A stretch of 64,000 bases of DNA from Saccharopolyspora gloriosae (GTDB lineage: Bacteria; Actinomycetota; Actinomycetes; Mycobacteriales; Pseudonocardiaceae): positions 3,349,501-3,413,500 of the forward strand of contig NZ_JACHIV010000001.1 in assembly GCF_014203325.1 (NCBI RefSeq). Reading direction: 5' to 3'. Made by a program: the position numbers and the translations under genes. Shown here piece by piece: positions 1 through 64,000 of this stretch. The first letter of the stretch is position 1, and each line of letters begins with the position of its first letter. The notes under the pieces are model-generated. The model was not told the DNA's origin. It worked only from the letters and a program-made list of their open reading frames with translations, and searched no databases.

Positions 1-1238
1 ACGGCCTCGTCACGTTCCCCGGTTCCAGCAAGGAGGCACCGGTCTCGTTGCACGTCGTGGACGGCGTGGCCGCACCGGGCCAGGACGGCTCGGCTCCGGC
101 CGAGGTGGCGCGGGTCGTGGAGCTGGCGCTGCAGCACGCGGCGGCGCGCCCGCACGAAAGCCTCGGCGTGATCGCGATGGGCGACAAGCACGCCGCGCGG
201 ATCGAGACCGCGGTGCGTCACGCGGTCCAGGGGAAACCGGAAATGCAGGAGTTCTTCACCGAGCAGTCGAGTCCGGGCTCGCGGTTCTTCGTCAAGAACC
301 TGGAACGCGTACAGGGCGATGAGCGGGACGCGATCATCCTCACGGTCGGCGTAGCCAAACGTGCCACCGGCCGGGTCGACGGGCGGAGCTTCGGCCCGTT
401 GAACCGCACCGGTGGCGATCGCCGGTTGAACGTGGCGGTGAGCCGCGCGAAGCGGCGGATGAGCGTGGTGAGCTCTTTCGAACCGGGCGAGCTGGCGCCG
501 TCGGACACGGGCACCGGAACCGAGTTGCTGCGCAGGTACCTGGAGTTCGCGCAGGCGCACGCGGACATCGACCAGGTGGGCCGCCAGGAGGCTCTGGACC
601 TCAACGGTCTCGAGCTGGACGTGGAGCAGGCATTGGCGGAGCGGGGGATCAAAGTCTTCCCGCAGTGGGGCTTCTCGGGTTACCGCATCGATTTCGCGCT
701 GGCTCATCGCGACCAGCCCGGGCGGATGGTGCTGGCGGTGGAGGCCGACGGCGACAGCTACCACCGGTCGTACAGCGTCCGGGACCGCGACCGGTTGCGG
801 CAGTCGCACCTGGAGAACCTGGGATGGCGGTTCCACCGAGTCTGGGCGTCGGCGTGGTTCAGCGATCGGGCCGGGGAGACCGACAAGATCGTCAAGGCGT
901 GGGAGCAGGCAATGCTCGACACCGACGACGAACGCTCGGGTGCTCCCGCTGGCCACTCCGCCCAGGAACCGGTCCGGCGTGCGGACCCACCCCCCGAATC
1001 CCGACGCGGCCCGCGGCCGGACGTGACACCCGGGCAAGCGATGGACAAGTACACCGAGCGGGAACTGATCTCGCTCTGCCGCTGGCTGCTGCGCGACGGT
1101 CTGCAACTGGACCGCGATGAGCGAATCACCCAGGCCATGCAGGAGCTGGGCAAGAGCAAACGCGGCCGGATCATCGTGGAGCGGCTGACCCGCGCCGTAG
1201 AGATCGCCCAAGACCAGGCAGACCGAGAGGACCGTTGA
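1..1238 (+). CDS. SF1 helicase with C-terminal Vsr/MTES_1575-like nuclease (5'-truncated)
   Basis: The reading frame is open to the left window edge, so only the C-terminal ~412 residues are present. The first part holds late motifs of a superfamily 1 (AAA_12-type) helicase: VQGDERDAIILTVG and RRLNVAVSRAKRRM, the motif V/VI region of Upf1-like helicases. A PD-(D/E)XK-like nuclease domain follows, with YRIDFAL and VLAVEADGDSYHRS supplying the acidic residues and LRQSHLENLGWRFHRVW after them, as in the Vsr/REase_MTES_1575 family. The last ~60 residues form a small helical domain like the C-terminal module of DUF4011-type helicases. That architecture is known from Hhe-type antiphage proteins. 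The next gene starts one base after the stop, so the two are probably co-transcribed. The ATP-binding half and any DUF4011 region lie outside the window, so the full architecture is inferred. Confidence 0.8.
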   Translation, partial: GLVTFPGSSKEAPVSLHVVDGVAAPGQDGSAPAEVARVVELALQHAAARPHESLGVIAMGDKHAARIETAVRHAVQGKPEMQEFFTEQSSPGSRFFVKNLERVQGDERDAIILTVGVAKRATGRVDGRSFGPLNRTGGDRRLNVAVSRAKRRMSVVSSFEPGELAPSDTGTGTELLRRYLEFAQAHADIDQVGRQEALDLNGLELDVEQALAERGIKVFPQWGFSGYRIDFALAHRDQPGRMVLAVEADGDSYHRSYSVRDRDRLRQSHLENLGWRFHRVWASAWFSDRAGETDKIVKAWEQAMLDTDDERSGAPAGHSAQEPVRRADPPPESRRGPRPDVTPGQAMDKYTERELISLCRWLLRDGLQLDRDERITQAMQELGKSKRGRIIVERLTRAVEIAQDQADREDR

Positions 1239-1239
1239 C

Positions 1240-2088
1240 ATGTTGCCGCTGGACGACCGCACCGCGGAACGAATCGCCACCGTGATCGTGGACATGGGCG
1301 GACCGTACGAACGCAAGTCCTACGAGTTGGAACCGCTGCTGGCACGAGCGGGCTGGGTACCGGCGCCGGAGTACGACGGAACTCCGCGCGTGCGGTGGTT
1401 GGCCGAGCAGCTCATCGAGCATCGCGATGACCACGCCCGCATCGAGCGTCTGCTGTGCCGGGTCTGCGATCCCATCGAGTACGACGACGGCGCTGAGGTC
1501 GCCGAAGAGTTCCGCACGATACTCAACGAGAAGCTGATGGCAGAACGCCTCATCATCTCGCTCGTCGGTGGTCGTCCAGTGTTGGGCGAGATCGGGTCGG
1601 ACGGCTCAGCCCAGTTCACCGCCCCCGACGACCTAGACGAACGCATCAGCGGCTTGATCGTGGATACGTTCGCCGCCGACCTGCTCGTGCGCAGGCTCTC
1701 GGAGGCGCGAATCTGCGCGAGCCACGGCGCGCACACGATGGCCGTGATCGGCATCGGGAGTTTGGTCGAGGGCTTGCTCTACTCGGTTCTCGTCGAGCGG
1801 GATCCGAAGATCCGCGAGTGCGGCTTCACCAACGAGAAGGGCAAGGAAGTGTCTCCCCATCAGGTCGGTCTGGCGATGCTGATCAGCCTGGCGCACGACA
1901 ACGGGTGGATCCAGTTCGACGCGCGCGCCTTCATGGATCGCGTGCGGGAGTTCCGGAACTTCATCCATCCGAGGTTGGAGATGGAGAAGCAGTCCCGGTT
2001 CGACGACGACACGGTGATGATGTGCTGGGCGCCGGTCCGCGCGCTGCTCAACGATCTCGAAGAGCACCTGCCACCGGTCCCGCGCTGA
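1240..2088 (+). CDS. HEPN-like hypothetical protein partnered with the helicase-nuclease
   Basis: This 282-aa cytoplasmic protein has no signal peptide or membrane segment. It begins one base after the stop of the helicase-nuclease gene, so they form one transcript. The N-terminal ~75 residues are a compact alpha/beta region with the segment WLAEQLIEHRDDHARIERLL. The C-terminal half is mostly helical and ends in VREFRNFIHPRLEME. There, R239-N-F-I-H243 followed by Pro looks like the RNxxH signature of HEPN domains, although the spacing is shorter than the classical Rx4-6H unless R236 is used. HEPN proteins are common RNases or nucleotidyltransferase partners in toxin-antitoxin and abortive-infection systems. 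I do not recognise a specific family. A defence role rests on the motif and the neighbour and is an inference. Confidence 0.7.
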   Translation: MLPLDDRTAERIATVIVDMGGPYERKSYELEPLLARAGWVPAPEYDGTPRVRWLAEQLIEHRDDHARIERLLCRVCDPIEYDDGAEVAEEFRTILNEKLMAERLIISLVGGRPVLGEIGSDGSAQFTAPDDLDERISGLIVDTFAADLLVRRLSEARICASHGAHTMAVIGIGSLVEGLLYSVLVERDPKIRECGFTNEKGKEVSPHQVGLAMLISLAHDNGWIQFDARAFMDRVREFRNFIHPRLEMEKQSRFDDDTVMMCWAPVRALLNDLEEHLPPVPR

Positions 2089-2097
2089 TCCGTCGGC

Positions 2098-2282
2098 TGC
2101 TCGGGCAAGCGGTCAGTCCCTCCGCCGAGGCCGTCGCGCTCGCCGGTGCGGGCGCCGTCGTCTCCGCTGCGGGCGGCCTCCGCGGCGCGGAGTTCGCGGG
2201 AGCGCTGCACCTCGTCTGCGCGGTGCTCGCCGCGCTGGCTGCGATCTCGGCGGTGGCGGTGCTCGTGCTGGCCCGGTGCTGA
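2098..2282 (+). pseudogene. Remnant of MFS transporter C-terminus
   Basis: A short frame without a plausible start reads as the tail of a major-facilitator drug transporter. It contains a small-residue hydrophobic helix (ALAGAGAVVSAAGG), a Phe-x-x-x-Leu-His linker, and a final helix (LHLVCAVLAALAAISAVAVL) ending at a TGA. The rest of such a transporter would lie upstream, but that space is occupied by the intact 282-aa gene in another frame. It is therefore most likely a deletion scar left when the upstream genes were inserted. A chance hydrophobic frame in GC-rich DNA is the alternative. Confidence 0.45.
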
Positions 2283-2294
2283 GGTCGCGGCGGT

Positions 2295-2573
2295 TCACCG
2301 CGCGCCGCGACGGCGGGGTTCCGGGCCGGGGCGGCTCGGGACTTCGTCGTTGCGGCGCAACCACTGCCGGGCTCGCACGCGGACGTCTTCGTCGTCGTCC
2401 CAATCGCCGCCGGTGTGCACGACGTCGAGCACGTGCTCGTCGTCGTGCGAACCGCGCCGGTCACCCGCGTGCACCGTCATCAAGTGCTCCCCGCGCCCCC
2501 AGCGGAAGGTGTAGGACCGACCCGAAGGGGCGCGGGCGAACACCCAGGTCATCGGCAGGTACCGCTTCGTCAC
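2295..2573 (-). CDS. Small acidic/basic hypothetical protein
   Basis: This 92-aa protein is not one I recognise. The first half contains MTWVFARAPSGRSYTFRWGRG. It is followed by an Asp/His-rich stretch (HDDEHVLDVV, GDWDDDEDVRVRARQWL) and a short Arg/Pro-rich tail. It has no membrane segment or Cys motif. The WDDDEDVRVRARQWLRRNDE segment suggests a helical surface. The aromatic and acidic composition is unlike random antisense translation, which supports it as real. It stands alone between the transporter remnant and the XRE regulator, with no visible operon. Confidence 0.5.
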   Translation of the reverse strand: MTKRYLPMTWVFARAPSGRSYTFRWGRGEHLMTVHAGDRRGSHDDEHVLDVVHTGGDWDDDEDVRVRARQWLRRNDEVPSRPGPEPRRRGAR

Positions 2574-2696
2574 GACAGCAGCCCCTCGGTCTCCGGGAGC
2601 GGGTTCCGCACTCGACCACGCACTAGCGCTTCGGACATACCAGGACGTTAGGACGAGGATGCCGCAGCTCCGGGTAGGTTTTCTCCCCTCACCTGA

Positions 2697-3896
2697 TCAG
2701 CTGACCCGCAGCTCGCGAGCCAATTCACGAGCCGTGGCCGACTCACCGGCGGGTGGACTGTCACGCAGTCCGCAGGCGAGCTGACGAGCCCAGCCGTTGT
2801 AGCGCGTGGTCTCCGGCGCGGTGCGATGCGCCTCCCGCAGAGTGGCCAAAGTGGACGGTGCATCGCCCTGCTGGTCATGCGCGCGTGCGACTTCGATCAA
2901 ATGCCGCGCGCGACGCGGGACCGACGCGATCTCACCGCGCGCCAGGCTGCGCTGGTACCGCAGCGCCTCGCCGCCGCGGCGCAGGTCAACGCTGATGCTC
3001 ACCGCATGCGCGCGCATCACCTGGGTGCTGAAGCTCGACTGCACGTGCCGGTACCCGGGGCCGAGCGTGCGCGCCACCGAGTCGGCGAGTTCCCAATACC
3101 GCCAAGCCTCACCGAGATGGCCCTTGCGCGCGCAGGTCAACGCGCACTCGACGAGCAGCGCGCCGCGCAGCCCGTTCCGAGCATCGTCTTCGCCCGCTTC
3201 GAGGGCGTGCTGAGCCTCGATGGCGACCGTCAGCGCTTCGTCCCAGCGCCCGGATTCCCGCAAGACCTGCACCAATGCCCACGCGCCGCCGCCGATGAGG
3301 TACGGGTCGTCGGCCTCGTACCCTTCGGTCACGGCACGGTCGACGACGAGCCACACCAGTTCCGGCGCGGGCTGGTAAGCGACGTAGAAGTTGGCCAACT
3401 GGTAGACGCCGGCGAGCAGCCGCCGAGCCTGCCGCTGCTCAGGGCCGCGCCGGGAGCGCACCGCGTGCTGTGCGTCGCGGATCAGGCCCGGAAGCACACG
3501 CCCGACCCTCGTCCGGTGATCAGGCGAAGCGTGGCGGATGGTCCAAGCTGCGTTCAGCCTCTCCGCCAGATGCGCCGTATCCACCTCGCCCGTCGAAAGC
3601 CGGAACCGATCCGCGGTGAGCGCGGCCTGCACCTCCCGCAGCGCGGAGTGCTCGTCCCCGCCGTCGAACCGAGCGACGGACACCGCGGTGTCGTTGCCCG
3701 TCAGCTCCGCCAGATCGGCGATGTCCAGTGCTTTCGCCAGGCGCACCAGCATGTGCAGCTTCGGCGTCTGCAAACGACCCGACTCGACTGACTTGACCCA
3801 CTCCGCTGAACGGTCCACCAAGCCGCCCAGCACGGGGCGGCTCATGCCGACACGTTCCCTGGCCCGTTTGATCCGCCAGCCGACGTCAGCGCTCAT
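2697..3896 (-). CDS. XRE-family regulator with TPR-like C-terminal domain
   Basis: The protein has 399 aa from the ATG at 3896; an upstream in-frame ATG would add 15 residues before the HTH and is less likely. The N-terminal ~65 residues form a lambda-repressor-like HTH (WRIKRARERVGMSRPVLGG, then WVKSVESGR). The remaining ~300 residues are alpha-helical with repeated Ala/Leu/Arg helices such as LLAGVYQLANFYVAYQ and WDEALTVAIEAQHALEAG, typical of the TPR sensing domain of actinomycete XRE regulators. These often control a neighbouring gene in response to a peptide or cell-state signal. The divergent neighbour is the NACHT NTPase 365 bp away, which makes it a candidate target. No ligand can be inferred. 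Confidence 0.85.
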   Translation of the reverse strand: MSADVGWRIKRARERVGMSRPVLGGLVDRSAEWVKSVESGRLQTPKLHMLVRLAKALDIADLAELTGNDTAVSVARFDGGDEHSALREVQAALTADRFRLSTGEVDTAHLAERLNAAWTIRHASPDHRTRVGRVLPGLIRDAQHAVRSRRGPEQRQARRLLAGVYQLANFYVAYQPAPELVWLVVDRAVTEGYEADDPYLIGGGAWALVQVLRESGRWDEALTVAIEAQHALEAGEDDARNGLRGALLVECALTCARKGHLGEAWRYWELADSVARTLGPGYRHVQSSFSTQVMRAHAVSISVDLRRGGEALRYQRSLARGEIASVPRRARHLIEVARAHDQQGDAPSTLATLREAHRTAPETTRYNGWARQLACGLRDSPPAGESATARELARELRVS

Positions 3897-4008
3897 GCAC
3901 CCGAAGTATCCACATCCGGTTGCAAAACGGAACATCAACACGGCCGCGGGCGAGCCGATCGCACCGCCGCCTCCCGGTGATCGGAGCGTTCGTCTCCTCT
4001 CGTTGGAC

Positions 4009-4021
4009 GAACGGTCCGTTC
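4009..4021. promoter_or_regulatory. 13-bp palindrome, possible operator
   Basis: GAACGG-T-CCGTTC is a perfect inverted repeat about 115 bp upstream of the regulator start and about 170 bp upstream of the NACHT promoter. It resembles TetR- or XRE-type half-sites. Which protein binds it is unknown. Confidence 0.4.
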
Positions 4022-4190
4022 ACTCCGCCCGGTGCTGCATCGCTCGGTGTGGATCATCCCGGCGGGCGTGGTCGTCGGAGGGCGTGCGATCTTGTTGATC
4101 GTTGAACGACTCCGCTTCAGCCGGGCGTCCCGATCGGTGCCGTTCGGCGCGTCACGGATCACACTCGGCCACACCGACCGGAATGGAGCG

Positions 4191-4219
4191 TTTACAGTGC
4201 GTGCCCGCCAGACCATAGT
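4191..4219 (+). promoter_or_regulatory. Sigma70/HrdB-type promoter for the NACHT gene
   Basis: TTTACA (4191-4196) and CATAGT (4214-4219) are separated by 17 bp, a close match to the vegetative consensus. Transcription would start near 4226. That leaves a ~35-nt leader to the ATG at 4261, which is preceded by GGAGAG, and supports that start over the upstream TTG at 4237. Confidence 0.55.
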
Positions 4220-4260
4220 TTGAGGCGCACGCGCGGTTGCCGACTCGTGGAGAGACGATC

Positions 4261-6714
4261 ATGCAGAACAGGCTCGCCCGCACGGTGCGGACGGCACTGC
4301 TCATCGGGGCAGGCAGTGCGGTCACACTGGTCCTCGTCCCGACCGCCATCAGCATCGGGACCGGCGGAAAGCTCCCCGGATTCCTCCAACCGCTGGCGAC
4401 GTTCCTGTGGCCGCTGGTCATCGTGTTCCTGCTGTTCGCCGCCGCGCTCGCCGCGTGGGAACGCATCACCAACGCCGACAAGCCCATCACCGCGCGCCGG
4501 CTCAACTCGCCGTCGAACCGCGAACGGTCCGTGCAGAGCACCGAGCGTTACGCCCGCGAACGGCTCAACGGCTCCCTCGCCGAACACGTCGCGCAACTGC
4601 TCGACGTCGACGAGGTGCCCGCGACGGTCGCCCGCCCGGCGGACGTCGTCGTGCAGCTCAACCAAGGCGGGAAATCCCGGCTGCCCGCCCACGCCGACCT
4701 GCCCGAGACCCTCGACGACGCCAACGGCGCGCTGCTGATCCTCGGCGCGCCCGGCTCCGGCAAGTCGACGCTGCTGCTGGAGCTCACCCGTGCGCTGTCG
4801 CTGCGGGCCGCGGGCGACCAGCGGCGGCCGATCCCGTTCATCATCGACCTCGGATCCTGGGCGATGTCCGGGTGGCGGTGGGACAACCGCAGGCCCGCGC
4901 CGCCCGCCGACTTCGAGAAGTGGCTGCTGCGCGAGATCGAACGCCGCTACACCGTGCACCCCTCGCTCGGCCGGATCTGGCTCGAACAGGGCAAGGTCGG
5001 GCTGATGCTCGACGGGCTCGACGAGGTCCCGCCCGAATACCAGGAACGCTGCGTCAACGAGATCAACAAGCTGCGCGACTCGTTCATCATCCGGGAACTC
5101 GTGGTCTGCTGCCGCAGCGAGGAGCACGAAGCGCTCACCACGCCGCTGCAGCTGAACAACTCCGTCACGATCAACCCGCTCACCCGCAAGCAGGTCGTGG
5201 AGTTCTTCACCCGCATCGGCCCCCGCGTGGACGGCGTGCGCTCCGCGCTGCGCACCGACCCGGAGCTGTGGCGCCTGCTGGACTCGCCGCTGATGCTGAG
5301 CCTGATGGCGCTCGCCTACCAGGACCGGCCGTCGTCGGAGATCCGGCTCAGCGGCGCGCTCCCGCAGCGGCGGCGCCAGGTGTTCGACGCCTACCTCACC
5401 GCCGTCCCCACCCGGGAGGCCGACGACCTCGGCTATCCGCCGGAGAAGGTGCTGCGGACGCTGCGCTTCCTCGCGCGGGTCTCGGCGAGCCCGCTGTGCA
5501 ACGACCTCACGGCTCGCACCCGGTTGCCGAGCCTCGTCGCCTGGGCGCGCTTCCTGCCGTCGAGCACGCTGGTGCACGTGTTCGGGCGCGGACTTCCCGG
5601 CGTGCTCGCCGGATCCGTCACCGGTGCCACGCTGGCGATGGGCATGCTGCTGGGACCCGCGTCCGCGCTGGTGACGGCGCTGCTGCTCGTCGGCTACGTG
5701 GCGTTCCTCGACCACCTCTCGACGCTGCCGTGGGTCCGCCCTGCGCAGAAGTCCGGCACCATCCCGCAAGGCTGGATCACCGCCGCCTGCGGGTACCTGC
5801 TCGGGCTGGTCGTGAGCCTGGCGCTGGTCGGGCTCATCACGCCCGCCACGAACTGGCTCGCGGCGCAGCCGCTGTGGGTCGGGGTGCCCGTGGTGATCCT
5901 GACGGCGTTCCTGACGATCATGAGCGCGGTCGAAGCGTGGTCGAAGATGCCCGGCAACAGCGCGGCGCTCGGGGCGGCCGGGTCGGTGCTCGTCGGCGTC
6001 TCGATGTTCTGGATCGGGCCGCAGGAGCTGCTGACCTCGATGGGCATCGGCGTGGTGCTGGGCATCGTCGCGGGACTCACCACCGCGGCCCGCGACGAGG
6101 TGTGGTGGCAATTCGGCGAGGACCAGTACGAAGCGTTCGACGGGCAGGGTTCCAAGCTGCTGAAGAACTCCGCTCCCCTGGTCGGCGCGGCCGGACTGAT
6201 GGGCGTGCTGCCGGTGCTGTTCTCCGGAACGCTGCTCGACGAACGCGCCCTCGACACGGGAATCGGCCTCCTGGTCGCGGGACTCGCCGCACCCGCCGCG
6301 TGGCACGCCGACGTGTTCCCCTTCGACAGCGCGAAGAACGCAGCCTCCGAATGGCTGGCGCGGGCGATGGCGCTGAGCGAACTGCCGGTCCGCCGGGCGC
6401 GGTTGCTGCGCGGGCTCGCGGAGCACAGCATGCTGTCCCGCGTGGACGGTGGGTACCGGTTCACGCACCTGCTGCTGCGCGATCACCTGCTCGGCTACGA
6501 GCGGAAACCGGCGAAGAAGCCGGGCGGCGAAGAGGCCACGGACTCCGATGCGGCGGAGAAGAGCTCGTCCGGCACCGGCGAATCCACGAGCTCGGACGAG
6601 GCGGCGAAGGCGGACTCGCCGGAGCAAACACCCTCCGATGCCGGGGCGGATTCCGGTTCAGGAGAGGAGAAGGCCGCGGCGGACCCGGCGAAGCCCGGCG
6701 CCGCGAAGTCCTGA
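4261..6714 (+). CDS. Membrane-anchored NACHT-domain STAND NTPase
   Basis: This is an 817-aa protein. Two membrane helices lie near the N-terminus (about residues 10-30 and 45-65). A NACHT-type P-loop NTPase follows, with Walker A GAPGSGKST at 162-170 and Walker B VGLMLDGLDEVP at 246-257, whose D-G-L-D-E-V-P is characteristic of NACHT. After a helical linker come about eight further hydrophobic helices (about residues 440-690). A short cytosolic segment (LAEHSMLSRVDGGYRFTHLL) is the winged-helix-like end of many NACHT modules. The last ~60 residues are a low-complexity Ser/Glu/Lys tail. NACHT proteins are signal-transducing switches, and bacterial NACHTs include antiphage sensors related to animal NLRs. 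The membrane module in place of a repeat sensor suggests membrane sensing or membrane-directed effector action (inference). It is monocistronic, with a hairpin after the stop. Confidence 0.85.
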   Translation: MQNRLARTVRTALLIGAGSAVTLVLVPTAISIGTGGKLPGFLQPLATFLWPLVIVFLLFAAALAAWERITNADKPITARRLNSPSNRERSVQSTERYARERLNGSLAEHVAQLLDVDEVPATVARPADVVVQLNQGGKSRLPAHADLPETLDDANGALLILGAPGSGKSTLLLELTRALSLRAAGDQRRPIPFIIDLGSWAMSGWRWDNRRPAPPADFEKWLLREIERRYTVHPSLGRIWLEQGKVGLMLDGLDEVPPEYQERCVNEINKLRDSFIIRELVVCCRSEEHEALTTPLQLNNSVTINPLTRKQVVEFFTRIGPRVDGVRSALRTDPELWRLLDSPLMLSLMALAYQDRPSSEIRLSGALPQRRRQVFDAYLTAVPTREADDLGYPPEKVLRTLRFLARVSASPLCNDLTARTRLPSLVAWARFLPSSTLVHVFGRGLPGVLAGSVTGATLAMGMLLGPASALVTALLLVGYVAFLDHLSTLPWVRPAQKSGTIPQGWITAACGYLLGLVVSLALVGLITPATNWLAAQPLWVGVPVVILTAFLTIMSAVEAWSKMPGNSAALGAAGSVLVGVSMFWIGPQELLTSMGIGVVLGIVAGLTTAARDEVWWQFGEDQYEAFDGQGSKLLKNSAPLVGAAGLMGVLPVLFSGTLLDERALDTGIGLLVAGLAAPAAWHADVFPFDSAKNAASEWLARAMALSELPVRRARLLRGLAEHSMLSRVDGGYRFTHLLLRDHLLGYERKPAKKPGGEEATDSDAAEKSSSGTGESTSSDEAAKADSPEQTPSDAGADSGSGEEKAAADPAKPGAAKS

Positions 6715-6720
6715 TCGGCA

Positions 6721-6747
6721 CCCCGCGGTGATCAGCGCACCGCGGGG
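6721..6747. terminator. Bidirectional hairpin terminator
   Basis: CCCCGCGGTG and CACCGCGGGG form a perfect 10-bp stem with a 7-nt loop, 7 bp after the NACHT stop. It overlaps the last codons of the convergent oxidoreductase gene, so it probably serves both genes. There is no U-tract, as is usual in actinomycetes. Confidence 0.65.
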
Positions 6748-7727
6748 ATCAGCCGCGCCAGGCGGCGGTACGAATCGAGCAGGGCGTCCTCGTCGTGGCC
6801 GCTGGTCGTGATGAGCAGCTCGTCGGCCTCCACCGCGTCCACGATGGACTGCAACCGGTCGCCGACCTGCTCCTCCGTGCCGTAGACGTGGCCGCGCATC
6901 GCGCGCTCGAAGTGCTCGCGCTCCTTGTCGCTCGGGCCACGAGCGAGGATTTCCGCCGCGGGCTCCAACGGCGGGAAGACGCCGTGCACTCGCGAGTACG
7001 CGGTGGACCACGCTTCCGGAACGAGGATGCGGCGCGCCTGCTCGGTGGTCTCCGCGACCGCGACGGAACGAGACAACACCACGTGCGGCCGATCCGACCA
7101 GGCCGACGGGCGGAACCGCTCGCGGTAGGCGTCGATCGAACTCCGCAGCGCGTCGTCCCCGCGCACGGCGGCGATCACCAGCGGCAGCCCGGCCACCGCC
7201 GCGAACTCGACGCCCGCCCCCGTGGCCAGTACGAACACCGGGATGTGCAGCCCCTCCGAGGGCACAGCGCGCACCGCGGACTCCGGGCCACCGGTGAAGT
7301 AGCCGAGGAGTTCGGCCAGCTGCTCGGCGAAGCGCTCCGCGGACTCGCGCCCGTGCCCCAGCGCCCGGCGCACCGCTGAGGTGAACCCGAGCGACCGGCC
7401 CAGGCCCAGGTCGATGCGGCCCGGGTGCAGCGATTCGAGGACGCCGAACTGCTCGGCCACCACCAGCGGCGCGTGGTTCGGGAGCATCACCCCACCGGTG
7501 CCGACCCGGATGCGCGAGGTCGCCCCCGCCACCGCCGCCGCCAGGACGGCCGGGGCCGCCCCGGCCACACCGGGGACGCCGTGGTGCTCGGCCACCCAGA
7601 ACCGGTGGTAGCCGAGCGCCTCCGCTTCCACGGCGAACCGGACCGTGCGCGACAACGACTCCGCGGGAGCGCGCCCGCGGCGCACGAGCGAACGGTCCAG
7701 GACGGAGAAGCGCAGGGGTGCGGTCAC
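6732..7727 (-). CDS. LLM-class (luciferase-like) flavin-dependent oxidoreductase
   Basis: The protein has 331 aa from a GTG start. VTAPLRFSVLDRSLVRRG is the usual N-terminus of the MsnO8-type luciferase-like monooxygenases; longer frames add only Arg-rich sequence. Features include YHRFWVAEHHGVPG, TSRIRVGTGGVMLPNHAP and LHPGRIDLGLGRSLG, which match the flavin-binding (beta/alpha)8 barrel and the AEHHG signature. The C-terminal QVGDRLQSIVDAVEADELLITTSGHDEDALLDS is also typical. These enzymes use FMN or F420 to oxidise small substrates; the substrate is unknown. The gene is a single unit, convergent with the NACHT gene. Confidence 0.9.
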   Translation of the reverse strand: MTAPLRFSVLDRSLVRRGRAPAESLSRTVRFAVEAEALGYHRFWVAEHHGVPGVAGAAPAVLAAAVAGATSRIRVGTGGVMLPNHAPLVVAEQFGVLESLHPGRIDLGLGRSLGFTSAVRRALGHGRESAERFAEQLAELLGYFTGGPESAVRAVPSEGLHIPVFVLATGAGVEFAAVAGLPLVIAAVRGDDALRSSIDAYRERFRPSAWSDRPHVVLSRSVAVAETTEQARRILVPEAWSTAYSRVHGVFPPLEPAAEILARGPSDKEREHFERAMRGHVYGTEEQVGDRLQSIVDAVEADELLITTSGHDEDALLDSYRRLARLIPAVR

Positions 7728-7893
7728 ACCGGTGCCAACACCGGCGGTCGGCGGCCGGATTCCCGACTGGCGCCGAGATCTCCCGGTCGACCGAACGGTC
7801 CGCTTTTGATACCCCGAATGGAGCAGTGCCCGGAATGAAGATACTCTCTGCATTCGATCAACACGTTGCGTATTCACAACAGGAGGATTCGCT

Positions 7894-8100
7894 GTGCCGA
7901 CCTTGGCTCCACCAGCCCTCACCTACCAGTTGACCTGCGACGACACCCATGGCTGGGCGGCCGTGTACCGCACCAGCGGAGCGGTTCTGGAGTTCCTGGG
8001 CTTCCAGCGCCTCGACGAGGCCACCCTGCGGGTGCTGCGCGAGAACCCGGGCACCCACCGCGACGAGGACGGCATGCTCCGGTGCACGATCGCGGTCTGA
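7894..8100 (+). CDS. Small hypothetical protein
   Basis: The gene encodes 68 aa from a GTG start with a strong Shine-Dalgarno (AGGAGG, 7881-7886) at ideal distance. The sequence has a central VYRTSGAVLEFLGFQRLDE and a C-terminal THRDEDGMLRCTIAV. It looks like a compact alpha/beta domain with one Cys near each end (residues 15 and 64). I do not recognise a family. It ends 68 bp before the universal stress gene and may be co-transcribed with it. Confidence 0.65.
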   Translation: MPTLAPPALTYQLTCDDTHGWAAVYRTSGAVLEFLGFQRLDEATLRVLRENPGTHRDEDGMLRCTIAV

Positions 8101-8168
8101 GCACCCGGTAGCCGGTGCGCCGAACCTCCTGCACAGTCGGATGCGACGAGGACACGCGGGGGGACGAG

Positions 8169-9059
8169 ATGAACGAGGCGCAGACCGAGCCGGTCGTGGT
8201 CGGCATCGACGGATCCGGGACCGCGCGACGAGCCGTCCGCTGGGCGGCGGGGGAAGCCGCGCGCCGGCGCACGCGCCTGCGGATCGTCTACGGCGACGTG
8301 TTCGCCGCACCCGCGATCCCCGGGCTGCGCAAGGCGCAGGCGCCGCCCGAAGTGGTCCGCGCCGACGTGGAGAAATCGCTGGCCGAGGCCGCCGAAGCCG
8401 CCCGGCGGGAAAGTCCGGAGCTCGCGGTGGAGACCGCCTCGCTGCCCGGAACCCCGTCGTCGGTGCTGATCGAGGAGTCGCGCCGAGCAGGACTGGTGGT
8501 GGTCGGGGACCGCGGGCTCGGCGGCTTCACCGGACTGCTCGCGGGCTCGGTCGCCGTGGCCGTCGCCGCGCACGGGCACGGCCCCACCGCCGTGGTGCGC
8601 GCGCGCAACGGGCACGAGCAGGAGGCGGCGCACGGGCCGGTGGTCGTGGGGCTCGACGGCTCCCGCAACGACGAGCGCCTGCTCGTGCAGGGGTTCGAGG
8701 CCGCAACCGGGTACGAGGCCCCGCTGCACGTCGTGCACGCCTGGAACCTGGTGGGCGTGGACGTGCGGCGGATGCGCGTGGGGCTGGCGGCCGACGAGAT
8801 CCAGGCGGGAGAGGAACGCCTGCTGTCCGAACTGCTGAGCGGCTGGGGCGAGCGGTATCCGGACGTCGAGGTGCACCACCACGTCACCCGCGGGTCGGCG
8901 GCGGCGGAACTGCTGCGCCACGCCGAGCAGGCCCGGCTCGTCGTCGTGGGGGCGCGCGGTCGCGGCGGATTCACCGGCATGCTGCTGGGCTCGACGAGCC
9001 AAGCGCTGATCCACCACGCGCCGTGCCCGATCCTCATCGTGCGCGCCGCGAACGGCTAG
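8169..9059 (+). CDS. Universal stress protein, tandem UspA domains
   Basis: This 296-aa protein has two UspA repeats. The first starts PVVVGIDGSGTARRAVRWA and ends VVVGDRGLGGFTGLLAGSVA. The second starts GPVVVGLDGSRNDERLL and ends VVVGARGRGGFTGMLLGST. Each has the G-x2-G-x9-G-(S/T) ATP-binding signature, so this is an ATP-binding Usp that may dimerise internally. Such proteins in actinobacteria are tied to hypoxia, dormancy or general stress. The start was chosen at MNEAQTEP, just ahead of the first domain; an earlier ATG adds 18 unlikely residues. Confidence 0.92.
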   Translation: MNEAQTEPVVVGIDGSGTARRAVRWAAGEAARRRTRLRIVYGDVFAAPAIPGLRKAQAPPEVVRADVEKSLAEAAEAARRESPELAVETASLPGTPSSVLIEESRRAGLVVVGDRGLGGFTGLLAGSVAVAVAAHGHGPTAVVRARNGHEQEAAHGPVVVGLDGSRNDERLLVQGFEAATGYEAPLHVVHAWNLVGVDVRRMRVGLAADEIQAGEERLLSELLSGWGERYPDVEVHHHVTRGSAAAELLRHAEQARLVVVGARGRGGFTGMLLGSTSQALIHHAPCPILIVRAANG

Positions 9060-9121
9060 CGCCGATCAGCTGGTCGCGGCGGCACGCGTTCTTGCGATGC
9101 GGGAGTCGGAACACGACCGGC

Positions 9122-9163
9122 CGGAGGTGGGACGCGACCGGGCGGAGGTGGGACGCGACCGGG
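9122..9163. repeat. 21-bp tandem repeat, two full copies
   Basis: The unit at 9122-9142 (CGGAGGTGGGACGCGACCGG plus one base) is repeated exactly at 9143-9163, with a degenerate third copy upstream. It lies in the 123-bp gap between the convergent stress-protein and amidase genes. No function is evident; it may vary in copy number. Confidence 0.85.
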
Positions 9164-9182
9164 CGGCTCAGGTCGCCGCGCC

Positions 9183-10490
9183 TCACGCGAAGGTCGACAG
9201 CTCCTCCACCGCGAGCGCCGCGCGCAGCGCGAGGTGGTCGTGCCAGCGCGCGGCGGTCAGCTGGATCCCGACGGGCATGCCCGAATCCGGGTGGCGACCG
9301 CAGGGAACGCTGATCGACGGCCCGCCGTACATCGACCAGACGTAGGTGAACCGGGCGATGCTCCTGGTGGAATCCGCGAGGTCGACCGCGTCGCGCCGCG
9401 GCACGTCCACCGGGATCGTCGGCGTCGCGATCACGTCGACCTCGGCGAACACGTCGTCCACCCGCCGCTGGAACGCGCCGCGCCACCGCCGGGCCTCCTG
9501 AGCGCGGTGAGGCGGGACGTCGTGACCGAGCCGGATCCGGCGCAGCACATCGGGATCTAGGGTTTCCGGGCGCAGCCGCACGCGTTCTTCGTGCACTTCG
9601 GCCGCCTCCGGGTACATCATGTCGAGCATCTGCCGCTGCGCGATCTCCGCGTCCGGGACCTCGATCCGCCGCGGTGCGCCCCACACCTCGCGCAGCGCGT
9701 CCAGCGCGGACCGCAGCACGCGCGCCACTCCCGGTTCGACGTCGTCGAAGAAGGCGTTCGCGGGCACGCCGACGCGCAGGTCGCCCGCTGCGCCAACGAA
9801 CGCGGACTCCACGGGGATGCGCTCGGCGTCGACCGACGTCGGGTCCGCCGGATCCCACTCGTCCAGCGCGGCGAGCACCGCCGCCGCGGTGCGCACGTCC
9901 ACCGCCATCGGGGACACGGCGTCGAACGACGGGCTCACCGGGAACACGCCCAAGTTCGAGACCCGGCCCAGGGTCGGGCGGACGCCGACGATGCCGTTCA
10001 CCGCGGCCGGGACGCGCCCCGAACCCCCGGTGTCGGTGCCCAGCGAGGCGGCGCACATCCCGGCCGCCACCGCGACGGCGGAACCGCTGCTGGAACCGCC
10101 CGAGATCCGCGCGTGGTCCCACGCGTTGCGGCAATCGCCGAAGGTGTCGTTGCGGCCGACGACGCCCATCGCGAACTCGGCCATGTTGTTCTTCGCCAGG
10201 ACGACCGCGCCCGCCTCCCGCAGCAGGCGGGTCGCGGTCGCGTCGGCCGCTGCCGGAGTGCTGCTGTGATGGGCCGAACCCGCCGTGCTGACCACCCCGG
10301 CGACGTCGATGTTGTCCTTGACGGTCACCGGCAGCCCGTGCAGCGCACCGTCCGGGCCGGACGCCGCGTCGAGCCGATCCGCGTCGCGCAGCGCCTGCTC
10401 GTCGAGCGTGGTGATCAGCGCGTGCAGCGCGGAATCCTTCGTGGCGGCCAGTTCCAGCCGCGCCTCGACGAGGTCTCGGATCGACGTCAC
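9183..10490 (-). CDS. Amidase signature family enzyme
   Basis: The protein has 435 aa from a GTG start preceded by GGAGAG. The Ser-cis-Ser-Lys amidase core is visible: HGLPVTVKDNIDVAG (catalytic Lys), ISGGSSSGSAVAVAAG (cis-Ser region) and SLGTDTGGSGRVPAA (nucleophile Ser). The usual residue before the terminal GGSxR motif is kept. It follows hyuA-hyuB on the same strand with 146 bp between, interrupted by a 15-bp inverted repeat. In hydantoin or carbamoyl-amide breakdown an amidase could open or trim the product of the ATP-dependent hydantoinase, a role inferred from context. GatA and indoleacetamide hydrolase are alternatives within the same family. Confidence 0.88.
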   Translation of the reverse strand: MTSIRDLVEARLELAATKDSALHALITTLDEQALRDADRLDAASGPDGALHGLPVTVKDNIDVAGVVSTAGSAHHSSTPAAADATATRLLREAGAVVLAKNNMAEFAMGVVGRNDTFGDCRNAWDHARISGGSSSGSAVAVAAGMCAASLGTDTGGSGRVPAAVNGIVGVRPTLGRVSNLGVFPVSPSFDAVSPMAVDVRTAAAVLAALDEWDPADPTSVDAERIPVESAFVGAAGDLRVGVPANAFFDDVEPGVARVLRSALDALREVWGAPRRIEVPDAEIAQRQMLDMMYPEAAEVHEERVRLRPETLDPDVLRRIRLGHDVPPHRAQEARRWRGAFQRRVDDVFAEVDVIATPTIPVDVPRRDAVDLADSTRSIARFTYVWSMYGGPSISVPCGRHPDSGMPVGIQLTAARWHDHLALRAALAVEELSTFA

Positions 10491-10588
10491 TGAGCTCTCC
10501 TCACGATGACGCCGGTGGGCGGAGGCGCGTCCACCGGCTGGTCCTCCCCCGGCGCGGACGTGCCGGGGGTGGTGCTCCGCGCGCAGCG

Positions 10589-10632
10589 GCCGCTCACCGG
10601 CGGAAACCACCGCGGTCCCGCCGGTGAGCGGC
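10589..10632 (-). terminator. 15-bp inverted repeat between hyuB and amidase
   Basis: GCCGCTCACCGGCGG (10589-10603) is perfectly complementary to CCGCCGGTGAGCGGC (10618-10632), with a 14-nt loop, starting four bases after the hyuB stop. It can terminate or attenuate the operon before the amidase, or protect the hyuAB mRNA 3' end. Confidence 0.65.
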
Positions 10633-10636
10633 GCGC

Positions 10637-12442
10637 TCAGCGCGCGGAGCGCAGTCGAGCCGTCGCCGCCTCGTCCACCGCCGAGGCGGCCAGGTCGATC
10701 TCCACCCCGTAGTGGGTCCGCGCGTCGTCGACCGAGACGAAGTCGTCCAGGACGTCCTCCAGCACGGTCGCGGCGTCGCGCTCGAACGGATCGCCGTACC
10801 CGCCGCCGGAGGGCAGTTTGATCTCCAGCGTGTCGCCCGCGGCGCACTTCTCCTGCGTGACCTTCGAGTGCAAGGGCTCTTCGCGGTCGGTGCCCGCGTT
10901 GCGGGTGAACGATCCGGCGCGGCCCGCGTGGCCGCCTTCGAGGCCCTTGGGCGGGTCGTTGCGGTTGTCGGCCTCCGACCCGATGAACGTGTCGGTGAGC
11001 ATCTTCCACTTGCGCACGCTGCCGATCCCGCCGCGGTAGCGCCCCGGCGCCGGTGGCTCGTCGCGCAGCTCGTAGCGCTCGGCGATCATCGCGTGGTTGA
11101 GCTCCAGCTCCTCGATCGGGTTGTTGCGGGTGTTGGCCATCAGCGAGTCGACGCAGTCCATGCCGTCCTTGCCGTTGCGCCCGCCGTAGGAGCCCTCGTT
11201 GATCTCGATGTAGACCCAGTACGACTGGCCGTCCTCGGCCAGCCCCGAGTAGGCGATGGCGCACAGCGCCGCCGACGAACCCGCGACCGCCCGGTCCGGC
11301 AGGACGTCGGACAGCGCCAGGTTGATCGAGTCGAAGATCCGGTTGATCTGGGAGAACCGCGCGAAGCACGACGCCGGGAAGTCCGGGTTGAACAGCGTTC
11401 CCTCCGGCGCGTACGCCTTCGCCGGACGGAAGCAGCCGTCGTTCTGCGGGACGAACTCCTCCGTCAGCGCCTCGTCGAGCAGCAGCGTGCGCACCGCGGA
11501 GGCCACGGTCGGCAGCACCGAGCCCTCGAACGGCACGTTGAACGCGGTCGGCACCTGCCCGTGGGAGCCGGTGAGATCGACCACGACGTCGTCGTCCTCG
11601 ACCTTCACCCGCACCGAGACCTTCAGCGGTACGTCCCGGTTCTTGCCGTCGTCGTCCAAGTAGGACTCCGGGGCCACGTACTCGCCGTCCGGGATCTCCC
11701 GGATCTTGCGGCGCAGCATGTCCTCCGAGTAGTCCATCCACTTGTCCGCGGCCGACATCACGACGTCGAGCCCGTAGCGGTCGAGCAGTTCGAGGAACCG
11801 CTTCTCCCCCAGCCGGGAACAGGCGATGAGCGCTTCCAGGTCGCCCGCGTTCTGCTCGGGAGTGCGCACGTTGTCCAGGATGTGCTGGATCAGCGCCTCG
11901 TTGCGCACGCCCGCGTCGTAGATCTTCATCGAGTCCATCAGCTTGCCCTCGGCCCAGACGTCCACGACGTCCATGCACAGGCCGGGGAAGTTCCCGCCGA
12001 TGTCGGAGACGTGACCGGTGCAGCCCGCGAAGCCGATGTGCACGCCGCCGAAGAAGATCGGGATCATGATCCCGTAGTCGGGCGAGTGCGCCGCCCCGTG
12101 GTACGGGTGGTTGTGCAGGATGACGTCACCGGGCCGGTAGGTGCCCGCGAGCTTGCGGTCGATGCCGCGGATGTAGGCCGGGATCGATCCGCAGTGCATC
12201 GGCGTGGAATCCGACTCGCACAGCTCCCGGCCGTTCGCGTCGAAGATGCCCGCGCCCAGGTCTTCCGATTCCCGGATCAGGCTGGAGTACGCCATCCGGT
12301 AGAGGATCTGCGCCATCTCCTTGGCGATGCTGTTGAGCGCACCGCCGATCACCCGCAGGGTGATCGGGTCGACGTCGACGGTGGTGAAGTTGCGGGGTGC
12401 GACTCCGGCGAGCGACACGCCGGCGGGGTCGAGCGCGGTCAC
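10637..12442 (-). CDS. hyuB: Hydantoinase B / oxoprolinase-type subunit
   Basis: This is a 601-aa protein. DPITLRVIGGALNSIAKEM at the N-terminus, RESEDLGAGIFDANGREL, LHNHPYHGAAHSPDYGIMIP and the Gly-rich end KLPSGGGYGDPFERD are standard HyuB features. With HyuA it forms an ATP-dependent N-methylhydantoinase/5-oxoprolinase-type complex that opens cyclic amides, or in relatives carboxylates ketones. The GTG start overlaps the hyuA stop as GTGA, which implies translational coupling and equal stoichiometry. The exact substrate cannot be told from sequence; the downstream amidase favours a cyclic imide or hydantoin. Confidence 0.92.
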   Translation of the reverse strand: MTALDPAGVSLAGVAPRNFTTVDVDPITLRVIGGALNSIAKEMAQILYRMAYSSLIRESEDLGAGIFDANGRELCESDSTPMHCGSIPAYIRGIDRKLAGTYRPGDVILHNHPYHGAAHSPDYGIMIPIFFGGVHIGFAGCTGHVSDIGGNFPGLCMDVVDVWAEGKLMDSMKIYDAGVRNEALIQHILDNVRTPEQNAGDLEALIACSRLGEKRFLELLDRYGLDVVMSAADKWMDYSEDMLRRKIREIPDGEYVAPESYLDDDGKNRDVPLKVSVRVKVEDDDVVVDLTGSHGQVPTAFNVPFEGSVLPTVASAVRTLLLDEALTEEFVPQNDGCFRPAKAYAPEGTLFNPDFPASCFARFSQINRIFDSINLALSDVLPDRAVAGSSAALCAIAYSGLAEDGQSYWVYIEINEGSYGGRNGKDGMDCVDSLMANTRNNPIEELELNHAMIAERYELRDEPPAPGRYRGGIGSVRKWKMLTDTFIGSEADNRNDPPKGLEGGHAGRAGSFTRNAGTDREEPLHSKVTQEKCAAGDTLEIKLPSGGGYGDPFERDAATVLEDVLDDFVSVDDARTHYGVEIDLAASAVDEAATARLRSAR

Positions 12443-14535
12443 CGCTGGCCTCCTTCGGTGCTGACGGCGGTTTCGATGATGATGTGACCCACCCGGTCGA
12501 TCGTGGCCGTCTGCTGCGGGCCGACGATGGTCGTGGAGTCGAACTGCTCGACGATCGCCGGTCCGGCGAAGACGTTGCCCGCCTTGAGCAGCGCGCGGTC
12601 GTAGACGGGGGTGTCGAAGGTCTTCGGCTGGTTGTCGGCGGTCCAGAACAGCGCCTCGGTGCTGCCCTTCACCGCGGCCGACGCGTCCGGACCGCCCGCC
12701 TCGACGTCGGCGAGCGGCACGTGGCCGACCTTGCCGACCGCCGCGACCCGCACGTTGACCAGGTGCACCGGCTTGTCGTCGAAGCGCTGCGAGTAGGTCC
12801 GCTCGTGCACCTCGTGGAACGCCTCGGCCGTGCGGGCCACCCATTCGGCGTCGATCTCGCCCGGCGGGGCGGGCACGCGCAGTTCGTAGCCCTGCCCGAT
12901 GTAGCGGCAGTCCAGGCTGCGCTCCAGCACGATCTCCGAGGGGTCGAGTCCGTCCCCGGCGAGCTGCTCCACCGCCTGGGTGCTGAGCCGGTCGAACTCC
13001 GCCGCGATCCGGTCCAGGTCCGGGTCGGTCGACGACGTCCACACCGTCGCGGGCGTCTCCACCCGGATGTCGGTGCTGAGCAGGCCCATCGCAGAGGCGA
13101 TGCCCGGGTGGTGCGGCACGATCACGCGCGGCACCCGCAGCTGCTCGGCGATGTGCCAGGCGTAGAGCGGCCCCGCCCCGCCCTCGGCGACCAGTGAGAA
13201 GTCCCGCGGGTCGTAGCCCTTGCGCACCGAGTGCAGGCTGATCGCCTCGGTCATGGCGTGCGCCAGGATCTGGAAGATCCCGATCGCGGCCTGCTCGACG
13301 GAGGTGTCGAGCTTGCGCGCGATGTGCTCGTCGATCGCCTTGGTCGCCAGCTGCGGGTCCACGAACATCGAGCCGGACAGGAAGCTGTCGGCGCGCAGCC
13401 AGCCCATCGCCACCATCGCGTCGGTGCTGGTGGGTTCGGTGCCGCCCCGCGCGTAGCAGGCCGGTCCCGGTGTCGCGCCCGCGCTGCGCGGCCCGACGCG
13501 GAACATGCCGCCCGCGTCGACGAAAGCGATGGATCCGCCGCCCGCGCCGATCGTGTCGACCTCCGCCATCGGCACCATCGCGTGGTAGTCGCCGATGCGG
13601 GTGTCCAGCAGGTGCTTCATGCGCAGCTTGCCGTCGGGGGCCACGCCGATGTCGGCCGAGGTACCGCCGACGTCGAGGGTGATGACGCTCGGATGCCCGG
13701 ACGCGGCGCCGATCGCGCAGCCGCCGAGCAATCCGGCGACCACCCCGCTGGTGAGCAGCAGCACCGGGTTGTCCGCCGCGAGCCGCGAGGAGATCAGCCC
13801 GCCCGCCGAGGTCATCAGCCGGATGTCGCCGCGCACCCCGGCGTCGCGGGTCGTCTCGGCGAGGTTGTCGATGTAGCCGGACACCCGCGGGCCGACGAAC
13901 GCGTTGAGCGCGGTCGTGGAGAACCGCTCGTACTCCCGGTACTGGGGCGCGACCTCGCTGGAGAGCGAGACGAACATGCCGGGGCACTCCTGCTCGATGA
14001 TCCGCTTCACCGCCTGCTCGTGGACGGGATTGCGGTAGGAGTGCAGGAAGCACACCGCGATGGCCCGCACGCCGCTGCTCACGAGCTCCCGCACCTGCTC
14101 GCGGACCGCGTCGAGGTCGAGGGGCACCAGCACTTCGCCCGCGGCGTTGATCCGCTCCGGCACCACCCGGCGGTTGCGCCTGCGCACCAGCTGCCACTTC
14201 TGCCACGGCAGGTCCTGGTACGACGAGTAGTTCAGCGGACGCTTCTTGCGGGCGATGTGCAGGATGTCCCGGAAGCCCTCGGTGGTGATCAGGCCGATGT
14301 CGGAACCGTTGTGCTCGAGCACGATGTTGGTCGCGACCGTCGTCCCGTGCAGGAACTGGTCGAGGTCGCTCACCGAGATGCCGACCTCGTCGGCGAGCTG
14401 CTGCACCCCGTTCACCGTGGCCAGTGACGGATCCTGGGGCGTGGACGGGATCTTGTGCACGGACACCGATCCCTCTTCGTCCCAGTACATGAGGTCGGTG
14501 AAGGTGCCACCGACGTCCACTCCGATGCGCTTCAT
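12439..14535 (-). CDS. hyuA: Hydantoinase A / oxoprolinase-type subunit
   Basis: This is a 698-aa protein. The N-terminus IGVDVGGTFTDLMYWDEEG is the phosphate-binding loop of the actin-like ATPase fold in Hydant_A_N. LHGTTVATNIVLEHNG, ITLDVGGTSADIGV and IGAGGGSIAFVD complete the nucleotide and metal site. It is the ATP-hydrolysing partner of HyuB. The ATG at 14535 has an AGGAGA ribosome site; longer frames add only low-complexity residues. It is the first gene of the hyuA-hyuB(-amidase) operon, with 715 bp of regulatory DNA upstream. Confidence 0.93.
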   Translation of the reverse strand: MKRIGVDVGGTFTDLMYWDEEGSVSVHKIPSTPQDPSLATVNGVQQLADEVGISVSDLDQFLHGTTVATNIVLEHNGSDIGLITTEGFRDILHIARKKRPLNYSSYQDLPWQKWQLVRRRNRRVVPERINAAGEVLVPLDLDAVREQVRELVSSGVRAIAVCFLHSYRNPVHEQAVKRIIEQECPGMFVSLSSEVAPQYREYERFSTTALNAFVGPRVSGYIDNLAETTRDAGVRGDIRLMTSAGGLISSRLAADNPVLLLTSGVVAGLLGGCAIGAASGHPSVITLDVGGTSADIGVAPDGKLRMKHLLDTRIGDYHAMVPMAEVDTIGAGGGSIAFVDAGGMFRVGPRSAGATPGPACYARGGTEPTSTDAMVAMGWLRADSFLSGSMFVDPQLATKAIDEHIARKLDTSVEQAAIGIFQILAHAMTEAISLHSVRKGYDPRDFSLVAEGGAGPLYAWHIAEQLRVPRVIVPHHPGIASAMGLLSTDIRVETPATVWTSSTDPDLDRIAAEFDRLSTQAVEQLAGDGLDPSEIVLERSLDCRYIGQGYELRVPAPPGEIDAEWVARTAEAFHEVHERTYSQRFDDKPVHLVNVRVAAVGKVGHVPLADVEAGGPDASAAVKGSTEALFWTADNQPKTFDTPVYDRALLKAGNVFAGPAIVEQFDSTTIVGPQQTATIDRVGHIIIETAVSTEGGQR

Positions 14536-14995
14536 TGCGTGGTCTCTCCTAGCCGGGTGACGCTGTCGTGGGCCGTTTCCCACCGCCGCGCGCGGACTTC
14601 GCCGCTCGGGTGGCGCGTGGGGACGGGCCGAGATCTCAGCGGTGGGCGACTTGCCGGGGTGATCGCTGCGCGGCGGGGCCGCCGCCGTCGAGGCGCTGGT
14701 CGACGACCGCGCCGGAGGGGTCCCCCGTCCGAGGCCGCGCATCGCCGGTTCCCCTGCCGAGGAGGTGGCGGTGGTCGGAAGAATGCCGTGCGACGGCGGG
14801 GTCGCACGAACGCTCTGGCTGGCCACACTGCACGGCCACAGCGGCACCTCCTGTGAATCGGCGCCCCGAGCGGATCGAGCCGTGCCGCCGAACAGGGCCG
14901 GCCCCGACCTCCGGGTTGGCGTGAAGTATGCGGCGAACGGAGCAGCGAATCAATACGTCGGACATTTTTCGTCGGCGCGACCGGCGGAGTGCCCC

Positions 14996-15022
14996 GCGGC
15001 GTCGACGCGGCGTCGACGCCGC
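14996..15022. promoter_or_regulatory. Tandem GTCGAC-centred palindromes
   Basis: GCGGCGTCGACGC (14996-15008) abuts a perfect 16-bp palindrome GCGGCGTCGACGCCGC (15007-15022). The repeated GCGGCGTCGACGC unit resembles a double regulator site. Confidence 0.35.
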
Positions 15023-15052
15023 GATCCGATCAGCCCAGCGCCCGTGGACCGA

Positions 15053-15066
15053 ACGGTCGCGACCGT
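15053..15066. promoter_or_regulatory. 14-bp palindrome
   Basis: ACGGTCGCGACCGT is a perfect palindrome. The half ACGGTCGCGA recurs some 35 bp to the right. It may be an operator for hyuA, whose start lies about 520 bp away. Confidence 0.35.
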
Positions 15067-15250
15067 CGATCATTTCGAATCAGCCCGGAAACGGTCGCGA
15101 GCCCCATCAGTCGATCTTGCCGAGCTTGACCGGCCACCGACGAGGAGAATCCTTCGCCACAGACCCGAGGCGCCTGGGCGCGAACTTCGACTGAGGGCCA
15201 TCCGCGCGACGGCGACCGATCCTTCAATTGTCTGATGTTTAGTGCGCGGT

Positions 15251-16009
15251 TCAGCTGCGCGCGTCGTCCAGGTGCGCGCGGGCGACCTGCTCCAGGTGTT
15301 CCAGATCCGAGGACACGCTGGCGAAGGTGAACCCCTCGGCCAGCCGCCGCGCCGCCGTGGCGCCGTCGGGCGTGTGGATGCCGACGGCGATCCCGGCCGC
15401 GTCGGCCGCGGCTCGGACCCTGGCCAGCGCCGCGTCGAACTCGGCGGCGACCGCCGGATCGTCCGGGCGTGCCGCGCCCACCGCCAGCGCCATGTCCGCC
15501 GGGCCGATGTAAACCCCGTCCAGACCGGGCGTTGCGCAGATCGACTCGACGTTCGCCAGCCCCAGCGGCGTCTCGATCATCGCGAGCACGACGACGCTCG
15601 CGTCGGCCTCCGCGGGGTCGGGGCCGATGCGCAGGCTCGACCGCATCGGCCCGTACGAGCGGATCCCGCCCGGCGGGTAGCGGGTCGCCGCGACCGCGGC
15701 GGCGGCCTGCTCGGCGTCGTCCACCAGCGGGACGATGATGCCGCGCGCGCCCGCGTCGAGCGCTCGGCAGATCGCGGCCCGGTCGTGCGAAGGGACTCGC
15801 ACGACACCGGCGGCACCGGCCGCGGCGTCGATCGCGATGAGGCCGTTGAGCACGCCCTGGTAGCCGAGCAGCCCGTGCTGCCCGTCCAGGCACACGTAGT
15901 CGTAGCCCGCCCTGGCGAGGCGCTCGGTGGCGGGCGGGGCGTCGAGCATCACCCAGTACCCGAGCACGGTTTCCCTGCTGCGGATCTTGCGCACGAAATC
16001 GGCGGTCAT
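15251..16009 (-). CDS. HpcH/HpaI-family class II aldolase
   Basis: This is a 252-aa protein. LGYWVMLDAPPATERLARAG, YDYVCLDGQHGLLGYQGVL, GARGIIVPLVDDAEQA and AMIETPLGLANVESICATPGLDGVYIGPADMALA match the HpaI TIM barrel: metal ligands Glu and Asp in the IET and GPADMAL motifs, and the conserved His in DGQHG. Family members cleave 2-keto-3-deoxy acids to pyruvate plus an aldehyde (4-hydroxy-2-oxoheptanedioate, 2-keto-3-deoxy-rhamnonate, 5-keto-4-deoxy-glucarate). The start is the ATG at 16009 with GAGGGG upstream. It is followed by a LysR gene and a ketoglutarate-semialdehyde dehydrogenase, which favours a sugar-acid substrate (inference). Confidence 0.9.
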   Translation of the reverse strand: MTADFVRKIRSRETVLGYWVMLDAPPATERLARAGYDYVCLDGQHGLLGYQGVLNGLIAIDAAAGAAGVVRVPSHDRAAICRALDAGARGIIVPLVDDAEQAAAAVAATRYPPGGIRSYGPMRSSLRIGPDPAEADASVVVLAMIETPLGLANVESICATPGLDGVYIGPADMALAVGAARPDDPAVAAEFDAALARVRAAADAAGIAVGIHTPDGATAARRLAEGFTFASVSSDLEHLEQVARAHLDDARS

Positions 16010-16172
16010 GCGACCCCTCCCCGTCGGCGTTCCCGCACTGGCCGATCGATTGAAGCACCCGGTGCGCCGCCCAGGACTGCTCCGATCTGGTTCCACGAAG
16101 CCGATTTCCACCAGAAGGAGTACTTCAGTCCACTGTGGACATCAAGGGCCCGCGCCGCGCCCGGCGTTCGGC

Positions 16173-17048
16173 TCACAGCAGCGCCAGCAGCGCGCCCAGC
16201 GCCGGGTTGTCGTTGGCCCCGCGCCACGCCAGGTGCAGCTCCACCGGCTCCGGATCCGGCAGCTCCACGGGGCGCAGCACCACCCCGTCGAACCGCAGCA
16301 ACGTCGCCGTCGACGGCACCAGGGCGATGCCGAGCCCGGCCCGCACCAGCGCGAGCACCGTGTGCACCTGGCTGACGTGCTGGGTGTAGTGCGGCGAGAC
16401 GTGGGCTTCGCGGAACACGCTCACCAGCAGCTCGTGGAAGTAGCGCGCCTCCGTCGGCGAGTACATGACGACGTCCGCCGCGTCGAAATCGGCCGGGCCC
16501 AGCGGTTCCTCCGCCTCGGCCAGCGGGTGACCGGCGGGCAGCGCGGCCAGCAGCGGTTCCGCGAGCAGGCGGCGCGACTCCAGCTCCGGGCGCGTGATCG
16601 GCGGCCGGACCAGGCCCAGGTCCAGCGCGCCGGAGGAGAGCATGTCGAGCTGTTCCCGGGTCACCAGCTCCCGCAGCACCACGTCCACGTGCGGCAACCG
16701 CTCCCGCGCGGTCTCCAGCACGCCGCCGAGCATCCCGTACGCCGAGGTCGCCGTGAACCCGACGCGCACCACCCCGGCCTCACCACCGGGCACCCGCCGC
16801 ACCGCCAGCGTCGCGTTCTCCGCCTCGTGCAACAACCTGCGGGCATCGCGCAGGAACGCCTGCCCCGCCGGCGTGAGGCGCACCGCGCGGCCGCTGCGGT
16901 CGAACAGCCGCACCTGCAGGTCCCGCTCCAGCAGCTGGATCTGGCGGCTCAGCGGTGGTTGGGTCATGCGCAACCGCGCGGCGGCGCGGCCGTAGTGCAA
17001 TTCCTCGGCGACCGCGACGAACCCGGCGAGCTGGTTGAGCGTGAACAT
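16173..17048 (-). CDS. LysR-family transcriptional regulator
   Basis: This is a 291-aa protein. The HTH is MFTLNQLAGFVAVAEELHYG, then AAARLRMTQPPLSRQIQLLE, with the recognition helix around TQPPLSRQI. A typical LysR substrate-binding domain follows. It is divergent from the aldehyde dehydrogenase (175 bp between starts) and on the same strand as the HpaI aldolase downstream, so it probably controls both. In LysR fashion it would bind the shared intergenic region and respond to a pathway intermediate; the residues do not reveal which. Confidence 0.92.
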   Translation of the reverse strand: MFTLNQLAGFVAVAEELHYGRAAARLRMTQPPLSRQIQLLERDLQVRLFDRSGRAVRLTPAGQAFLRDARRLLHEAENATLAVRRVPGGEAGVVRVGFTATSAYGMLGGVLETARERLPHVDVVLRELVTREQLDMLSSGALDLGLVRPPITRPELESRRLLAEPLLAALPAGHPLAEAEEPLGPADFDAADVVMYSPTEARYFHELLVSVFREAHVSPHYTQHVSQVHTVLALVRAGLGIALVPSTATLLRFDGVVLRPVELPDPEPVELHLAWRGANDNPALGALLALL

Positions 17049-17223
17049 GCGGTACCCGCCTCCTGGTGCGCGATGCGCTTCCCGCATCGGTCGATGCTCG
17101 ATTGGAGTTGGACACGCATCGATCGCGGATCCTAATGTCCTGACTGGCGAGTTGTGCCCGCCGCCGGTCGCCGGTGCGCCCGCAGCCGCCGCCGAACCGC
17201 CCGGACCAAGGAGGATTCACCGC

Positions 17224-18825
17224 ATGACCACAGGCCACACCGCCACCGACCTCACCGGGCGGATGCTGATCGCGGGCACTCCGGTGTTCGGCGAGGGCGA
17301 GAAGATCCGCGCGGTCGACCCTGGAACCGGGGCCGAACTGGAACCGGCCTACGGGCACGGCGGCCAGGCGGAGGTCGAACGCGCGTGCGCGGCGGCGGAA
17401 TCGGCGTTCGAGATCTACCGCGCCACCACCTTCGAGCAGCGCGCGGTGTTCCTGGAGACCATCGCCGACAACATCGAGGCGATCGGCGACGCCCTCTCCG
17501 CTCGTGCGCACGCCGAAAGCGGCCTGCCGCTGGCGCGCACCACCGGTGAACGCGGGCGCACCACCGGGCAGCTGCGCCTGTTCGCGCAGGTCGTGCGCGA
17601 GGGCAGCTTCACCGGCGCCCGGATCGACCCGGCGCTGCCCGATCGCGCGCCCGCACCGCGCGCCGACATCCGCCAGCGCAAGATCCCGCTGGGACCCGTC
17701 GCCGTGTTCGGCGCCAGCAACTTCCCGCTCGCCTTCTCCGTCGCGGGCGGCGACACCGCCTCGGCGTTGGCCGCCGGATGCCCCGTGGTGGTCAAGGCGC
17801 ACGACGCCCACCCCGGCACCTGCGAGCTCGTGGCGCGCGCGATCAGCGACGCCGTCACGTCCTGCGGGCTGCCGGCGGGCACGTTCTCACTGCTCTACGG
17901 AAGCGGTCCCGGGCTGGGCACCGCGCTGGTCACGGATCCGCGGATCCAGGCCGTCGGGTTCACCGGCTCGCGCGGCGCGGGGCTGGCGCTGACCGCCGCG
18001 GCGCATTCCCGGCCGCAGCCGATCCCGGTGTACGCGGAGATGAGCAGTATCAACCCCGTCTTCCTGCTGCCCGGCGCGCTGCACGCGCGGGCCGCCGAGC
18101 TCGGCGGGGAATTCGTCGGGTCGCTGACGATGGGCTCCGGGCAGTTCTGCACCAATCCCGGCCTGGTCGTCGCGATCGACGGCCCCGAGCTGACGGCGTT
18201 CCTGGACAGCGCGGCCGACGCGGTCTCCGCGTCCGCACCGACCCCGATGCTCACTCCGGGCATCGCCCGCTCCTACGCGGCCGGAGTGGAGGCGCTGGCG
18301 GCCAAGGGCGAGGTGACCGTGCTGGCGCGCGGGCAGGAGTCCGACGCGCCCCAGTCCTGCCGGGCCGCGCTGCTGGTCACCGACGCATCGGCGTTCCTCG
18401 ACGGCGAAGGACTGGACGAGGAGGTGTTCGGCTCGTCCTCGCTGGTGATCCGCTGCCGCGACGCCGACGAACTCCGCCAGGTCGCCGCCGGGCTGGAAGG
18501 CCAGCTCACCGCGACCGTGCACGCCACGGCCGAGGACACCGGCGAGGCGGGCGCGCTGCTGCCGACGCTGGAGCGCAAGGCCGGCCGAATCCTGTTCAAC
18601 GGCTGGCCCACGGGCGTCGAGGTCGGCCACGCCATGGTGCACGGCGGGCCGTTCCCGTCCACATCGGACTCCCGGACGACGTCGGTGGGGACGTTGGCCA
18701 TCGACCGCTTCGTACGGCCCGTGGCCTACCAGGACGTGCCTGCCGAACTCCTGCCCGGAGTGCTCGCCGACTGCAACCCGGAGAACATCTGGCGCCGCGT
18801 GGACGGCGAACTCGGCAAGCACTGA
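17224..18825 (+). CDS. 2,5-dioxovalerate (alpha-ketoglutarate semialdehyde) dehydrogenase
   Basis: This 533-aa aldehyde dehydrogenase has a clear AAGGAGG ribosome site. IPLGPVAVFGASNFPLAFSV, GCPVVVKAHDAHPGT and GFTGSRGAGLAL are features of the NADP-preferring ketoglutarate-semialdehyde dehydrogenase subgroup, and the catalytic Cys309 sits in SGQFCTNPG. Such enzymes finish oxidative, non-phosphorylated catabolism of pentoses, uronic/aldaric acids or hydroxyproline by making 2-oxoglutarate. The divergent LysR and nearby HpaI aldolase suggest an inducible sugar-acid route; no dehydratase is present, so the pathway must be completed elsewhere. A short-chain fatty-aldehyde role is less likely. Confidence 0.88.
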   Translation: MTTGHTATDLTGRMLIAGTPVFGEGEKIRAVDPGTGAELEPAYGHGGQAEVERACAAAESAFEIYRATTFEQRAVFLETIADNIEAIGDALSARAHAESGLPLARTTGERGRTTGQLRLFAQVVREGSFTGARIDPALPDRAPAPRADIRQRKIPLGPVAVFGASNFPLAFSVAGGDTASALAAGCPVVVKAHDAHPGTCELVARAISDAVTSCGLPAGTFSLLYGSGPGLGTALVTDPRIQAVGFTGSRGAGLALTAAAHSRPQPIPVYAEMSSINPVFLLPGALHARAAELGGEFVGSLTMGSGQFCTNPGLVVAIDGPELTAFLDSAADAVSASAPTPMLTPGIARSYAAGVEALAAKGEVTVLARGQESDAPQSCRAALLVTDASAFLDGEGLDEEVFGSSSLVIRCRDADELRQVAAGLEGQLTATVHATAEDTGEAGALLPTLERKAGRILFNGWPTGVEVGHAMVHGGPFPSTSDSRTTSVGTLAIDRFVRPVAYQDVPAELLPGVLADCNPENIWRRVDGELGKH

Positions 18826-18838
18826 CCCGATCGGTCCC

Positions 18839-18884
18839 GACGGCCTCATCCGCGCCTCGTGCGAGGTGCGGATGGGGCGCCGTC
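18839..18884. terminator. Bidirectional terminator hairpin
   Basis: Nested arms pair across the gap: GACGGC with GCCGTC outside, CATCCGC with GCGGATG in the middle, and CCTCG with CGAGG at the tip. It lies between convergent genes and overlaps the last codon of the DUF5997 gene. Confidence 0.7.
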
Positions 18885-19275
18885 AGGAACGGTTCTCGCG
18901 CTCCTCCGCCGCCTTCTGCTTGGCGCGGGCGTTCTCCTTGCGGACCTCGGCCTGGGTGGCGCGCTCCTGCTCGAGCCAGTCGGGGCTCTCCGCCTTCAGC
19001 GCGTCGATCTGCGCGGTGGTCAGCGGTTCGGTGATGCCGCCACGGGCGAGACCGCCGATGGAGACGCCCAGCCTCGCCGCGACCACCTGGCGCGGGTGGG
19101 GACCCTTGTGGCGCAGTTCGCTCAGCCACTCCGGCGGGTCGGTCTGCAGGGCGTTGAGCTCGTCGCGCGAGACGACACCCTCCTGGAACTCCGCGGGGGT
19201 GGCTTCGAGGTACACGTTCAGCTTCTTGGCCGCGGTCGCGGGCTTCATCGTTTGGGGGGTCTTCTGCGACGTCAT
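18883..19275 (-). CDS. DUF5997 family protein
   Basis: This 130-aa protein is Lys/Glu-rich and matches DUF5997. AAKKLNVYLEATPAEFQEG, VSRDELNALQTDPPEWLSEL and LRHKGPHPRQVVAARLGVS give two similar Pro-Glu-Trp-Leu units (residues about 48-51 and 94-97). The second half, RHPRQVVAARLGVSIGGLARGGI, is HTH-like. The C-terminal ~30 residues are a highly charged helix. It is divergent from, and 60 bp from, an HTH-less LysR-like gene, a pairing I recall as conserved in actinobacteria. Its function is unknown; a DNA-binding partner for the neighbour is a plausible inference. Confidence 0.85.
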   Translation of the reverse strand: MTSQKTPQTMKPATAAKKLNVYLEATPAEFQEGVVSRDELNALQTDPPEWLSELRHKGPHPRQVVAARLGVSIGGLARGGITEPLTTAQIDALKAESPDWLEQERATQAEVRKENARAKQKAAEERENRS

Positions 19276-19335
19276 GGGGTCCAGGGTATCGACCGGGCCC
19301 GCGGTACCTGCGATGACGCCCGGTAGCCTGGCCTG

Positions 19336-20091
19336 GTGGCAGGCTCGGTCGACTCATCGTCGTTCGCACTCGCGTTCGTCCCAGGGGTGACGCCCGGCAA
19401 GTGGGTGCGGATCTGGAACGAGCGGCGACCGGAAGTCCCGCTGAACCTCGTGGACACCTCCGCCGCCGACGCGGCGGACCTGGTGCGCCGGGGCGAGGTC
19501 GACGCGGTGCTGCTGCGGCTGCCGACCGACCGCTCGGGGCTGCACGCGATCCCGCTCTACACCGAGACGACCGTGGTGGTCGTCCCGAAGGACCACCTGG
19601 TCGCCACCGCCGACGAGATCACCACCGACGACCTCGCCGACGAGGTCGTGCTGCACCCGCTCGACGACGCGCTCGGCTGGGAGGGCCCGCCCGGGCTCCC
19701 CGCGGTGGAACGCCCCGCCACCACCGGAGCCGCCATCGAACTGGTGGCCGCGGGAGTGGGACTGCTCGTCGTCCCGCAGTCGCTGGCCCGGCTGCACCAC
19801 CGCAAGGACCTCACCTACCGGCCGGTGACCGACGCCCCGCAGTCCCGCGTCGCGCTGTCCTGGCCGGAGGAGGAGACCACCGACCTGATGGAGGAGTTCA
19901 TCGGCGTGGTCCGCGGGCGCACGGTCAACAGCACGCGCGGGCGACGGCAGGAACCGGCCCCGGCCAAGCGCGACCGCTCCGGCGGCGACGCGAAGAAGTC
20001 CCCCGCCCGCAAACCCGCCGGTGGACGGCCCCGCCCCGGCTTCGGCGGACCGAAGGGCGGCAAGCGGGGCAAGCCGCGCCGACGCCCGTAG
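19336..20091 (+). CDS. LysR-type substrate-binding protein without HTH, with basic tail
   Basis: The protein has 251 aa from a GTG with no Shine-Dalgarno; a leaderless message is likely. Residues 1-~200 match only the effector-binding domain of LysR regulators (FALAFVPGVTPGKWVRIWNE, RRGEVDAVLLRLPTD, VPKDHLVATADEITTDDLAD, AAGVGLLVVPQSLARLHH). The usual N-terminal winged HTH is absent, and there is no room for it in the 60-bp gap. Instead the last ~45 residues are Lys/Arg/Pro/Gly-rich with an AT-hook-like GGRPRPGF and KRGKPRRRP. DNA contact could come from this tail or from the divergent DUF5997 protein. The ligand is unknown. Confidence 0.88.
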   Translation: MAGSVDSSSFALAFVPGVTPGKWVRIWNERRPEVPLNLVDTSAADAADLVRRGEVDAVLLRLPTDRSGLHAIPLYTETTVVVVPKDHLVATADEITTDDLADEVVLHPLDDALGWEGPPGLPAVERPATTGAAIELVAAGVGLLVVPQSLARLHHRKDLTYRPVTDAPQSRVALSWPEEETTDLMEEFIGVVRGRTVNSTRGRRQEPAPAKRDRSGGDAKKSPARKPAGGRPRPGFGGPKGGKRGKPRRRP

Positions 20092-20196
20092 CCCTTCCAC
20101 CGCCGTGCGGAGCGCCAGCACCTGCGTCGGAAGCGGCGAACAGCGACGGTGGGCCCGTCAGCCCGAACTCCGCACCGGACGGGATCGAGGTGGGCC

Positions 20197-20676
20197 ATGT
20201 CGACCGCACTCGGGCGAGCCGGGGCGAAGGTGCTGCGCAACCGCGTGCTGATGCGCGCGCCGATCGCGCTCTACCGCGCCCGCCTCGGGTTCCTGCTCGG
20301 CTCACGGCTGCTCATGCTGGAGCACCTGGGCCGCAAGTCCGGCGTCACGCGCCGCGTCGTGCTCGAGGTCATCGGGCATCCCGCGCCGGACGTCTACCTC
20401 GTCGCCTCCGGTTTCGGCACGCGAGCGCAGTGGTACCGCAACGTGCAGGCGCATCCGCGGGTCCGAGTCTCGGTGGCCCGGCACCACCGCGCACCGGCCA
20501 CCGCGCGACGACTGCCCGCGCCCGACGCCGACGCGGCGATCACCGACTACGCCCGCAGGCACCCCCGAGCCTGGGCGAAGTTCAAAACCGTCCTCGAGAA
20601 CACGCTCGGCACGAAGATCACCGAACAGGACACCGCACTCCCCATCCTCGAACTCCACCTAGACCGAACCCCCTGA
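20197..20676 (+). CDS. Deazaflavin (F420)-dependent nitroreductase-family protein (DDN-like)
   Basis: This 159-aa protein has the family pattern LMLEHLGRKSGVTRRVVLEV, then DVYLVASGFGTRAQWYRNVQAHPRVRVSV. The Gly-Arg-Lys-Ser-Gly and WYRN motifs contact F420 in Ddn relatives. These enzymes reduce quinones or nitroaromatics with F420H2. The ATG at 20197 lies just ahead of the domain. It is a single gene, convergent with the methyltransferase, with a dispersed repeat element between them. Confidence 0.88.
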   Translation: MSTALGRAGAKVLRNRVLMRAPIALYRARLGFLLGSRLLMLEHLGRKSGVTRRVVLEVIGHPAPDVYLVASGFGTRAQWYRNVQAHPRVRVSVARHHRAPATARRLPAPDADAAITDYARRHPRAWAKFKTVLENTLGTKITEQDTALPILELHLDRTP

Positions 20677-20748
20677 CGAGCCCGACTCGTCAACCGTCCC
20701 CAAGCTGCGCCCGACTCGTCGTTCAGACCGAGCAGGGTTCTCGTCCTG

Positions 20749-20930
20749 CGTCTTGTCAGCGGCGAAGCCGCTGAGCAGCGACCGCCAAAGCAACCGGCAC
20801 CGCCGCGGGTTCTCAGCGGGATTCTCGCGAGGACAGCTTTTTCCCTCGTGGCGGAGCCACTTGGGAAAAAGATCCCGCAGCGAGAATCCCGCTGAGGTTC
20901 CGCCACCCGCCCCCTACGCAGAGCGAGACG
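20749..20930 (-). repeat. Dispersed structured repeat, copy A
   Basis: This is a full copy of the family described at 53111 and 60177, oriented on the minus strand. It begins about 26 nt downstream of the methyltransferase stop with GGTGGCGGAACC. A 16-bp perfect stem (20812-20827 with 20881-20896) has the variable centre GGATT/AATCC. The 53-nt core (20828-20880) carries a 9-bp CTTTTTCCC/GGGAAAAAG stem and a GTGGC/GCCAC tip. The distal tail hairpin TCAGCGGC/GCCGCTGA is at 20757-20776. It lies between two convergent genes. Short frames inside it are not credible genes. Confidence 0.9.
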
Positions 20931-20935
20931 GGAAA

Positions 20936-21751
20936 TCAGGGTTTCCGGGCGATTCCGCCGTACATTGCTATGTCGGCGTCGGGCACCGACAGGTGCTCGT
21001 CGTCGTCGGGGCGCCACTTGTGCATCTGCACGAGGCCCGGGTCGACCAGTTCCAGGCCGTCGAAGAACCGCTCCGCGGCGGCCTTGTCGCGGAACCGCAT
21101 GCTCTCGCCGTGCTCGTGGTAGGTGTCGGTGACCTTGGCCAGCATCTCGGGCGCGAAGTCGTCGGTCGCCACCGTGGCCGCCACGTAGCTGCCCGAGGGC
21201 ATCGCGTCGATGATGCGGCGCACCACCGCCAGCGCTTCGTCGTCGTCCTCGATGAAGTGCACGATCGCGATGAGCATCAGGCCGATCGGCCGGTCCTGGT
21301 CCAGCGTCTCGTGCAGCTCGGGTGCCGCGAGCAGGGCTTCGGGTTCGCGCATGTCGGACTGGATGTACGCGGTGCGGCCCCGCTCCGCGCTGGTCATGAG
21401 CGCGCGGGCGTGGGCGAGCACGATGGGGTCGTTGTCGGTGTAGACGACCCTGGTCTCCGGCGCCACCTCCTGCACGATCTCGTGCAGGTTGGGCGGAGTG
21501 GGGATGCCGGTACCGATGTCGAGGAACTGGCGGACACCGCATTCCTGCGCGAGGAACCGGGCTGCTCGGTGCATGAACGTGCGGTTCGCCCGCATGTGCA
21601 CGCCGAGCGCGGGCCAGATCTGCAAGGTCGCTTCGGCCGCGGCGCGATCGACGGCGTAGTTGTCCTTGCCACCGAGGATGTAGTCGTAGATCCGCGCACC
21701 GTGGGCGCGATCCGTGCGCAGGTCCACTTCCGGGCGCATTCCGTCCGCCAT
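20936..21751 (-). CDS. SAM-dependent methyltransferase, DUF574 (Methyltransf_19) family
   Basis: This is a 271-aa protein. ARIYDYILGGKDNYAVDRAA is the hallmark N-terminus of this actinobacterial family. VRQFLDIGTGIPTPPNLHEI and VVYTDNDPIVLAHARALM form the SAM-binding site (motif I DIGTGIPT, acidic loop TDND). These genes are highly amplified in Streptomyces and Pseudonocardiaceae, often near XRE regulators, and their substrates are unknown. It is a single gene on the minus strand, followed by repeat copy A. Confidence 0.93.
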   Translation of the reverse strand: MADGMRPEVDLRTDRAHGARIYDYILGGKDNYAVDRAAAEATLQIWPALGVHMRANRTFMHRAARFLAQECGVRQFLDIGTGIPTPPNLHEIVQEVAPETRVVYTDNDPIVLAHARALMTSAERGRTAYIQSDMREPEALLAAPELHETLDQDRPIGLMLIAIVHFIEDDDEALAVVRRIIDAMPSGSYVAATVATDDFAPEMLAKVTDTYHEHGESMRFRDKAAAERFFDGLELVDPGLVQMHKWRPDDDEHLSVPDADIAMYGGIARKP

Positions 21752-22007
21752 CGTGCTCCCACCTTCGTCCAGCTCAGCTCAGGTGCCCCCGACAGGCACT
21801 GCCCGACGCTCCCGGAACGGGCCCCGCTTCCAGCACGTGGAACGAACGACCCGCCGCGGTGCTCCTGGCATATGCAGCATCCCACGATCACCCCCGCGTG
21901 ATCACGACGGGCGCCCCACCGGATCTCGGATCGGATCGCGATCGGTGCCACGGAGCCGACGAATCGGGACGCGCACGACGAACCGGGCGGCGCCGGCCCT
22001 GCCGGGC

Positions 22008-23132
22008 TCAGCCCGCGTCGACCGGTTCCGCCGCGGGCAGCAGGGTGAACTCGGCGCGCCCCGAGCGGACACCGTTGACCTGCAATTCGATCCCGTGCAG
22101 GCCCGGGTGGTAGCGCCGGGTCGTCAGGACGCGGAACGGGTGCGCGCGGGTCAACTCGACCGTCTCGCCGGGCGCGACGGTCCGGGTGGTGAGCTTGAAG
22201 GTCTTCGCCGTCCGGCTCCCGTCGGCCTTGCGGTGGTGCACGAGGTAGTCGATCACCAATCGGGCCGGTTCGGGTTCCGGGTTGTGCACGGAGGCCGTGA
22301 AGGTCAGCGCCGCACCGATGGCAACCTCGTCGGCGGCCAGTTCGGGGCCGGTCACCTCGACCCGGACCGGCGGGAAGCCCAGCAGCCGCAAGGCTTCCGG
22401 ATGTCCGCGCTTGACCAGGGTCCGCAGCCCGTGCCGCACCAGGCGCGGGGTGTTGGCGTCGGGTTCGGCGAGCCACTTCGCGGCGGTCGAGGTCACCAGG
22501 TCGGGATCCACCCGACTGAGGTCGTTGAGGTGGTTGGCGACCGAGCGCCGCACGTAGTCGCTGTCGTCCCGGTAGAGCTCCCCCAAGATCGGCAGCGTCG
22601 ACGAGGGCTCGGAGAGCAGTCGCGGCACCCGCACCGCCCACGGCAGGTACGGGCGGGTTCCTTCCGAAGCGAGCCGCCGCACGCCCTCGTTCTCCGACCT
22701 CGTCCAGCCGGAGATCACCGCCAACGCACGGTCGAGGTCGTGGTTCAGCAGGGAGCGCAGCGCGAACTCGGAGCTGAGCCGGTCGGTCAGCTCCGCCAGC
22801 AGCGCCACAGCGTCGTCGAACGCGGCCGCGGCATCGTCTCGGATCGCCCTGGCCGCGACCGCGGCGGTCACCGGCCAGATCAGCCATCCGGTGAACGTCG
22901 GAGCGCGCCGCGCCGCCGCGCGCACGACGTCCGCGAACTCGTCGTAGCCGTCCGGCAGGTCCGCCAGCAGCGCGTCCCGCAGGAGATCGCTGCGTTCCCG
23001 CAAAGCCAGCGGCGGCAGCGCCGGACCGGCCGCGCGCACCGCGGGCAGCTCCGCGTCCGGCAGGACCACCCGCAGCGCCGCGGTGAGCTCCTGGACGGTG
23101 CGCGCGCCGATCAGTTCCTCGGCGAAGGGCAT
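22008..23132 (-). CDS. HEAT-repeat DNA alkylation repair protein (AlkC/AlkD-like)
   Basis: This is a 374-aa protein. Helical repeats in the middle (FALRSLLNHDLDRALAVISG, SDYVRRSVANHLNDLSRVDP, NTPRLVRHGLRTLVKRGHPE) match AlkC/AlkD-type HEAT-like repeats, which flip or scan 3- and 7-alkylpurines. The RRSVANHLNDLSR motif is the family's most conserved stretch. The last ~95 residues form a beta-rich Ig-like domain (VRVEVTGPELAADEVAIG, VIDYLVHHRKADGSRTAKTF), as in AlkC-type fusions. The start is the ATG at 23132. It is separated by 195 bp from the upstream lipid kinase gene. Confidence 0.85.
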   Translation of the reverse strand: MPFAEELIGARTVQELTAALRVVLPDAELPAVRAAGPALPPLALRERSDLLRDALLADLPDGYDEFADVVRAAARRAPTFTGWLIWPVTAAVAARAIRDDAAAAFDDAVALLAELTDRLSSEFALRSLLNHDLDRALAVISGWTRSENEGVRRLASEGTRPYLPWAVRVPRLLSEPSSTLPILGELYRDDSDYVRRSVANHLNDLSRVDPDLVTSTAAKWLAEPDANTPRLVRHGLRTLVKRGHPEALRLLGFPPVRVEVTGPELAADEVAIGAALTFTASVHNPEPEPARLVIDYLVHHRKADGSRTAKTFKLTTRTVAPGETVELTRAHPFRVLTTRRYHPGLHGIELQVNGVRSGRAEFTLLPAAEPVDAG

Positions 23133-23327
23133 GGGACGGCCTCCCGGTCGTGGCGGAACCTCGACGCCGCGGCCGGCCCCGTGCCCGGCCCGCGCGTGAA
23201 CGTCGAAGGTCGCGCGACGGTACCGCCGACCCCCGACAACGCCCGGCGATCCGCGCGCCGGAGTCCGACGACCGTCGAACCGTGTTCCGGCAAGCGGACC
23301 CGCACCGGGAATCCCCACGTGGCCGGA

Positions 23328-24206
23328 CTAGACCGGCACAAGCGCCTTGGCCGCGAGCGGGACGCATTCGCACGTCACCGGCAGCTTCTCGAAGCGCTCG
23401 CCGTCGGCGTAGCCCGTGACGCCCGGCGTGGACAGGCGGACCCGGCTCGCCCGGTAGGTCGTGACCTGCGCGTGCTCGACGTGCGTGCCGGGGTAGATCG
23501 TCGGCAGCAGCCGCACGATCTGGTCCCGCCGGGCGGCCCCGATGACGGTGACGTCGAACAGGCCGTCGTCGATCACGGCGTCCGGGCAGATCCGCATGCC
23601 GCCGCCGTAGGTCTGGCCGTTGCCGACCGCGACCAGGATCGCCTGCGTGGACACCTCCCGGCCGTCGAGCTCCAGGACGTAGTCCAGCGGGCGCAGCGCC
23701 GCCAGCTCGACGAGCATCGCGAGGTTGTAGCGCAGCTTGCCGCGCGGCCACTTCAACCGGTTGGTGCGCTCGGTGACCAGGGCGTCGAAACCGCCGGCGA
23801 ACGCCGTGCCGAACCAGCGGTCCCCGACCCTGCCGAGGTCGATCGGGCGGACCGCGCCGTCGAGCACCACCCGCGCGGCGGCGATCGGGTCGTGCCGCGC
23901 AACCCCCAGCATCCGGGCGTGGTCGTTGCCCGTTCCCGCCGGGATCACGCCGAACGGCGTGTCCGTCCCGGCGACCGCTTGCAGCGCGAGGTTGACGACG
24001 CCGTCGCCGCCGCAGGCCACCAGCGCGCCCGTGCCCGACTCGACGGCCCGGCGCGCGAGCACCAGCGAATCCGCCTCGTCCCGCCCCACCAGGACGGAGG
24101 TCGACACCCCGGACTCGCGCAGGTAGCGCAGCGCGCGCAGCGCGACCGCCGGTGTGCGCCCCTGGCCCGAGCGCGGATTCACCAGCATCGCGATGTCGGT
24201 GATCAC
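23328..24206 (-). CDS. Diacylglycerol/sphingosine kinase-like lipid kinase
   Basis: This 292-aa protein from a GTG start has the DAGK catalytic core: LVNPRSGQG at the N-terminus, ALVACGGDGVVNLALQAVAG with the GGDG signature, and IPAGTGNDHARMLG. The middle TAFAGGFDALVTERTN and end TPGVTGYADGERFEKLPVT (second metal site D-G-E) are also typical of DgkB/BmrU-type enzymes. It phosphorylates diacylglycerol or a related lipid at the membrane. GTGA overlap with the upstream FAD oxidase gene shows tight coupling, so both probably act in glycerolipid metabolism. Confidence 0.92.
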   Translation of the reverse strand: MITDIAMLVNPRSGQGRTPAVALRALRYLRESGVSTSVLVGRDEADSLVLARRAVESGTGALVACGGDGVVNLALQAVAGTDTPFGVIPAGTGNDHARMLGVARHDPIAAARVVLDGAVRPIDLGRVGDRWFGTAFAGGFDALVTERTNRLKWPRGKLRYNLAMLVELAALRPLDYVLELDGREVSTQAILVAVGNGQTYGGGMRICPDAVIDDGLFDVTVIGAARRDQIVRLLPTIYPGTHVEHAQVTTYRASRVRLSTPGVTGYADGERFEKLPVTCECVPLAAKALVPV

Positions 24207-25804
24207 GGGATCAGCTTGCCCGGGTTGAGCACGCCCGACGGGTCCACGGTGGACTTCACGGCGCGCAGCACCGCCACGCCGAGCTCGCCGATCTCGTCGG
24301 TCAGCCACTCGCGGTGGTCCAGGCCCACGGCGTGGTGGTGGGTGATGGTGGCGCCGGATCGGCTGATCGCGTCGCCCGCCGCGCGCTTCGCCTGCCGCCA
24401 TTGGGAAACCGGTTCGTCACCGCGTCCGCAGGCGATCGTGAAGTACAGCGACGCGCCGGTCGGGTACACGTGCGAGATGTGGCACATGACCAGTGGCGGA
24501 GTGCCCTGAGCCTGCAGCGATTCGGTGAGCGCCTCCCGCACCGCGTTGCAGGTCTCCTCCAGCCGGGACCAGGTGCTCGCGGTCTCCAGCGTCTCCACCA
24601 GCGCGTTGACGTCGAGCAGCGCGTCGCGCAGGTACGGGCCGTGGTAGCGGCCGTGGTCCCACTTCTCGGCCGGAGCGGCGCCCAGCGAGGTGCCGCCCGA
24701 CTCCGACAGCAGCTGCTCGACCCGCGCGCGCACCGCGATCCGGGAGCCTTCGTAGCGCGTGATCATCAAGCAGCCGCCGGACTGCTCCCCGCCGCCGACC
24801 TCGTGGGCGGTGGCCAGGTTGATCATCGTTTCCAGCTCGTCGGAGAGCCGGGCCACGGTGGGCAGCGCGCCCTCCTGCGCCAGCACGCGCAGCGCCTTCG
24901 CGCCGGTGGCGAAGTCCGGGAACGACCACGCCGCGGACTCCACCTCCTGGGGCTTCGGGTGCACCCGGACGGTCACCTCGGTGATGATGCCCAGCGCGCC
25001 CTCCGACCCGAGGAACAGCTGCCGCAGGTCCGGCCCGGCCGCCGAGGCGGGAGCCCGGCCCAGGTCGAGCTCACCGGTGGGGGTCGCGACGCGCAGCCGC
25101 ACCACCATGGCGTCGAAACGCCCGTACCCCGCCGAGGCCTGCCCGGACGAGCGGGTCGCCGCGAAGCCGCCGATGCTGGCGTGCTCGAAGCTCTGCGGGA
25201 AGTGGCCGAGCGTGAAGCCGTGCCCGGCCAGCAGCTCCTCCGCCTCCGGGCCGCGCAGCCCGGCTTGCAAGGTCGCGGTCTGCGACTCCGCGTCGAGGTC
25301 CACCAGGCCGTCCAGCAACCGCAGGTCCAGCGCGATGACCGAGGCGAACCCACCGCGCTCCGGCTCGACGCCGCCGACGACGCTGGTCCCACCCCCGAAG
25401 GGGACCACCGCCACCCGGTGCTCGGCGCACCGCGCCAACAGCTCGCACACCTGCTCGTGAGAGCCGGGCAGCACCACGGCGTCGGGCGCGGAGTCCGCGT
25501 CCCCCGCCCGGCGGCGCAGCAGGTCGGGAGTGCTCTTGCCGCCCGCGTGCAGCAGCCGCGCGTCGTCGTCGGTCCGCACGCCGTCGTCGCCGACGATCGC
25601 GACCAGCGCGGAGCGGACCTCGTCCGGCAGGCGCGACTCCCCGACGCGCACTGCGGACCGGTCCACCGACGGCGTGTCCCGCCGCACCACACCGAGGCCC
25701 TGTTCGATCAGGGTGCGCATCTCCTCGGGCACGGGGCTCGCCCCGTCGGCGGTGCCCCAGGCGTTCCACTCCTGCTCCGGGGTGCGGTGCTCAAGCTCAG
25801 TCAT
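24203..25804 (-). CDS. FAD-binding oxidase of the alkyl-DHAP synthase type
   Basis: This 533-aa protein has the vanillyl-alcohol-oxidase FAD fold. VAVVPFGGGTSVVGGVEPE is the pyrophosphate loop, and GFTLGHFPQSFEHASIGGFAATRSSGQASAGYG is the alkyldihydroxyacetonephosphate-synthase-type PP segment. YHGPYLRDALLDVNALVETLETAS and ITHHHAVGLDHREW carry the conserved His cluster. The N-terminal LEHRTPEQEWNAWGTAD is the ADPS lead-in. Animal homologues make ether lipids; actinobacterial members are often in glycerol-lipid operons and may oxidise or exchange glycerophosphate-type substrates. It is divergent from tetR-glpD and coupled to the lipid kinase. Confidence 0.87.
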   Translation of the reverse strand: MTELEHRTPEQEWNAWGTADGASPVPEEMRTLIEQGLGVVRRDTPSVDRSAVRVGESRLPDEVRSALVAIVGDDGVRTDDDARLLHAGGKSTPDLLRRRAGDADSAPDAVVLPGSHEQVCELLARCAEHRVAVVPFGGGTSVVGGVEPERGGFASVIALDLRLLDGLVDLDAESQTATLQAGLRGPEAEELLAGHGFTLGHFPQSFEHASIGGFAATRSSGQASAGYGRFDAMVVRLRVATPTGELDLGRAPASAAGPDLRQLFLGSEGALGIITEVTVRVHPKPQEVESAAWSFPDFATGAKALRVLAQEGALPTVARLSDELETMINLATAHEVGGGEQSGGCLMITRYEGSRIAVRARVEQLLSESGGTSLGAAPAEKWDHGRYHGPYLRDALLDVNALVETLETASTWSRLEETCNAVREALTESLQAQGTPPLVMCHISHVYPTGASLYFTIACGRGDEPVSQWRQAKRAAGDAISRSGATITHHHAVGLDHREWLTDEIGELGVAVLRAVKSTVDPSGVLNPGKLIP

Positions 25805-25805
25805 G

Positions 25806-25840
25806 CGTTACAGTTTTACACATGACGTCAAGTCGTAACG
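25806..25840. promoter_or_regulatory. Inverted repeat spanning the divergent starts (candidate TetR operator)
   Basis: CGTTAC (25806-25811) and GTAACG (25835-25840) are exact inverted copies flanking the 17-bp gap between the ATG of the FAD oxidase and that of tetR. TTTTACA lies between them. Both genes are then nearly leaderless and could be repressed together by the TetR product. Confidence 0.5.
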
Positions 25841-26388
25841 ATGACGCTATCCTCGACGCGGCGAAGCAGTGCGTGCTCGCCGTCGGCATGCGCCGCACCA
25901 CGCTCGCGGAGATCGCCCGCAGAGCAGGTGTGAGCCGCCCGACCGTCTACCGGCGGTGGCCGGACGTGCGGACCCTGTCCGCGGACCTGCTCACCCGTGA
26001 GCTCGTCGCGCTGCTGCCGGCCGACACCGGCGACGGTTCGCGCAGGCACGGCATCGACGGGATCGTGCGCACCGTCTCGGCGGCCCGGCAACACCCGCTG
26101 TTCGTCAAGATCCTCGAAACCGACCCGGAACTGCTCAGCACCTACGTGTTCGACCGGCTCGGCGCCAGCCAGCAGCGCATCCTCGAAGTCCTCACCACCG
26201 CGATCCGCAGCGGCCAGGCCGACCGCACGATCCGCTCCGGCGATCCCGACGAACTGGCCGCGATGGTCCTGCTGCTGGTGCAGTCGGCGGTCCTGTCCGC
26301 CCGCATCGTCTCCGACGCGCTGCCACCGGACCGCCTCGACGCGCAGCTGCGCACCGTGCTCGACACCTACCTCCGTCCCGAGGAGTGA
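25822..26388 (+). CDS. TetR-family regulator
   Basis: This is a 188-aa protein. The HTH is ILDAAKQCVLAVGMRRTTLAEIARRAGVSRPTVYRRWPD, with YRRW typical of the AcrR/TetR helix-3 end. The C-terminal ligand domain is all-helical (TetR_C_6-like) and not diagnostic. It is the first gene of a unit with glpD, whose start overlaps or follows the tetR stop directly, and it is divergent from the FAD oxidase/lipid kinase unit. It probably represses both in response to a glycerolipid-derived signal (inference). Confidence 0.9.
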   Translation: MTSSRNDDAILDAAKQCVLAVGMRRTTLAEIARRAGVSRPTVYRRWPDVRTLSADLLTRELVALLPADTGDGSRRHGIDGIVRTVSAARQHPLFVKILETDPELLSTYVFDRLGASQQRILEVLTTAIRSGQADRTIRSGDPDELAAMVLLLVQSAVLSARIVSDALPPDRLDAQLRTVLDTYLRPEE

Positions 26389-26393
26389 CTCCG

Positions 26394-27899
26394 ATGACCT
26401 CGCTGAACGCCGCCCGGCGCACCAAGGACCTGACCGAACTGGCCGAGGGCGGCCAGGTCGACGTGCTCGTCGTCGGCGGCGGCGTGACCGGCGCGGGCGT
26501 CGCGCTGGACGCGGCGTCGCGCGGGCTGAACGTGGTGCTGGCCGAGAAGCACGACCTCGCCTTCGGCACCAGCCGGTGGAGCTCGAAGCTGGTGCACGGC
26601 GGACTGCGCTACCTGGCCTCCGGCAACGTCGGGATCGCCTACGAGAGCGCCGTCGAACGCCGGATCCTGATGGAGCGCACCGCACCGCACCTGGTCCGCC
26701 CGCTCCCCCAGCTGGTGCCGCTGGTCGCGGGGGTCGGGGCGAAGCAGGCGGCGCTGGTGGCCGCCGGGTTCGTCGCGGGCGACCTGCTGCGCCGCGGCTC
26801 CGGGACGCCCGGATCGGTCCTGGCCGCACCGCGCCGGGTCTCCAGCGTCGAGACGCGGCGCATGGTCCCCACCGTCCGGCAGGACCGGCTGCGCGGCGGG
26901 CTGCTGTCCTGGGACGGCCAGCTCGTCGACGACGCGCGCCTGGTCGTCGGAATCGCGCGGACCGCCGCGGGGCACGGAGCGCGAATCCTGACCCGCTGCG
27001 CGGCCGAGCAGGTCACCGGCGACGGCGCCGTGCTGCGGGACCGGCTCACCGGCGAGACCGTCGACGTCCGCGCCCGGAAGGTGATCAACGCCGCCGGGGT
27101 CTGGGCCGGTGAAGTGGCGCCCGGACTGCGCCTGCGCCCGAGCCGGGGCACCCACCTGGTCGTGTCCGACGCGGTGTTCGGCGGGCTCGACGCGGGCCTC
27201 ACGGTGCCGATCCCCGGCACCACCAACAGGTTCGTGTTCGCGCTGCCCGCCGGCCACGGCAGGGTCTACATCGGACTCACCGACGAGGAGCAGGACGGCC
27301 CGGTCCCCGACGTGCCGACGGCCTCCGCCGAGGAGATCACCTTCCTGCTCAAGACGGTCAACTCCGTGCTGGCGCGGCCGATCCGCGAGGACGACGTGCT
27401 CGGCACCTACTCCGGCCTGCGCCCGCTGCTGGACGGCGGCGACGGGCAGAGCTCCGACCTCTCCCGGGAGCACGCGGTGATCACCGGGGACAACGGCGTG
27501 ATCAGCGTCGTGGGCGGGAAGCTGACGACCTACCGCAAGATGGCGCAGGACGCCGTGGACGCCGCCGCGCTGACCGACCGGCCGTGCCGCACGAAGAACC
27601 TCCCGCTGGCCGGAGCCGCGAACCCCGTCCAGCTGTCCACAGTGGATGCTCCGACCCGGCTGGTCTCCCGCTACGGGACGGAAGCGGCGGCCGTGGTCGC
27701 GGAGGCCGGCGGCGATCGGCGGCTGCTGGAACCGATCGACGACGTGGACGTCACCCCGGCCGAACTCCGCTTCGCGGTGCGGCACGAGGGCGCGCTCGAC
27801 GCGTCCGACCTGCTCGACCGCCGCACCCGCCTCGGCCTGGTCGCGGCCGACCGCGACCGCGCCGCGAACGCCGCCGAGGAAGCCCTGCGCGCGGGCTGA
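26394..27899 (+). CDS. glpD: Glycerol-3-phosphate dehydrogenase/oxidase
   Basis: This 501-aa FAD enzyme opens with VDVLVVGGGVTGAGVALDAA (GxGxxG dinucleotide fold), RGLNVVLAEKHDLAFGTSRWSSKLVHGGLRYL (FAD and G3P site of GlpD/GlpO) and GVISVVGGKLTTYRKMA near the C-terminal domain boundary. It oxidises glycerol-3-phosphate to DHAP at the membrane and passes electrons to quinone. The ATG at 26394 has GAGGAG at good spacing; a GTG at 26385 overlapping the tetR stop is the alternative. The context with alkyl-DHAP-synthase-like and lipid kinase genes makes a glycerolipid module. Confidence 0.93.
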   Translation: MTSLNAARRTKDLTELAEGGQVDVLVVGGGVTGAGVALDAASRGLNVVLAEKHDLAFGTSRWSSKLVHGGLRYLASGNVGIAYESAVERRILMERTAPHLVRPLPQLVPLVAGVGAKQAALVAAGFVAGDLLRRGSGTPGSVLAAPRRVSSVETRRMVPTVRQDRLRGGLLSWDGQLVDDARLVVGIARTAAGHGARILTRCAAEQVTGDGAVLRDRLTGETVDVRARKVINAAGVWAGEVAPGLRLRPSRGTHLVVSDAVFGGLDAGLTVPIPGTTNRFVFALPAGHGRVYIGLTDEEQDGPVPDVPTASAEEITFLLKTVNSVLARPIREDDVLGTYSGLRPLLDGGDGQSSDLSREHAVITGDNGVISVVGGKLTTYRKMAQDAVDAAALTDRPCRTKNLPLAGAANPVQLSTVDAPTRLVSRYGTEAAAVVAEAGGDRRLLEPIDDVDVTPAELRFAVRHEGALDASDLLDRRTRLGLVAADRDRAANAAEEALRAG

Positions 27900-27984
27900 C
27901 CGGCATCGCGGGCCGCCTCTGGCATGCTGGACGTCGCTTTGCAGTGGCCATGCTCGATCCGGCGAGGCGAAGGGGTTTTCGCAC

Positions 27985-28437
27985 ATGCTCGACGACATCA
28001 CCGTTCGCAGCGCGGTCCCGCAGGACTACGACGTGATCGTGGGCGTGGTCGACGACTGGTGGGGACGCCCCGCCTCGCGGGACCTGACCAGGGTCTTCGT
28101 CGACCACTTCGGTTCCACGAGCCTGATCGCCGAGGCGGGCGGCACGATGGCCGGATTCGTCATCGGCTTCCTGTCGCCGTCCGACCCGGCGGTGGCCTAC
28201 ATCCACTTCACCGGTGTCGCCCCGGAGTGGCGGCGCTCCGGGCTGGCCCGCGACCTCTACGAGCGGTTCTTCGCGAGGGCGCGCGACGACGGCCGGACCG
28301 AGGTCAAGGCGATCACCTCGCCGCAGAACGCGACGTCGATCGCGTTCCACCGAGCGGTGGGGTTCACGGCCTCCGACCCGATCCCGGACTACGACGGGCC
28401 TTCGCTCGACCGCGTCGTGTTCACCCGCGCGCTGTGA
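27985..28437 (+). CDS. GNAT-family N-acetyltransferase
   Basis: This is a 150-aa protein. VRSAVPQDYDVIVGVVDDWW, YIHFTGVAPEWRRSGLARDLYERFF (acetyl-CoA-binding R-R-S-G-L-A loop) and SPQNATSIAFHRAVGFTASD (motif B) show a complete GNAT fold. The substrate is unknown; such small GNATs acetylate amines, antibiotics or protein N-termini. It is a single gene whose last 17 bases overlap the convergent PmoA gene. Confidence 0.92.
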   Translation: MLDDITVRSAVPQDYDVIVGVVDDWWGRPASRDLTRVFVDHFGSTSLIAEAGGTMAGFVIGFLSPSDPAVAYIHFTGVAPEWRRSGLARDLYERFFARARDDGRTEVKAITSPQNATSIAFHRAVGFTASDPIPDYDGPSLDRVVFTRAL

Positions 28438-29278
28438 GCTCCGCACCTGCGCCGCCCGCCCACCGCTCGACGGCTCCGCCGTCGAGCGCGCCGTCGGCGA
28501 CGAGCACCCGCAGGCCGCGGTGCAGCGCGCCGCCCGGCTCCAGCAGGACCGCGTCCGGGGCGGCGAGCTGCGAGCCGACGCCCGGGTAGTCGCCGACGCG
28601 GACGAACCACGGATCGGCCCGGGTCGCCGCGTCGGTCCCGGTGAACACCAGGGTGTGGTCGCGATCGACCCAGGCCAGCCAGGGGGCGGCGGCGCCGTGC
28701 ACCCGCTGCTCCCCCTCTCCCGCTTCGGTGCGCACCCGGGGCGCGACCGCGGGCGGCAGGCGCCAGAAGAATCCGCCGTAGCCCGCGCCGGGGCAGCCGT
28801 TCGCGGCAGGCCCGGCGAGCCGCAGCTCCCGGCCGGTGGCGTTGGTGAGCGCGGTGGTCATCTCCAGTTCCCAGCCGTGCTCGCTGAGCCGCGCCCGCAC
28901 CCGCCGGTGCTCGTCGAGCAGGTGCTCACCGTCCGCGCCGCACCAGCGCGACCGCTCCTCGAAGGCGTCCTCGCGGACGTCTGCCAAGCCGACGCGCTCG
29001 ATCCGCCCGTGATCGTCGAGGTCGACGTAGCCCCGGCCGCGCACGAAGGTGGGGCCGCCCCACAGGTTCCAGCCGCCCACGTCCTGCAGCGCGACCGAGA
29101 AACCCTGGTGCCACGGGTGGTCCGCGGGCCGGGCGTCGGTCACGGTGCTCCCGCCCAGGGTGCGGATCGGGTGCAGGTGCGGACGCGGCCCGAGGCGTGC
29201 GGGCAGCTGCGCGCCGTCGACGCACTCGGCCACGACCGCACCGGCCAACCGCAGCCTCGCGATCATCGGTTCCGCCAC
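28421..29278 (-). CDS. PmoA/DUF6807 family protein
   Basis: This is a 285-aa protein. RPHLHPIRTLGGSTVTDARP, ADHPWHQGFSVALQDVGGWNLWGG and YGGFFWRLPP match the DUF6807 (PmoA-like) family. Its jelly-roll fold and conserved HPW-H-G residues are typical, and it is nearly always encoded beside Gfo/Idh/MocA dehydrogenases in sugar clusters. The name derives from a methane-monooxygenase annotation and does not indicate function. Its ATG lies inside the end of the Gfo/Idh gene (16-bp overlap), so they are one operon. A role in processing an oxidised or lactonised sugar is inferred. Confidence 0.88.
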   Translation of the reverse strand: MAEPMIARLRLAGAVVAECVDGAQLPARLGPRPHLHPIRTLGGSTVTDARPADHPWHQGFSVALQDVGGWNLWGGPTFVRGRGYVDLDDHGRIERVGLADVREDAFEERSRWCGADGEHLLDEHRRVRARLSEHGWELEMTTALTNATGRELRLAGPAANGCPGAGYGGFFWRLPPAVAPRVRTEAGEGEQRVHGAAAPWLAWVDRDHTLVFTGTDAATRADPWFVRVGDYPGVGSQLAAPDAVLLEPGGALHRGLRVLVADGALDGGAVERWAGGAGAELTARG

Positions 29279-30396
29279 GACGGGTCAACTTCGGACAGCA
29301 GCAGCATCTCGTCGGCGGCGCGCACGACGGCCTCGTCCACGCCGGTCACCACGAATCGGGGGTGTGGTCCGACGCGATCGATCCACCGCCGCGACGGGGG
29401 GATCTCGCGCGGTTCGGGTGCGGTGCGCACCGCCTCCAGCACCTGCATGAACGGGCGGGTCGCCGCGGGCGGCACCAGCAGCGGGACCGATTCGTCGTGC
29501 ACGTGGGCGATGAGGTTCTCCAGCAGGCCGGTGAACCCGTGCGCGCTGGTCCGCACCCGTCCGCCTGATTCCAGCCGGACCAGGCCCGTCCGGTATTCCA
29601 GGACGATCCGGCCGCTCGTGCCGTGCACCACGACGTGGGGCTCCACCTCGCCCTCCGCGCACAACGTGCCCGCGACGGTGATCGTGGTGCCGCGCGCGGT
29701 GATCAGCCGCAGGCAGGAGGTGTCGTCGGCCTCGATCGGATTCGCCCGGTACAGCTCCACTTCCCAGTCCCGCAGCCGTTCGTCGCCGCGCACCCCGTCG
29801 AGGGCGAGCGCCGTCGCGATGGCGTGCGCGAACGGGTTGGTCAGCGCGCCGTCGACGACCGCGACGCCCTCCAGCGAACGCCGCCCGGCCCACGGCGCGC
29901 GGGCGTAGTACGCGGCGTCGCGCTGCCACGCTCCCGCCGCGCCGATCCCCCGCACCTCGCCGATCGCGCCGTCGTCGATCAGCGCGCGCACGTGGCCCAG
30001 CGCCAGCGAGCCGAGGCTCTGGAAGCCGACCTGGCACGCGCGGCCGGTGACCGCCAGACCCGCGGCCAGCCGGTCGAACTCGGCCAGCGTCGGCGCGGGT
30101 GGTTTCTCCAGCAGCACGTGCGAACCGGACTCGGCGGCCAGCAGCGCCAGTTCGGCGTGGGTGTGGATCGGGGTGCACACGATCGTCACGTCCGGCCGGA
30201 CCCGGTCGAGCAGGTCCCGGAGGCTCGGCAGCACCGGGACGTCCCCGGCGAGGTCGTCGTCGGCGTCCTCCGGCGGACGCGGATCGCAGATCCCGACCAG
30301 CCGCGCCCCCGCACCGCGCAGGCGCCGGAGTTCGCGCAGGTGCCAGCGCCCGTGGCCGTGCATGCCCGCCAGGACGACCGTGGTGGTGCCGCTCAT
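29263..30396 (-). CDS. Gfo/Idh/MocA family NAD(P)-dependent sugar dehydrogenase
   Basis: This is a 377-aa protein. The N-terminal Rossmann fold TTVVLAGMHGHGRWHLREL has HG-H-GR replacing the usual GxGxxG. TIVCTPIHTHAELALLAAESGSHVLLEKPPAPTLAEF contains the EKP motif that binds the nicotinamide side. The C-terminal alpha/beta domain (DGALTNPFAHAIATALAL) carries the catalytic H-A-I residues. It would oxidise or reduce a sugar or inositol derivative. It is the first gene of the gfo-pmoA operon, with a GGAAAGCGCATTCC operator about 66 bp upstream. Confidence 0.9.
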   Translation of the reverse strand: MSGTTTVVLAGMHGHGRWHLRELRRLRGAGARLVGICDPRPPEDADDDLAGDVPVLPSLRDLLDRVRPDVTIVCTPIHTHAELALLAAESGSHVLLEKPPAPTLAEFDRLAAGLAVTGRACQVGFQSLGSLALGHVRALIDDGAIGEVRGIGAAGAWQRDAAYYARAPWAGRRSLEGVAVVDGALTNPFAHAIATALALDGVRGDERLRDWEVELYRANPIEADDTSCLRLITARGTTITVAGTLCAEGEVEPHVVVHGTSGRIVLEYRTGLVRLESGGRVRTSAHGFTGLLENLIAHVHDESVPLLVPPAATRPFMQVLEAVRTAPEPREIPPSRRWIDRVGPHPRFVVTGVDEAVVRAADEMLLLSEVDPSWRNR

Positions 30397-30461
30397 CGAA
30401 CCTCGCAAGGAATTCGCCGGGCCCCCGTCGGCGCGCATCGTAACGATCGAACGACCACTCC

Positions 30462-30475
30462 GGAAAGCGCATTCC
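30462..30475. promoter_or_regulatory. LacI-type operator O1
   Basis: GGAAAGCGCATTCC, 66 bp upstream of the gfo-pmoA ATG. It shares the GGWAAnCGCnTTnCC pattern with five other sites in the window and is probably bound by the LacI protein at 32181. Confidence 0.7.
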
Positions 30476-30570
30476 GCACATTGGCGCCGTGACCTGCGCC
30501 TGATCCGCCGTCGCGATGCCGCCGACGAGAACCGGGGTGTTGACAGCTCGATCCGGTACTTGTTCCATCT

Positions 30571-30584
30571 GGAAAGCGCTTACC
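30571..30584. promoter_or_regulatory. LacI-type operator O2
   Basis: GGAAAGCGCTTACC, identical to the site before the PL11 lyase and the exact inverse of the site before the second Gfo/Idh operon. It is placed just downstream of the -10 region of the transporter promoter. Confidence 0.8.
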
Positions 30585-30684
30585 CAGACCGCGTGCGCGC
30601 AAGCCCGGCCGATTCGGCCGCATGGCGGCCTGCATCCCGCTGATCGGAACAACGACGTCACCGGATCATGCCGAGGAGAACACA

Positions 30685-32079
30685 TTGACCAGCGATACCG
30701 GGGAATCCCGCCCGGAAGCACCGAAGGATTCCCGCAGCACCTCCAGGAAAGCGGCCGCCAGCGGCTGGATCGGCAGCGCGCTGGAGTACTACGACTGGTT
30801 CGTCTACGCGCAGGCCGCCGCGCTGGTGTTCCCCAGCATCTTCTTCCCCGAGGGCGACCCCACCGTCGCCCTGGTCGCGTCGCTGGGCACCTACGCGGTC
30901 GGCTACGTCGCCCGCCCGATCGGCGCGATCGCGCTCGGGCACTGGGGTGACCGCCGGGGCCGCAAGAACGTGCTCGTGCTGGCGATGCTGCTGATGGGCC
31001 TGTCCACCTTCGCGGTCGCGCTGCTGCCCACCTACGGCCAAGTCGGCATGTGGGCGCCCGTGCTGCTGGTCCTGCTGCGGTTCGTGCAGGGGTTCGCGGT
31101 CGCCGGGGAGCTCAGCGGCGCCAGCGCCATGATCGTGGAGAACGCGCCGTTCGGGCGCCGCGGCTACTACGCCAGCTTCAGCCTGCACGGCACCCAGGCC
31201 GGGCAGATCATCGCCGCCGCGATGTTCCTGCCGCTGTCGGCGTTCCTGTCCGACGAAGCCTTCGACTCGTGGGGCTGGCGAGTCCCGTTCCTGCTCAGCG
31301 CGCTGGTCGTGCTCGCCGGGTACGTCATCCGGCGGCGCGTCGACGAGAGCCGGATCTTCCTGGAGGAGAAGGAGGAACGCCGCCGCGAGCGGCCCCCGTT
31401 CGTCCAAGTGCTGCGGGAGAGCGGCATGGACGTGGTGCGCGCCGCGTGCATGACGCTGGTCAACGTCATCGGCGTCGTCGTATCCGTGTTCGGCGCCGCG
31501 TACGCGACGCAACCCGGCTACGGCATCGAGATGGACAAGAGCGTCTACCTGTGGATCCCGGTGGTGGCCAACCTGGTGGCGCTGGCGTTCATCCCGTGGT
31601 TCGCGAACCTGTCCGACAGGTTCGGCAGGCGCCCGCTGATGATCGTGGGCTCGCTGGGATCCGGCGTGCTGTCCTACGCCTACCTGTGGTCGATCAGCCA
31701 GCAGAACGTGGCGCTGACGATCGTGCTGGCGATCCTCACCTGGGGACTGCTCTACCAGGTGTGGAACGCGACGTTCGCGGGCTTCTTCCAGGAGCTTTTC
31801 CCCGCTCGCACGCGGGTCACCGGGTTCGCCATCGCCCAGAACCTGGGGCTGGCGATCACCGCGTTCCTGCCGAGCATCTTCACGCTGGTCGCACCGCCCG
31901 GATCGGCGAACGTGCCGTTGATCGTCGGCACGCTGTGCTTCGCGATCACAGTCGTCGGCGCCGTCGCCGCCTGGTCGGCGAGGGAGACCCACCGCATCCC
32001 GCTGGAGCAGCTCGGCACCAAGGACGCGAAACCGGTTCCCCGCGCCGAGTTCGACCGGCGCCGCGCGGAATCCCGCTGA
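30685..32079 (+). CDS. MHS-family MFS transporter (carboxylate/sugar-acid type)
   Basis: The protein has 464 aa. The start was chosen as TTG 30685 with GAGGAG at ideal spacing; an in-frame ATG at 30622 would add 21 residues. There are twelve membrane helices. SALEYYDWFVYAQAAAL and GHWGDRRGRKNVLVLAM, LRFVQGFAVAGELSGAS and NLSDRFGRRPLMIVGS are signatures of the metabolite:H+ symporter (MHS/ShiA/ProP-like) family. It probably imports a small acidic or sugar-acid compound with protons. It sits inside the LacI regulon. A 34-bp perfect palindrome follows the stop. Confidence 0.9.
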   Translation: MTSDTGESRPEAPKDSRSTSRKAAASGWIGSALEYYDWFVYAQAAALVFPSIFFPEGDPTVALVASLGTYAVGYVARPIGAIALGHWGDRRGRKNVLVLAMLLMGLSTFAVALLPTYGQVGMWAPVLLVLLRFVQGFAVAGELSGASAMIVENAPFGRRGYYASFSLHGTQAGQIIAAAMFLPLSAFLSDEAFDSWGWRVPFLLSALVVLAGYVIRRRVDESRIFLEEKEERRRERPPFVQVLRESGMDVVRAACMTLVNVIGVVVSVFGAAYATQPGYGIEMDKSVYLWIPVVANLVALAFIPWFANLSDRFGRRPLMIVGSLGSGVLSYAYLWSISQQNVALTIVLAILTWGLLYQVWNATFAGFFQELFPARTRVTGFAIAQNLGLAITAFLPSIFTLVAPPGSANVPLIVGTLCFAITVVGAVAAWSARETHRIPLEQLGTKDAKPVPRAEFDRRRAESR

Positions 32080-32080
32080 G

Positions 32081-32114
32081 CGCGTGGGAGCCCGGCGCGC
32101 CGGGCTCCCACGCG
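32081..32114. terminator. 34-bp perfect palindrome
   Basis: The sequence 32081-32097 is exactly the reverse complement of 32098-32114, with no loop nucleotides, starting one base after the transporter stop. The centre is CCCGGCGCGCCGGG. It can fold into a long hairpin, a likely factor-independent terminator insulating lacI. Confidence 0.85.
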
Positions 32115-32148
32115 GATCTCCGGACGTCCGGCGCCGGGCGCTATCCTC

Positions 32149-32162
32149 GGAATACGCATTCC
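32149..32162. promoter_or_regulatory. LacI-type operator O3 (autoregulatory)
   Basis: GGAATACGCATTCC, 19 bp upstream of the lacI GTG start and 1 bp after a TATCCT -10-like box (32142-32147). It implies self-repression. Confidence 0.7.
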
Positions 32163-32180
32163 CCGTGGAAGGAGCGCCCG

Positions 32181-33197
32181 GTGCCGGCACGTGCAGCGAC
32201 CCTCACCGACGTCGCCAAGGAAGCGGGCGTGTCGCTCGCGACGGCGTCGCGCGCGCTCAACGGCAGCGAACGCGTCGTCCGGGCCGAGCTGCACGCCCGC
32301 ACGCTGGAAGCCGCCGCCCGGCTCGGCTACACGCCCAACGCCCAGGCCCAGTCGATGGCCCGGGGCTCCACCGACCTGGTGGGACTGCTGGTCAACGACA
32401 TCTCCGACCCCTACTTCTCCACCATCGCCGCCGGGTTGGCCAACGCCGCCGAGCAGCACGGGCTGCTGGTGATGCTGTGCAGCACCGGCGGCAGGCCCGA
32501 ACGCGAGCTGGAGCTGCTGGCGGCGCTGCGGCGCCAGCGCGGGCGCGCGATCGTGCTGGCGGGCAGCCGCACCAACGACCGCGCGCACCTGCGGGAGCTC
32601 GCCGCGCAGGTGGAACCGTTCACCGAGTCCGGCGGGCGGGTGGCCGCGATCAGCGAACCCCGGCTGCCGGTCGACACCGTGGTCGTCGACAACCGGCGGG
32701 GCGCCCACGACCTGGCGGTGGAGCTCGCCGCGCTCGGCTACCGGCGTCCCGCCGTCCTCACCGGACCGGAGCGCCTGCTCGTCTCGCGCGACCGGCGGGA
32801 CGGTTTCACCGCGGGCTGGCGGAAATCCGCCGACGGAGAACCGTTCTTCCTCGCCGAGGAGTTCACCCGCGACGGCGGGTTCCGGGCGATGCAGCGACTG
32901 CTGGACGAGCACCCGGAGGTCGACTGCGCCTTCGCCATCAACGACCTGATGGCGCTGGGCGCGATGGCGGCCTGCCGGGAGCGCGGCGTGGACGTGCCGG
33001 GTGATCTCGCGGTCGCGGGGTTCGACGACATCTCGACGCTGCGCGACGTCACGCCGGGGCTGACCACGGTCCGGCTGCCGCTGACCGAGATGGGCGGCAT
33101 GGCGCTGGACCTGGTGCTCAACGAGGCGGACGGCAAACCGCGCCGCCGCAAGGTGCGCGGCGAGGTCGTGGTGCGGGAGAGCACTCCGCGGCGTTGA
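32181..33197 (+). CDS. LacI-family repressor, hub of a local regulon
   Basis: This is a 338-aa protein. ATLTDVAKEAGVSLATASRALNG is the canonical LacI HTH and hinge helix. A periplasmic-binding-like effector domain follows (VGLLVNDISDPYFSTIAAG, VDTVVVDNRRGAHDLAVEL, CAFAINDLMALGAMAAC, VPGDLAVAGFDDISTLRDV). The GTG start has GGAAGGAG upstream. Its own promoter and neighbouring operons carry near-identical palindromes of LacI spacing, so it very likely represses gfo-pmoA, the MHS transporter, itself, the Gfo/DUF993/isomerase operon and the distant PL11 lyase. The inducer is probably a rhamnogalacturonan fragment or derived sugar (inference). Confidence 0.92.
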   Translation: MPARAATLTDVAKEAGVSLATASRALNGSERVVRAELHARTLEAAARLGYTPNAQAQSMARGSTDLVGLLVNDISDPYFSTIAAGLANAAEQHGLLVMLCSTGGRPERELELLAALRRQRGRAIVLAGSRTNDRAHLRELAAQVEPFTESGGRVAAISEPRLPVDTVVVDNRRGAHDLAVELAALGYRRPAVLTGPERLLVSRDRRDGFTAGWRKSADGEPFFLAEEFTRDGGFRAMQRLLDEHPEVDCAFAINDLMALGAMAACRERGVDVPGDLAVAGFDDISTLRDVTPGLTTVRLPLTEMGGMALDLVLNEADGKPRRRKVRGEVVVRESTPRR

Positions 33198-33436
33198 CGC
33201 GGTCTCCCCGACCGGAGCGGTGGCGGAACCTCGGGTCCTGCCTTGGAACCTCTCGTTCCAGGTGAGCGGTGTTCTTGGCCGACGGGCCCCACGAGGCTCC
33301 TCGGGAGTGCGGCCCTGCGTTGCGCCTCGGACCGGTGATCCTGCCGAGCGGCCGGCAACGCAGATCTGGACCGCAGCGGTGTCGCAGCTGACGAGCTCAA
33401 GACCGTTCCCCCGGTACCGCCGCCGACGTCCTCCTC

Positions 33437-33450
33437 GGAAAACGCCTTCC
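33437..33450. promoter_or_regulatory. LacI-type operator O4
   Basis: GGAAAACGCCTTCC, upstream of the -35 box of the Gfo/DUF993 operon promoter. It lies 55 bp from O5 centre to centre, suiting cooperative or looped binding. Confidence 0.6.
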
Positions 33451-33458
33451 GTTGCACC

Positions 33459-33488
33459 TTGCCTCGCGAACCGGCTTCCGCCTACGGT
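33459..33488 (+). promoter_or_regulatory. Promoter of the Gfo/DUF993/isomerase operon
   Basis: TTGCCT (33459-33464), 18-bp spacer, TACGGT (33483-33488), with operator O5 beginning 3 bp later. The PL11 lyase has the same layout (TTGCCA-18-TACGCT, operator 2 bp later). Confidence 0.6.
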
Positions 33489-33491
33489 TTT

Positions 33492-33505
33492 GGTAAGCGC
33501 TTTCC
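33492..33505. promoter_or_regulatory. LacI-type operator O5
   Basis: GGTAAGCGCTTTCC, the exact reverse complement of the sites at 30571 and 60694, placed over the transcription start of the operon. Confidence 0.8.
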
Positions 33506-33521
33506 AGAGAGGCGGTACCGC

Positions 33522-34673
33522 ATGACGGAGCGAAGGCTGGGCGTCATCATGAACGGCGTCACCGGCAGGATGGGGCACCGCCAGCACCTGGTGCGGTCGG
33601 TCCTGGCCATCCGGGAGCAGGGCGGCGTCGAGCTCTCCGACGGCAGCCGGGTGCGGCTCGACCCGATCCTCGTCGGCCGCAACGCCGAGAAGCTCGCGGA
33701 GCTCGCGGCACGGCACGACCTGGACCGGTGGACCACCGACCTCGACACCGCCCTGTCCGATACCGAGGACGCGCTCTACTTCGACGCGCAGCTGACGAGC
33801 GTGCGGGAACCCGCGATCATGCGGGCGATCGCCGCGGGCAAGCACGTCTACACCGAGAAGCCGATCGCCGACGACGTCGAGGGCGCGCTGCGGCTGGCCC
33901 ACGCGGCGAGCGAGGCGGGCGTACGGGCCGGCGTGGTGCACGACAAGCTCTACCTGCCGGGCCTGCTGAAGCTGCGGCGCCTGGTGGAGAGCGGCTTCTT
34001 CGGCCGCGTCCTGTCGGTGCGCGGCGAATTCGGCTACTGGGTCTTCGAAGGCGATCTGCAACCGGCGCAACGCCCGAGCTGGAACTACCGCCAGGAGGAC
34101 GGCGGCGGCATCACCACCGACATGTTCCCGCACTGGAACTACGTGCTGGAGAACCTGTTCGGCCGCGTCGAAGCGGTCACCGCACGCGTGGTCACGCACA
34201 TCCCGCAGCGCTGGGACGAACGCGGCGACGCCTACCCCGCCACCGCCGACGACGCCGCCTACGGCATCTTCGAGCTCGACGGCGGGATCGTCGCGCAGCT
34301 CAACTCCTCGTGGACGACCCGCGTGCACCGCGACGAGCTGGTGGAGTTCCACGTGGACGGCACGCACGGCAGCGCCGTCGCCGGCCTGCACCAGTGCCGC
34401 GCGCAGCACCGCGCCGCGACCCCGAAACCGGTGTGGAACCCCGACCTGGTGGAGCGCACCCCGTTCCGGGAGCAGTGGTCGCCCGTGCCCGACAACGGGG
34501 AGTTCGACAACGGGTTCAAGGCGCAGTGGGAGCAGTTCGTGCGCTACCTGCACAACGACGGCGACCACCCCTACGACTTCCTGGCCGGAGTGCGCGGACT
34601 GCGGCTCGCCGAGGCGGGGCTCACGTCCTCCCGTGAGGGGCGCCGCGTCGAGCTCGGCGAGGTGGCACCGTGA
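33522..34673 (+). CDS. Gfo/Idh/MocA family oxidoreductase
   Basis: This is a 383-aa protein. RLGVIMNGVTGRMGHRQHLV is an atypical G-x-x-G-x-x-G Rossmann start like that of a DUF993-linked subgroup. KHVYTEKPIADDVEGALRLA carries the EKP motif. GGGITTDMFPHWNYVLENLF supplies the catalytic-domain D-x-x-x-H. A conserved Trp/Tyr-rich FEGDLQPAQRPSWNYR lies between. It would oxidise a hydroxyl of a sugar-derived substrate using NAD(P). It is the first gene of a coupled three-gene operon (GTGA overlap with DUF993). The start was chosen after the operator and promoter. Confidence 0.9.
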   Translation: MTERRLGVIMNGVTGRMGHRQHLVRSVLAIREQGGVELSDGSRVRLDPILVGRNAEKLAELAARHDLDRWTTDLDTALSDTEDALYFDAQLTSVREPAIMRAIAAGKHVYTEKPIADDVEGALRLAHAASEAGVRAGVVHDKLYLPGLLKLRRLVESGFFGRVLSVRGEFGYWVFEGDLQPAQRPSWNYRQEDGGGITTDMFPHWNYVLENLFGRVEAVTARVVTHIPQRWDERGDAYPATADDAAYGIFELDGGIVAQLNSSWTTRVHRDELVEFHVDGTHGSAVAGLHQCRAQHRAATPKPVWNPDLVERTPFREQWSPVPDNGEFDNGFKAQWEQFVRYLHNDGDHPYDFLAGVRGLRLAEAGLTSSREGRRVELGEVAP

Positions 34674-35845
34674 CCGCGCTGCAGCTGCCCCGCGCGGACG
34701 GCACCCTCGTCGAGCACGTGCTCACCCCGCCCCGGCACTGGCCGGAACCGGCCGGTCCATTGAGGACTCGCGTCGCCTACGCCGCGGTGCACGTGGTGCC
34801 GAGGGCGCTGGGCGAGAACGTGCCGGGTGCCCCCGCCGACATCGATTGGGAGTCGACCCTGGCGTACCGGCGCCGCATCTGGTCCTACGGGCTGGGGGTC
34901 GCCGAGGCCATGGACACCGCGCAGCGCGGCATGGGCGTCGGCTGGACGCAGGCCGCCGAGCTCATCCGCCGCTCAGCCTCCGAAGCGCGCGCCACCGGTG
35001 GCGCGATCGCCGCCGGAGCGGGAACCGATCAGCTCGACCTCGCCGCGCTCCCGTCCGGGCGCGCGGGCCTGGAGGCGGTGCTGGACGCCTACCGCGAGCA
35101 GCTGGAGGTCGTCGCGGACAGCGGCGCGACGGTCATCGTGATGGCCTCCCGCGCGCTGGCCGCGATCGCGCGCTCGGCCGCGGACTACGCCGCGGTGTAC
35201 GGAGCGTTGCTCGACGAGGCCGACGCACCGGTGATCCTGCACTGGCTGGGACCGATGTTCGACCCGCTGCTCAACGGCTACTGGGGCAGCGAGGAGGTGG
35301 CAGCGGCGACGCGGACCTTCCTGGAGATCATCCGGGCGCGCCCGGAGAAGGTCGACGGCGTGAAGGTCTCGCTGCTCGACGCCGAGCACGAGATCGCGCT
35401 CCGACGCGCCCTGCCGACCGGAGTGCGCCTCTACACCGGCGACGACTTCAACTACCCCGGCCTGATCGTGGGCGAGGGCACCGACCATTCGGACGCGCTG
35501 CTGGGCGTGTTCGCGGCGATCTACCCGGCCGCGTCCGCCGCGATCCAAGCCCTCGACCGCGACGATCCGCGCACCGCGAAGTCCATTTTGGACAGCACGG
35601 AACCGTTGGGACGACTGCTGTTCGAATCCCCGACGTTCCACTACAAGACCGGAATCGCGTTCCTGTCCTGGCTCAACGGTCACCAGCCCGGCTTCGCCAT
35701 GGCCGGTGGCCTGCACGCAGGCCGGTCGGTCCCGCACCTCGCCGAGGTGCTCCGAGCGGCCGACGGCGCGGGCCTGCTGCTCGACCCCGACCTGGCGGCG
35801 CACCGGATGCGGCAGTTCCTCGCGGTGAACGGAGTGCGGACATGA
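34670..35845 (+). CDS. DUF993 family TIM-barrel protein (aldolase/lyase-like)
   Basis: This 391-aa protein matches DUF993, a group distantly related to dihydrodipicolinate synthase. Conserved stretches include RVAYAAVHVVPRALGENVPG, IDWESTLAYRRRIWSYGLGVAEAMDTAQRGMG, VDGVKVSLLDAEHEIALRR (a Lys in the barrel, candidate Schiff base) and YTGDDFNYPGLI. It may cleave a 3-keto or 2-keto sugar derivative made by the upstream dehydrogenase (inference). It is coupled to both neighbours: a GTGA overlap upstream and an ATGA overlap downstream. Confidence 0.88.
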   Translation: MTALQLPRADGTLVEHVLTPPRHWPEPAGPLRTRVAYAAVHVVPRALGENVPGAPADIDWESTLAYRRRIWSYGLGVAEAMDTAQRGMGVGWTQAAELIRRSASEARATGGAIAAGAGTDQLDLAALPSGRAGLEAVLDAYREQLEVVADSGATVIVMASRALAAIARSAADYAAVYGALLDEADAPVILHWLGPMFDPLLNGYWGSEEVAAATRTFLEIIRARPEKVDGVKVSLLDAEHEIALRRALPTGVRLYTGDDFNYPGLIVGEGTDHSDALLGVFAAIYPAASAAIQALDRDDPRTAKSILDSTEPLGRLLFESPTFHYKTGIAFLSWLNGHQPGFAMAGGLHAGRSVPHLAEVLRAADGAGLLLDPDLAAHRMRQFLAVNGVRT

Positions 35846-36690
35846 CCGACGACCTGGCGAGGCTGTCGCTGAACACGGCGACGACGAAGCGGTGGACGCT
35901 GCGCGAAGCCGTCGACGGCGCGGCTCGGGCCGGGCTGCCCGCGGTCGGGCTGTGGCGCGACCGCGTCGCCGAAGCAGGGCTGGAGACGGCGGCGAAGACG
36001 GTGCGCGACGCGGGCCTGCGGGTCTCCAGCCTGTGCCGGGGCGGCTTCCTCACGGCCGCCGACCCGGCGGGAGCGCAGGCCGCGCTGGACGACAACCGGG
36101 CGGCGATCGTCGAGGCCGCCACCGTGGGCACGGACGCGTTGATCCTGGTCGTGGGTGGCCTGCCCGACGGGAGCCGCGACCTCGCCGGAGCGCGCGCCAG
36201 GGTGGCCGACCGGCTCGCCGAACTCGCCCCGTTCGCCCGCGAGCACGGCGTGCGCCTCGTACTCGAACCCCTGCACCCGATGTACGTCGCCGACCGCGCC
36301 GTGGTCTCCACGCTGGAGCAGGCGCTGGACCTCGCCGCGCCGCACCCGGCCGACGCGGTGGCCGTCGTCGTCGACACCTTCCACGTCTTCTGGGATCCGA
36401 ACCTCGCCGACAGCGTCGCGCGCGCGGGCCGCGAACACCGCATCGCCGCCTACCAGGTGTGCGACTTCAACCTCCCCATCGCAGCGGATGCCCTGCTGTC
36501 CCGGGGAATGATGGGCGACGGCGTCATCGACTTCACCCCCATCACCCGCGCGATCACCGCCACCGGCTACACCGGAGACGTCGAAGTGGAGATCTTCAAC
36601 GCCGACATCTGGTCCACCCCCGGCGACGAAGTCCTCCCCACGATGACCGCCCGCTACCGACAACTCGTCTTGCCCCACCTCGGTGGATGA
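35842..36690 (+). CDS. Sugar phosphate isomerase/epimerase (AP endonuclease 2-like TIM barrel)
   Basis: This is a 282-aa protein. LSLNTATTKRWTLREAVDGAARAG, GLRVSSLCRGGFLTA, VRLVLEPLHPMYVADRAVVS, AVVVDTFHVFWDPNLADSV and DVEVEIFNADIWSTP contain the metal ligands Glu, Asp/His, His and Glu of the xylose-isomerase-like fold (EPLHP, DTFH, VEIFN). It is the last gene of the Gfo-DUF993-isomerase operon. It probably interconverts keto-sugar isomers in the same degradative route; the substrate is unknown. Confidence 0.88.
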   Translation: MTDDLARLSLNTATTKRWTLREAVDGAARAGLPAVGLWRDRVAEAGLETAAKTVRDAGLRVSSLCRGGFLTAADPAGAQAALDDNRAAIVEAATVGTDALILVVGGLPDGSRDLAGARARVADRLAELAPFAREHGVRLVLEPLHPMYVADRAVVSTLEQALDLAAPHPADAVAVVVDTFHVFWDPNLADSVARAGREHRIAAYQVCDFNLPIAADALLSRGMMGDGVIDFTPITRAITATGYTGDVEVEIFNADIWSTPGDEVLPTMTARYRQLVLPHLGG

Positions 36691-36900
36691 GCATGACTCC
36701 CCCTGACGGCCCAACAGGCGATCGTTCACCGCCACCGCGCCCTTTCAAAACCCCCTGGACGCACCAATCGACCGGCGTTCGGAGGACCCGCGAGCTGCGC
36801 AAAACGCTGCTCCGAACGTCAGCCGACAGGCGGCAGACAACGAGGCGCCGCTTGTGGTGAGTTGGCACGGTCTCGCTGATCAAGCAGCCGTGGAGGGTGA

Positions 36901-38277
36901 GTGGACCTCAAGACAGCGTTCGAGAAGCTCAACGAAGAATCCGTCGTGTCGTTCCACTCGACCCCTCGCCTTGTCGACCAAGTGCGCGGGCGCGCGAAAC
37001 ACCTCGATCGGGAACGCGTCAAGAAGAAGCGTCCGCCCCTGGCGCGGCCCGGCCGAACATTTCCGTTCCCTGGCGCGCAGAACGCAGCGAGCGGTATGTC
37101 AGTCACTCCTTGGCAGCTGCTGCACACCTTTGCCCGTGCGGTCGCACTGGCCGGACAGGGTTCCGCGCGTGCGTTGGCCCAGCAATGGGACTGCCTGCGC
37201 TACGTCACGGCCATCGAAACCCGCGACGGACGTCGGATGCGGCTCAGTTCCGAGGGCGAGAACTGGCACACCCACAAGCGGTCGCTGCAAGCTCGAGATC
37301 TCGGCAGTGCCTTCGGACTTTCAGCCGCACAGCAGCTGTTGCGGGAGCGCTACCCCGATCACCGGTTCGACGTCCTGGATGCGGAAATCGTGTTCAGCGC
37401 CTTCCGCCCCGCGAAGGGGCGGAGGCCTGCGGCAGGAAACTCCGGATTGCCGAACCATTTCCTCGTGGGGCGCAAACCAGGTGCCCCGCTGCGCATCTTC
37501 GCCGTGGACGCAAGGGGATCGCACGGTAAGCCGGAGGCCCAGCACGACCAGCTCGCGCGTTCACAGCACCGTGCGCACACGTTGCTGCTCGGCGAGTCGG
37601 ACACGAGAGGAGAGCCGGTTCCCGCACTGATGCTCGCGACGAGCTTGCTCAAGGGCGAGGGCATCGAGACCCGAGTGTTGGCGACGGACGGGCTCGGCAT
37701 CCTGACGGTGCCTGGGAAGTCCGCTCCGAACCTGTCCGAACCTGCTGCCGACAAGAACTTGTACCCCGAGATCGACACTCGCGATGCCGACGGGCTCCCG
37801 AGTTCACGTCCCGGCTTCGCCATTCACGAGGATCACTGGGAATGGCTGTCTCAGATCCTCGCCCGCACTGGGGCCGCTTCTCTGCTCACCTTCGCCGGAG
37901 AACGAGACACAGCTCGCGGCCTTCTCACGGAGCGTCAGCAGAAGCTGCTGGGCCCGACCGGCTCCGACTCGACCCCTGGACTCCAGTGCGATGCCAGCAT
38001 CACGCTCGGAGGCATGACCTTTGTGGGAACCGACCAGGTCTTCCGCCTGCGAAAGCAACGCGTCGAGGTGTTCTCCGCGCTGCTCTCCGAGCAACGCGAC
38101 CTGCTTGCCAACTGGCGTTTGGATGAGCACGAAGCACGCCTGCCGACGGTCCTGAAGGCATGGCACCGCAACAAGTCCGTCGTCGAGCACCAATGGGGTG
38201 GACTAGTGCACATGGACTCGAGCGGCGCGTTGCTGGCGATCAGGAAGCAGCGCAGGTCCAACCGACGACTGCTCTGA
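36901..38277 (+). CDS. Uncharacterised 458-aa protein, possible nuclease-like core
   Basis: The protein starts at a GTG with GGAGGG upstream, and its base use looks visibly less GC-skewed than its neighbours. I do not recognise a family. The N-terminus reads VVSFHSTPRLVDQVRGRAKH with a Lys/Arg stretch. A central alpha/beta block around residues 150-230 (FDVLDAEIVFSAF, NHFLVGRK, LRIFAVDARGSHGKPEAQHDQLARSQH) has the shape of a PD-(D/E)XK fold: an acidic strand, then a strand ending Asp-x-Arg-Gly-Ser-x-Gly with a Gln-Leu helix. The expected catalytic Lys is Arg, so it may be inactive or a different fold. The C-terminus has WLSQILARTGAASLLTFAGE and a basic tail. It is probably a horizontally acquired single gene. 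Confidence 0.72.
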   Translation: MDLKTAFEKLNEESVVSFHSTPRLVDQVRGRAKHLDRERVKKKRPPLARPGRTFPFPGAQNAASGMSVTPWQLLHTFARAVALAGQGSARALAQQWDCLRYVTAIETRDGRRMRLSSEGENWHTHKRSLQARDLGSAFGLSAAQQLLRERYPDHRFDVLDAEIVFSAFRPAKGRRPAAGNSGLPNHFLVGRKPGAPLRIFAVDARGSHGKPEAQHDQLARSQHRAHTLLLGESDTRGEPVPALMLATSLLKGEGIETRVLATDGLGILTVPGKSAPNLSEPAADKNLYPEIDTRDADGLPSSRPGFAIHEDHWEWLSQILARTGAASLLTFAGERDTARGLLTERQQKLLGPTGSDSTPGLQCDASITLGGMTFVGTDQVFRLRKQRVEVFSALLSEQRDLLANWRLDEHEARLPTVLKAWHRNKSVVEHQWGGLVHMDSSGALLAIRKQRRSNRRLL

Positions 38278-38281
38278 CCTA

Positions 38282-39304
38282 CTACCGCGATACCGCGGAG
38301 AGGGGGATTTCGCCGGAGCCTCGGGGGGTGAGGGTGAGCGGGAGGGTGAGGGTGGCGCCGGTCCCCGTTGTGCCGTCGAGTTGGTTGAACAGCTCGGCGG
38401 TGGCGGTGCGGGCGATGACGGCGGGGGCCTGGTCGACGACGGTGACCGCCGGGTACAGGGACTCGGCCATCGGGAAGTCGCCGAAGCTGATGAAGGCGAT
38501 GTCGGGGCGTCCGCGCGCGTGCAGCGCGGGCACCACGCCGAGCGAGCAGCGCGCGTTCGAGGAGAGCACCGCGGTGGGCGGTTCCAGGGAGCGCAGCAGG
38601 TCGTCGAGCGCGCTGCGGGCTTCGGCTGCGCTGGACAGGCCCGTTTTGACGAGGTGCTCGTCCACGCCGACGCGGGAGGACTCCATGGCGCTGCGGTAGC
38701 CGCGGATCCGCTCGCCGGTGGTGTAGACGTCGGGTCGGTCGCCGATGAGCGCGATGCGGGTGTGCCCTGAGTGCAGCAGGTGGCGGGTCGCGGCCTCCGC
38801 CGCGCCGAAGTCGTCCCCGAGGACGGTGGTGCCGAGCCCGGTCGCCGGTCGTGCCGGGCGGTCCGCGAAGACCACCGGCGTGCTGCCCGCGACGGCGCGC
38901 AGGTAGCTCTGGTCGCGGCTGACCGGAACCATGATCAGGCCCGAGACCTGGCGCTGCAGCAGGCTTTCCACGAGTCCGTGCTCGCGTTCCGGGTCGCCGC
39001 CGACGCTGGAGACGAGCACCGCGTGGCCGCGTTCCAGCGCGCTTTGCTCGATGACGCTGGCCATCTCGGCGAAGAACGGGTCCGACAGCGATTCCAGCAC
39101 CACGCCGATCGCCTCGTCGCGGCCCACCCGCAGCGAGCGGGCGTGGAAGTTCGGCCGGTAGTTCAGCTCGTCGATGGTGGCCTGCACCTGACCGCGGGTG
39201 CTCTCGGAGACCCCGGCCGCGCCGTTGATCACGCGCGAGACGGTCTTGGGGCTCACTCCGGCCGCGGTGGCCACGTCGTAGAGCGTGACGTTGCCTCCAG
39301 GCAC
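38282..39304 (-). CDS. LacI-family regulator of the FGGY-kinase/aldolase operon
   Basis: The protein has 340 aa from a GTG, the only usable start ahead of the HTH. NVTLYDVATAAGVSPKTVSRVING is the LacI HTH. AIGVVLESLSDPFFAEMASV, GDDFGAAEAATRHLLHSGHTRIALIGDRPD and IAFISFGDFPMAESLYPAVT form the effector domain. It overlaps the end of the P-loop kinase gene by 52 bp, making it the last cistron of the sugar operon that starts at 43755. It probably autoregulates that operon through the CATCGATG sites at 43822-43868. Confidence 0.9.
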   Translation of the reverse strand: MPGGNVTLYDVATAAGVSPKTVSRVINGAAGVSESTRGQVQATIDELNYRPNFHARSLRVGRDEAIGVVLESLSDPFFAEMASVIEQSALERGHAVLVSSVGGDPEREHGLVESLLQRQVSGLIMVPVSRDQSYLRAVAGSTPVVFADRPARPATGLGTTVLGDDFGAAEAATRHLLHSGHTRIALIGDRPDVYTTGERIRGYRSAMESSRVGVDEHLVKTGLSSAAEARSALDDLLRSLEPPTAVLSSNARCSLGVVPALHARGRPDIAFISFGDFPMAESLYPAVTVVDQAPAVIARTATAELFNQLDGTTGTGATLTLPLTLTPRGSGEIPLSAVSR

Positions 39305-39870
39305 GCCGGTTCCCTTCCACTCAGGCCGCGCCGGTCCAGCTCGGCGAGCTGCTCGGCGATCGGCCGCGTCGCGTCCACTTTAACGTGCGGGGTGATCGGC
39401 GGGGCCGTCCGCGCGGCCAGCACCCGCTCCGGGGCGGCGAGCTTGTCGGCGTCGCGTTCGGCCGCCCGCCCGCGCATCCGGGCCAGGACGACCTCCGGTG
39501 GGCTGTCCATCCAGACCAGCACCGGGTCGACGTCGACCGCGCGGAACCGCTCGGTGGCGGCCGCCCACGAAGCCGGGTCGGCGCGTTCGGCGGTGAACGG
39601 CGCGACGAGCACCGCGGAGGTGCCGACCCGCACCGAGTCGAACGCCGTGGCCAGCAACGACTCGTAGCGCGCGCCGCGGGCGTGCTCCCGCATCCACGGG
39701 TGGTCCGGCGCGGCGCCCGCGCCGCTGACCTCGCCCAGCAGGGAGGTCAGCGGCCCGGTGACGACGTCGAGGTCGAGCAGCGCGGCACCCAGCCGTGCGG
39801 CCAGCGCCCCGGCCAGCGTGGTCTTGCCGCTGGCCGGAGCACCGGAGACGAACACCGCGAGCGGGCTCAT
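39253..39870 (-). CDS. P-loop small-molecule kinase-like ATPase
   Basis: This is a 205-aa protein. Walker A VSGAPASGKTTLAGALAARLG is at the extreme N-terminus, and LLDLDVVTGPLTSLLGEVSG supplies the acidic residue. DPVLVWMDSPPEVVLARMRGRAAERDADKL is an LID-like Arg-rich region as in gluconokinase, shikimate kinase and zeta-type kinases. It likely phosphorylates a sugar, an aldehyde or another small metabolite in the same operon. ATGA coupling to the sugar porter upstream and overlap with lacI downstream tie it to that pathway. The exact substrate is not inferable. Confidence 0.82.
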   Translation of the reverse strand: MSPLAVFVSGAPASGKTTLAGALAARLGAALLDLDVVTGPLTSLLGEVSGAGAAPDHPWMREHARGARYESLLATAFDSVRVGTSAVLVAPFTAERADPASWAAATERFRAVDVDPVLVWMDSPPEVVLARMRGRAAERDADKLAAPERVLAARTAPPITPHVKVDATRPIAEQLAELDRRGLSGREPACLEATSRSTTWPPRPE

Positions 39871-41246
39871 CCCCGCGCCCTGGCCCGCAGGGTCGCCTCG
39901 ACCTCTTCGAGCGTGCGGTTGCGGGTCTCGGGCAGGTACTTCTTCAGGTAGAAGAAGCCGATCAGGCCGAACAGGGCGTAGAGCCAGAACAGCCCGCTGG
40001 GCGTGAACGCCTCGAAGGCGCTCAGCACGGTCAGCGAGATGATCAGGTTCAGGCCCCAGTGGGTGAACATGCCGAAGCTGCCCGCCTTGCCGCGCAGCGC
40101 GGTCGGGAAGATCTCGCTGTTGATCAACCACATGGCGAGTCCGATGCTGGCCGAGAACATCGCCTCGTAGGTGATCAGCAGCGCGACCAGCGCGACGCCC
40201 CACCCGCCGCCGAGGTCGGTCACCGCGTAGAGCAGGCCGATCCCCACCAGCGAGGCGACGACCCCGCCCAGGCCCACCAGCAGGAGCGGGCGGCGCCCGA
40301 TCCGGTCGACCAGCAGCAGCCCGACGAGGGTGAACACCACGTTGGCCACACCGATGCCGACCGACGACAGGATCGCCGCCGACGTCCCGAAACCGGCCTT
40401 CGTCAGCAGGGTCGGCGCGTAGTAGGTGATCGCGTTGACGCCGACCAGCTGGTTCACCGCGGCCACACCGATGCCGAGGTAGATCGCCGGGCGCATCGCG
40501 GGCTTGAGCACGTCGCGGTAGGTCACGCCGTCCTCGGCGGTGACCGCCGAGGACAACGCGCGCAGCTCCGACTCGACCCGGTCCGGACCGACGATGCGCC
40601 GCAACACTTCGCGCGCCTCCTGCGACCGCCCGCGCGAGACCAGCCACCGCGGGCTCTCCGGCAACCGGAACAGGCCGGCGAACATCAGCAGCGACGGCAG
40701 CCCTGCCAGCCCCAGCATCCAGCGCCAGGCACCCGCTTCGGCGAGCACGTACCCGGACATGTAGGACAGCAGAATCCCGGAGCTGATCATGATCTGGTTG
40801 ATCGACACCAGGCTGCCGCGCTTCTCCGGGGGCGCGATCTCGGCGATGTAGGCGGGCACCGACAACGACGCCGTGCCGATGGCGAAGCCGAGCAGCAGCC
40901 GCGAACCGAGCAGCGTCGCCAGGTCCGGTGCCAGCGCCGAGATCACCGCGCCGGCGGTGAACACCACGCTGGTGATCGACAAGGTGCGCCTGCGGCCCAG
41001 GGCGTCGGCGATGATCCCGCCGAGCCCGACGCCGACGATCGCGCCGACCAGCAGCGAGGCGACCACGACCTGCTGCCACAGCTCGGAGAGCTGGAACTCC
41101 GGGGCGATGTAGAGCAGGGCCGCCGAGATGACGCCGGTGTCGTAGCCGAACAGCAGCCCGCCGAGCGCCGCGACGAGCGCGGCTCCGGTGACGGCCTTCC
41201 CGGCGGCGCGGGAGGGTGGTGCGGGATCGAGTGACGTGGTGGCCAC
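39867..41246 (-). CDS. Sugar porter family MFS transporter
   Basis: This 459-aa protein has twelve membrane helices. ALGGLLFGYDTGVISAALLY, GIIADALGRRRTLSITSVVF, AEIAPPEKRGSLVSINQIMI, LFRLPESPRWLVSRGR (the PESPRWL sugar-porter signature), VDRIGRRPLLLVGLG and LPETRNRTLEEVEA are all diagnostic of proton-coupled sugar porters like XylE or inositol transporters. The conserved QLVGVNAITYYAPT in helix 7 is the sugar-binding region. It serves the operon of kinase and aldolase, importing their sugar. Confidence 0.93.
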   Translation of the reverse strand: MATTSLDPAPPSRAAGKAVTGAALVAALGGLLFGYDTGVISAALLYIAPEFQLSELWQQVVVASLLVGAIVGVGLGGIIADALGRRRTLSITSVVFTAGAVISALAPDLATLLGSRLLLGFAIGTASLSVPAYIAEIAPPEKRGSLVSINQIMISSGILLSYMSGYVLAEAGAWRWMLGLAGLPSLLMFAGLFRLPESPRWLVSRGRSQEAREVLRRIVGPDRVESELRALSSAVTAEDGVTYRDVLKPAMRPAIYLGIGVAAVNQLVGVNAITYYAPTLLTKAGFGTSAAILSSVGIGVANVVFTLVGLLLVDRIGRRPLLLVGLGGVVASLVGIGLLYAVTDLGGGWGVALVALLITYEAMFSASIGLAMWLINSEIFPTALRGKAGSFGMFTHWGLNLIISLTVLSAFEAFTPSGLFWLYALFGLIGFFYLKKYLPETRNRTLEEVEATLRARARG

Positions 41247-41332
41247 TGTCGAACCTCATTTCTCCGGCGACGCTGCCGGGGAAGAGCGGTGCGGAATCTT
41301 CAGGTGTCGCCTGCCGGTGCGGCGAGCGCGTG

Positions 41333-41389
41333 TCCTGTCGGCGGTGGAGCCGCTGAGCGGTGCCCGGCGGCTCCTCAGCGATCTCCTCG
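41333..41389 (-). repeat. Truncated copy (D) of the dispersed structured repeat
   Basis: This copy retains the tail hairpin region (CTGTCGGCGGTGGAGCCGCTGAGC, read in two parts around 41335-41358) and one 16-nt stem arm CTCAGCGATCTCCTCG (41374-41389) with variable centre ATCTC. The complementary arm and core are missing. It is oriented like the other copies relative to the aldolase gene that ends at 41435. Confidence 0.6.
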
Positions 41390-41434
41390 CGGGACCGGCG
41401 ATGTCGTTGGCCCCGCAGCGGAAACACCGCCCGG

Positions 41435-42334
41435 TCAGGCGGTGATGGAGGTCCACGGGGTGGCTCGGCCCTGGATGGCCGTCACGCACTGGTCGAGCCG
41501 GCGGCGGGCGGTGTCGGCGAGGAACGGGCGCCGCTCCGGCTGGTCCAGCGCCACCGCGTCCTTCCAGAAGGCACGCCCCGCGATGAAACCGGAGGCGCCG
41601 CCCTCGTCGCAGGAGATCCGCAGCACGTCCTGGAACTCGTCGAAGCCGACTCCGGCGGAGAGCACGACCCACGGGACGGTGACGACCTCGGCGAGGCGGC
41701 GGCACGCCTCGGCCGAACCCGGGTACTCCAGCTTCAGCAGGTCGGGCTTGAGCTCGTCGAGCGCGCGGGCGGACTCGATGATCGCGTCGGCGCGGGCCTG
41801 CGGGGACAGCTCGCCCTCCCCGGGCAGCGGGTAGATCAGGTTCTCGATCACCGAGGGCACGCCGTCGGCGCGGCAGTCCGCGACGACCTCCGCGGCGGCG
41901 TCGACCGCCTCCGCCGAGACGTCCCGGCCGCCGAGCTCGCGGTCCCGGTCGGCGCGCAGCTGCACGAAGAACTTCACCGCGTGCCCGCCCATGTCGCGCA
42001 CCCACTGGGCGTTCTGCTCGGGCTCGCGGCGGGTCAGCGGCTCGTCGCCGAACTTCCCGCGGTCGGACGGTTCCGCGGCGACGGCGAGTCCGGCGCCGGG
42101 CGCGAGGTTGCCGTCCTCGACGGCGGCCGGGACGCCGAAGTCGGGGTCGACGAGCAGGCCGCTGGCGCTGGGCGAGAGCCCGCCCACCACGTCCCCCTTG
42201 AACCCGCGCAGCAGGTCGTCGTCGATGGGCTGGTTCGCGGCGGTGAACATGCGCCGCAAGGTGTTGCGCTGGTCGAGCGCGACGATGGCGAAGGTGCCGT
42301 CGGACTGGGCGATGTCGGCGAGGGCCGCGGTCAT
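41435..42334 (-). CDS. LacD/YihT-type class I aldolase
   Basis: This is a 299-aa protein. FAIVALDQRNTLRRMFTAAN, KFFVQLRADRDREL, VIENLIYPLPGEGE, ELKPDLLKLEYPGSAE (Schiff-base Lys) and VPWVVLSAGVGFDEF, then ASGFIAGRAFWKDAV match the LacD/YihT family, which includes tagatose-1,6-bisphosphate and sulfofructose-1-phosphate aldolases. It should split a phosphorylated ketose into DHAP and an aldehyde. ATGA overlap with the FGGY kinase upstream means the two act in sequence. The sugar is unknown; no sulfoquinovose isomerase is seen. Confidence 0.87.
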   Translation of the reverse strand: MTAALADIAQSDGTFAIVALDQRNTLRRMFTAANQPIDDDLLRGFKGDVVGGLSPSASGLLVDPDFGVPAAVEDGNLAPGAGLAVAAEPSDRGKFGDEPLTRREPEQNAQWVRDMGGHAVKFFVQLRADRDRELGGRDVSAEAVDAAAEVVADCRADGVPSVIENLIYPLPGEGELSPQARADAIIESARALDELKPDLLKLEYPGSAEACRRLAEVVTVPWVVLSAGVGFDEFQDVLRISCDEGGASGFIAGRAFWKDAVALDQPERRPFLADTARRRLDQCVTAIQGRATPWTSITA

Positions 42335-43755
42335 GGTTGCGCTCCGATGGTGTCGAGGGCGTTGTCGGTGAACTGACGGGCGATGTCCACTGCGGACACC
42401 GCGGTCTCGCCGTCGGCGTGCGCGGCGGCACGGGCGGCGAAGATGGCAGCGCCGTAGGCGCTGGGCTGGTCGAGGCGCGAGTAGCGGACCTCGGGCAGGC
42501 TGCGCTGCTTCGCCGCGCGGAAGCTGCCCATCCGGGTCCAGCCGCCCGCGGCGGTGACGTGCTCGTGCGGCCCGGCTTCCGCGGCCATCAGCGCGATCAC
42601 GGCGTCGGTCTCCGCCATGGCGTGCGACAGCGCCGCCGACCACACCCGCAGCGGGGTCGCGCCGTCGCCGCCGAGCCGCACGTCGACGTGCTCGCTGCGG
42701 GCGTGCGCACCGCTGACCTGGATGGCCGCGCCTTCGGGGGGCTCGCTGAGCCACTGCTCGTCGAGTTCGGCCCGGCCGGGTTGTTCCTTGCGCCCCAGCA
42801 GCGCGAGCACCTGGTCCAGCAGCAGGCCGCCGCGGGTACCGCCGAGCAGGATCCAGCGGCCCGGCAGGACGTGCATGCCCTGCGCGATGCCTTCGTCGGT
42901 GAGCCGGGCGCGCTGGTCGTCCCGCAAGGGCGCCGACGCGACGCGCAGCAGCGCCTCGGAGGTGCCGCAGGAGTCGAACAGGTGCTCGCCGTGCCAGACG
43001 CCGCTGGCGACGGAGGCGACCGGGTGGTCGTGCCCGGCGACGCTGAGCACCGCGCCGCGCACCGACTCCGGGACATCGGGGTGGTCGACGGTGCCGATCG
43101 GCGTTCCGGCCGGGGTGAGCGGCGGCAGCACCGCGGCGGACAGCCCCAGGTGCTCCAGCGCAGGGGACCACGGCGACCGGGTGGCCTGGTCGAGCAGCCC
43201 GGTCCGGGAGGCCAGCGACGGTTCGGTGACCGCCGCGCCGCCCAACGCGTGGGCGACGTACTCGGGCACGTTGAGCCAGCGCCCGGCGCGGCGCGGGGAC
43301 AGGCCCTGCTCGACGAGGCGGTTCAGCTTCGCGAACGAGCACAGCGGGCTCAGCGGCAGTCCGGTGCGCGCGCTGAACTCGCGCACCAGATCTCCGGGCA
43401 GCGCGGCGAGTTCGGCTCCGCCGCGCTGGTCGAACCACGCGATGATCGGGTGCATCGGGGTGCCGCGGCGGTCGAGCAGGACCCCGGACTCCGCCATCCC
43501 GGTGATCGCGACGGACGTGACCCGCAGGCCGTGGGCGGAGCGCTCGGCCACCTGCACGGCACCGGACACAGTGGACAGAACTCTGCCCAGGAGCAGCTCG
43601 GCGGGCAGTTCGCTGTGCCCGTCGGCGGTGCGGCGCCAGTCGGTCGGCGTGCGCCGGAGGCTCAACGTCCCGCCGCGCCGATCGGTGACGAGCACCTTGA
43701 TCTCGGTGCTGCCCACGTCGATGCCGACGACCGCTTCGGTCGTTGCGAACTCCAC
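42331..43755 (-). CDS. FGGY-family carbohydrate kinase
   Basis: The protein has 474 aa from a GTG with GAAGGAG. AVVGIDVGSTEIKVLVTDRRG (phosphate 1 loop), VAITGMAESGVLLDRRGTPMHPIIAWFDQRG (substrate Asp and Gln), LSVAGHDHPVASVASG and HVTAAGGWTRMGSFRAAKQ (adenosine site) show a complete FGGY kinase similar to gluconate and ketose kinases. It phosphorylates the imported sugar for the aldolase. It is the first gene of a five-gene operon (kinase, aldolase, porter, P-loop kinase, lacI). Confidence 0.9.
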   Translation of the reverse strand: MEFATTEAVVGIDVGSTEIKVLVTDRRGGTLSLRRTPTDWRRTADGHSELPAELLLGRVLSTVSGAVQVAERSAHGLRVTSVAITGMAESGVLLDRRGTPMHPIIAWFDQRGGAELAALPGDLVREFSARTGLPLSPLCSFAKLNRLVEQGLSPRRAGRWLNVPEYVAHALGGAAVTEPSLASRTGLLDQATRSPWSPALEHLGLSAAVLPPLTPAGTPIGTVDHPDVPESVRGAVLSVAGHDHPVASVASGVWHGEHLFDSCGTSEALLRVASAPLRDDQRARLTDEGIAQGMHVLPGRWILLGGTRGGLLLDQVLALLGRKEQPGRAELDEQWLSEPPEGAAIQVSGAHARSEHVDVRLGGDGATPLRVWSAALSHAMAETDAVIALMAAEAGPHEHVTAAGGWTRMGSFRAAKQRSLPEVRYSRLDQPSAYGAAIFAARAAAHADGETAVSAVDIARQFTDNALDTIGAQP

Positions 43756-43821
43756 TCGGCACGCTCCTTCAGACCACGACACCGGCCTCTTCGCCGGCTG
43801 GCACAGATGGAACGCGAGCCA

Positions 43822-43835
43822 TGTCATCGATGTCA
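43822..43835. promoter_or_regulatory. CATCGATG operator, proximal
   Basis: TGTCATCGATGTCA (palindromic core CATCGATG) overlaps the -35 element TTGACA of the kinase operon on the minus strand. Binding would block transcription directly. Confidence 0.65.
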
Positions 43836-43856
43836 ACGCTTTTTCGATTCACCTTG

Positions 43857-43868
43857 GACATCGATGTC
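43857..43868. promoter_or_regulatory. CATCGATG operator, distal
   Basis: GACATCGATGTC is a perfect palindrome 34 bp centre to centre from the proximal site. It is probably the second operator of the LacI protein at 38282. Confidence 0.65.
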
Positions 43869-43961
43869 AGGCGCCGTGACCGGCACGAACCTCAAGCGGA
43901 ACCGAAATCCCCGGCAGCACAGGTGAAAGACGGCCGAAAACCCGGGCGCGAAACCCGTTTC

Positions 43962-43990
43962 TTGACTCGCCAGTAGGCAGCGGGCAACAT
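43962..43990 (+). promoter_or_regulatory. Promoter of the cutinase gene
   Basis: TTGACT (43962-43967), 17-bp spacer, CAACAT (43985-43990). The leader would be about 88 nt. Confidence 0.5.
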
Positions 43991-44084
43991 CATCGGAACG
44001 TGATATTCCCGGCACCGGTGGTGATCGACCCCGTGCCGCGCAGTGCGCACCGCCCATCGATTCATTTCGAGAAAGGCGTGGTTC

Positions 44085-44972
44085 ATGACTGCAACATCGC
44101 CCTCATCGCCCGGCCGAAGACGCCGCACCCTGGTCGCCGCGACCGCGCTGCTGGGCCTGCTCGCGGGCGGCTCGCCGATCGCGCACGCCGCCGACGACTC
44201 CTACCAGCGCGGACCCGACCCGACCGAGGAGAGCATCGAAGCGCCCCTCGGCTCGTTCGCCGTCGAGCAGGAAGTGGTGCCGCGCAGCGGCGCCACGGGC
44301 TTCGGCGGCGGCACGATCTACTACCCCACCGACACCTCCGAAGGCACCTTCGGCGCCGTCGCCGTCTCCCCCGGCTACACCGGGGACCAATCCACGATGT
44401 CCTGGTACGGCCCCCGATTGGCCTCGCGGGGCTTCGTGGTGTTCACCATCGACACCCTCACCCCCTACGACCAGCCGGACTCGCGGGCCGGGCAACTGCT
44501 CGCCGCCCTCGACCACCTGAGCACCGAGCCCGCGGTGCGCGATCGCCTCGACCCGGACCGCCGCGCGGTGATGGGTCATTCGATGGGCGGCGGCGGGTCG
44601 CTGCGGGCCACCGTCGACGATCCGAGCCTGAAGGCCTCGATCCCGCTGACGCCGTGGCACACGGTGCGGGACTGGTCGGCGGTGCGGACGCCGACGCTCA
44701 TCATCGGTGCGGAGAACGACGCGGTGGCTCCGGTGAGCTCCCATTCGGAACCGTTCTACGAGAGCCTGCCCGGCTCACCGGACAAGGCCTACCTGGAGCT
44801 CGCGGGCGCCGGGCACCTGGCGCCGAACACCGACGACACGACCATCGCGAAGTCGAGCATCGCGTGGCTCAAGCGCTTCGTCGACGAGGACGTCCGCTAC
44901 GACCGGTTCCTGTGTCCGCCGCCGAGCGGGTCCGAGATCGCGGAGTACCGGGACACCTGCCCGATCGGGTAG
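44085..44972 (+). CDS. Secreted cutinase / polyester (PET) hydrolase homologue
   Basis: This 295-aa alpha/beta hydrolase is closely similar to Thermobifida cutinases. A signal peptide (RRRR, then a hydrophobic core ending AHA at residue 35) is followed by a mature start like Y-x-R-G-P-x-P-T. Key residues are the oxyanion Tyr98 in GYTG, nucleophile Ser166 in GHSMGGGG, Trp191 in LTPWH, Asp212 in GAENDAVAP and His244 in GAGHLAPN, plus a C-terminal disulfide pair Cys277/Cys292. Family members hydrolyse cutin, polyesters and in several cases PET. Leu245 replaces the Phe seen after the catalytic His in Thermobifida enzymes, at the position of Ser238 in IsPETase. It is monocistronic and secreted. 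The start is the ATG with GAAAGG upstream. Confidence 0.93.
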   Translation: MTATSPSSPGRRRRTLVAATALLGLLAGGSPIAHAADDSYQRGPDPTEESIEAPLGSFAVEQEVVPRSGATGFGGGTIYYPTDTSEGTFGAVAVSPGYTGDQSTMSWYGPRLASRGFVVFTIDTLTPYDQPDSRAGQLLAALDHLSTEPAVRDRLDPDRRAVMGHSMGGGGSLRATVDDPSLKASIPLTPWHTVRDWSAVRTPTLIIGAENDAVAPVSSHSEPFYESLPGSPDKAYLELAGAGHLAPNTDDTTIAKSSIAWLKRFVDEDVRYDRFLCPPPSGSEIAEYRDTCPIG

Positions 44973-45247
44973 TGCTCATCGCGGATCGATCGCCGTCGTG
45001 CCGGCCCGGCGCGGCGGCGTTCGCGCGTCCCGCGCGCGCGAGATCGCGTCCACTGTGCACTCGAACGCCCGATTCCCTTGAGCCGGAACGGTTTCCTCGA
45101 TCCGCCGTGGATCTGCTCGGCCGCTGCGGGCGAACCCTCCACATTCGACCGGCGCTCCGCGATCACCCCCACCGCTGCGCGCGCCGAGCCGTGCGCGCCG
45201 GTACGTTGGCCACGGTCCGCACCACCACGCAGGAACGAGGAGGACCC

Positions 45248-45667
45248 ATGTCCGTGCCACCACTGCCCGCCGACACGATCGCCCTGCTCCGCAAGCCCAA
45301 CCCGTCGACCATCACGACGTTGCGCTCGGACGGGCAGCCGGTCTCCACCGCCACCTGGTACCTGTGGGAGAACGACAAGGTGCTGGTCAACATGGACGAG
45401 GGCCGCAAGCGGCTGGACCACATCCGCCGCGACCCGCGCGTCACGCTGACCGTGCTCGACGACGGCGACTGGTACACCCACGTCACCTTGCTCGGGCGGG
45501 TCACCGAACTGCGCGAGGACACCGGGCTGACCGACATCGACCGGTTGGCCGAGCACTACCTCGGCCAGCAGTACCCCGACCGGCAGCGGCCCCGGGTGTC
45601 CGCGCTGATCGAGATCGACCGCTGGCACGGCTGGGGCAGCCAGAAGGACAGCAGCCAGCCCGGCTGA
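45248..45667 (+). CDS. PPOX-class F420-dependent oxidoreductase
   Basis: This 139-aa protein with a GAGGAGG ribosome site has a split-barrel flavin/deazaflavin fold. LLRKPNPSTITTLRSDGQPVSTATWYLWENDKVLVNMDEGRKRLDHIRRDPRVTLTVLD is a typical PPOX region, and HVTLLGRVTELREDTG follows. Actinobacterial members use F420 or bind biliverdin or FMN. The C-terminal WHGWGSQ is conserved in the F420 subgroup. The substrate is unknown. It is a single gene, convergent with dinB-like. Confidence 0.9.
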   Translation: MSVPPLPADTIALLRKPNPSTITTLRSDGQPVSTATWYLWENDKVLVNMDEGRKRLDHIRRDPRVTLTVLDDGDWYTHVTLLGRVTELREDTGLTDIDRLAEHYLGQQYPDRQRPRVSALIEIDRWHGWGSQKDSSQPG

Positions 45668-45683
45668 CCCCGCGCGGGACGGA

Positions 45684-46262
45684 TCAGCCGCGGTGCTCGT
45701 CGGCCGCGGCTTGGATCCGCCCGACGTACGCCGCCCAGTGCGCGGCGTCTCCGAAGTCCTCGTGGTCGGGCCCGCCCCGGCCGTCGACGCCCTCGCGCAG
45801 GACGTCGACGTGCCCCGCGTGCTGCGCGGTCTCCGCGACCACCCTCACCAGCAGGTGCCCCAAGGTCGTGTCCCGCCGCGCCGCCGGCCACCACGGCACG
45901 TGCGCGGGCGCGTCCAGCGGCAGCTCCGCCACCACCCGGTCCGAATGCGCCCAGGCCTCCCGGTAGAGCCCCACGAGGTGGTCCCGGGACTGCTCGGCGG
46001 TGGCCCACATGTCCGCGCCGTCCCAGATCGAACCGTCCTCGACCCATGGCAGCCGCACCGGTGACGGGCGCCCGGCGCAGTCGCCGAGGTAGCCGGCTTC
46101 GATGCCCGCCAAGTGCTTGACCAGGCCGAGGACGTTGGATCCGCTGGGTGTCAGCGGACGGCGCGCGTCGTACTCCCCCAGCCCGTCCAGTCCGCGCAGC
46201 ACGGTGTCGCGGGACTGCTGGAGGTAGTGCAGCAGATAGTCCGCGATCGTCGTCTCACCCAT
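45684..46262 (-). CDS. DinB-family protein (DUF664)
   Basis: This 192-aa four-helix protein has the metal-site histidines of the DinB superfamily: GLVKHLAGIEAGYLGDC and VVAETAQHAGHVDVLREGVDG (HAGHxD). Such proteins include mycothiol- and bacillithiol-dependent thiol transferases, so a mycothiol-linked detoxification role is possible in this host. The start is the ATG at 46262, as MGETTIADYLLHYLQQ is the usual N-terminus. It is divergent from the rhamnose operon. Confidence 0.9.
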   Translation of the reverse strand: MGETTIADYLLHYLQQSRDTVLRGLDGLGEYDARRPLTPSGSNVLGLVKHLAGIEAGYLGDCAGRPSPVRLPWVEDGSIWDGADMWATAEQSRDHLVGLYREAWAHSDRVVAELPLDAPAHVPWWPAARRDTTLGHLLVRVVAETAQHAGHVDVLREGVDGRGGPDHEDFGDAAHWAAYVGRIQAAADEHRG

Positions 46263-46342
46263 GGGGAGGACCGTAGTGCGCCGGTCCGACGGCGCGCGGC
46301 TCGCGGCCCTGATCCGACGGTGGATCAAGCCGATCCCACGCC

Positions 46343-46365
46343 AGGTGTTTAATCGTTACACACCT
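46343..46365. promoter_or_regulatory. AGGTGT...ACACCT inverted repeat
   Basis: Arms AGGTGT and ACACCT surround an interior that itself shows TAA-TCG-TTA symmetry, giving a GntR/TetR-like operator. It could serve DinB or the rhamnose operon. Confidence 0.4.
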
Positions 46366-46526
46366 ACGCGGCCTGCGGATCTTGCACCTCGACCCCAGCG
46401 GACACCCGGCCGCTCCTGCTCCGTTTCCGGAACGTCCTCGGCTCGAACGCGTTCGGAGCACCTGCCACTAGACCAGCAGGACCTTGTCCTCCGACGGCGC
46501 AACCCCTTATCGTGCGGATCCATTGA

Positions 46527-46540
46527 TTGAAACGTTTCAA
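46527..46540. promoter_or_regulatory. Perfect LacI-type operator for the rhamnose operon
   Basis: TTGAAACGTTTCAA is a perfect palindrome with the central CG of LacI sites, 13 bp after the -10 box. It differs from the O1-O6 and CATCGATG classes, so a third LacI regulator, not encoded in this window, is expected. Confidence 0.75.
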
Positions 46541-46598
46541 CACTCCGTGCGCTCGCCGCCGGAGCCTGCGACATCAGAGCCGATGGACAGGAGGACCG

Positions 46599-47903
46599 AT
46601 GGGGGTCCGATTCGGTAGCGAACGCACGACCGGCTGGCGCGCGACGATCGCCGTGGCCATGTCGAACTACATCGAGGCGGGCTCGATCATCGCGATCGCC
46701 ACCAGCCTCAGCCTCTGGCAGGAGCGCTTCGGCCTGGACGATCTGGCGGTCGGGCTGCTCGCCGCGCTGAGCGCGAACGCGTTCGGCGCCGCCGCGGGCG
46801 CGGCCATCGGCGGCCCGCTGTGCGACCGCTACGGCCGCAAGTTCATCTACACCTACGACCTGCTGCTGTACATGCTGGGTGTGCTGCTGGCGGTGTTCGC
46901 CACGTCCTTCGGGATGCTGCTGACCGCGTTCGTGCTCACCGGCATCGCCGTCGGCGCGGGCGTCACCGCCTCCTGGACCTACATCGCGGAAGAAGCGCCG
47001 CACGACAAGCGGGCCGCCCACGTCGGCGCCGCGCAGCTCGCGTGGTCGATCGGGCCGACGCTCGGCTACCTGCTGGCGGTCGTGGCCGCCCCGTTCGGCC
47101 TGCTCGGCAGCCGGTTGATCTTCCTGCACCTGTTCGTCGTCGCGGCCGTGACCTGGTGGGTGCGCCGCGGCCTCGCGGAATCGACGCTGTGGCGCGACCG
47201 CAAGGACGATCCGAGTCAGCAGCTCACCTTCCTGAGCAGCGTGCGCGGCCTGTTCAGCAGGAGGACGAACCTGCTCGCGATGCTGTTCCTGTTCGGCGTG
47301 TACGCGCTGTGGAACGCGGTCGCGGGGCAGGCCGGGATCTTCCAGCCGCGGGTGTACGACGCGGTCGGCCTCACCTCGGTGACCGAGCAGTACCTGCTGC
47401 AGGTCCTCGTGTGGGGCTGCACCAGCGTCGCCACCTACTTCGGATTCATGCTGCTCGCCGACCGGGTGAGCCGCCGAGCGCTGTACTGCGCCGGCGCCGC
47501 GCTGGGCGTGCTGGCCTGGGCCGCGCTGATCTACGCGCCCGCGAACACCGCGACCCTGCTCGTGTTCGCCGTCGGCTGGGGCGTGTCCTCCGGCATCGGC
47601 GCGCAGGCGTTCTACGGGCTGTGGGCCAGCGAGCTGTTCGCCACCCGCTACCGGGCCAGCGCGCAGGGCGTGCTGTTCCTGGCGGCGCGAGTGCTGGTGG
47701 GCCTGCTCAGCGTCGGATTCCCCGCGCTGCTGACGCAGATCGGACTGCGCGGGCTCGGCACGCTGATCCTCGGCTTCCTGATCGCCTCGCTGCTCATCGG
47801 CACGGTCTGGGCGCCCCGCACGCAGGGCAAGAGCCTCCAGCAGATCGAGCACGAACGCTACGGCACGCCCGAGAGCACCGGCGGCGCGGTGGTGAGCCCG
47901 TGA
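46599..47903 (+). CDS. MFS transporter, probable L-rhamnose importer
   Basis: The protein has 434 aa from an ATG with AGGAGG, and twelve membrane helices. IEAGSIIAIATSLSLWQERFG, GGPLCDRYGRKFIYTYDLL (loop 2/3 motif), TASWTYIAEEAPHDKRAAHV and WAPRTQGKSLQQIEHERYG at the end place it in a sugar-porter-like branch of the MFS. It is the first gene of a coupled operon with rhaM, rhaI and rhaD, so L-rhamnose is the likely substrate. Confidence 0.88.
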   Translation: MGVRFGSERTTGWRATIAVAMSNYIEAGSIIAIATSLSLWQERFGLDDLAVGLLAALSANAFGAAAGAAIGGPLCDRYGRKFIYTYDLLLYMLGVLLAVFATSFGMLLTAFVLTGIAVGAGVTASWTYIAEEAPHDKRAAHVGAAQLAWSIGPTLGYLLAVVAAPFGLLGSRLIFLHLFVVAAVTWWVRRGLAESTLWRDRKDDPSQQLTFLSSVRGLFSRRTNLLAMLFLFGVYALWNAVAGQAGIFQPRVYDAVGLTSVTEQYLLQVLVWGCTSVATYFGFMLLADRVSRRALYCAGAALGVLAWAALIYAPANTATLLVFAVGWGVSSGIGAQAFYGLWASELFATRYRASAQGVLFLAARVLVGLLSVGFPALLTQIGLRGLGTLILGFLIASLLIGTVWAPRTQGKSLQQIEHERYGTPESTGGAVVSP

Positions 47904-48268
47904 CCCGCGTGTGCTTCCAGCTCCAGGTCGACCCGGAGCGGCTCGACGAGTACCGGCGCCGCCACGCCGCGGTGTGGCCCGAGATGCTGCGCGAGATCGA
48001 AGCGTCGGGGCGGCGCAACTACTCGTTGTTCCTGCGCCCGGACGGGCTGCTCATCGGGTACTACGAGACCGATTCCCCCGCCGCCTCCGACAACCACCTC
48101 GCCGCATCCGCCGTGGCCGCGCGGTGGGAGCGGTCCATGGCGGACCTGTTCGTCGGCGACGGCGGGCGCGCCGATCAGGCCGCCACCGCGCTCGACGAGG
48201 TCTTCCACCTGGCCGACCAGCTCGCCGACCTACCGGAAACCGATCCGTGCGAAGGAGAACGCGCATGA
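47900..48268 (+). CDS. rhaM: L-rhamnose mutarotase
   Basis: This is a 122-aa protein. RVCFQLQVDPERLDEYRRRHAAVWPEMLREIEASGRRNYSLFL is the RhaM ferredoxin-like fold with catalytic His in RRHAAVWPEM; YYETDSPAA and W-x-x-x-M-A-D-L-F complete it. It interconverts alpha and beta L-rhamnopyranose before isomerisation. The GTG start overlaps the transporter stop (GTGA), and the gene is coupled to rhaI by ATGA. Confidence 0.93.
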   Translation: MTRVCFQLQVDPERLDEYRRRHAAVWPEMLREIEASGRRNYSLFLRPDGLLIGYYETDSPAASDNHLAASAVAARWERSMADLFVGDGGRADQAATALDEVFHLADQLADLPETDPCEGERA

Positions 48269-49437
48269 CCCCGCCTCGTTTCGAGGAGATCACCGGCACC
48301 CTCGCCCGGCAGGCCATCGAGCTGCCGAGCTGGGCGTTCGGCAACTCGGGCACCCGGTTCAAGGTGTTCGGCACCCCCGGAACACCGCGCACTCCGCAGG
48401 AGAAGATCGCCGACGCCGCCAAGGTGCACGAGCTCACCGGCCTGGCGCCCGCCGTGGCGCTGCACATCCCGTGGGACCAGGTCGACGACTTCACCGCGCT
48501 CAAGGCGCACGCCGAAGGGCTCGGGGTGCGGCTGGGCACGATCAACTCGAACACGTTCCAGGACGAGGCCTACAAGTTCGGCAGCCTCACCCACTCCGAC
48601 GCTGCGGTGCGGCGCAAGGCCGTCGACCACCACTTCCGGTGCATCGAGATCATGCACGCCACCGGGTCCACCGACCTCAAGATCTGGCTCGCCGACGGCA
48701 CCAACTACCCCGGCCAGGATTCGTTGCGCGCCCGGCAGGACCGGCTGGCCGAGTCGCTGGCCGAGATTTATGAGCGGCTCGGCGAGCACCAGCGGCTAGT
48801 GCTGGAGTACAAGTTCTTCGAACCGGCCTTCTACCACACCGACGTGCCCGACTGGGGAACCTCGTTCGTCCAGGTCAGCGCGCTCGGCGACCGCGCGTTC
48901 ACCTGCCTGGACACCGGGCACCACGCGCCGGGCACCAACATCGAGTTCATCGTGATGCAGTTGCTGCGCCTGGGAAAGCTCGGTTCGTTCGACTTCAACT
49001 CGCGCTTCTACGCCGACGACGACCTGATCGTCGGCGCGGCCGACCCGTTCCAGCTGTTCCGGGTGCTGCACGAGGTCGTCGCGGGCGGCGGGCTCGACGA
49101 GGGCTCGCCGGTGCGTTTCATGCTCGACCAGTGCCACAACGTGGAGGAGAAGATCCCCGCGCAGATCCGGTCCGTGCTCAACGTGCAGGAGATGACCGCG
49201 CGGGCGCTGCTGGTCGACCGCGCGGAGCTCGCGAAGGCGCAGGACGCCCACGACGTGCTGGGCGCCAACGAGGTGCTGATGGACGCCTTCCAGACCGACG
49301 TGCGACCGGCGCTCGCGCAGTGGCGCGCGTCCCGCGGGCTGCCCGCGGAACCGATGCGCGCCTACGCCGACTCCGGCCACGCCCGCTTCCTCGCCGAGCA
49401 GCGCGTCGGCGGCGCGCAGGCCGGGTGGGGAGCCTGA
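48265..49437 (+). CDS. rhaI: L-rhamnose isomerase (RhaI type)
   Basis: This is a 390-aa metal-dependent TIM barrel. LEYKFFEPAFYHTDVPDWG, FTCLDTGHHAPGTNIEFIVM and LGSFDFNSRFYADDDLIVG carry the Glu, Asp, His and Asp metal ligands of the Pseudomonas stutzeri-like rhamnose isomerases (distinct from E. coli RhaA). It converts L-rhamnose to L-rhamnulose. The ATG overlaps the rhaM stop, and the stop overlaps the next ATG by one base. Confidence 0.93.
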   Translation: MTPPRFEEITGTLARQAIELPSWAFGNSGTRFKVFGTPGTPRTPQEKIADAAKVHELTGLAPAVALHIPWDQVDDFTALKAHAEGLGVRLGTINSNTFQDEAYKFGSLTHSDAAVRRKAVDHHFRCIEIMHATGSTDLKIWLADGTNYPGQDSLRARQDRLAESLAEIYERLGEHQRLVLEYKFFEPAFYHTDVPDWGTSFVQVSALGDRAFTCLDTGHHAPGTNIEFIVMQLLRLGKLGSFDFNSRFYADDDLIVGAADPFQLFRVLHEVVAGGGLDEGSPVRFMLDQCHNVEEKIPAQIRSVLNVQEMTARALLVDRAELAKAQDAHDVLGANEVLMDAFQTDVRPALAQWRASRGLPAEPMRAYADSGHARFLAEQRVGGAQAGWGA

Positions 49438-51512
49438 TGTCCGACCGAGCAGGAGAGGAGAGCGCTGCCGCCATGGCGAATTCCAGCGCCGTCGAGGAAC
49501 TGATCGCCCGCAGCAACCGGTTGGGCGCCGACCCGCGCAACACCAACTACGCGGGCGGCAACACCTCCGCCAAGGGCCACGACACCGACCCCGTCACCGG
49601 CGAACCGGTCGAGCTGATGTGGGTGAAGGGCTCCGGGGGTGATCTGGGCACGCTCACCGAGCGCGGGCTGGCCGTGCTCCGGCTGGACCGGTTGCGCGCG
49701 CTGTCCGGGGTCTACCCCGGGGTGGAGCGCGAGGACGAGATGGTCGCCGCGTTCGACTACGCGTTGCACGGCAAGGGCGGCGCCGCGCCGTCCATCGACA
49801 CCGCGATGCACGGGCTGGTGGAGGCCGTCCACGTCGACCACCTGCACCCCGACAGCGGGATCGCGCTCGCCACCGCCGCCGACGGCCCGGAGCTGACCCG
49901 CGCGATCTTCGGCGAGAAAGTCGTGTGGGTGCCGTGGCGGCGACCCGGCTGGCAGCTCGGGCAGGACATCGCCGAGATCAAGCGGACGCACCCCGAGGCG
50001 ATCGGCACCGTCCTCGGCGGGCACGGCATCACCGCGTGGGGCGAGACCAGCGACGACTGCGAGCGCAACTCGCGGTGGATCATCGAAACGGCCGCCGAGC
50101 ACATCACCGCGCACGGCCGCCCCGATCCGTTCGGCGCGGTCCTCGACGGCTACGAGGCGCTGCCCGAGCGGGAGCGCCGCGCCAAGGCCGCCGCGCTCGC
50201 GCCGGTGCTGCGCGGCCTCGCGAGCACCGACAAGCGCCAGGTGGGGCACTTCACCGACGGGCCGGAAGTGCTGGAGTTCCTGGCTCGCGCGGAACATCCC
50301 CGGCTGGCGGAGCTCGGCACCAGCTGCCCCGACCACTTCCTGCGCACCAAGGTGAAACCGCTGGTGCTCGACCTGCCCGCCACCGCCTCCGTCGGCGAAT
50401 CCGCGCGGCGGCTGGCAGAACTGCACGCGCAGTACCGCGAGGACTACGCGGCCTACTACCGGCGACACGCCACCGCCGACTCGCCGCCGATGCGCGGCGC
50501 CGATCCGGCGATCGTGCTGATCCCCGGCGTCGGCATGTTCAGCTACGGCGGCGACAAGCAGACCGCGCGCGTCGCCGGGGAGTTCTACGTCAACGCCATC
50601 AACGTGATGCGCGGCGCGGAGGCGCTGTCGACCTACTCCCCCATCGACGAGCGGGAGAAGTTCCGCATCGAGTACTGGGCGCTGGAAGAGGCGAAGCTGC
50701 GGCGCCGCCCGGCGCCCAAGCCGCTGGCGACGAAGGTCGCGCTGGTCACCGGGGCCGCCTCCGGCATCGGTAAGGCCACCGCGGCCCGCCTCGCCCGCGA
50801 CGGGGCGGTCGTCGTGCTCGCCGACCTCGACGAGGCGAAGGCCCGGGAAGCCGCGGCCGAGATCGGCTCCCCGGACGTCGCGGTGGGCGTCGGCACGGAC
50901 GTCACCGACGAGGACGCCGTGGCCGCCGCCGTCGACGCCGCGGTGCTGGCGTTCGGCGGGCTCGACGTGGTGGTCAACAACGCCGGGCTGTCGCTGTCGA
51001 AACCGCTGCTGGAGACGACCGCCGCCGACTGGGACCTCCAGCACGACGTGATGGCGAAGGGCTCGTTCCTGGTCAGCAAGGCGGCGGCGAAGGTGCTCGT
51101 CGAGCAGGGGCTCGGCGGCGACATCGTCTACATCGTGTCGAAGAACGGCGTGTTCGCCGGGCCGAACAACGTCGCCTACTCCGCCGCGAAGGCCGATCAG
51201 GCGCACCAGGTGCGGCTGCTGGCCGCCGAACTCGGCGGGCACGCGATCCGCGTCAACGGCGTCAACCCGGACGGCGTGGTGCGCGGCAGCGGCATCTTCG
51301 CCGGTGGGTGGGGCGCGCAGCGCGCGAAGGTCTACGGCGTCGCGGAGGAGGACTTGGGCGAGTTCTACGCCCAGCGCACCCTGCTCAAGCGGGAGGTGCT
51401 GCCCGAGCACGTGGCGAACGCGGTGTTCGCGCTGCTCGGCGGCGACCTGAGCCACACCACCGGGCTGCACGTCCCCGTGGACGCGGGCGTGGCGGCGGCG
51501 TTCTTGCGGTGA
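49437..51512 (+). CDS. rhaD: Bifunctional rhamnulose-1-P aldolase / lactaldehyde dehydrogenase (short-chain)
   Basis: This 691-aa fusion begins with a class II aldolase domain (about 20-440): NYAGGNTSAKGHDTD, MHGLVEAVHVDHLHPDSGIALA (Zn-ligand His cluster) and GGHGITAWGETSDDCERNSR. A short-chain dehydrogenase (about 445-690) follows, with KVALVTGAASGIGKATAARLA, DVVVNNAGLSLSKPLLE and YSAAKADQAHQ (catalytic Tyr/Lys). It splits L-rhamnulose-1-phosphate to DHAP and lactaldehyde and oxidises the latter. The start overlaps rhaI as TGATG; an internal ATG at 49473 is possible. This fused form is common in actinobacteria. Confidence 0.93.
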   Translation: MSDRAGEESAAAMANSSAVEELIARSNRLGADPRNTNYAGGNTSAKGHDTDPVTGEPVELMWVKGSGGDLGTLTERGLAVLRLDRLRALSGVYPGVEREDEMVAAFDYALHGKGGAAPSIDTAMHGLVEAVHVDHLHPDSGIALATAADGPELTRAIFGEKVVWVPWRRPGWQLGQDIAEIKRTHPEAIGTVLGGHGITAWGETSDDCERNSRWIIETAAEHITAHGRPDPFGAVLDGYEALPERERRAKAAALAPVLRGLASTDKRQVGHFTDGPEVLEFLARAEHPRLAELGTSCPDHFLRTKVKPLVLDLPATASVGESARRLAELHAQYREDYAAYYRRHATADSPPMRGADPAIVLIPGVGMFSYGGDKQTARVAGEFYVNAINVMRGAEALSTYSPIDEREKFRIEYWALEEAKLRRRPAPKPLATKVALVTGAASGIGKATAARLARDGAVVVLADLDEAKAREAAAEIGSPDVAVGVGTDVTDEDAVAAAVDAAVLAFGGLDVVVNNAGLSLSKPLLETTAADWDLQHDVMAKGSFLVSKAAAKVLVEQGLGGDIVYIVSKNGVFAGPNNVAYSAAKADQAHQVRLLAAELGGHAIRVNGVNPDGVVRGSGIFAGGWGAQRAKVYGVAEEDLGEFYAQRTLLKREVLPEHVANAVFALLGGDLSHTTGLHVPVDAGVAAAFLR

Positions 51513-51685
51513 GCACCGCGCGGGGCCGGACCCGGCTGCCTGCTCGTCTCGGGGGTGCCGCCACACCGCTGCCTCCGCGAGGGGGTAGCTGGGGCCCGCC
51601 CGCGGTGCCGGGTCGGCGGTTCCGCCGTTGACGAGGAATTCGCCGCCGTGGCGGCAGAAGCGTTGAGCGATCCGAGGAGGAGGAC

Positions 51686-53101
51686 ATGGCTGGGGCTGTC
51701 GCCGCGGTCGACCTGGGCGCCACCAGCGGCCGGGTGATGCTCGGTCGCGCCGGGCCGGACGAACTCCGGATGCGCACCGTCGCCCGGTTCCCGAACCGGC
51801 CGGTGCGCATCCGGGGAGCGCTGCACTGGAACGTGCTGGAGCTGTACCGGGAGGTGTGCGACGGCGTTCGGCAGGCGACGCGGGAGGCGGACCTCGCGAG
51901 CATCGGCATCGACTCGTGGGCCGTGGACTACGCGCTGCTGCGCGGCGGCCGGATGCTCGGGATGCCGCACCACTACCGCGACGACCGCAACGCGGCGGCG
52001 GTCCCTACCGTGCACGAGATCGTAGGTCCTGCCGAGCTGTACGAGGTGAACGGCTTGCAGCACCTGCCGTTCACCACCACCTTCCAACTCGCCGCGGATC
52101 GGGAGGACGGGCTGCTGCCGCTGGCCGAGCGGCTGCTGCTCATCCCGGACCTGCTGGCCTACTGGCTCACCGGCGAGCAGGTCGCGGAGCGCACGAACGC
52201 CTCCACCACGGGCCTGCTCGACGCGCGGACGTCGCAGTGGTCGGAGGTGCTGCTGGACCGGCTCGGCGTCGGCCGGGACCTGGTGGCGCCGCTGGTCTCG
52301 CCCGGCGAGCGGATCGGCGAGATCACCCCGGAAGTCGCCGACGAGCTCGGCGCGGGCCGGTCGGCGGTCACGGCGGTCGGCTCGCACGACACCGCGTCCG
52401 CGGTGGTCGCCGTGCCCGCCCGCGACGACTCGTTCGCCTACATCTCCTGCGGAACGTGGTCGCTGGTCGGCGCGGAACTGGACCGGCCGCTGTTCTCCGA
52501 GCAGGGCCGGGCGGCGAACTTCACCAACGAGCTCGGCGTCGACGGCAGGATCCGCTACCTGCACAACGTGATGGGCCTGTGGCTGCTCACCGAATCCGTC
52601 GACCGGTGGAGCCGGGCGGCCCCGGCGGTCGATCTGGAATCGCTGCTCGCGGAGGCCGCCGAGATCCCGCCCGGCAGGGTCGCCGAGTTCGACCCGAACG
52701 ACGCCAGGTTCCTGCCGCCCGGCGACATGCCCGCCCGCATCGCGGCCTGGCTCACCGAGCACGACCGGCCGGTTCCGGGCACCCGCGCCGAATTCGTGCG
52801 CTGCATCCTGGAAAGCCTCGCCACGGCCTACGCCGAGTCCATCGACCTGCTCGAACGGATCACCGGCCGGGCACTGTCCACCGTGCACGTCGTCGGCGGC
52901 GGGGCGCGGAACACGCTGCTGTGCCGGCTGACCGCCGAGCGCACCGGCCGCACGGTGATCGCCGGGCCGGTGGAGGCCACCGCCCTCGGCAACGTCCTCG
53001 TGCAGTCCCGAGCGGCGGGGACGGTCAGCGGCACCTTGGAGTCGATGCGGGACCTGGTGCGCCGCACGTGCGAACTCCGGCACTACCGGCCGTCCCGCTG
53101 A
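51686..53101 (+). CDS. rhaB: Rhamnulokinase
   Basis: This 471-aa FGGY kinase from an ATG has a strong GAGGAGG site. AVAAVDLGATSGRVMLGRAG (the RhaB ATP loop), IGIDSWAVDYALLRGGRMLG, GLQHLPFTTTFQLAAD, GSHDTASAVVAVPA, ISCGTWSLVGAELDRPL and HVVGGGARNTLLCRLTAE are diagnostic. It makes L-rhamnulose-1-phosphate for RhaD. It is 173 bp after rhaD on the same strand, so probably the same regulon with possible extra promoter. Repeat copy B starts 10 bases past its stop. Confidence 0.94.
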   Translation: MAGAVAAVDLGATSGRVMLGRAGPDELRMRTVARFPNRPVRIRGALHWNVLELYREVCDGVRQATREADLASIGIDSWAVDYALLRGGRMLGMPHHYRDDRNAAAVPTVHEIVGPAELYEVNGLQHLPFTTTFQLAADREDGLLPLAERLLLIPDLLAYWLTGEQVAERTNASTTGLLDARTSQWSEVLLDRLGVGRDLVAPLVSPGERIGEITPEVADELGAGRSAVTAVGSHDTASAVVAVPARDDSFAYISCGTWSLVGAELDRPLFSEQGRAANFTNELGVDGRIRYLHNVMGLWLLTESVDRWSRAAPAVDLESLLAEAAEIPPGRVAEFDPNDARFLPPGDMPARIAAWLTEHDRPVPGTRAEFVRCILESLATAYAESIDLLERITGRALSTVHVVGGGARNTLLCRLTAERTGRTVIAGPVEATALGNVLVQSRAAGTVSGTLESMRDLVRRTCELRHYRPSR

Positions 53102-53110
53102 GCGTCCTTG

Positions 53111-53294
53111 CTCGTTCTGCGTGGGGTCGGGTGGCGGAACCTCAGCGTTCTTCTCGCTGCGGGATCTTTTTCCCAAGTGGCTCCGCCACGAGGGAAAAAG
53201 CCGTCCTCGCGAGAAGAACGCTGAGAACCCGCGGGTGGTCGGTTTGCTCTGGTGGTCACTGCTCAGCGGCTTCGCCCCTGACAAGACAACGACG
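53111..53294 (+). repeat. Dispersed structured repeat, copy B
   Basis: This full copy starts with CTCGTTCTGCGTGGGG and GGTGGCGGAACC at 53131. The perfect 16-bp stem (53141-53156 with 53210-53225) has variable centre TTCTT/AAGAA. The 53-nt core 53157-53209 includes CTTTTTCCC and GGGAAAAAG and a GTGGC/GCCAC tip. The tail contains CAGCGGCTTCGCC with one mismatch in the hairpin. It is on the plus strand after rhaB and before the convergent hydrolase gene. Confidence 0.92.
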
Positions 53295-53320
53295 GTGATC
53301 CCGCGCGCACGCACCGGGCC

Positions 53321-53330
53321 GGGGGGGGGG
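53321..53330. repeat. Poly-G tract, ten bases
   Basis: A run of ten G follows GGGCC, between copy B and the end of the hydrolase gene. It is intergenic and prone to slippage and sequencing error. Confidence 0.85.
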
Positions 53331-53366
53331 CGAAGACAGGACTCGGTCCCAGGGCGCGGGGGCGGA

Positions 53367-54506
53367 TCACTGGTCGTGGTGCCAGAACAGCGCTTCCGGG
53401 TTCTCGGTGGTGGGACCGTCCAGGATCGGCTGCGCCCGCCCGCGCAGGTGCAGGTCCAGGAACGCCGCCACGTACCGGTTGCCGAGCTCGGCGCCGCGCG
53501 CGCCGGGCAGCGGCTCACCGGGGAACTCGATGCCGTACTGGTTGACCAGCATGCTCAGGTCCGTGGCCGAACCGTGCCCGGAACCGTTCAACGTGATCCA
53601 CCGCTTCCAGCCGCGCAGTCCTTCCCAGGTGGCGTCCCACGTGGAGTCCGTGCCGCCGGGACCGTGCGCGCCCGAGCCGAACATGAGGAACGGGCGGTCG
53701 AGCCCGCCGGCCGGGGGTTCGAAGAAGGTGCCGTCGAGGTTCACGCCCGCGTCGATCCGCGGGTCCGCGAGCATCGATTCGAGCGCGCTCGCGCCACCGA
53801 TGGAATGCCCCACCATGCCGATCCGCCGCTCGTCGACGAGCTCGCCGAACTCCGGGGCGCGGGCGAGCTCGTCGAGCACGAACCGCACGTCGTCGCTCCT
53901 GCCGCGCACCACCTTCGCCATGTCCTGCGTCTCGCAGGCGACGCATTCGGTGACCCGCCCGTCGGGGAACTCGGTTCCCGCGGACTCGTGGTCGTGCCCG
54001 ATGTCGGCCACGACGTAGCCGCGACCGGCCAGTTCCTCCGCCATCCCGCTCAACGTCGCCCGCGGCCACGAGAACCCCGGGGAGAGCACGACCAGCGGAT
54101 GACCCTCGGGAGTGCGCAGTGCCGGTGCGCCGACCTTCGCGTGCGTGCCGACGGTGCTGAGGATCTCCGGTGGCTCGACCGGCTGCGCGCCGTGCTCCTC
54201 CTGCAGTTCCACGAACAACCGGGATTCGGCCGGGCTCACGTACCGCGTCGGCTCGCCCACCGGTTCCGCCGCCGGGTACCAGACGGTGAGCACGAGCTCG
54301 CGCCGTTCGGCAGGCACCCACGGGTCGGCCCGGGACTCGTCGCGCAGGTGCAGCGCCGTGGATCCGACCGGGTGCGGGCCGCTCGGCTCGGGCAGCGCGA
54401 GCGCCGGCTCCGATCGCGGTGGCTCGGCCACCGCCGTGGCCGGGACCGCCAGGCACAGCAGCGTTGCCGCCAACAACGCCCCCGTAGTGCGGTTCGGTTC
54501 GCCCAT
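53367..54506 (-). CDS. Secreted alpha/beta hydrolase (PAF-acetylhydrolase-like)
   Basis: The protein has 379 aa. The signal peptide has a hydrophobic stretch LLAATLLCLAVPATAVA, probably cleaved before EPPRSEP. The mature enzyme has HPLVVLSPGFSWPRATLSGM, ADIGHDHESAGTEFPDGRVT and VGHSIGGASALESMLADP with nucleophile Ser in GHSIGG. VNLDGTFFEPP and a later GSGHGSATD supply the acid/His. It resembles the platelet-activating-factor acetylhydrolase-like esterases, with an extra Cys pair (C-V-A-C). The start is the ATG at 54506. The substrate is unknown; lipid or polyester esters are plausible. It is a single gene, convergent with rhaB. Confidence 0.88.
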   Translation of the reverse strand: MGEPNRTTGALLAATLLCLAVPATAVAEPPRSEPALALPEPSGPHPVGSTALHLRDESRADPWVPAERRELVLTVWYPAAEPVGEPTRYVSPAESRLFVELQEEHGAQPVEPPEILSTVGTHAKVGAPALRTPEGHPLVVLSPGFSWPRATLSGMAEELAGRGYVVADIGHDHESAGTEFPDGRVTECVACETQDMAKVVRGRSDDVRFVLDELARAPEFGELVDERRIGMVGHSIGGASALESMLADPRIDAGVNLDGTFFEPPAGGLDRPFLMFGSGAHGPGGTDSTWDATWEGLRGWKRWITLNGSGHGSATDLSMLVNQYGIEFPGEPLPGARGAELGNRYVAAFLDLHLRGRAQPILDGPTTENPEALFWHHDQ

Positions 54507-54791
54507 CGTGTTCTCCCCAGTGCTCGCAGGAACCGCGGTGTTCGCGGGAAACCGCCGACCGCGGCTTCGGAACCACACTGGCCCGGTGCACCCGGCCGGA
54601 CATCGGGGAGATCACCGAGCCGGACCCCGGCGTTGCCCGATGCGCGGCGCGGACACCTGCGCGTTGCGGTGATCGTGCTGCCCGATGGGCGGAATTCCGT
54701 TGCGCCGAGGGCGATTCCCGCTCCGGCGACCGGGCGATGCCGGTGCACGGCCGAGTGATTCCTCCTGACACGGCACCGATCGGCCCGGAGC

Positions 54792-56027
54792 ATGGCGGCT
54801 GTGTCCCTCCACCGCGTCGAACGGCCGTCCCCCGACGACCGCGGGAGCAGCACCGCCGCGATCGACGAGCACGCCACCACTCGCAGCACCCCGTTCGCCC
54901 CGCACGACGGGTTGCGCGACCTGCTCCCGCACCGGCCGCTGGCCCGGATGCACCACCCCGGTGACGCGCCGGGCTGGCTGGTGACCGGGTACTCCTCGGT
55001 CCGCGAAGTGCTCACCGATCAGCGCTTCCGCTCGCGCATCGACCTGCTTCGCGGCCCGGCCGACCGGCGACCCCAGGAGACCACGGCCGCACCCGGCCTG
55101 TTCAGCGTCATGGGACCGCCGGAGCACACCCGGTACCGGCGCAAACTGGTGTCGGCGTTCACCCTGCGGCGGGTTCGGGAGATGGAGCCGCTGGTGGAGC
55201 GGGCGGTCGCCGAACGGCTCGACGTGATGGAGCGCGCGGGCGGACCGATCGACCTCGTCGAGTCCTTCGCCAGCCCCGTCGCCTTCCAAGTGATCCGCGA
55301 CCTGCTCGGGATGCCGATGGACCGGGCGTCGGTGCGGGCGACGACCGAAGCGCTGCTGCGGCTCGACGCCGACCCCGAGCAGGCCGGGCAGGCGTGGGAG
55401 CGGTTGCTGGCGGAACTGCGCGAGCACGTGCGCGCCAAGCACGCCGACCCCGGCACGGACCTGACTAGCGCGCTGGTGGCCGACGGGGAGCTCTCCGACG
55501 AGGAGATCGCGACCATGAGCGCGATGCTGGTCACCGGTGGAGACGACACGACGGCGAACATGCTCGCGCTGGGCACCTACGCCCTGCTGGCCCACCCCGC
55601 GGAACTCGCCTGGCTGCGCGAGAACCCGGCGGCCACCGGCACGGCGGTCGAGGAACTGCTGCGCTACCTGACGATCAACCAGTTCGGCACCACCCGCACG
55701 GCGCTGGAGGACGTGGAGCTGCACGGCCAGACCATCCGCCGGGGCGAGCTGGTCACGCTGTCGCTGTCCACGGCCAACCGGGACCCCGAGCAGTTCCCGG
55801 AACCGGACCGGCTGGACCTCGCCCGATCAGGCGCCGGGCACCTCGCCTTCGGCCACGGCATCCACCACTGCCTGGGCGCGCAGCTCGCCCGGGTGGAGCT
55901 GCGCGCGGGATTCTCCGGGCTGCTGGGCCGATTCCCCACCTTGCGGCTGGCCGTCGCACCGGAGCAGGTCCCGCTGCGCTCCGCCGCCGTCAACTACGGA
56001 GTCCACACCCTCCTCGTCGACTGGTGA
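54792..56027 (+). CDS. Cytochrome P450
   Basis: This 411-aa bacterial class I P450 has I-helix SAMLVTGGDDTTANMLALGT (oxygen-binding G-G-D-D-T-T), the ExxR helix in VEELLRYLTINQFG, and heme loop HLAFGHGIHHCLGAQLARVE (FGxGxHxCLG with axial Cys). The N-terminus MAAVSLHRVERPSPDDRGSST is disordered. The closest type is the CYP105/107-like hydroxylases used in secondary metabolism or xenobiotic breakdown. No ferredoxin gene is adjacent, so it uses a partner from elsewhere. Confidence 0.94.
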   Translation: MAAVSLHRVERPSPDDRGSSTAAIDEHATTRSTPFAPHDGLRDLLPHRPLARMHHPGDAPGWLVTGYSSVREVLTDQRFRSRIDLLRGPADRRPQETTAAPGLFSVMGPPEHTRYRRKLVSAFTLRRVREMEPLVERAVAERLDVMERAGGPIDLVESFASPVAFQVIRDLLGMPMDRASVRATTEALLRLDADPEQAGQAWERLLAELREHVRAKHADPGTDLTSALVADGELSDEEIATMSAMLVTGGDDTTANMLALGTYALLAHPAELAWLRENPAATGTAVEELLRYLTINQFGTTRTALEDVELHGQTIRRGELVTLSLSTANRDPEQFPEPDRLDLARSGAGHLAFGHGIHHCLGAQLARVELRAGFSGLLGRFPTLRLAVAPEQVPLRSAAVNYGVHTLLVDW

Positions 56028-56410
56028 CCGTTCGTCGGCCCCGTTAACTCATGCGAGAGTTTCCGGCCGAATTGTTTCCGCGGCATCCGAGCGGTTCCCG
56101 GGAACGGCGCGCACCCGATGCCCGTCCACGGCAGCGCAGCCACAACCCGCCGGAGAGCACTTAGTGCGCAGGACGCGGCCCCGCCACGCGAAATCACCGC
56201 AATGAACCAACGATCACCCGAACCGGTAGCGCACACTTTCGAAACCGGAGTCCGCAGGCCCTGACGAATCCAGGTCGCGCGGCCTCTCGCGCGAAAATCC
56301 GACGCCGGAATTGCAGTTGCGTCGATTTCCGCAATCTCGCCGGATTCCCCGCAAGTGAATCACGCGCAGCGCAAAGTTTCATAATGCAGGAAGAGCAGGT
56401 GCCGCCACGA
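56028..56410. other. Intergenic region after the P450
   Basis: These 383 bases have no gene and lower GC than average. The short minus-strand frames (for example around 56194-56382) show no family features. No clear operator or repeat is seen. Confidence 0.6.
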
Positions 56411-57118
56411 TTACAACGACAGCCCGCCCTCGGCGTAATAGCCCTTGATGTGCGCGGTCATCCGCCACCCCGCCACCTCGCCGTCCCCGGCCCGGATCGC
56501 GGCGAGCACCTCCCGGTGCTCCCGCCGCAGCCGGTCCGAGGTGTCCGCCCACGACCGCAGCAGCGGCAGGGTCTCGCGGGTGTAGTTCTCGATCGAGTCG
56601 CGCAGCCCGGACATCATCGCGGCGATCACCTCGTTGCCCGCCGCCTGGGCGAGTGCCAGGTGGAACTGGGCGTCGAGCGCCAGGAACTCGGCCGCGGCCA
56701 AGTCCGGCTCGTCCATCGCGTCGAGCAGTTCCGCCGCCACCGCGAGGTCGACCGGCGCGGACGCCCCGGCCAGCGCGGTCACCGACGCGGTCTCCAGCAC
56801 CAGCCTGGTGCGCACCACATCGCGCACCTGAAACCCCTGGCCCGCGACCTGCAACCGCAGCAGCGCGCTCATGCCCCCGGTCGGCCGCGCCAGGATCACC
56901 GCCCCCGCGTCCGGCCCGGAACCGGTCTGCGCGCGCAGCAGGCCCAGCGCCTCCAGCACCCGCATCGCCTCGCGCACCGAGGAACGCCCCACCTGCAGCT
57001 CCTCGGCCAGCGCCCGCTCGCCGGGAAGCCGCTGGCCGGGCGCGATCCGCCCGGTGAGCAGGTCGTCCTCGATCTGTGCGAGCACCCGTTCCCACGCCCG
57101 CGGCCCAGCATTCGCCAC
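56411..57118 (-). CDS. GntR/FadR-family regulator of lactate utilisation
   Basis: This is a 235-aa protein. The wHTH is AWERVLAQIEDDLLTGRIAPGQRLPGERALAEELQVGRSSVREAMRVLEALGLL, a clean GntR HTH with the GERALAEEL-GRSSVREA signature. The C-terminal FCD domain contains EFLALDAQFHLALAQAAGN and REHREVLAAI, with His/Asp metal ligands. It is divergent from lutABC with a perfect palindrome between, so it is the probable lactate-responsive repressor (LldR/LutR-like). The start is a GTG. Confidence 0.9.
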   Translation of the reverse strand: MANAGPRAWERVLAQIEDDLLTGRIAPGQRLPGERALAEELQVGRSSVREAMRVLEALGLLRAQTGSGPDAGAVILARPTGGMSALLRLQVAGQGFQVRDVVRTRLVLETASVTALAGASAPVDLAVAAELLDAMDEPDLAAAEFLALDAQFHLALAQAAGNEVIAAMMSGLRDSIENYTRETLPLLRSWADTSDRLRREHREVLAAIRAGDGEVAGWRMTAHIKGYYAEGGLSL

Positions 57119-57221
57119 GGCCCGAGCCTATCGACGCCCCGGCGCGTTGCGGGCACCGCGCACCCGCGCAACGCTGACGCGACGGCCACCACCCGTTCCC
57201 GGCGCCACCGCTCGCGGTTAC

Positions 57222-57240
57222 GGTGTGGTCAGACCACACC
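57222..57240. promoter_or_regulatory. Perfect 19-bp GntR operator
   Basis: GGTGTGGTC-A-GACCACACC is a fully symmetrical palindrome with the GGTCnGACC core of the FadR/LldR subfamily. It overlaps a TACGGT -10-like box (57219-57224) and lies 19 bp before the lutA ATG. Confidence 0.85.
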
Positions 57241-57259
57241 TTCGGAAGGGGTTCGACGG

Positions 57260-58027
57260 ATGCGGGTAGCCCTGTTCGCCACCTGCCTCGGGGACACGCT
57301 GTTCCCCGACGCGGTCAAGGCCACCGCGCTGCTGCTGAGCAGGCTCGGCCAGGAAGTCGTGTTCCCGCAGGCGCAGACCTGCTGCGGGCAGATGCACGTG
57401 AACACCGGCTACCAGCGCGAAGCGCTGCCGCTGGTCGACAACCACGCGGCCTGCTTCGCCGACGAGTCGATCGACGCCGTGATCGTGCCCTCCGGCTCCT
57501 GCGCCGGCTCGATCCGCCACCAGCACCAGATCGTCGCCGAGCGCTTCGGCACCCCGGCGCTGCGCGCGCAGGTCGAGCAGTCCCGCGCGAAGACCTACGA
57601 GCTCGCCGAGTTCCTCGTCGACGTGCTCGGCGTGGTCGACGTGGGCGCGACGTTCCCGCATCGGGTGACCTACCACCCCACCTGCCACTCGCTGCGGATG
57701 CTGCGGGTCGGGGACAAGCCGCTGCAGCTGCTGCGCGCGGTGCGCGAGATCGACCTGGTGGAACTGCCCGACGCCGACCAGTGCTGCGGCTTCGGCGGGA
57801 CCTTCGCGCTCAAGAACGCCGACACGTCCACGGCGATGCTCTCGGACAAGCTGCGCAACGTCGCCGCCACCGGAGCCGAGTTCTGCTCCGCCGGGGACTC
57901 CTCGTGCCTGATGCACATCGGCGGCGGCCTGTCCCGGCTGCAGACCGGCATCGGCACCCTGCACCTCGCCGAGATCCTCGCCTCCACCGAGCACGCCATC
58001 AGCCCGAAACGGGGAGCACTCGCATGA
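57260..58027 (+). CDS. lutA: L-lactate utilisation protein LutA (Fe-S oxidoreductase)
   Basis: This is a 255-aa protein with two CCG domains: TCCGQMHVNTGYQREALPL and QCCGFGGTFALKNADTSTAML. VALFATCLGDTLFPDAVKAT supplies the leading Cys. The Cys residues bind an Fe-S cluster, and the protein feeds electrons from lactate oxidation in the LutABC complex. It is the first gene of the operon, coupled to lutB by ATGA overlap. Confidence 0.93.
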   Translation: MRVALFATCLGDTLFPDAVKATALLLSRLGQEVVFPQAQTCCGQMHVNTGYQREALPLVDNHAACFADESIDAVIVPSGSCAGSIRHQHQIVAERFGTPALRAQVEQSRAKTYELAEFLVDVLGVVDVGATFPHRVTYHPTCHSLRMLRVGDKPLQLLRAVREIDLVELPDADQCCGFGGTFALKNADTSTAMLSDKLRNVAATGAEFCSAGDSSCLMHIGGGLSRLQTGIGTLHLAEILASTEHAISPKRGALA

Positions 58028-59532
58028 GCGGCACCTTCCTCGGCATGCCCACCGCTCCCCCGCGCGGAGCCGGCAACCTGCGCGGCGAGGAACCGTTCCC
58101 CGCCGCGGCCCGCACCGAACTCGGCAACACCCAGATGCGCCGCAACGTCGGCAAGGCCACCCGCACGATCCGGAACAAGCGCCTGCAGGTCACCGGGGAG
58201 CTGCCCGACTGGGAGCAGCTGCGCTCGGCGGGCGCGGCGGTCAAGCGCGACGTCATGGCCAGGCTGCCCGAGCTGCTGGAGCAGTTCGAACGGGCGGTGA
58301 CCGAGCGCGGCGGGCACGTGCACTGGGCGCGCGACGCCGCCGAGGCCAACGCGATCGTCACCGGTCTGGTCAAGGACACCGGCGCCGACGAAGCCCTCAA
58401 GGTCAAGTCCATGGCCACCCAGGAGATCGGGCTCAACGAGCACCTCGCCGACGAGGGCATCACCGCTATCGAAACAGACCTGGCGGAGCTGATCGTGCAG
58501 CTCGGCGAGGACCGCCCCTCGCACATCCTGGTGCCCGCGATCCACCGCAACCGCTCCGAGATCCGCGAGATCTTCCTGCGCTCCATGCCGGGCGTGGACC
58601 CCGGCTTGGACGACGACCCGACGCACCTGGCCAACGCGGCGCGGCGGTTCCTGCGCGAGCGGTTCATGCGGGCGCGGGTCGCCATCTCCGGGGCCAACTT
58701 CGGCATCGCCGAGACCGGCACGCTGTCGGTGGTGGAGTCCGAGGGCAACGGCCGGATGTGCCTGACCATGCCGGAGACGCTGATCACGGTGATGGGACTG
58801 GAGAAGCTGATCCCCGCCTACGCCGACCTCGAAGTGTTCCTGCAGCTGCTGCCCCGCTCCTCCACCGGCGAGCGGATGAACCCGTACACCTCGATGTGGA
58901 CCGGCGTCACGCCCGACGACGGACCGCAGGAGTTCCACCTGGTGCTGCTGGACAACGGCCGCACCGCGACGCTGGCCGACGAGGTGGGTCGCGAGGCGCT
59001 GCACTGCATCCGGTGCTCGGCCTGCCTCAACGTGTGCCCCGTCTACGAGCGGACCGGCGGGCACGCCTACGGCTCCACCTATCCGGGGCCGATCGGCGCG
59101 GTGCTGACCCCGCAGCTGGCCGGGATGGACACCGGAGGCGGTGATCCGAACTCGTCCCTGCCGTACGCGTCGAGTCTGTGCGGGGCCTGCTTCGACGCCT
59201 GTCCCGTGAAGATCGACATACCGTCGTTGCTGGTGGAGCTGCGCCACCAGCACGTCGAGGAAGCCCGCGTCAGCGCGGAGCAGCTGATGATGAAGGCCGC
59301 TTCCACGGCCATGGCCACCTCCGGCCGGTGGACCGCGGCGCAGCGCGCGGCGCAGCTGGGACGGCTGCTCGGGCGCGGCGGGCGGATCCGGACGCTGCCG
59401 CCGCCGGGCAGCGCTTGGACGGCGGCGCGGGATCTGCCGGTACCGCCGAAGCAGACCTTCCGGCAGTGGTGGGATTCCGCGGAGGGCCGGGCCGCGATCG
59501 ACGACGCCCACCGCGAAGGAGGCCGGCCGTGA
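58024..59532 (+). CDS. lutB: L-lactate utilisation protein LutB (ferredoxin-type)
   Basis: This is a 502-aa protein. An N-terminal LUD domain (RARVAISGANFGIAETGTLSVVESEGNGR) is followed by two 4Fe-4S motifs: CIRCSACLNVCPVY (residues about 329-342) and CGACFDACPVKIDIP. It forms the Fe-S core of the lactate dehydrogenase complex that passes electrons to quinone. It is coupled upstream to lutA (ATGA) and downstream to lutC (GTGA). Confidence 0.95.
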   Translation: MSGTFLGMPTAPPRGAGNLRGEEPFPAAARTELGNTQMRRNVGKATRTIRNKRLQVTGELPDWEQLRSAGAAVKRDVMARLPELLEQFERAVTERGGHVHWARDAAEANAIVTGLVKDTGADEALKVKSMATQEIGLNEHLADEGITAIETDLAELIVQLGEDRPSHILVPAIHRNRSEIREIFLRSMPGVDPGLDDDPTHLANAARRFLRERFMRARVAISGANFGIAETGTLSVVESEGNGRMCLTMPETLITVMGLEKLIPAYADLEVFLQLLPRSSTGERMNPYTSMWTGVTPDDGPQEFHLVLLDNGRTATLADEVGREALHCIRCSACLNVCPVYERTGGHAYGSTYPGPIGAVLTPQLAGMDTGGGDPNSSLPYASSLCGACFDACPVKIDIPSLLVELRHQHVEEARVSAEQLMMKAASTAMATSGRWTAAQRAAQLGRLLGRGGRIRTLPPPGSAWTAARDLPVPPKQTFRQWWDSAEGRAAIDDAHREGGRP

Positions 59533-60152
59533 ACGCCCGCGACACCGTGCTGGGCCGGGTGCGCGACGCGCTCGCCATCGCCCCGCCCGCCGCCGTGCAG
59601 GTCCCGCGCGACTACCGCCGGGACCGCGACCTCCCGGCCGACGAGAAGCGGGAGCTGCTGGTCGACCGGCTGGAGGACTACCAGGCCACGGTGCACCAGT
59701 GCGCCGCTGCCGACGTCGCGGCCACCGTCGCGAGGGCGCTCGGCGGCGCCGCGCGCATCGGCGTCCCCGCGGGTCTCGACCGCGGGTGGCTCGCGGAGTT
59801 CGGCGGCGAGGTCGTGGTCGACTCCGCCGAGGTGCCCCCGGACCGCCTCGACGCGTTGGACGGCGTCGTCACCGGGTCGGCGGTGACCTGCGCCGAAACC
59901 GGGACGATCTTCCTCGACGCGTCCCCGGACCAGGGGCGGCGCGCGCTCACCCTCGTTCCGGACCTGCACGTGTGCGTGGTGGCGCTGTCCGCGGTCGTCA
60001 CCGGCATCCCCGAAGCGGTGGCCCGGCTCGAACCGACCCGGCCGACGACCCTGATCAGCGGCCCGTCGGCGACCTCGGACATCGAGCTGGACCGGGTCGA
60101 GGGCGTGCACGGCCCGCGCACCCTGCACGTGGTCCTGCTGCTGGACGGCTGA
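59529..60152 (+). CDS. lutC: L-lactate utilisation protein LutC
   Basis: This 207-aa protein starts at a GTG overlapping the lutB stop. It has a LUD domain with VTGSAVTCAETGTIFLDASPDQGRRALTLVPDLHVCVV and TLISGPSATSDIELDRVEGVHGP, the typical LutC end (G-P-S-A-T-S-D-I-E). It assists the LutAB complex. Its stop is followed 25 bp later by repeat copy C. Confidence 0.94.
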   Translation: MNARDTVLGRVRDALAIAPPAAVQVPRDYRRDRDLPADEKRELLVDRLEDYQATVHQCAAADVAATVARALGGAARIGVPAGLDRGWLAEFGGEVVVDSAEVPPDRLDALDGVVTGSAVTCAETGTIFLDASPDQGRRALTLVPDLHVCVVALSAVVTGIPEAVARLEPTRPTTLISGPSATSDIELDRVEGVHGPRTLHVVLLLDG

Positions 60153-60176
60153 TTGCCTGGCTTTGGTCCCTGGCCT

Positions 60177-60354
60177 GGGTAGGGGTCGGGTAGCGGAACC
60201 TCAGCGGTTTCCTCGCGAGGACAGCTTTTTCCCTCGTGGCGGAGCCACTCGGGAAAAAGATCCCGCAGCGAGGAAACCGCTGAGAACCCGCCGGTGGTCA
60301 CCTTGCTCAAGCTGGTCACTGCTCAGCGGCTTCGCCGCTGACAGGACAACGACG
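60177..60354 (+). repeat. Dispersed structured repeat, copy C (core inverted)
   Basis: This full copy follows lutC with leading edge GGGTAGGGGTCGGGTAGCGGAACC (read in two parts from 60177). The perfect 16-bp stem (60200-60215 with 60269-60284) has variable centre GTTTC/GAAAC. The 53-nt core (60216-60268) is in the opposite orientation to that of copy B relative to the same flanks and tail. The tail hairpin TCAGCGGC-TTC-GCCGCTGA is perfect at 60322-60340. Confidence 0.92.
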
Positions 60355-60661
60355 AACAACGCCGCTCACTTGGAAATTCAAGCTCAAAGACGGGCAGCGA
60401 GGAGCCGTCTTCCGGCACGATCCCGCTGCGGGTCGGCGGGCGGCGCGGTGCCGCCCGCCGATTCCCGGGCACGGGCACGCGACCACTCTCGTCCACAATG
60501 GACGAATTCGCCCTAGGTCCCGCTCTCCGCGGCGAACCGTCACCGATCGCGCGCTGCCGAACGGGCTCCCCTGCACCGCGCCGAAGTGGTCCGTCCGGCG
60601 GTCCGCGACGACGCAGGTGGCCGCTTTGCGGCGGATTCACGCCGGGCGTCGCCGATCACCC

Positions 60662-60691
60662 TTGCCAGTGCGCGGCGAGCGAACCTACGCT
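60662..60691 (+). promoter_or_regulatory. PL11 lyase promoter
   Basis: TTGCCA (60662-60667), 18-bp spacer, TACGCT (60686-60691). Operator O6 begins 2 bp after it, the same architecture as the Gfo/DUF993 operon promoter. Confidence 0.6.
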
Positions 60692-60693
60692 TC

Positions 60694-60707
60694 GGAAAGC
60701 GCTTACC
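60694..60707. promoter_or_regulatory. LacI-type operator O6
   Basis: GGAAAGCGCTTACC, identical to O2 at 30571. It sits immediately downstream of the -10 box and links the lyase to the LacI regulon 27 kb away. Confidence 0.8.
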
Positions 60708-60789
60708 ACATTTCCATTCGACGAGCGCAGGACTGCTCCATCCACCGGGGTGCGACCAGGCACCCTCGACCTGATCGGCACCGTCCTCA

Positions 60790-62637
60790 ATGGAATCATT
60801 CAAGGTGAACGACTCCCGATCCCGCCGCCGGGCACTGCTTCCCGCGCTGGCCGCCGCACTGCTCCCGGTCACCTGGCCGTTACCGCAGGCGGTCGCCGCA
60901 CCGCCCGCGGCCGAGCCCGGCCGGGCCGCCGTCAGCGTCCGGGCCGGCGACGGCAACTTCGTCTCGTGGCGGCTGCTCGGCTCCGACCCTGCGGGCATCG
61001 CGTTCGACGTCTTCCGCGACGGCACGGAGCTGACGCCCGCGCCGCTGACGGGCCCCACCGGCTTCTTCGACGCGGGCGCACCGCCCGAAGCCCGCTACAC
61101 GGTCGTCCCGGCGACGCCCGGTGGCGCCACGATGGCCGCGTCGCAGGCCCGGTCGTTCGCCGCCGACCACCTCGACGTCCCGCTGCAGATCCCCGACGGC
61201 GGCACCACCCCCGACGGCACGGACTACACCTACAGCGCCAACGACGTCAGCGTCGGCGACCTCGACGGGGACGGCGAGTACGAGTACGTGGTCAAGTGGG
61301 ATCCGTCCAACTCGAAGGACAACTCGCAGAGCGGCCACACCGGAAACCAGATCGTCGACGCCTACAAGGCGGACGGCACGCTGCTGTGGCGCATCGACCT
61401 CGGGCGCAACATCCGCGCGGGCGCGCACTACACCCAGTTCCAGGTCTACGACTACGACGGCGACGGCCGGGCCGAGGTCGCGATGAAGACCGCCGACGGC
61501 ACCGTCGACGGCGCGGGCACCGCCCTCGGCGACGCCGACGCCGATCACCGCAACGACGGCGGTTACGTGCTGGACGGACCGGAATTCCTCACCATGTTCG
61601 ACGGGGAGACCGGCGCGGTCCTGCACACCACCGACTACCTCCCGCAGCGCGGCGACGTCGGCGAGTGGGGCGACGACTACGGCAACCGGGTGGATCGCTT
61701 CCTCGCCGCCACCGCGCAGATCGGGGACAAGCCCGCTCTGATCCAGGCGCGCGGCTACTACACCCGCACTGTGATCACGGCGTGGCACTTCGAGGGCGGC
61801 GAACTCGTTCCGCTGTGGACGTTCGACAGCGATGAGGCGGGCGAGCAGTACGCCGGGCAGGGCAACCACAACCTGTCGGTGGCCGACGTGGACGACGACG
61901 GCAGCGACGAGATCATCTACGGCTCGCTGGCCCTCGACGACGACGGCACGCCGCTGTGGAACACCGGATACGGTCACGGCGACGCGCTGCACGTCGGCGC
62001 CTTCGCCCCGGACAACGAGGGCCTGGAGGTGTTCAAGGTCGACGAGAACTCCGACCAGCCCGGTTCGTGGCTGGCCGACGCCGCCACCGGTGAGATCCTC
62101 TGGGAGACCGAGCCTTCGGGCGACAACGGCCGCGGCGTCGCCGGGGACATCTGGGCGGACAACCCCGGTGCCGAGTACTGGTCGGCCGCCGACGACCGGC
62201 TGCGCGACTCCGCGGGCGCGGAGATCGGTCCCGCTCCCGGTTCGATGAACTTCCTCGTCTGGTGGGATGGCGACGCGACCCGCGAACTGCTCGACGACAC
62301 CCGCATCGACAAGTACACCGGCGACGGCGAGCGGCGCCTGGAGGACTTCGAGGGAGTCGCCTCGAACAACGGCACCAAGGCCACCCCCGCGTTGTCCGCT
62401 GATCTGATGGGCGACTGGCGCGAGGAGGTCGTCTACCGCACCGAGGACAGCAGCGCGCTGCGGATCTTCAGCACCGCGGAACCGACCGAGCTGAGCCTGC
62501 CCGGCCTGATGGAGGACCGGCAGTACCGGCTGGCCGTCGCCTGGCAGAACACCGCCTACAACCAGCCCCCGCACCCGAGCTACGACCTCGGCGATCAGGA
62601 CGCCGCCACCCGCAGGGAGTCCGGCCCGCTGCCCTGA
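60790..62637 (+). CDS. Secreted rhamnogalacturonan lyase (PL11)
   Basis: This is a 615-aa protein. The N-terminus SRSRRRALLPALAAALLPVTWPLPQAVA is a signal peptide with Arg triplet, possibly Tat. The mature enzyme begins GRAAVSVRAGDGNFVSWRLLGSDP and carries an eight-bladed propeller with Asp-rich calcium loops: VSVGDLDGDGEYEYVVKWDPSNSKDNSQSGHTGN, VYDYDGDGRAEVAMKTADG, NHNLSVADVDDDGSDEIIYGS. PL11 enzymes cut the Rha-GalA backbone of rhamnogalacturonan I by beta-elimination outside the cell. It has the same LacI operator as the 30-36 kb operons. The start has no strong Shine-Dalgarno, so a nearby GTG (60805) is possible. Confidence 0.9.
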   Translation: MESFKVNDSRSRRRALLPALAAALLPVTWPLPQAVAAPPAAEPGRAAVSVRAGDGNFVSWRLLGSDPAGIAFDVFRDGTELTPAPLTGPTGFFDAGAPPEARYTVVPATPGGATMAASQARSFAADHLDVPLQIPDGGTTPDGTDYTYSANDVSVGDLDGDGEYEYVVKWDPSNSKDNSQSGHTGNQIVDAYKADGTLLWRIDLGRNIRAGAHYTQFQVYDYDGDGRAEVAMKTADGTVDGAGTALGDADADHRNDGGYVLDGPEFLTMFDGETGAVLHTTDYLPQRGDVGEWGDDYGNRVDRFLAATAQIGDKPALIQARGYYTRTVITAWHFEGGELVPLWTFDSDEAGEQYAGQGNHNLSVADVDDDGSDEIIYGSLALDDDGTPLWNTGYGHGDALHVGAFAPDNEGLEVFKVDENSDQPGSWLADAATGEILWETEPSGDNGRGVAGDIWADNPGAEYWSAADDRLRDSAGAEIGPAPGSMNFLVWWDGDATRELLDDTRIDKYTGDGERRLEDFEGVASNNGTKATPALSADLMGDWREEVVYRTEDSSALRIFSTAEPTELSLPGLMEDRQYRLAVAWQNTAYNQPPHPSYDLGDQDAATRRESGPLP

Positions 62638-62755
62638 TCCGGAGGACACCTCTCGCGGACCGCACAGGTGTCCCGCGGGCGGGCCGTTCGCCTGCGAGCC
62701 GGGGCGAACAGCCCGCTCACCCCGAACACCGCTGCCGCGCAACGGGAATCCCGGT

Positions 62756-63349
62756 TCAGCTCCGGCGCGGCAGGGTTTCGGCGAAGGCCGCGAGGACATC
62801 GGCGAGCACCTGGCCGAACGAGGTCTCTCCCCCGCGCTGGGCGAGTTCGGCGAACGCGAGCTGGGTCAGCGCGAGCAACGACGTCGCCAGCGCCCGCGCC
62901 CGCAGATCCCCGGGGGCCCAGCCCTCGCGGCGGCAGATCATGTCGGTCACGAACTCGACGATCCGCTCGACCCGGCCGAGCACCAGGGCGAACACCTTGG
63001 AGTCGGCGGCGATCGCCTTCTCGAACAACCGCCGCTCGTCGCTGACGCCCGGCCGCTCGGAGAGCTCGGCCATGGCGGCGCGGACCGTGATCGTCAGGTC
63101 CTCGTACAGCTCCCCGGTGGGGCCGCCGCCGACGAAGACCTCGATCTCCGGTCCGGAGGGGAGCTCGTCGGGCCCGAGCACGGCGGAGGTCTTGTCCGCC
63201 AGCAGGTTGAACACCGTGCGGCGGCTCAGCTCGGCGGCCTCGGCGAGGTCGTCCATCGTGAAGCCGTCGAACCCGCGCGCGATGACGAGCTCGCACGCCT
63301 TCCGCTGGATGAGCGCGCGACGCTCCAGCAACTTGCACTCCCTGGACAT
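62756..63349 (-). CDS. TetR-family regulator
   Basis: The protein has 197 aa (200 if the ATG at 63358 is used). The HTH is IQRKACELVIARGFDGFTMDDLAEAAELSRRTVFNLLADKTSAV, with F-N-L-L-A-D-K-T typical of the TetR helix 3 end. The C-terminal helices (RALATSLLALTQLAFAELAQ) are of the TetR_C type. It is divergent from an esterase and overlapped by two TTGCACT palindromes at its start, so autoregulation and control of that esterase are likely. Confidence 0.9.
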   Translation of the reverse strand: MSRECKLLERRALIQRKACELVIARGFDGFTMDDLAEAAELSRRTVFNLLADKTSAVLGPDELPSGPEIEVFVGGGPTGELYEDLTITVRAAMAELSERPGVSDERRLFEKAIAADSKVFALVLGRVERIVEFVTDMICRREGWAPGDLRARALATSLLALTQLAFAELAQRGGETSFGQVLADVLAAFAETLPRRS

Positions 63350-63357
63350 GGAGTGCA
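63334..63357. promoter_or_regulatory. TetR operator, left
   Basis: TGCACTCC and GGAGTGCA are exact inverted 8-mers with an 8-bp spacer, covering the tetR start codon. Confidence 0.65.
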
Positions 63358-63360
63358 TTG

Positions 63361-63386
63361 TTGCACTGAGGGCTAGCCCAGTGCAA
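63361..63386. promoter_or_regulatory. TetR operator, right
   Basis: TTGCACTG and CAGTGCAA are perfect inverted 8-mers spaced by 10 bp. They share the TGCACT half-site with the left palindrome and lie 58 bp before the esterase start. Confidence 0.7.
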
Positions 63387-63444
63387 AGGCGCCACGCCGC
63401 GCACGGGCCGCCGCACCGACATCGAGCACGAGAGGCGACGCACG

Positions 63445-64000
63445 TTGAACGCAGCAACACCGGCCCGGATCGCACCGCTGACCTGGCTCACGGCCGCCAC
63501 GGCCAAGTTCGCGCTCCCCGCCCTGATCCGGCCGTTCCGGATCGCCCCCCTCAGCGAGCGCACGATCGACGAACCCGAAGTCGTCCACGTCCCGACCCGG
63601 CACGGACGAGTCCGCTGCTTCGTGCACCGCCCGCACCCGGACGCCCCGCTGGCGCAGGGCCGTCCTCCCGTGCACCTCAACATTCACGGCGGCGGCTTCA
63701 TCATCACCGATCCGCGCCAGGACGATCACCTCGCCACCTACCTCGCGGCCGAGGCCGGCGCGGTCGTGGTGAACATCGACTACAGCACCGCCCCGCAAGT
63801 CCGGTTCCCCGTCGCCGAGGAGCAGTGCTTCGACGTGCTGCGCTGGGTCGCGGACTCCGGCGACGCCCTGGGCTGGGACGGCGAGCGGATCAGCCTCGGC
63901 GGCGGGAGCGCGGGCGGGAAGCTCACCCTCTCGACGCTCCAGCTGGCGCACCGAGCGGGCGCGCCCCCGGTCCGCGCCGCCGCCGTCGTCGTCCCGCTGG
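63445..64000 (+). CDS. Alpha/beta hydrolase, HSL family (3'-truncated)
   Basis: The gene is cut by the right window edge; 185 residues are visible from the TTG at 63445, with GAGAGG upstream. VHLNIHGGGFIITDPRQDDH has the HGGG oxyanion motif of hormone-sensitive-lipase-type esterases. ISLGGGSAGGKLTLSTLQLA carries the G-x-S-x-G nucleophile. IDYSTAPQVRFPVAEEQCFDVLRW is also typical. The substrate is unknown. It is the probable target of the divergent TetR. Confidence 0.82.
   Translation, partial: MNAATPARIAPLTWLTAATAKFALPALIRPFRIAPLSERTIDEPEVVHVPTRHGRVRCFVHRPHPDAPLAQGRPPVHLNIHGGGFIITDPRQDDHLATYLAAEAGAVVVNIDYSTAPQVRFPVAEEQCFDVLRWVADSGDALGWDGERISLGGGSAGGKLTLSTLQLAHRAGAPPVRAAAVVVPL

Follow-up and report, generated by a model that had tools for sequence, protein, structure and literature searches.

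A family of intergenic palindromic repeats in Saccharopolyspora with a hypervariable, self-matching stem segment

Described palindromic repeats and the Saccharopolyspora element

In the excerpts of the literature cited here, YPAL (RU-2) of Yersinia is a non-coding element of ∼170 bp with internal inverted repeats, which is transcribed with upstream genes, occurs at filled and empty sites and shows target duplications of 3-26 bp, and ERIC (IRU) is a transcribed intergenic palindromic repeat of ∼127 bp whose effect on mRNA stability depends on orientation (PMC2229807). REP and REPIN sequences form hundreds of extragenic palindromes per genome, with two conserved halves and a variable spacer carrying compensatory changes (PMC3116915). 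The REP units measure 20-40 bp and occur with RAYT (PMC3733652), and some of those in E. coli sit close behind stop codons, stalling ribosomes when they lie within 15 nt of the stop (PMC12306157). Template switching at inverted repeats, described for rRNA stems and short yeast repeats, introduces multi-base compensatory changes in one event, homogenises the arms and inverts the spacer or loop (PMC8794818, PMC8604942).

We analysed a window of 64,000 nucleotides, by which we mean the whole stretch from 3,349,501 to 3,413,500 of the 6.83-Mb single-contig genome of Saccharopolyspora gloriosae, in which three copies of a structured repeat had been predicted. Like REP/REPIN sequences, the repeat is a high-copy extragenic palindrome with compensatory changes: the exact pattern GCGGAACCTCAG-N7-CTCG occurs at 320 sites in this genome and the reversed pattern at none, and the paired positions covary. 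Unlike REP units, it is a 99-nt hairpin with a tail, in a genome without a Y1 transposase. In 123 of 182 copies it lies ≤60 nt behind a stop codon on the same strand, a position expected of a YPAL/ERIC-type MITE; De Gregorio reportedly noted in 2006 that YPAL inserts close behind stop codons. YPAL differs from the present repeat in sequence and phylum, and target duplications of the kind seen for YPAL could not be read at the empty sites here. We know of no hypervariable heptamer in YPAL. ERIC has another sequence, and its TA-flanked ends and short terminal inverted repeats were not found as a general feature of our copies. Arm homogenisation and spacer inversion, as in template switching, are both seen in the repeat; here, however, template switching would act repeatedly on the scattered copies of a single family, which would also exchange arm blocks from one locus to another.

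Rfam gave no match in the window at the gathering score, and a search of four loci at E up to 1 returned one weak unrelated match only; a known RNA family is excluded by these searches. The original prediction that no named family fits is upheld by the lack of an Rfam match and of a description in open-licence papers. The repeat would represent a new family of a known kind, the intergenic palindromic repeat, its novelty lying in a hypervariable self-matching heptamer and in full turnover at fixed sites.

Anatomy, distribution and position of the copies

A genome-wide search carried the family far beyond the three predicted copies. Exact-pattern sites were found in 15 of 100 genomes searched: in all six of the genus Saccharopolyspora, S. 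gloriosae included (21 to 320 sites), in 8 of 54 from other genera of the family (1 to 52 sites, with 52 in genome G019), and as a single site in one of 40 from the rest of the order. Chance repeats are excluded by the reversed-pattern controls, which matched nothing in S. gloriosae and once overall, in G043. Among the matches listed (80 of at least 120 stretches), the left module appeared in Saccharopolyspora species, Halopolyspora algeriensis and four Amycolatopsis species, and the closest named relative encountered was Saccharopolyspora sp. NFXS83, whose neighbouring proteins were mostly 92-100% identical. For analysis within S. gloriosae, we assembled 182 copies from BLAST matches and from two pattern searches, with 252 and 225 sites, each of which contributed the 100 places at the head of its list; 179 are canonical, and that at 2272323 resembles a chance match.

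The hairpin has a fixed frame, which reads GCGG, AAC, CTCAG, a variable heptamer, CTCGC, TGCGGGAT, core stem, tip, the complementary arms, CTGAG, AAC and CCGC. CTCAG-N7-CTCGC pairs with GCGAG-N7'-CTGAG to form a 17-bp stem, outside which lies a GCGG/CCGC helix with an AAC/AAC internal loop. A perfect stem had been predicted correctly, but its frame was given as 16 bp (CTCAGCG-N5-CTCG); the CG following CTCAG is common to the three window copies and variable genome-wide. The core stem is CTTTTTCCC in most S. gloriosae copies, with the tip GTGGC-TCC-GCCAC. Core variants include GATTTC and CATTTTTCC types and versions whose left arm is longer by ∼15 bases; in NFXS83 and G019 there are also core-less copies with CTCGCGAG. 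Two classes of tail could be distinguished, class I with a single hairpin, CTCAGCGGC-TTC-GCCGCTGAC (119 of the 182 copies), and class II, which has GACGTGGGC and several small hairpins in a row (59 copies), with four copies unclear.

Individual loci depart from this plan in several ways. At loci L245, L286 and L307 the core is exactly absent and CTCGCGAG remains between the heptamers. An alternative core module, with an extra GCCCCTGGCCGGTGT-type stretch in the left arm, is found in S. gloriosae at 1603408, 2286610, 2797177 and 3809029 and in another species at locus L321 of genome G006. Many left modules contain GTAG, which, like CGTC, serves as a tag at one end of REP palindromes. The left module is fused straight to the small CTCAGCGGC..GCCGCTGAC hairpin at locus L214 (minus strand near 6695), without the 99-nt hairpin, and at locus L209 two S. 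gloriosae copies (4639640 and 4639862) lie head to head ∼200 bp apart. The small hairpins of class II tails in S. gloriosae (for example at loci L170 and L152) have 3-nt TNC loops on the sense strand in 125 of 165 cases and GNA loops in none, placing GNA on the opposite strand; the background held 78 TNC and 80 GNA loops among 1442. GNA loops are said, from work by Hirao and Yoshizawa, to make very stable DNA mini-hairpins. The loops may point to a single-stranded DNA form of the bottom strand, or alternatively reflect shared descent of the hairpins.

The three window copies are present at the places and on the strands predicted (Table 1), with a mean column identity of 85%. As predicted, the stem centre differs between them and pairs perfectly inside each; the tail hairpin, predicted to be conserved, has one pair broken in copy B. 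The RNA fold z was -5.8 for copy B and -7.8 for copy C, while DNA folding of the copy B hairpin gave z values of -8.5 and -9.2 on its two strands, with no consistent difference between strands in DNA folding; by folding, the RNA and DNA forms of the hairpin are both very stable. An inverted core had been proposed for copy C, and its core is identical to that of copy B at 51 of 53 positions as the reverse complement and at 33 of 53 in the forward direction. Among the 182 copies, 168 cores are forward, two are inverted (copy C and a copy at 53281) and 12 are unclassified, and core inversion in S. gloriosae is thus real but rare. Apparent inversions in other genomes were mostly core-less copies or reverse readings of ordinary ones, with locus L147 a likely true inversion. 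In agreement with the claim that no transposase is present, Pfam transposase families had no match among the seven ORFs neighbouring the window copies.

Table 1. Coordinates of the three window copies, their parts and the genes upstream of them
Feature	Position in window	Strand	Basis
Copy A, whole unit (left module, hairpin, class I tail)	20749..20930	-	Extent as originally predicted; ends not fixed
Gene upstream of copy A, Methyltransf_19	20936-21751	-	Gene call, Pfam
Copy A, 99-nt hairpin, core forward	20805..20903	-	Sequence
Copy A, left heptamer CGGGATT	20885..20891	-	Sequence
Copy A, right heptamer, complement of left	20817..20823	-	Sequence
Copy A, class I tail with small hairpin	20750..20783	-	Sequence
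Copy B, whole unit	53111..53294	+	Extent as originally predicted; ends not fixed
Gene upstream of copy B, FGGY carbohydrate kinase	51686-53101	+	Gene call, Pfam
Copy B, 99-nt hairpin, core forward	53134..53232	+	Sequence, DNA fold
Copy B, left heptamer CGTTCTT	53146..53152	+	Sequence
Copy B, right heptamer	53214..53220	+	Sequence
Copy B, class I tail, small hairpin with one broken pair	53253..53294	+	Sequence
Copy C, whole unit	60177..60354	+	Extent as originally predicted; ends not fixed
Gene upstream of copy C, LUD-domain	59529-60152	+	Gene call, Pfam
Copy C, 99-nt hairpin	60193..60291	+	Sequence
Copy C, left heptamer CGGTTTC	60205..60211	+	Sequence
Copy C, right heptamer	60273..60279	+	Sequence
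Copy C, inverted 53-nt core (cores A and B forward)	60216..60268	+	Core comparison with B
Copy C, class I tail with small hairpin	60313..60354	+	Sequence

Copies show a sense-oriented preference for positions behind stop codons. The units had been said to start 26-30 nt past a stop codon; in fact they start 5, 9 and 24 nt past the stops in copies A, B and C (gene ends 20936, 53101 and 60152), and the conserved GCGGAAC begins at 32, 32 and 40 nt, respectively. With genes called by a simple codon-usage finder, GCGGAAC starts 0-60 nt past a same-strand stop codon in the 123 copies mentioned above and 20-50 nt past it in 117, all of them among the 179 canonical copies, which bears out genome-wide the proposed location in 3' regions. 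Stop-codon anchoring was alike in NFXS83, G019 and G006. Constant orientation relative to the upstream gene holds for the window copies only, since genome-wide 138 of the 182 copies have a same-strand gene upstream. Of the 180 copies flanked by a gene on either side, 76 lie in convergent and 8 in divergent gaps, compared with 131 and 126 of 708 background gaps in sampled regions. Across convergent gaps, the stop codon lies at a median of 38 nt to the left, a span that takes in the left module, and of 152 nt to the right, a span that takes in the tail.

Convergent copies of S. gloriosae are oriented with the leading strand in 57 of 76 cases (p 1.5e-5), the class I copies in 36 of 44 and the class II copies in 19 of 30, the latter not significant; the corresponding figures were 36 of 40 among the G019 sites listed and 18 of 21 for G006 sites. 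Genes run along the leading strand in 475 of 829 cases in S. gloriosae and in 85 of 144 near G019 copies. In these assignments origins were placed by dnaA and termini assumed to lie opposite, with a coarse GC skew for S. gloriosae only and none for G006 and G019. In G019, G006 and S. gloriosae, the repeats follow the direction of replication more closely than the genes do.

Most copies, lying past stops, should be transcribed as 3'-UTR hairpins, and they probably have a role in the 3' UTR. The usual stop distance of 20-50 nt exceeds the 15-nt range given for ribosome-stalling E. coli REPs in the excerpted account (PMC12306157). No U-run was seen behind the hairpins in the tails inspected by eye, so that a plain intrinsic terminator is unlikely. 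Our best guess for the function, by analogy with what is discussed for ERIC in the excerpts of PMC2229807, would be mRNA 3'-end protection or processing.

Arm matching and turnover of the heptamer

Covariation between the arms, which the original prediction had described in three copies, proved strong. We used 80 distinct 99-mers from four genomes, drawn randomly among distinct 99-mers having a forward core start (45 of 182 copies from S. gloriosae, 15 of 57 from NFXS83, 15 of 38 from G019 and 5 of 11 from G006). Standard pairs made up 94.2% of pair cells, and double-changed cells numbered 250; shuffles gave 69 and slid structures no more than 79. Double changes affected 15 pairs, against 10.8 in shuffles (1 of 500 shuffles was equally high), while one of the five measures, further pair types, showed no excess (37 against 36.9 in shuffles).

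The two heptamers are exactly complementary in 139 of 174 S. gloriosae copies (8 of the 182 were omitted for form), where shuffles gave a mean of 11.5 and, at best in 2000, 23. Exact matches were also in excess in NFXS83 (37 of 52; shuffles ≤19) and G019 (19 of 27; shuffles ≤17), and there was no excess in G006 (5 of 11; best shuffle 5). The hypervariable segment draws on 28 matched heptamer types in S. gloriosae, 26 of which have a one-step neighbour. TCGGTCT was seen 19 times against 0.24 expected under independent positions, a frequency from a biased sample because copies were taken from first listed places and BLAST matches. Heptamers thus recur as shared blocks, which indicates copying between loci. 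Ten copies carry at least three arm mismatches, and in eight of these both heptamers are known from other copies, as expected of half-switched hybrids, which these eight appear to be.

Turnover was assessed at 20 S. gloriosae sites paired one-to-one with NFXS83 by both flanks (88-99% identical, matches of at least 200 bases). These came from 23 candidate pairs, of which 5554466, 5550044 (a weak match) and 4419156 were dropped as single-flank; pairs 1709947 and 4418130 were set aside for short hairpins in NFXS83, leaving 18 with comparable hairpins. The heptamer differed at all 18 sites. Over both arms, 139 of 252 positions differed (55%). The level was 10.3% at third codon positions (237 of 2310) and 2.5% at the conserved positions of the hairpin (22 of 882). 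Random S. gloriosae copies differ from each other at 52% of arm positions, about the level of the sister pairs, and the heptamer is already saturated in this species pair; none of the changes could be traced as a single event inside one lineage. Differences amounted to 21% in the left module and 18% in the right, and the loop site before GTGGC differed in 7 of the 10 pairs readable on both sides. The arms nevertheless still matched in 16 of 18 S. gloriosae and 15 of 18 NFXS83 copies. Copies are therefore common to the two species in place and not in sequence, the heptamer and the flanking modules both differing at shared sites.

Many sites are shared between species, and some are filled in one genome and absent in a relative. 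Alignment of five candidate empty sites revealed no readable target duplication, with unclear boundaries. The counterpart of 5554466 (locus L250) is empty: the sister has a stop codon followed by a close GGTGAGCGCCCGC-type hairpin, and the S. gloriosae element lies between the two. The Y1 transposase family PF01797 was absent from S. gloriosae, G002, G003, G004 and G019 and matched in 2 of the 10 genomes searched, G005 and G006. RAYT-driven mobility is ruled out for S. gloriosae, where no Y1/RAYT transposase was found. The terminal inverted repeat score averaged 17.9 in class I, 15.9 in class II and 16.7 in random pairings, and the two ends match in a few class I copies; these scores do not support terminal inverted repeats as a general feature.

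Possible origins of the matched arms

On balance we favour the view that these are non-coding, high-copy palindromic repeats of Saccharopolyspora and some other family members, similar to REP, ERIC and YPAL but separate from them, and that copying from one locus to another, and from one arm to the other, rewrites their arms. Arm sequences would spread between loci through short ectopic conversion events and be re-matched at the DNA level, one arm being copied from the other by template switching inside the palindrome during replication. Such switching could also invert and delete cores; arm homogenisation together with spacer inversion is what template switching predicts, and their joint occurrence supports it. 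Selection against broken stems may assist re-matching, and amplification of subfamilies, visible in heptamer-tail linkage, would also contribute. The hairpins transcribed in 3' UTRs would protect, process or mark mRNA 3' ends.

A rather unlikely alternative is that RNA hairpin selection in the 3' UTR pairs the arms, with whole hairpins swapped by ordinary gene conversion and no arm-to-arm copying. The post-stop position, the sense orientation, the covariation and the very stable RNA folds would all follow from it, as would the linkage of heptamers to core-stem blocks (z 4-5). The heptamer cells broken by a transition are nevertheless not those that RNA would favour: the 37 such cells in four genomes comprised 16 sense-strand G-U and 21 A-C, and G-U made up 2 of 560 cells in A2 (heptamer pairs, 80 99-mers). 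RNA selection should tolerate G-U, and since G-U is no commoner than A-C, this speaks against RNA pairing as the main force. Markers lying between the two arms show little linkage to the heptamer at column 42 (z 2.6) and none at column 69 (z 0.8), yet the arms themselves are strongly associated (z 11-13), and core inversion would need a separate cause. The linkage to core-stem blocks and to tail class (z 15) suggests that whole-hairpin conversion or subfamily amplification contributes, and hairpins appear to move whole sometimes, not always. The original prediction had offered strand switching with palindrome correction or selection on an RNA or single-stranded DNA structure; for the heptamer, we favour the former, because all 18 orthologous heptamers differ, arms stay self-complementary and G-U is not favoured over A-C.

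The repeat could also be a MITE or REPIN still moved by a transposase that prefers post-stop sites, possibly via single-stranded DNA at replication forks, with new insertions replacing old copies. Sites at which a relative is without the element, leading-strand orientation beyond the gene bias (57/76 against 475/829) and the matching ends of a few class I copies are in line with this. We nevertheless consider it improbable, given that the Y1 transposase is missing from S. gloriosae and the four other genomes named above, that empty sites show no readable target duplication, that ends are on average barely more alike than those of random copies, and that many sites are shared between species. 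Least probable, in our estimation, is a double-stranded site for a dimeric chromosomal protein, in which a 7-bp spacer is free to vary and the hairpin is a by-product of symmetry: conserved half-sites do flank a heptamer of constant length and orientation is linked to replication, but a free spacer need not complement the other half 60 bp away, as it does in 139 of 174 copies. Conversion between loci combined with arm-to-arm copying is thus the most likely origin of the matched arms, and stem selection may act on top.

A functional RNA structure is usually proved by compensatory base changes. Between sister species, the divergence of the matched arms of this repeat is ∼5 times that of third codon positions, and such fast change without favoured G-U intermediates suggests that DNA-level arm copying may imitate RNA selection. 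More tentatively, we propose a self-editing palindrome family, in which the 7-bp segment is continually rewritten in DNA by copying from locus to locus and across the two arms; each site would thereby keep a perfect stem while its sequence runs quickly through a shared repertoire. If this is true, covariation without G-U intermediates would here be a product of DNA copying, and the rule that covariation proves functional RNA would fail. The many copies, the sister genomes and the hybrids make the persistence of perfect stems directly testable. Across this genus of antibiotic producers the family marks the 3' ends of genes, and it may help to shape the ends of their mRNAs.
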